This document shows positions 1-20,893 of a DNA stretch of 20,893 bases, piece by piece. Position numbers and translations under genes: made by a program. This DNA is from a virus, in IMG/VR virus record IMGVR_UViG_3300025873_000062, positions 1-20,893 of that record, one strand, 5' to 3'. The notes under the pieces were generated by a model that was not told the DNA's origin, did not search any database, and saw only the letters and a list, made by a program, of their open reading frames with translations. Positions within the stretch are counted from its first letter, which is position 1. Each line of letters begins with the position of its first letter.

Positions 1-1
1 T

Positions 2-712
2 GCTGGCACAATCGGTGAAGGTAAAGAGAAATACGCTATCGACACGTTTGCTCGTAAGATTGCTTTTACTCGTAAGATGTTAATCAATGATGATATGTCA
101 GCACTTAGCACTGTACCAACGAAATTTGGTCAAGCTGGTTCTAACTTAGAATCTAACATCGTTTGGGGTTTGTTACTTAACTGGAACTTCTTCACGAATA
201 AAGCAGCTAACTATGTAATGTCTGATGGTAAAGCGTTGTTCCATGCTGACCATGGTAACTTACTGACAGGTGCTTCTGCTTCATTGTTAGATAAAACTGG
301 TCTTTCGAACTTACGTCAATTAGGTCGCAAGATGAAAACCATGGATAACAACTTCATGAACATCATGTATAACAACTTGGTTGTACCTGAAGAACTTGAG
401 ACTGATGCTGAAGATATTCTACATAACGCATTCATAGCAACTGAAGCTTCTAAAGCGAATCAATTCCGTGGTCGTTTAGATTATCGTGTTGAACCACGTT
501 TAGCTGTTGTTACAGGTGGCGCATTAGCATGGTACGCTTTCTCTAACATGGCTGATACGTTTGAATATAGCTACTTAGCTGGTGAAGAAGAAATGATGGT
601 AGAAGTTGTTAACTCTACTGACGTTGACGGTATGGAAATCAAGGTTCGTAAAGATTTCGGTGCTGGTCTTGTTGACTATCGTGGTATGGCTAAGTCGAAA
701 GGCGCAGCTTAA
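2..712 (+). CDS. Major capsid protein, C-terminal part (gene runs off left edge)
   Basis: The frame is open from base 2, so the gene starts outside the window; the ATG at base 77 is internal and should not be taken as the start. About 236 C-terminal residues are visible. The segment FARKIAFTRKMLINDDMSAL matches the conserved 'R..R.alINDD' block of the Mu gpT-like major head proteins, and LFHADHGNL and NLVVPEELE further on are also typical of that group. In several phages this capsid domain is fused behind a ClpP-like prohead protease; whether that holds here cannot be seen. The protein assembles into the icosahedral shell. Its position directly before a cement protein gene supports the call. 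A terminator follows at once, consistent with separate control of a very highly expressed gene. Confidence 0.88.
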   Translation, partial: AGTIGEGKEKYAIDTFARKIAFTRKMLINDDMSALSTVPTKFGQAGSNLESNIVWGLLLNWNFFTNKAANYVMSDGKALFHADHGNLLTGASASLLDKTGLSNLRQLGRKMKTMDNNFMNIMYNNLVVPEELETDAEDILHNAFIATEASKANQFRGRLDYRVEPRLAVVTGGALAWYAFSNMADTFEYSYLAGEEEMMVEVVNSTDVDGMEIKVRKDFGAGLVDYRGMAKSKGAA

Positions 713-726
713 TAAATGCCTAAGCT

Positions 727-755
727 AGAGGTTGGTTATGCTGACCTCTTTCTTT
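727..755 (+). terminator. Intrinsic terminator after the major capsid gene
   Basis: A 9-bp stem, AGAGGTTGG paired with CTGACCTCT (two wobble pairs near the loop), has a 5-base loop and is followed by a T-rich run, TTTCTTT. It lies 15 bases after the capsid stop codon. The next gene has its own strong ribosome site (AGGAG, 764-768), so some readthrough is expected. The stem and loop resemble the hairpin at 3723-3752. Confidence 0.72.
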
Positions 756-774
756 AATTTCTCAGGAGAGAAAC

Positions 775-1110
775 ATGAAAAAGTATGTTCAAGAAGGTGA
801 TGTAGTTACTGCAACTGCACCTGCTGATGGTGTTGTTTCAGGTACACCATTAAAATTAAACGGATTATTCTTAATTCCAGTGACTACTGCTGCTACTGGT
901 GAAGAATTTGAAGCGAATACTAAGGGTGTGTTTAACTTACCTAAGATTCAAGCCGACACACCTGCACAGTTCGCTAAAGCTTACTGGAAAGCAGATAACA
1001 CAGGTGTAACTACTACTGCTTCTGGTAACACGCTAGTAGGTGTGTTTATGGTTGCTGATGCGGTAGGTTTAACTGAAGCTGATGTTCGTTTAAATGGTGT
1101 AGGTATTTAA
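775..1110 (+). CDS. Capsid cement/decoration protein, DUF2190-like
   Basis: A 111-residue protein. The opening MKKYVQEGDVVTATAPADG, followed by SGTPLKLNGLFLIPVTTAA, 'TKGVFNLPK', 'AYWKAD' and 'VRLNG' at the end, follows the pattern of the DUF2190 family of phage capsid stabilising proteins, which bind the outside of the mature shell. Length fits the family (about 105-120 residues). The start is fixed by a strong AGGAG ribosome site 6 bases upstream. The gene follows the major capsid gene and terminator and is followed 2 bases later by the head-tail joining candidate, the usual place for a cement protein. Confidence 0.82.
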   Translation: MKKYVQEGDVVTATAPADGVVSGTPLKLNGLFLIPVTTAATGEEFEANTKGVFNLPKIQADTPAQFAKAYWKADNTGVTTTASGNTLVGVFMVADAVGLTEADVRLNGVGI

Positions 1111-1112
1111 CT

Positions 1113-1430
1113 ATGTCATTGATTGATGATGCTATGAGTGATATGTCTGATGCTGTTAATTCAGTGTTAGGTCACTCTTGCTTGTATCAGCATCAATCAG
1201 GTGCGGTCACTGATGACGTTATGATCATCCTTGACCGCAATAAATCAGTGCATGATAACAATGGTTTCATTGCTGGTTATCGTTGTGAAGCTGTAATATT
1301 GAAATCTCAAATCCCCGAAATAACTGATGATAGTTTCACTAACCCTAAAGGTGAAGAATGGTCGGTTAATCAAATAACGAAAGAAACTTCCTCTAAATGG
1401 TACGTTGACGTTACGCTAATTGGTGCTTAA
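1113..1430 (+). CDS. Putative head-tail joining (connector) protein
   Basis: A 105-residue acidic protein with no motif I can assign firmly. Features are an N-terminal helix (SLIDDAMSDMSDAVNSVLG), a middle with alternating strands, and a C-terminal 'WYVDVTLIGA' strand. Size, position between the cement gene and a gpZ-like gene, and the lambda-like gene order point to the head-tail joining role of lambda gpFII or an equivalent head completion protein. This is inference from position more than from sequence. The ATG has a modest AGGT site about 9 bases upstream, and the gene is separated from both neighbours by only 2 bases, so it is almost certainly translated within the same message. Confidence 0.6.
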   Translation: MSLIDDAMSDMSDAVNSVLGHSCLYQHQSGAVTDDVMIILDRNKSVHDNNGFIAGYRCEAVILKSQIPEITDDSFTNPKGEEWSVNQITKETSSKWYVDVTLIGA

Positions 1431-1432
1431 TT

Positions 1433-2041
1433 ATGTCCGTATATCATACTCATGATTTAGGTGAACTTGCTGATAAAATCAGAGAGAAATCTAAAACAGC
1501 AGACAGAGCTGCTGCCAACACCATCAATAAGTCTGCTACATTCGCTATACGTGAATCCATTAATGAAATGACTTCTGATGTTAACCTGAAACCGTCTTAC
1601 ATTAAAAAACATCTTAAAACGGTCGCTAGGGCTAGCTATAATAATTTACGTGCGGTAATCTCAGCCAATGAACGCGGTACGTTACTCGCTCGTTATCCTC
1701 ATGTTAAAACTAAAGATGGTTATCGTGTCAGTGTAAGTCGTTCTGGTGGTTTTCGTGAAATACCTAACGCAGTCATGGTCAGGACTAAAAATTCAAACGT
1801 AATGACGATTGCCATGTTCAATAAAGACCTAGTTGCTTTGATGAAAAAGCAGTCGGGCAAATCAAATAAAACATTGAAGAAAATGCGTAGGTTAATGAGT
1901 AAAGCTGATTACGGTAGAACACCGTTGCATTCAAGTAGTATTAACCAAATGTTTGAAGAAGTACGTGAAGATATTCAACCTGCCTTGAAAGAATTTATGG
2001 TTGAAACATTCTATAAGGATTTTAAAAGGTTAGACAAATGA
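1433..2041 (+). CDS. Minor tail protein Z-like tail completion protein
   Basis: A 202-residue basic protein. Residues about 20-100 contain 'AANTINKSATFAIRESINEM', 'LKPSYIKKHL' and 'NLRAVISANERGTLLARYP'. These match the plan of the prophage minor tail protein Z family (paired helices, then a strand with 'R.t.LaRf'). Lambda gpZ works at the tail end that joins the head. The C-terminal part is helical and lysine-rich. The stop codon overlaps the start of the next gene (ATGA), a sign of coupled translation, and the gene lies in the same position as Z in lambda, between FII-like and U-like genes. Confidence 0.75.
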   Translation: MSVYHTHDLGELADKIREKSKTADRAAANTINKSATFAIRESINEMTSDVNLKPSYIKKHLKTVARASYNNLRAVISANERGTLLARYPHVKTKDGYRVSVSRSGGFREIPNAVMVRTKNSNVMTIAMFNKDLVALMKKQSGKSNKTLKKMRRLMSKADYGRTPLHSSSINQMFEEVREDIQPALKEFMVETFYKDFKRLDK

Positions 2042-2475
2042 TAGCAGATGATGTAGTGCAGAATCAGATATTACCCGACTTACGAACCATCGTTGGTTTA
2101 TCTGTTTTAGATGGTTTCTTAATTCATTACGCAAAAGATTTACTTAGTGGTAAGAATGGGTTATCTTTTCCTTGTGTTGCAGTACAACCAAGCGGTGAAA
2201 CAGTAACGCCTAAGAATGATTTAACCAGCGGTCGAGTTGATAGGTCATTCAGTGTTGTAGGTGCGGTGAGTACATCTGATGCTTCAACAGTAAGATCGCA
2301 GTTAGATAAGTTGGCTCAAGATGTACGTAAGGCATTAGCTAAAGATAAAATGGATAAAACTGTTCGACCTATTACTTTTAGCACGTGTGTCTATGACTTA
2401 CCTGATTCGAAAGATGCTTACGCTTTTTTTGAGATGAAGGTAGAATTTAACATTAACGAAACGTGGATTGAATAA
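2038..2475 (+). CDS. Putative tail terminator (gpU-like) protein
   Basis: A 145-residue protein. Its pattern is typical of tail terminator/minor tail U proteins: 'FPCVAVQPSGE' in the first half, then RVDRSFSVVGAV, a long helix (STVRSQLDKLAQDVRKALAK) and a closing strand FFEMKVEFNINETWIE. Such proteins form a ring that stops tail tube growth and joins the tail to the head. No catalytic residues are expected. The start overlaps the previous stop by 4 bases, and the stop is immediately followed by the next ATG. Lambda-like order (FII, Z, U) supports the assignment; sequence alone would leave it as a tail protein. Confidence 0.65.
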   Translation: MIADDVVQNQILPDLRTIVGLSVLDGFLIHYAKDLLSGKNGLSFPCVAVQPSGETVTPKNDLTSGRVDRSFSVVGAVSTSDASTVRSQLDKLAQDVRKALAKDKMDKTVRPITFSTCVYDLPDSKDAYAFFEMKVEFNINETWIE

Positions 2476-2793
2476 ATGATTAAACTAACCCCAACGGATG
2501 ATAATGTCATCGTTAAAATTATTGAACAAGAAACAAACACTATAGGTAATGCTGGTATTATTCAGGTTGCTGAAAGTGAAGTAGCACCATCAACGTTAGC
2601 TGAAGTATTAGTACCTGCTAGTGAATCTTATTATCGCAATGGTGAGTTAAGACCTCAACCACGCTTTAGAGCAGGTGATAAGGTTCGTATACCAGCAGGT
2701 AAAGTCGGTACACACGTACCTGAAGCTGTTAAAGGTGAGAAGTGGCTAGCAATAGCTGAAGATGAAATCGTTTATAAAATAGAGGACTGTTAG
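2476..2793 (+). CDS. GroES-like co-chaperonin
   Basis: A 105-residue protein whose order of motifs follows Cpn10/GroES throughout: 'LTPTDDNVIVK' (GroES: LHDRVIVK), a glycine-containing loop 'ETNTIGNAGIIQ' where GroES has its mobile loop ending in IVL, then 'LAEVLVPAS', 'NGELRPQPRFRAGDKVRIP', and a final 'IAEDEIVYKIED' matching GroES 'MSESDILAIVE'. Length is close to the usual 95-100. In T4, gp31 replaces GroES so that host GroEL can fold the capsid protein; a similar job is likely here but not proven. The gene is wedged between tail completion and tail tube genes, an unusual place. The IIQ tripeptide, if it contacts GroEL, has a polar third residue. The ATG directly abuts the previous stop. 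Confidence 0.83.
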   Translation: MIKLTPTDDNVIVKIIEQETNTIGNAGIIQVAESEVAPSTLAEVLVPASESYYRNGELRPQPRFRAGDKVRIPAGKVGTHVPEAVKGEKWLAIAEDEIVYKIEDC

Positions 2794-2795
2794 TA

Positions 2796-2930
2796 ATGGC
2801 AAAACCTACTGTTGAAGTAACCTTTTCTAAAGCTTGTGTTTTTGCAGGTGAAGAAAAAAAGAAGGGCGATAAGCTCAAAGTAACGAAAGCTCAAGCTGAA
2901 CTGTTAAAGGTTCGTGAGCTTATTAGCTAA
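2796..2930 (+). CDS. Small 44-residue phage protein of unknown function
   Basis: A complete short frame with a good ribosome site (AGAGGA, 2781-2786, inside the end of the GroES-like gene). The protein has a short strand (VEVTFSKACVFAG), a lysine-rich turn 'EEKKKGDKLKV' and a C-terminal helix 'TKAQAELLKVRELIS'. The shape 'f.k...haG....kGd.l.vt..qA..L' is common in tiny structural-region phage proteins (DUF7210-like in my reading, not checked). It lies 2 bases after the GroES-like stop and 18 bases before the tail tube gene, so it is cotranscribed with both. Its function is unknown. Confidence 0.7.
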   Translation: MAKPTVEVTFSKACVFAGEEKKKGDKLKVTKAQAELLKVRELIS

Positions 2931-2948
2931 AACTAAGGAGAATACACT

Positions 2949-3701
2949 ATGAGTAATCTTACTCGTAACCGTAGCTTCATCGGTGGTGGTACAATCTATT
3001 TTAGAGAGAAAGGTGCAGCAGCAGCATTAATGTCTGTTGGTAACTCTGACACTCTAACATTCGCTATCAATGAAGATAAGAAAACACAACGTAACTTCCA
3101 GCAAGCAGGTGGTGGTAATATTGCATCACAATCAGCTATCACTGACGTTACTGCATCATTGAATGGTTTATCGTTTCAACCTAATTCACTTGCTGTAGCT
3201 TTACGTTCATTAGTTACAACAGTAGCAAGTGCTGTAGTTGCTGCTGAAGCTCAAGTATCTTATCTGAATGGTTTTATACCGTTTACTAAGATTCCTGATT
3301 GGAGTGAAACCTATTCAGTAACGGGTGCTGCTGGTACACCGACTTACGTTGAAGGTACTGACTACCAAGTTAAAAATGGTGGCATTTTCATTCCGAGTGA
3401 TTCAACCATTGCTGATGCGACTAATATTGAAGTGAATTATACTTCTGCTGAATATTACACCATTGAAGGTATCACTAAAGCTGCTGTTGAATATGAAATC
3501 TTCTTCGATGGTTTCAATGATGCAGATAACGGTAAAGCAGTAACGGTTAATTGCCATACTGTGAAATTTAGCCCAGCATCAGCGCTTGATTTAATCTCAG
3601 AAGATTTCGGTGCTTTACCGATGACTTTTGAAGTATTGGCTGACACGACTAAAGATGGTACAAGCGAATCACAATATTTCGTTGCTAAACTGGTAAGTTA
3701 A
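2949..3701 (+). CDS. Major tail tube protein
   Basis: A 250-residue protein translated from a strong site (AAGGAG, 2935-2940). The opening SNLTRNRSFIGGGTIYFRE and the strand-rich body with few cysteines or charged clusters fit a siphophage tail tube subunit, which stacks in hexameric rings around the tape measure. Residues about 105-170 ('NGFIPFTKIPDWSET' through 'NIEVNYTSAEYYTIEG') look like an inserted or extended beta domain; 'YVEGTDYQVKNGGIFIPS' is a pattern common in tail tube proteins. Its place directly before the tape measure gene and the terminator behind it agree with a highly expressed structural protein. Confidence 0.8.
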   Translation: MSNLTRNRSFIGGGTIYFREKGAAAALMSVGNSDTLTFAINEDKKTQRNFQQAGGGNIASQSAITDVTASLNGLSFQPNSLAVALRSLVTTVASAVVAAEAQVSYLNGFIPFTKIPDWSETYSVTGAAGTPTYVEGTDYQVKNGGIFIPSDSTIADATNIEVNYTSAEYYTIEGITKAAVEYEIFFDGFNDADNGKAVTVNCHTVKFSPASALDLISEDFGALPMTFEVLADTTKDGTSESQYFVAKLVS

Positions 3702-3722
3702 CCTTGTTCAGTAGTACACTCG

Positions 3723-3752
3723 AAGGGTTGGTTTTATACTAACCCTTTTTTT
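3723..3752 (+). terminator. Strong intrinsic terminator after the tail tube gene
   Basis: A 10-bp stem, AAGGGTTGGT paired with ACTAACCCTT (one G-T wobble), has a 5-base loop TTTAT and is followed by five more T. It lies 21 bases after the tail tube stop and 26 bases before the tape measure ATG. It would lower tape measure expression relative to tube, which suits the few-copies versus hundreds-of-copies ratio of these proteins. Confidence 0.85.
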
Positions 3753-3778
3753 ATACCTGTAATTTGGAGCTGGTGATA

Positions 3779-6700
3779 ATGGCTAATAAAAATGAAGAAA
3801 AAATCAATCTGATAATTGATGCTGAAAACCTATCATCAGATGAACTAAATAAAGCAGCTAAGGACGTTGAAGGTCTTGGTGCTGCTGCTCGTAAGACTGA
3901 AAAAGAATTAGATAAGTTAAAATTAGATAAAGCGACCATTAATTCCTATGAAGAAATGGGTGCTGAAATCAATGATCTTCAGCGTGAGATTCGTGAAACT
4001 GAAATTGAATATGAAGATTTAAATAAAGCGTTAAAGAAAAACAAGAATGCAACAAAAGAACAACGTGACGAAGTTAAGAAAACCAAGCAAGCTTTAGACA
4101 CTCAGAAGAAAGCATTGACGGTTGTTAGCGCTGAATATCGTAAAGTAGGTGTATCAGTCAAGAAGATACAGAAAGACTCTGAAACTTACGCTGAGACACA
4201 GAAACGACTAGCTGCTGAAACAACTAAGTTGAGTGGTAGACTTGAAGCTCAGAATAAAGAATTAGCTAAAAAAACTAAAATTCATAAAGACGCTATTGCC
4301 ACTGAGAAAAAAGCAATTGAGTCAGCTAAAGAACTTGAAGAAATTGAAGCGAAGTCAGCTAAGAACAATGAAAAACGTGCAAAATTAAAAGCTAAGAGTT
4401 TTAACGCTACTCGTAAAGAAGCTGCTGAAACGGCTAAGTTGGCTACTAAGTTGAAAAAGTATGAGATTGGTTTAGCTAAATTAAATAAAGAGAAAAAAGA
4501 CGGTACGTTATCAACCAGTAAATACATCAAGAGTGAAGAAAAATTACGTAAGACATTAAAACTTACCGCGAGTCAAGCTAAGTCTACTCGTTTAGCGCTT
4601 GATGCTGCCAATAAATCTAAAACTAAAGCAAGTAAGTCAACAGATGTACTAACTACCGCTACCAGACGTTTAGCACAGGCTTACACTGTGTTACTTGCTG
4701 CTCAGAAGTCTACTGAAGCTGTTGCTCAATCGGTGAAAGGTTATGGTGAATTAGAAGCAGCTATCACGAAGGTTGAAAAAACAACAGGTATCGCACGTGA
4801 GCAAGTTGTCAGTATGGCTGATGATTTACGTACAATGTCTGAGGACGTAACACCTACTGCTACTAATGAATTACTTCGTTATGCTGAAGTCGCTGGTCAA
4901 ATGGGTGTAAGTTCAACTGAGTCGATATTATCGATTGTAGCTGCTGCTGATGCGTTAGCTGTATCAACCGATTTAGCAGGTGATGAAGCTGCATTATTAA
5001 CTGCACGAATTCTAGGTATGACAGGTGAAGGTGTTGATGATATTCACAATCTTGCTTCTGCAATGGTCGATTTAGGTAACTCAACCAAGGCATCTGAATC
5101 CGAAATAGCACACATGACGAAAGAACTGGTAACAGGTACTAGAGTCATTGATTTAAGTAGTGCTGCTGCCGCTGGTTTTGGTGCAACGCTGAAAGAGTTA
5201 GGTCAACCTGCCGAAAGGTCTAGAACTGCCATACAGCGATTGTCAGAAGCTATTGTCAGTGCGTCACAAAAAGGTGGTGAAGATTTAGAGCGTTTGCAGA
5301 ATATTACTGGCATGACTGCTGAAGCAATTGAGAAAGATTTAGGTGAACGACCTGAAAAAGTAATGATTGCTTTCCTTGATGGTTTGAAGCAAGTTAAAGA
5401 CGAAGGTGGTTTAGTTAGTGACACATTACGTAGTGTAGGTATTGCTAGTCAAGAAGCTAATTCAGTATTAGGTGTTCTTGCTGACAAAACAGCTCGTTTA
5501 GCTGAAAACGTCCACCTGTCCAATGAAGCCTATGTCGCAGGTAATAAACACTTTGAAGAAGCTGCTAAAGCTTATGCTGACCAAGAAGCTGTACTTGCTC
5601 GTTTAGCTAATAAGTTCACCACGCTTAAATCGAAAATAGGTGAAGCGTTTCATCCTACTGTATTAAAAGCTGCTGAACATTTCGGTGATGCAATCGGTGA
5701 TAATGAACAAGCTTTAGTTGAAATGGCATTTCATATACCTGAGATTATTGAAGGTGTTAAAGAGGTAAGTGCTGCTTTCAACGGTGTTACTGAAATGTTC
5801 ACTGGTGACGCAGGTATTATTGAACGCACCATGGGTGGTTGGGCTATAGCGGTAAATCTTGTAACCACACATCTTAATAACATGCAGTTAGCGTGGACGC
5901 AATTTCAATTGTCTTCTGCTGAAGCGTTTGGTGGTAGTGAGCGTGATATACTTGACTATAGAAAAACCATAGCCGAATTACGTCTAGCTGTTGCTAAAGA
6001 TGCAGAAGATATAGCGCGCATCAACGCACGTATAGCTGGTGAATCATCATTAGCTTATGAGAACCTTGAAGACACTGTTGTTAACAATAAGAAAGCAATG
6101 GAGGCATTGACTGAAGAACAACGTAATCACATTCAGTCACTTATTACTACCATTGATTTCAGTGATGACCTTAATGCTGAATACCTTAAAGCAGCATCCT
6201 TGATTGCACGTAAAAGTGTTGAGTTAAAAATACTTGCTGCACAGCAGGAGCAAGCAAATAAAACCACGAAAGAAGGTGTTAATGTCCTTCAAGAAATGGA
6301 TGAAAGTTATAAAAATGTTAAATCGTCATCTGATGAATTAAATAAATCAACAGACGTAACAATCGAATCAGTAGATAGATTTTCTAAGGAAACAAATAAT
6401 CTTGCCATATCTGTTCGTAATATTGAAAAAGAGATAATTAAACTTGAAGATGCTCAAAGGGATAAGAATCAAACAGATAAGAATCAATTTGAGATATCTC
6501 GTAAATTACAATCGTTAAATGAACAAAGAGTGGAAAGCAGTAAGAATTTAGTAATCAGGCAAGAACTTGAGACTAAAACACTAGGTCAATTAGTCGAGGT
6601 TCAACGGCAGCACACATACGAAATGGAGTTACTTGATTTAAGATGGAAAGCAGGTGCGTTAACTGTTGTTGAATACACTAAAGCGAAAGAAGATGCAGCG

Positions 6701-7702
6701 TTTAAGACTCAGTTACTTACTCAATTATTAGGTGATTCTGCATCATCTTTCAGTGATGAAGCTGATGCGGCTAATGCTGCTGCTGCTGCTATTGCCGCCA
6801 GAACTAAATCAAGTGAAGGTAGTACCGAGCAGCTACAGCAGCAAAACGCTGAACTAGCTAAAAATGCTGGTCATGCAGGGGTGTCTAATGCGCTAGCTAA
6901 CCGCTGGTTAATATTACAGAAACAGTTAACTAAGGAATACGACCATTCTGGTAAATCTATAGCTGATTTAAGTGCAGAGATAGATGAACTTAACTCTGAA
7001 TATCGTGAGTTTAACTTGGCAACAGCTAGGGCTACTCACGACCTCATAGGTGTAATGAAACCCATTGATGATATGACGCGTGCCGTTAATCGCCACAGGG
7101 TTGCTGTGTTGGAAGAAAATAAAGAGCTAGCAGTATGGATAGACCGAGTTAATTCTGGTTCATTGAGTTTAAAACAATTAGGTAATGCAGCGTGGCAAGC
7201 TGATAATTATTTCACTAAATTGTCAGATAACCAGCTAGAACCTTTACGTGCAGCAATCAAAGATGCGCGTAGTGAATTTAGTGACTTGTCTGACGAAATC
7301 AATGACACTTTTGATGATGTTACGGACAGGTTAGACGAATTACTAGGTAATGAAGCAGGTATTCTTGAGCGTAAATTTAAACGTGAAATGGAGGAAATGC
7401 AAGACCTATTATCACGTGCTACAGCAGCAGGTAACGAGGCTTTAATTAACCAAGTCAAAACAGCTATTCGCAACCTTAAAAAAGCACAGAAACTTGAAAA
7501 GAAAGAATTAGACGAATCAACCTCACTACCCAAACAAGAACAAAAAACACCGACTTCATCGAGTGGGGGTGAAGTTACGGTCAACATTAACTTACCTAAT
7601 GGTTCAACACGTTCAGTCGATGTAGCTAGTCAAGGTGACGCAGATACTTTAGTATCAGCATTGAATCTTTTAGGTGAAATTAATATTAATGGAGTGAGCT
7701 AA
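3779..7702 (+). CDS. Tail tape measure protein (TP901 type core)
   Basis: I place the start at ATG 3779 (1307 residues), because TTGGAG at 3764-3769 is its ribosome site at 9-base spacing; the in-frame TTG at 3764 is part of that site and is unlikely to be the start. Residues about 1-310 are a lysine/glutamate-rich coiled coil. Residues about 317-625 hold the TP901 tape measure core: 'GELEAAITKVEKTTG', 'LRYAEVAGQMGVSS', 'LLTARILGMTGEG', 'GATLKELGQPAERS' and 'GEAFHPTVLKAAEHFG'. A second long helical region follows, with a proline/serine linker and a small strand-rich end. The protein sets tail length and exits with the DNA. No clear lysozyme or peptidase domain was seen. The stop overlaps the next ATG by one base. 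Confidence 0.93.
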   Translation: MANKNEEKINLIIDAENLSSDELNKAAKDVEGLGAAARKTEKELDKLKLDKATINSYEEMGAEINDLQREIRETEIEYEDLNKALKKNKNATKEQRDEVKKTKQALDTQKKALTVVSAEYRKVGVSVKKIQKDSETYAETQKRLAAETTKLSGRLEAQNKELAKKTKIHKDAIATEKKAIESAKELEEIEAKSAKNNEKRAKLKAKSFNATRKEAAETAKLATKLKKYEIGLAKLNKEKKDGTLSTSKYIKSEEKLRKTLKLTASQAKSTRLALDAANKSKTKASKSTDVLTTATRRLAQAYTVLLAAQKSTEAVAQSVKGYGELEAAITKVEKTTGIAREQVVSMADDLRTMSEDVTPTATNELLRYAEVAGQMGVSSTESILSIVAAADALAVSTDLAGDEAALLTARILGMTGEGVDDIHNLASAMVDLGNSTKASESEIAHMTKELVTGTRVIDLSSAAAAGFGATLKELGQPAERSRTAIQRLSEAIVSASQKGGEDLERLQNITGMTAEAIEKDLGERPEKVMIAFLDGLKQVKDEGGLVSDTLRSVGIASQEANSVLGVLADKTARLAENVHLSNEAYVAGNKHFEEAAKAYADQEAVLARLANKFTTLKSKIGEAFHPTVLKAAEHFGDAIGDNEQALVEMAFHIPEIIEGVKEVSAAFNGVTEMFTGDAGIIERTMGGWAIAVNLVTTHLNNMQLAWTQFQLSSAEAFGGSERDILDYRKTIAELRLAVAKDAEDIARINARIAGESSLAYENLEDTVVNNKKAMEALTEEQRNHIQSLITTIDFSDDLNAEYLKAASLIARKSVELKILAAQQEQANKTTKEGVNVLQEMDESYKNVKSSSDELNKSTDVTIESVDRFSKETNNLAISVRNIEKEIIKLEDAQRDKNQTDKNQFEISRKLQSLNEQRVESSKNLVIRQELETKTLGQLVEVQRQHTYEMELLDLRWKAGALTVVEYTKAKEDAAFKTQLLTQLLGDSASSFSDEADAANAAAAAIAARTKSSEGSTEQLQQQNAELAKNAGHAGVSNALANRWLILQKQLTKEYDHSGKSIADLSAEIDELNSEYREFNLATARATHDLIGVMKPIDDMTRAVNRHRVAVLEENKELAVWIDRVNSGSLSLKQLGNAAWQADNYFTKLSDNQLEPLRAAIKDARSEFSDLSDEINDTFDDVTDRLDELLGNEAGILERKFKREMEEMQDLLSRATAAGNEALINQVKTAIRNLKKAQKLEKKELDESTSLPKQEQKTPTSSSGGEVTVNINLPNGSTRSVDVASQGDADTLVSALNLLGEININGVS

Positions 7703-8088
7703 TGACTTTAGATGATGGTGTTACCACGATAACATTACCTGATGCAATTGAATGGGTGAATGAGTTTGATTTTTCACCTGTTAAACAGGACATTCAACAT
7801 ACTATAGTTGGTAACTTAGTGATTAGTGAAAATACAGTGAGCAAGGGAATGCCTATAACGCTGGTTAGTGGTGATGAAGTATGGGTTGATAGGTCTGTCA
7901 TAATTGCATTAAAAGCATTGGTTGATACGGTTGATAAAACATTTACTTTAACACTAGCTGATGCAAGAACTTTTAATGTAAAATTTGACAGAAGTGAAAA
8001 ATCAATAGATGCTAAACCAATTTGGCGTAAGAATGTTCAGGATGCTGATTCTGCTTACACACTAACCCTAAACCTAATGGAAGTTTAA
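7702..8088 (+). CDS. Small tail protein following the tape measure
   Basis: A 128-residue acidic protein of mixed strands. Visible blocks are 'VTTITLPDAIEWVNEFDFSP' near the start and 'SGDEVWVDRSVIIALKAL' then 'FTLTLADARTFNVKFDRSE' near the end. This resembles small proteins that cap the tape measure end of siphophage tails (the position of lambda gpM or a distal tail protein), but the family is not certain to me. Its start lies within the last codon of the tape measure gene, with GGAG 7 bases upstream, so translation is coupled. Role at the tail tip is inferred from position. Confidence 0.6.
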   Translation: MTLDDGVTTITLPDAIEWVNEFDFSPVKQDIQHTIVGNLVISENTVSKGMPITLVSGDEVWVDRSVIIALKALVDTVDKTFTLTLADARTFNVKFDRSEKSIDAKPIWRKNVQDADSAYTLTLNLMEV

Positions 8089-8090
8089 AA

Positions 8091-15708: not shown

Positions 15709-15858
15709 TTAATTATTTTTTACACGAAACCCTAATTTCTTACGTAACTTATTGAAACGATTCTCTTTCTTATCTTCAGCAGGGTTACAATGCGGTGGTT
15801 CAGGGTCATTTACGTCCCACTGTAAGCCACATTTACCACATAACATCTGGTCGTTCAT
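15709..15858 (-). CDS. 49-residue zinc-knuckle-like phage protein
   Basis: A short complete frame with AAGG 8 bases before its ATG. The N-terminal half reads LCGKCGLQWDVNDPEPPHC, with Cys7, Cys10 and Cys24 plus His23, so a CxxC...HC zinc-binding set is plausible; 'C..C...WD.ND..PP.C' is a pattern I recognise from small conserved phage proteins of unknown role. The C-terminal half is strongly basic (KKENRFNKLRKKLGFRVKNN). It begins 10 bases after the polymerase stop, so it belongs to the replication operon. Nucleic acid binding is an inference. Confidence 0.7.
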   Translation of the reverse strand: MNDQMLCGKCGLQWDVNDPEPPHCNPAEDKKENRFNKLRKKLGFRVKNN

Positions 15859-15868
15859 CTGGTATGCC

Positions 15869-18034
15869 TTACACGAATAATTCATCTACTAGACTCCTTG
15901 CTTCAGCTATATAAAAATCATAATTAAGGTCATCACGATTGTAATTTTCAATCTTGCTGCAATCGGTGACTAACCAATTAGTGTTAATACCTATTTCACG
16001 TTCAGCAGGTATTCTCATTGGTGAATTAGGTGGTACGTCAATCGGCAACCACATGCCTGATTTTGGTTTAGATTGTATCTCAACAGCACCATGACCTTTG
16101 TGTTCATAGAATTGACCTGTACGATATTGCTCTAATTGCTTTTCAGTATATGGCATCACTTTAACTAATTTACCACCTGTTTTAGTTACGCAATATCGGG
16201 TGATACGTTGAACTTCTTTAACATTATCCATCAGGTAATCATCACCCCACATGACACGTGTTCGCAATTCTAAACGTGAAGAACGTGGTACTTTAGTTCT
16301 AAGCATAAAGTCGAATTTATCTTGATGGTTACGAATGAATTCAGGTATCGGTTTATTGTGAACAAGTGCTGCCTCTGCTGCCATGGCAACTACTCTACAA
16401 CTCTGGTTTTTATGCCATTGTAATTCACGTGTTGACGGATTTTCAGAAGCTAACTCGTAAGCATAAGCACCAATGCGTTTAACATAACCATCGGTAGTTA
16501 CTGCCAAGTATGAATTTACATCACGAATAGCCATGGTCGTATAGTGAGCATCTTCAAGTACCAGTTTAGTCTTTTCTTCCCACCAACGACAAACAGCAAA
16601 CATGTGGTCAACGTATTCATTAGGACAAAGGAAAGTTAAACCATCGGTGTTAATCTGCACCATTTCAAAACCTTCTATCTTCATCAACTGTTCAGCTAAC
16701 ATGCACAATAGTAGCTGCCCATTAATTGTGATACTCATGGTATATTGTGGGTCATAGAACGGACTGTGAATACTGTTACTGTCACCATAAACACCATTAA
16801 GTGCTAGTTTAAGCATAGCGTTTTCAGGTGTTTTTTTTGCGAATGACTTACGTTGGTTATATACATCAAGGTAAATATCACAAAATTTATCGGACAGGTG
16901 TTCAGGATAAAAACTATTAGCGATAGCAAGGTTCGGATAGTAGCTGGCAACATCCACATCTATAAGCTTATGTGTTGCTGATTCACGCACAATAGTTTTA
17001 TGCTTACTACCATGAATACCACCTGCACCGAAGTCAAACTTAAAACCATCGACAGTACATGAAACACCTTTAAAGAAACCTTTAATGTTATCAGGGTTCA
17101 TTACCGCACCCCTGAAAAAATCAAGCACTTCATTGAACTCAGGTCGCTCAAATTGCACATAAGGCAAAATTATATCATTAAGTGCGATTGTTTTACGGTG
17201 AGTCTGTATTAATTGACCGTTCTGCTTCACAGGAATGCCATGTTTAGCTAATTCCATGATAAAGTAATCTTTACCTATCTTCGTGTCATTATGGTTCGTA
17301 AAGTCCTTACCGTACTTCTCAGACAGTGCTGCACGAAATTCAATGTGAGGAAGTGATTCAATGTAGAAATCAACCGTTACATCAACATCGAAATCATTAT
17401 AATCAAGCAGATGGTCAATTTGAGGTCGTGTGACAGGGAAATTAGGATCATACGGTAGCTCTTGAATATCATCACAACGCATTTGAAATTCAAGCATTTT
17501 CAATGAGGTCATCTTAGCTTGGTTATCGAAGTGATGAATCTTACGTAAATCGACCTGCTGAATTGATGGATTCCAGATGGTGAATTCCATAATGTCATGA
17601 GTCTTAATGATAGCTTTTGAACGAGCATATAACATTGCATTATCAATTAATCCTTCGTGCTCCATCAGGAAATGAACCAACGGGTAATCATAGTACATGT
17701 TATTAAAACCAACCATTCGCGCTTTAGCTTCACGTAACACTACAAGGAATTCAAACAACGCTTTACCTTGATGAATTACACCGACTTCACTGTTGCTGAT
17801 TTCAAACTTCCAGCGTTTACATGTTGCAATGTGAGTAATACTGAGACTGAAGTAATTAGGGTAGCACTCAATATCATAACCGTAGTCATTATTGAATGGG
17901 AAAAATGAATACCCATCATGGTTATGTGAACGGTGGTAAGCATGTGCTTCACTACCACGTTGAATTTGTTCATCTGTTGGGTGATTGTTCCCTGCTATTG
18001 CGAGTATTGAATCTCGCTTATATATTTTTTTCAT
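15869..18034 (-). CDS. Family B DNA polymerase with 3'-5' exonuclease domain
   Basis: A 721-residue protein. Exonuclease motifs: ExoI YDIE (Asp54, Glu56), ExoII FNNMYYD (Asn112, Asp116), ExoIII YNDFD (Tyr212, Asp216). Polymerase motifs: motif A DVASYYP (Asp361), motif B KLALNGVYG (Lys409, Asn413, Tyr416, Gly417), motif C INTDGL (Asp464). Motif C lacks the first Asp of the common YxDTDS but keeps the second, which is the metal ligand in RB69 polymerase, so activity is likely retained. 'FGAGGIHGS' precedes motif A. The protein should copy phage DNA with proofreading. Its ATG overlaps the preceding stop (ATGA), with AAGG upstream. It is somewhat shorter than T4-type family B enzymes (about 900 residues). 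No protein-priming insertions were recognised by eye. Confidence 0.92.
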   Translation of the reverse strand: MKKIYKRDSILAIAGNNHPTDEQIQRGSEAHAYHRSHNHDGYSFFPFNNDYGYDIECYPNYFSLSITHIATCKRWKFEISNSEVGVIHQGKALFEFLVVLREAKARMVGFNNMYYDYPLVHFLMEHEGLIDNAMLYARSKAIIKTHDIMEFTIWNPSIQQVDLRKIHHFDNQAKMTSLKMLEFQMRCDDIQELPYDPNFPVTRPQIDHLLDYNDFDVDVTVDFYIESLPHIEFRAALSEKYGKDFTNHNDTKIGKDYFIMELAKHGIPVKQNGQLIQTHRKTIALNDIILPYVQFERPEFNEVLDFFRGAVMNPDNIKGFFKGVSCTVDGFKFDFGAGGIHGSKHKTIVRESATHKLIDVDVASYYPNLAIANSFYPEHLSDKFCDIYLDVYNQRKSFAKKTPENAMLKLALNGVYGDSNSIHSPFYDPQYTMSITINGQLLLCMLAEQLMKIEGFEMVQINTDGLTFLCPNEYVDHMFAVCRWWEEKTKLVLEDAHYTTMAIRDVNSYLAVTTDGYVKRIGAYAYELASENPSTRELQWHKNQSCRVVAMAAEAALVHNKPIPEFIRNHQDKFDFMLRTKVPRSSRLELRTRVMWGDDYLMDNVKEVQRITRYCVTKTGGKLVKVMPYTEKQLEQYRTGQFYEHKGHGAVEIQSKPKSGMWLPIDVPPNSPMRIPAEREIGINTNWLVTDCSKIENYNRDDLNYDFYIAEARSLVDELFV

Positions 18035-18273
18035 AGTTCTGTTGCCTTAAATTCTAACCACGCTTTGTACGTGTTATCTGTTTTTTTAGAGTGAACACCT
18101 GCTTCGAAACAACGTAATGCAAAAGCTTCTTTGTTGTCACGCAATCGGTTGTAATCATCAATTTCAGCTTGTAATGACCTCACTTGACGTTCGAGTTCTT
18201 CGACTTGTTTTGCTACTTTCATCTTATCCATAATGTTGCCACAGCATTCATTTCGGATAAGATTACTTGGCAT
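18031..18273 (-). CDS. Small coiled-coil protein (80 residues or less)
   Basis: A charged helix, 'VAKQVEELERQVRSLQAEID' (about residues 19-38), with leucine/valine heptad spacing forms a short coiled coil, followed by 'NKEAFALRCFEAGVHSKKTD' and 'YKAWLEFKATEL'. Two starts are possible: ATG 18273, overlapping the DUF3310-like frame by 11 bases, and ATG 18231 (MDKMKVAKQ), which begins right before the coiled coil; neither has a strong ribosome site. The stop overlaps the polymerase start by 4 bases. Function is unknown; it could be a separate protein or the remnant of a gene that was once joined to the frame upstream. Confidence 0.6.
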   Translation of the reverse strand: MPSNLIRNECCGNIMDKMKVAKQVEELERQVRSLQAEIDDYNRLRDNKEAFALRCFEAGVHSKKTDNTYKAWLEFKATEL

Positions 18274-18382
18274 TGTTGAATTCTTCAGGTGTCAATGTTG
18301 ACTGTATTACGTCCATTGATTGTGTACCGTCAGCAAATAAATCATAATGTTTAGGGTTATTAACAGGGTCATGTGTATTCAT
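18263..18382 (-). CDS. 39-residue DUF3310-like protein, possibly truncated
   Basis: A complete short frame with GGAG 10 bases before its ATG; it overlaps the end of the helicase gene by 14 bases. Residues 5-35, including DPVNNPKHYDLF, 'SMDVIQ' and 'TPEEF', match the start of the DUF3310 family, which is common in phage replication regions. In that family the next segment is a 'G-N-x-K-Y-x-x-R' block; here the frame ends with NNAK and a stop. No clear continuation is seen in the other two frames, although the overlapping frame has a weak 'CCGNIM'. It may be a minimal form, a decayed gene, or a sequencing frameshift. Confidence 0.6.
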   Translation of the reverse strand: MNTHDPVNNPKHYDLFADGTQSMDVIQSTLTPEEFNNAK

Positions 18383-20054
18383 GTTTAATTTTCTCCAATA
18401 GTTCTAGTGATAAGCGCTCAGAAAGCACTTGAGCTTTTAAAATATTTGTACCAAATTCGACTTCAAATTCACGGTGTACTACTTCTTTATTCCATGTAGG
18501 ATTATGTTTAATCATATCGCTACACCATTGCTGAATAAATCCTCTTAAATCACCTTGAGCAAACTGACGTTTACTGTGATTAACCGTTGCACTATTACGT
18601 GCTACAGCAGGTGCGTGTTGCATTTCTTTACGTAGTTGCTCCACTGGTTTATCAACCTTGTCACGCTCCTTTAAAATATTACTGATGAAGTCAACATTCA
18701 TTTCAATAAGATTACCATCAGCAGCTTGAAATGCTTTCGTTGCATCAATCGCTTCAGCAGGTGTTTCTTCGTGACCACATTCAGGACATTTGTTCGATGC
18801 ACCATTAACCATGTAGAAACAAGCACATTTAGTACACATTCTCGTTGGTGGTAGTGATTCATCGTCACCATTGGTACGTTTTTTCTTAGGTGGGTTTAGT
18901 GACCATTCAGGGTCGTCATGTGGGTAACGTAATTTATATTTTTGCATCATATCGCGCACGTTATTTACATGGTCAATGATGATACCGAAAGGTTTATCTT
19001 TAGCTACTCGTAACGGTCTACCAAATTGCTGCTTGAATAATGAATAGGACTGTGTTTTTCTGAGCATGATACCGACAGTACATGCAGGCACATCGAAACC
19101 TTCACCAAACAGGTCACTGTTGACCAATACTAGAATACGACCTTCCTTGAAGTCCTTGACTGCCTTTTGACGTTCACGCATTGGTGTTTTAGAGCTTAAT
19201 GCTTTTGCTTTCACACCTGCCTGATTGAACTGAGTTGCTACGTGTTCAGAGTGTAAAATATTCACACAATAAACAATTGCCTGTAAACCATTAGCAAGTC
19301 GCTTATAGTGCTGAACTGCATCACCTGTTATTGCTACATTATCGGTACGCTTGGCTAACTCTTTCTGGTTATAATCACCTGATGACGTTACATTCATACC
19401 GTCAGTATTTAATAAACAAGGTGGTGTAAATACTTTATAGGGTGACAATCGACCACGTTGAATAAGTTCTTCGAATGTTGAACCGACATACATTTCATCG
19501 AATAAACCTGATGAATCTCTACCGAGTCCTTTACCGTCAGCTCTCAATGGCGTAGCTGTCACCCCTAAACCTCTTGCATTAGGTAATGAAGTGATGCACT
19601 GACCCCACTTGTTTTCCTCAAGTAAATGGTGAGTTTCATCTAACTGCCATAACTTAACCAGTGGTAGTAAAGCAGTCATTGTATTTTTCTTTAATTTAGC
19701 CAGAAATGAATCGACTGAAGCGACCTTAACGAGACTATGTTCATCGTAAAACGAATCACCATGCTTGAGTAGGTTTTCATTAGTTATGTCACGTACCGTT
19801 GGTTTAGAAGCTATGAAGCTATGACGAACACCGAGCAAGCATAGAGCATCAGATATTTGACCTAGCAATACGTCACGGTGAGCAAAAGTAATACTTATTT
19901 CACCTTTATCTCTAGCACGTTTAGCAAACTCAGCTTTCACTAATGTTTTACCTGCACCCGTTGGTAGTACCGCTAACACATTGCGATAACCTGCTGACCA
20001 GAAATCTTCAGTAGCATTTACCGTATCTGTTTGATGTGGGAATAGTGTAATCAT
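18369..20054 (-). CDS. SF2 DEAD/DEAH-type helicase with C-terminal zinc finger
   Basis: A 561-residue protein. Motifs in order: Walker A LPTGAGKT (30-37), motif II DETH (139-142), motif III TATP (166-169), motif V 'FGEGFDVPA' (about 316), motif VI QQFGR with Arg349 (342-349). This is the RecA-like pair of an UvsW/RadD-like SF2 helicase. A four-cysteine zinc finger follows (Cys407, 410, 423, 426), then about 130 helical residues. The protein should translocate on or remodel phage DNA with ATP during replication or recombination. The next gene upstream ends one base before its ATG, with GGAGG 13 bases ahead. No replicative DnaB-type helicase or primase is visible in the window, so this may be the main helicase or an accessory one. 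Confidence 0.9.
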   Translation of the reverse strand: MITLFPHQTDTVNATEDFWSAGYRNVLAVLPTGAGKTLVKAEFAKRARDKGEISITFAHRDVLLGQISDALCLLGVRHSFIASKPTVRDITNENLLKHGDSFYDEHSLVKVASVDSFLAKLKKNTMTALLPLVKLWQLDETHHLLEENKWGQCITSLPNARGLGVTATPLRADGKGLGRDSSGLFDEMYVGSTFEELIQRGRLSPYKVFTPPCLLNTDGMNVTSSGDYNQKELAKRTDNVAITGDAVQHYKRLANGLQAIVYCVNILHSEHVATQFNQAGVKAKALSSKTPMRERQKAVKDFKEGRILVLVNSDLFGEGFDVPACTVGIMLRKTQSYSLFKQQFGRPLRVAKDKPFGIIIDHVNNVRDMMQKYKLRYPHDDPEWSLNPPKKKRTNGDDESLPPTRMCTKCACFYMVNGASNKCPECGHEETPAEAIDATKAFQAADGNLIEMNVDFISNILKERDKVDKPVEQLRKEMQHAPAVARNSATVNHSKRQFAQGDLRGFIQQWCSDMIKHNPTWNKEVVHREFEVEFGTNILKAQVLSERLSLELLEKIKHEYT

Positions 20055-20055
20055 G

Positions 20056-20814
20056 CTACTGGTTATACCTCCATTCAGCTAACTCACACGCAATACCACA
20101 TTCAATCTTAGGTTCATCAGACAATCGACCTCTGTTCGGGTCAAGTGTATCAAGATATAAAGGTTCACCAGTTTTAGACTCTTTCAACACTGTGTAACCT
20201 TTCAGTCGTTCAAACTTAGCCATACGGTCAAACTCAGCAGGAAAATCTTTCCTAATCTTATTCCAGTACCCCATGCCACCTTTAACACACCCTATGCAGT
20301 TATTGTGCTCATAGCCTAACTTATACATTTCAGGTAATTCAATACCAGCTCTAGCCACCATTGCTAAACAATTATCCTTGGTGATTTTATTGTCAATCAG
20401 TATATTTTCAATCTCAACATCAGGGTTACGTTTTTCAAAATCTAAAGCACGTTGTTCTTCTTCTAGTGTGAAACCGAAAACATGTACATCATCAGGTCGT
20501 TGAAACTTACCTCTGACTTGTTTCTTCAGTGCTCTAGTGCAAGGTGCACCTGATGGTGTACGCATGTAGTTCTTATCGAAAACATTGTATATAGAACCTT
20601 TGTAACCCTCATGCTGAATAGTGATTATTTCATGGTTAAACCACTTCTCGCATTCTTTAGTGAACCGTTCATTATCGGGGTGTTCTTCTTTTATATAACA
20701 ACGTGCAATTACTACTTCATCGAACTGACTTAATAATTCCTTATCGGCTAGTCCTATCTTTATAGCTGATGCGCTAGCTGCACCACACGAATACCAAAAA
20801 ATTAATCTACTCAT
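20056..20814 (-). CDS. PAPS reductase-like PP-loop protein
   Basis: I place the start at ATG 20814 (252 residues), with GAGGA 10 bases upstream; a GTG at 20823 lies within 2 bases of that site. The N-terminal WYSCGAASASA is a variant of the SGG-x-S PP-loop that binds the ATP/PAPS phosphates. Further marks are 'EEHPDNERF', 'SGAPCTRALKK', 'HVFGFT', and 'NNCIGCVKGGMGYWNKIRKD'. Cys173, Cys176, Cys239 and Cys243 form two pairs that could hold an iron-sulfur cluster, as in DndC-type members of the superfamily. The family is widespread in siphophages with unknown substrate; sulfur assimilation or DNA/RNA modification are both possible. It lies in the replication operon, one base before the helicase gene. 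Confidence 0.83.
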   Translation of the reverse strand: MSRLIFWYSCGAASASAIKIGLADKELLSQFDEVVIARCYIKEEHPDNERFTKECEKWFNHEIITIQHEGYKGSIYNVFDKNYMRTPSGAPCTRALKKQVRGKFQRPDDVHVFGFTLEEEQRALDFEKRNPDVEIENILIDNKITKDNCLAMVARAGIELPEMYKLGYEHNNCIGCVKGGMGYWNKIRKDFPAEFDRMAKFERLKGYTVLKESKTGEPLYLDTLDPNRGRLSDEPKIECGIACELAEWRYNQ

Positions 20815-20893
20815 TTTGTTCACTTCCTCGTTTTATTTCAATATTATCAACGTGTTTTAATATTTCATCTAATAATACTAAATGATTAGTCGT
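20807..20893 (-). CDS. C-terminal end of an unidentified leftward gene
   Basis: An open frame enters from the right edge and gives 28 residues (TTNHLVLLDEILKHVDNIEI, then KRGSEQNE) before a TAG. The stop lies 8 bases inside the PP-loop gene, which fits the tight operon spacing seen throughout. The visible end is a helix with no recognisable motif. The gene's beginning and function are outside the window. Confidence 0.6.
   Translation of the reverse strand, partial: TTNHLVLLDEILKHVDNIEIKRGSEQNE

Follow-up and report, generated by a model that had tools for sequence, protein, structure and literature searches.

Positions 2476-2793 on the plus strand of the window, by which we mean the whole 20,893-nucleotide stretch of IMG/VR record IMGVR_UViG_3300025873_000062 analysed here, carry a real, somewhat divergent GroES (Cpn10) gene. 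Sequence searches, a structure model and comparison of related phages place the product in the Cpn10 family with the corresponding fold, and reveal a gene that holds the same late-operon position in every sampled member of its clade, under purifying selection and with no phage GroEL found among the clade's virus records searched. We consider it likely that the protein serves as a phage-encoded GroES lid on host GroEL, folding the phage's own virion proteins, with the capsid-protease fusion, the tail tube and the tape measure as candidate clients. The window Cpn10 is a further member of an already published arrangement, occupying the same slot as the GroES gene of Pseudoalteromonas phage B8b.

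Along the window, the protease-capsid fusion, truncated by the window start, is followed by the decoration, head closure, neck and tail terminator genes; Cpn10 comes next, and after it the 44-aa DUF7210 protein, the Ig-like tail tube and the tape measure, with more genes on the same strand beyond. The Cpn10 gene and its surroundings comprise:

77-712, plus strand: protease-major capsid fusion, C-terminal part, the 5′ end of the gene lying outside the window (phrog_4523, 1.2e-67, annotated as major head and protease protein; profile positions 446-644 of 644)
2038-2475, plus strand: tail terminator, upstream of Cpn10 (phrog_5185, 4.3e-18; phrog_4204, tail terminator, 6e-4; PF23840 below cut-off; VirFam Tc1 in relatives)
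2476-2793, plus strand: Cpn10/GroES-like co-chaperonin, 105 aa (PF00166 above the gathering cut-off, phrog_3188, AlphaFold, Foldseek)
2796-2930, plus strand: DUF7210 microprotein, 44 aa, between Cpn10 and tail tube (PF23843, 31.9 bits with a cut-off of 27; relatives have an ORF in the corresponding position)
2949-3701, plus strand: major tail (tube) protein with Ig-like domain (phrog_807, 8.6e-59)
3722-3748, plus strand: terminator-like hairpin in the gap between tube and tape measure genes, the usual site of a tail assembly chaperone gene
3764-7702, plus strand: tape measure protein of roughly 1307-1312 aa, probably starting at the ATG at 3779 (phrog_23108, 1.8e-248; PF10145)

The stop codon of the tail terminator abuts the Cpn10 ATG, which suggests translational coupling of Cpn10 to the terminator. 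The preliminary description had placed the co-chaperonin between a gpU-like gene and the tail tube gene. The structural operon and the position after the tail terminator were correct, but the 44-aa DUF7210 ORF, unmentioned there, intervenes before the tube. A second terminator-like hairpin (727-749) lies just 3′ of the capsid gene, and the segment from decoration to tube genes is bounded by two such sites. The capsid coding region also contains a two-copy 24-bp tandem repeat (332-378).

The ORF starts with ATG and encodes 105 aa. Its product matched the Pfam Cpn10 family PF00166 (E = 2.6e-7, 31.0 bits; curated gathering cut-off 21.1 bits), with residues 3-101 aligned to profile positions 1-92 of 93, and the PHROG family phrog_3188, "co-chaperonin GroES" (E = 1.5e-10). 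PF00166 was the sole Pfam match in all 18 aligned family members. At the sequence level, the product matched GroES chains in the PDB, and the family profile retrieved several bacterial GroES chains at 1e-13 to 1e-12. A single-chain AlphaFold model built from 14 sequences had a mean pLDDT of 85.7 and a pTM of 0.76, with pLDDT below 50 solely at residues 24-28, within the mobile loop. When this model was compared with the PDB using Foldseek, the best 23 matches, counted up to an E-value of 0.001, were all Cpn10/GroES proteins (E = 4e-5 to 8e-4); T4 gp31 ranked 27th, and the top viral match was the GroES of phage B8b. TM-scores were moderate (0.56-0.65) and rmsd was high, for which the loops are probably responsible; the barrel assignment relies on the E-values, the match probability and the sequence matches. 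The model has the GroES beta-barrel fold with a roof loop. The preliminary description had assigned the 105-residue product to the GroES family, and this assignment is borne out by the profile match above the cut-off as well as by the Cpn10 fold of the model. The PROSITE cpn10 signature, a diagnostic motif rather than a family definition, in the form used here matched E. coli GroES and none of the 16 clade members; it is too narrow to exclude the clade proteins, which pass the Pfam profile.

The window Cpn10 aligns with E. coli GroES from end to end at 35% identity and shares its fold. It differs in its contact residues, in a loop insertion and in its genomic setting, which is a phage late operon and not the vicinity of groEL. 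Phage-encoded co-chaperonins that work with host GroEL include T4 gp31 and RB49 CocO. The T4 protein is far more divergent in sequence, with 14% identity to the window Cpn10 over a structural alignment, and its gene is not known to lie in a tail gene cluster.

Within the protein, three segments were located by alignment and modelling:

2524-2577, plus strand: predicted mobile loop, approximately residues 17-34 (lowest pLDDT at residues 24-28; alignment gap)
2560-2568, plus strand: putative GroEL-contact tripeptide I29-Q30-V31 (aligned with I25-V26-L27 of E. coli GroES)
2635-2646, plus strand: roof-loop segment R54-N-G-E57 (aligned with ENGE of E. coli GroES)

The bounds of the mobile loop were set by analogy with E. 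coli GroES. The low AlphaFold confidence of the loop would be expected of a flexible segment. The loop is longer than the loops of relatives by three or four residues, depending on alignment settings, and the insertion was absent from all aligned relatives. The insertion rests on one contig, since no near-identical copies of the loop DNA were found in IMG/VR. In a single-gap alignment, I29-Q30-V31 fell opposite I25-V26-L27 of E. coli GroES. The contact tripeptide had earlier been read as IIQ, a register that requires two gaps; IQV requires one and is the more parsimonious choice. In that register the window copy has a polar middle residue at the putative contact site, where the aligned relatives carry hydrophobic residues (IVL, III, IIV, ILL or FVV). 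The longer loop and the polar contact residue could weaken GroEL binding, and the variant offers a natural test of the rules of GroEL contact.

A tblastn search with Cpn10 in 50,697 phage records returned eight records with good matches (36-43% identity), representing seven phages, with Shewanella phage 1/44 present twice. The others were Nahant phages 1.049, 1.050, 1.055, 1.083 and 2.096 and Pseudoalteromonas phage B8b. The gene occupied the same slot in every matching cultured phage whose region was examined, and further Cpn10 contigs with this slot were found in IMG/VR. The co-chaperonins of phage 1/44 and the Nahant phages share the gene order of the window and are 37-41% identical to its Cpn10; unlike it, they have IVL or LIL contact residues and lack the loop insertion. 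The B8b GroES (KM000061, Contig2_ORF19; PMC4294664) belongs to the same family and lies in the same slot, preceded by the tail terminator and followed by the small ORF-tail tube pair, with approximately 43% identity. As in the window, the tube-tape measure gap of B8b lacks an ORF. The B8b GroES differs in that its mobile loop is of the canonical GGIVL form and its N terminus is extended, whereas the window Cpn10 has a loop insertion and IQV. This extension of about 24 residues aligned across several members of the B8b branch (L003:7917-7990, L023:3293-3370, L024:7917-7994 and L028:2599-2670). A Pseudoalteromonas luteoviolacea genome carried the Cpn10 module, with Cpn10 in the same slot, in a prophage, and also had the bacterium's own groES-groEL.

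The 2015 report on B8b presented the gene as the first GroES known from a siphovirus and proposed that GroES was needed for a complex capsid or tail (PMC4294664). The preliminary description had regarded a co-chaperonin in the tail cluster as unusual; the placement is in fact fixed throughout a phage lineage and has been in print for B8b since that report (PMC4294664).

For the phylogeny of the locus, a tail-tube tree was built from 73 de-replicated loci, selected mostly on the tube rather than on Cpn10. The Cpn10-bearing loci formed one clade (SH-aLRT 99), with Cpn10 present in all 16 rows. One of these, L035, appeared at first as a counter-example, having a clade tube without Cpn10 directly upstream; a Cpn10 match was located at the other end of the contig, consistent with circular permutation, and the locus was counted as Cpn10-bearing on that basis. 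This apparently permuted contig (L035:1-427) has extra sequence between Cpn10 and the small ORF-tail tube pair. Cpn10 was kept at one late-operon site in all sampled lineages, down to approximately 40% tube identity, and looks like a core gene of the lineage. Among the pairs for which values could be computed, pairwise dN was 0.08-0.45 and dS was 0.8-1.6, the latter near saturation, a pattern indicating purifying selection. Identities of Cpn10 and tail tube were correlated over 15 lineages (r = 0.56, Mantel p = 0.0005).

A search of 11 virus records from the clade detected no Cpn60/GroEL, which makes host GroEL the likely partner, as the preliminary description had proposed. According to the mechanism that we favour, Cpn10 would be made along with the late structural proteins, probably through translational coupling to the terminator gene upstream, and would most likely assemble into a seven-subunit lid. 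The lid would dock on host GroEL through the mobile loop, and the resulting complex may help to fold one or more phage virion proteins during assembly, with Cpn10 itself staying out of the virion. In the virion proteomics of B8b, the capsid, tail tube and tape measure yielded 937, 290 and 74 spectra, respectively, and no GroES peptides were listed in the table (PMC4294664). This absence suits a non-virion folding factor; the negative is a weak one, as small proteins are often missed. The 208-aa neck protein was missed as well (PMC4294664).

The tube-tape measure gap bears on the question of tail chaperones. In the window the gap is 62-77 bp and contains no ORF. Across the clade it measured 44-83 bp in all 16 Cpn10 lineages and was filled by a terminator-like hairpin (16/16) whose stem sequences differed, while an ORF of the lambda G/GT type with a frameshift extension was absent from every one of the 16 members. 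The hairpin was also present in 12 of the 27 Cpn10-less relatives without a gap ORF and in 3 of the 30 remaining relatives; it probably limits expression of the tape measure relative to the tube. Several Cpn10-less phages with a homologous tube do have ORFs in the gap (HXX_Dennis, QH16, F10, U5 and Y8A), that of HXX_Dennis being an annotated frameshift product. In the first comparisons every Cpn10-less relative had such an ORF, and a simple replacement of the tail assembly chaperone by Cpn10 was entertained; the 73-tube sample refuted it, as 27 of the 54 Cpn10-less relatives on the de-replicated tree have no gap ORF. The earlier observation that the window has no G/GT tail chaperone is correct for the gap itself, but is not specific to Cpn10 phages. 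Loci from bacterial genomes (L150-L156) show the terminator-tube-tape measure order with neither Cpn10 nor a gap ORF, and both are likewise missing from many other relatives with a homologous tail tube, L041-L045 and L055-L081 among them.

Against this background, it is unlikely that Cpn10 took over the job of the missing G/GT chaperone, specifically serving the tape measure or the tail tube. The uniformly short, hairpin-filled gap of the 16 Cpn10 lineages, set against the ORF of other relatives with a homologous tube, would fit such a takeover, as would the adjacency of the gene to tail genes. However, the 27 Cpn10-less relatives without a gap ORF, L150-L156 among them, indicate that the chaperone-less state does not depend on Cpn10, and capping GroEL as a GroES lid is a different activity from coating the tape measure as a chaperone. 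The single origin of Cpn10 on the tree moreover amounts to a single comparison without statistical power, so that no statistical association between Cpn10 and a missing chaperone can be claimed. A more elaborate version, in which host GroEL and the phage lid form a dedicated folding route for a tail protein that replaces the usual tail assembly chaperone, and in which the lengthened IQV loop marks a changed GroEL partner or affinity, seems slightly less credible still. Capture from a host as a passenger (moron) or general stress helper is likewise improbable: Cpn10 does occur elsewhere in other phage genomes, among the non-structural genes of Vibrio phage D71 and before the terminase of Xanthomonas phage PBR31, which has podovirus-type tail genes, but the single late-operon site in all sampled lineages, the purifying selection and the divergence tracking that of the tail tube speak against such a capture.

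The likely reading of a folding lid on host GroEL leaves several candidate clients. T4 gp31 is needed for gp23, and a protease-major capsid fusion of approximately 670-700 aa may similarly need a modified GroES. This capsid-specific reading is a possibility of some substance, on which we place less than even weight; the fusion is co-inherited with Cpn10 across the clade, and T4 gp31 is a precedent. Another is the GroE-dependence of lambda heads, cited in PMC4294664. Nevertheless, Rhodobacter phage RcMamaDuck, Stenotrophomonas phage S1 and Pseudomonas phage LPPA33 have a similar fusion without Cpn10 in the structural cluster. An attempt to decide between head and tail clients by gene linkage failed, since the head and tail genes located in the analysed DNA are both co-inherited with Cpn10 across the clade and linkage cannot separate them. 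Since phages with a capsid fusion or tail tube of this kind exist without Cpn10 in the cluster, no client is compelled. It is very unlikely that the protein has kept its fold while becoming a structural or connecting part of the particle. The location between terminator and tube genes could be taken that way, and Cpn10 forms seven-fold rings; tail tubes, however, are six-fold, and the relatives keep a mobile loop with canonical IVL-type contact residues. B8b virions, moreover, yielded no GroES peptides (PMC4294664).

With the window, a divergent representative joins a group of small marine siphophages that has received little study and in which a GroES gene is fixed in the morphogenesis operon. 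The cultured members (1/44, B8b and the Nahant isolates) make both the retention of GroES in phages of about 50 kb or less and the identity of the virion client directly testable. Chaperonins of virioplankton were reportedly the subject of work by Marine et al. in 2017.

Other genes of the window include a lysis region, in which an endolysin-like transglycosylase (13807-14397) precedes an Rz-like inner spanin (14409-14837, phrog_1152), and an apparent outer-spanin lipoprotein ORF (14680-15000) overlaps the latter in another frame. On the minus strand, a phosphoadenosine phosphosulfate reductase-like gene (20056-20823; phrog_424, 2.8e-38) lies beside helicase and DNA polymerase genes.
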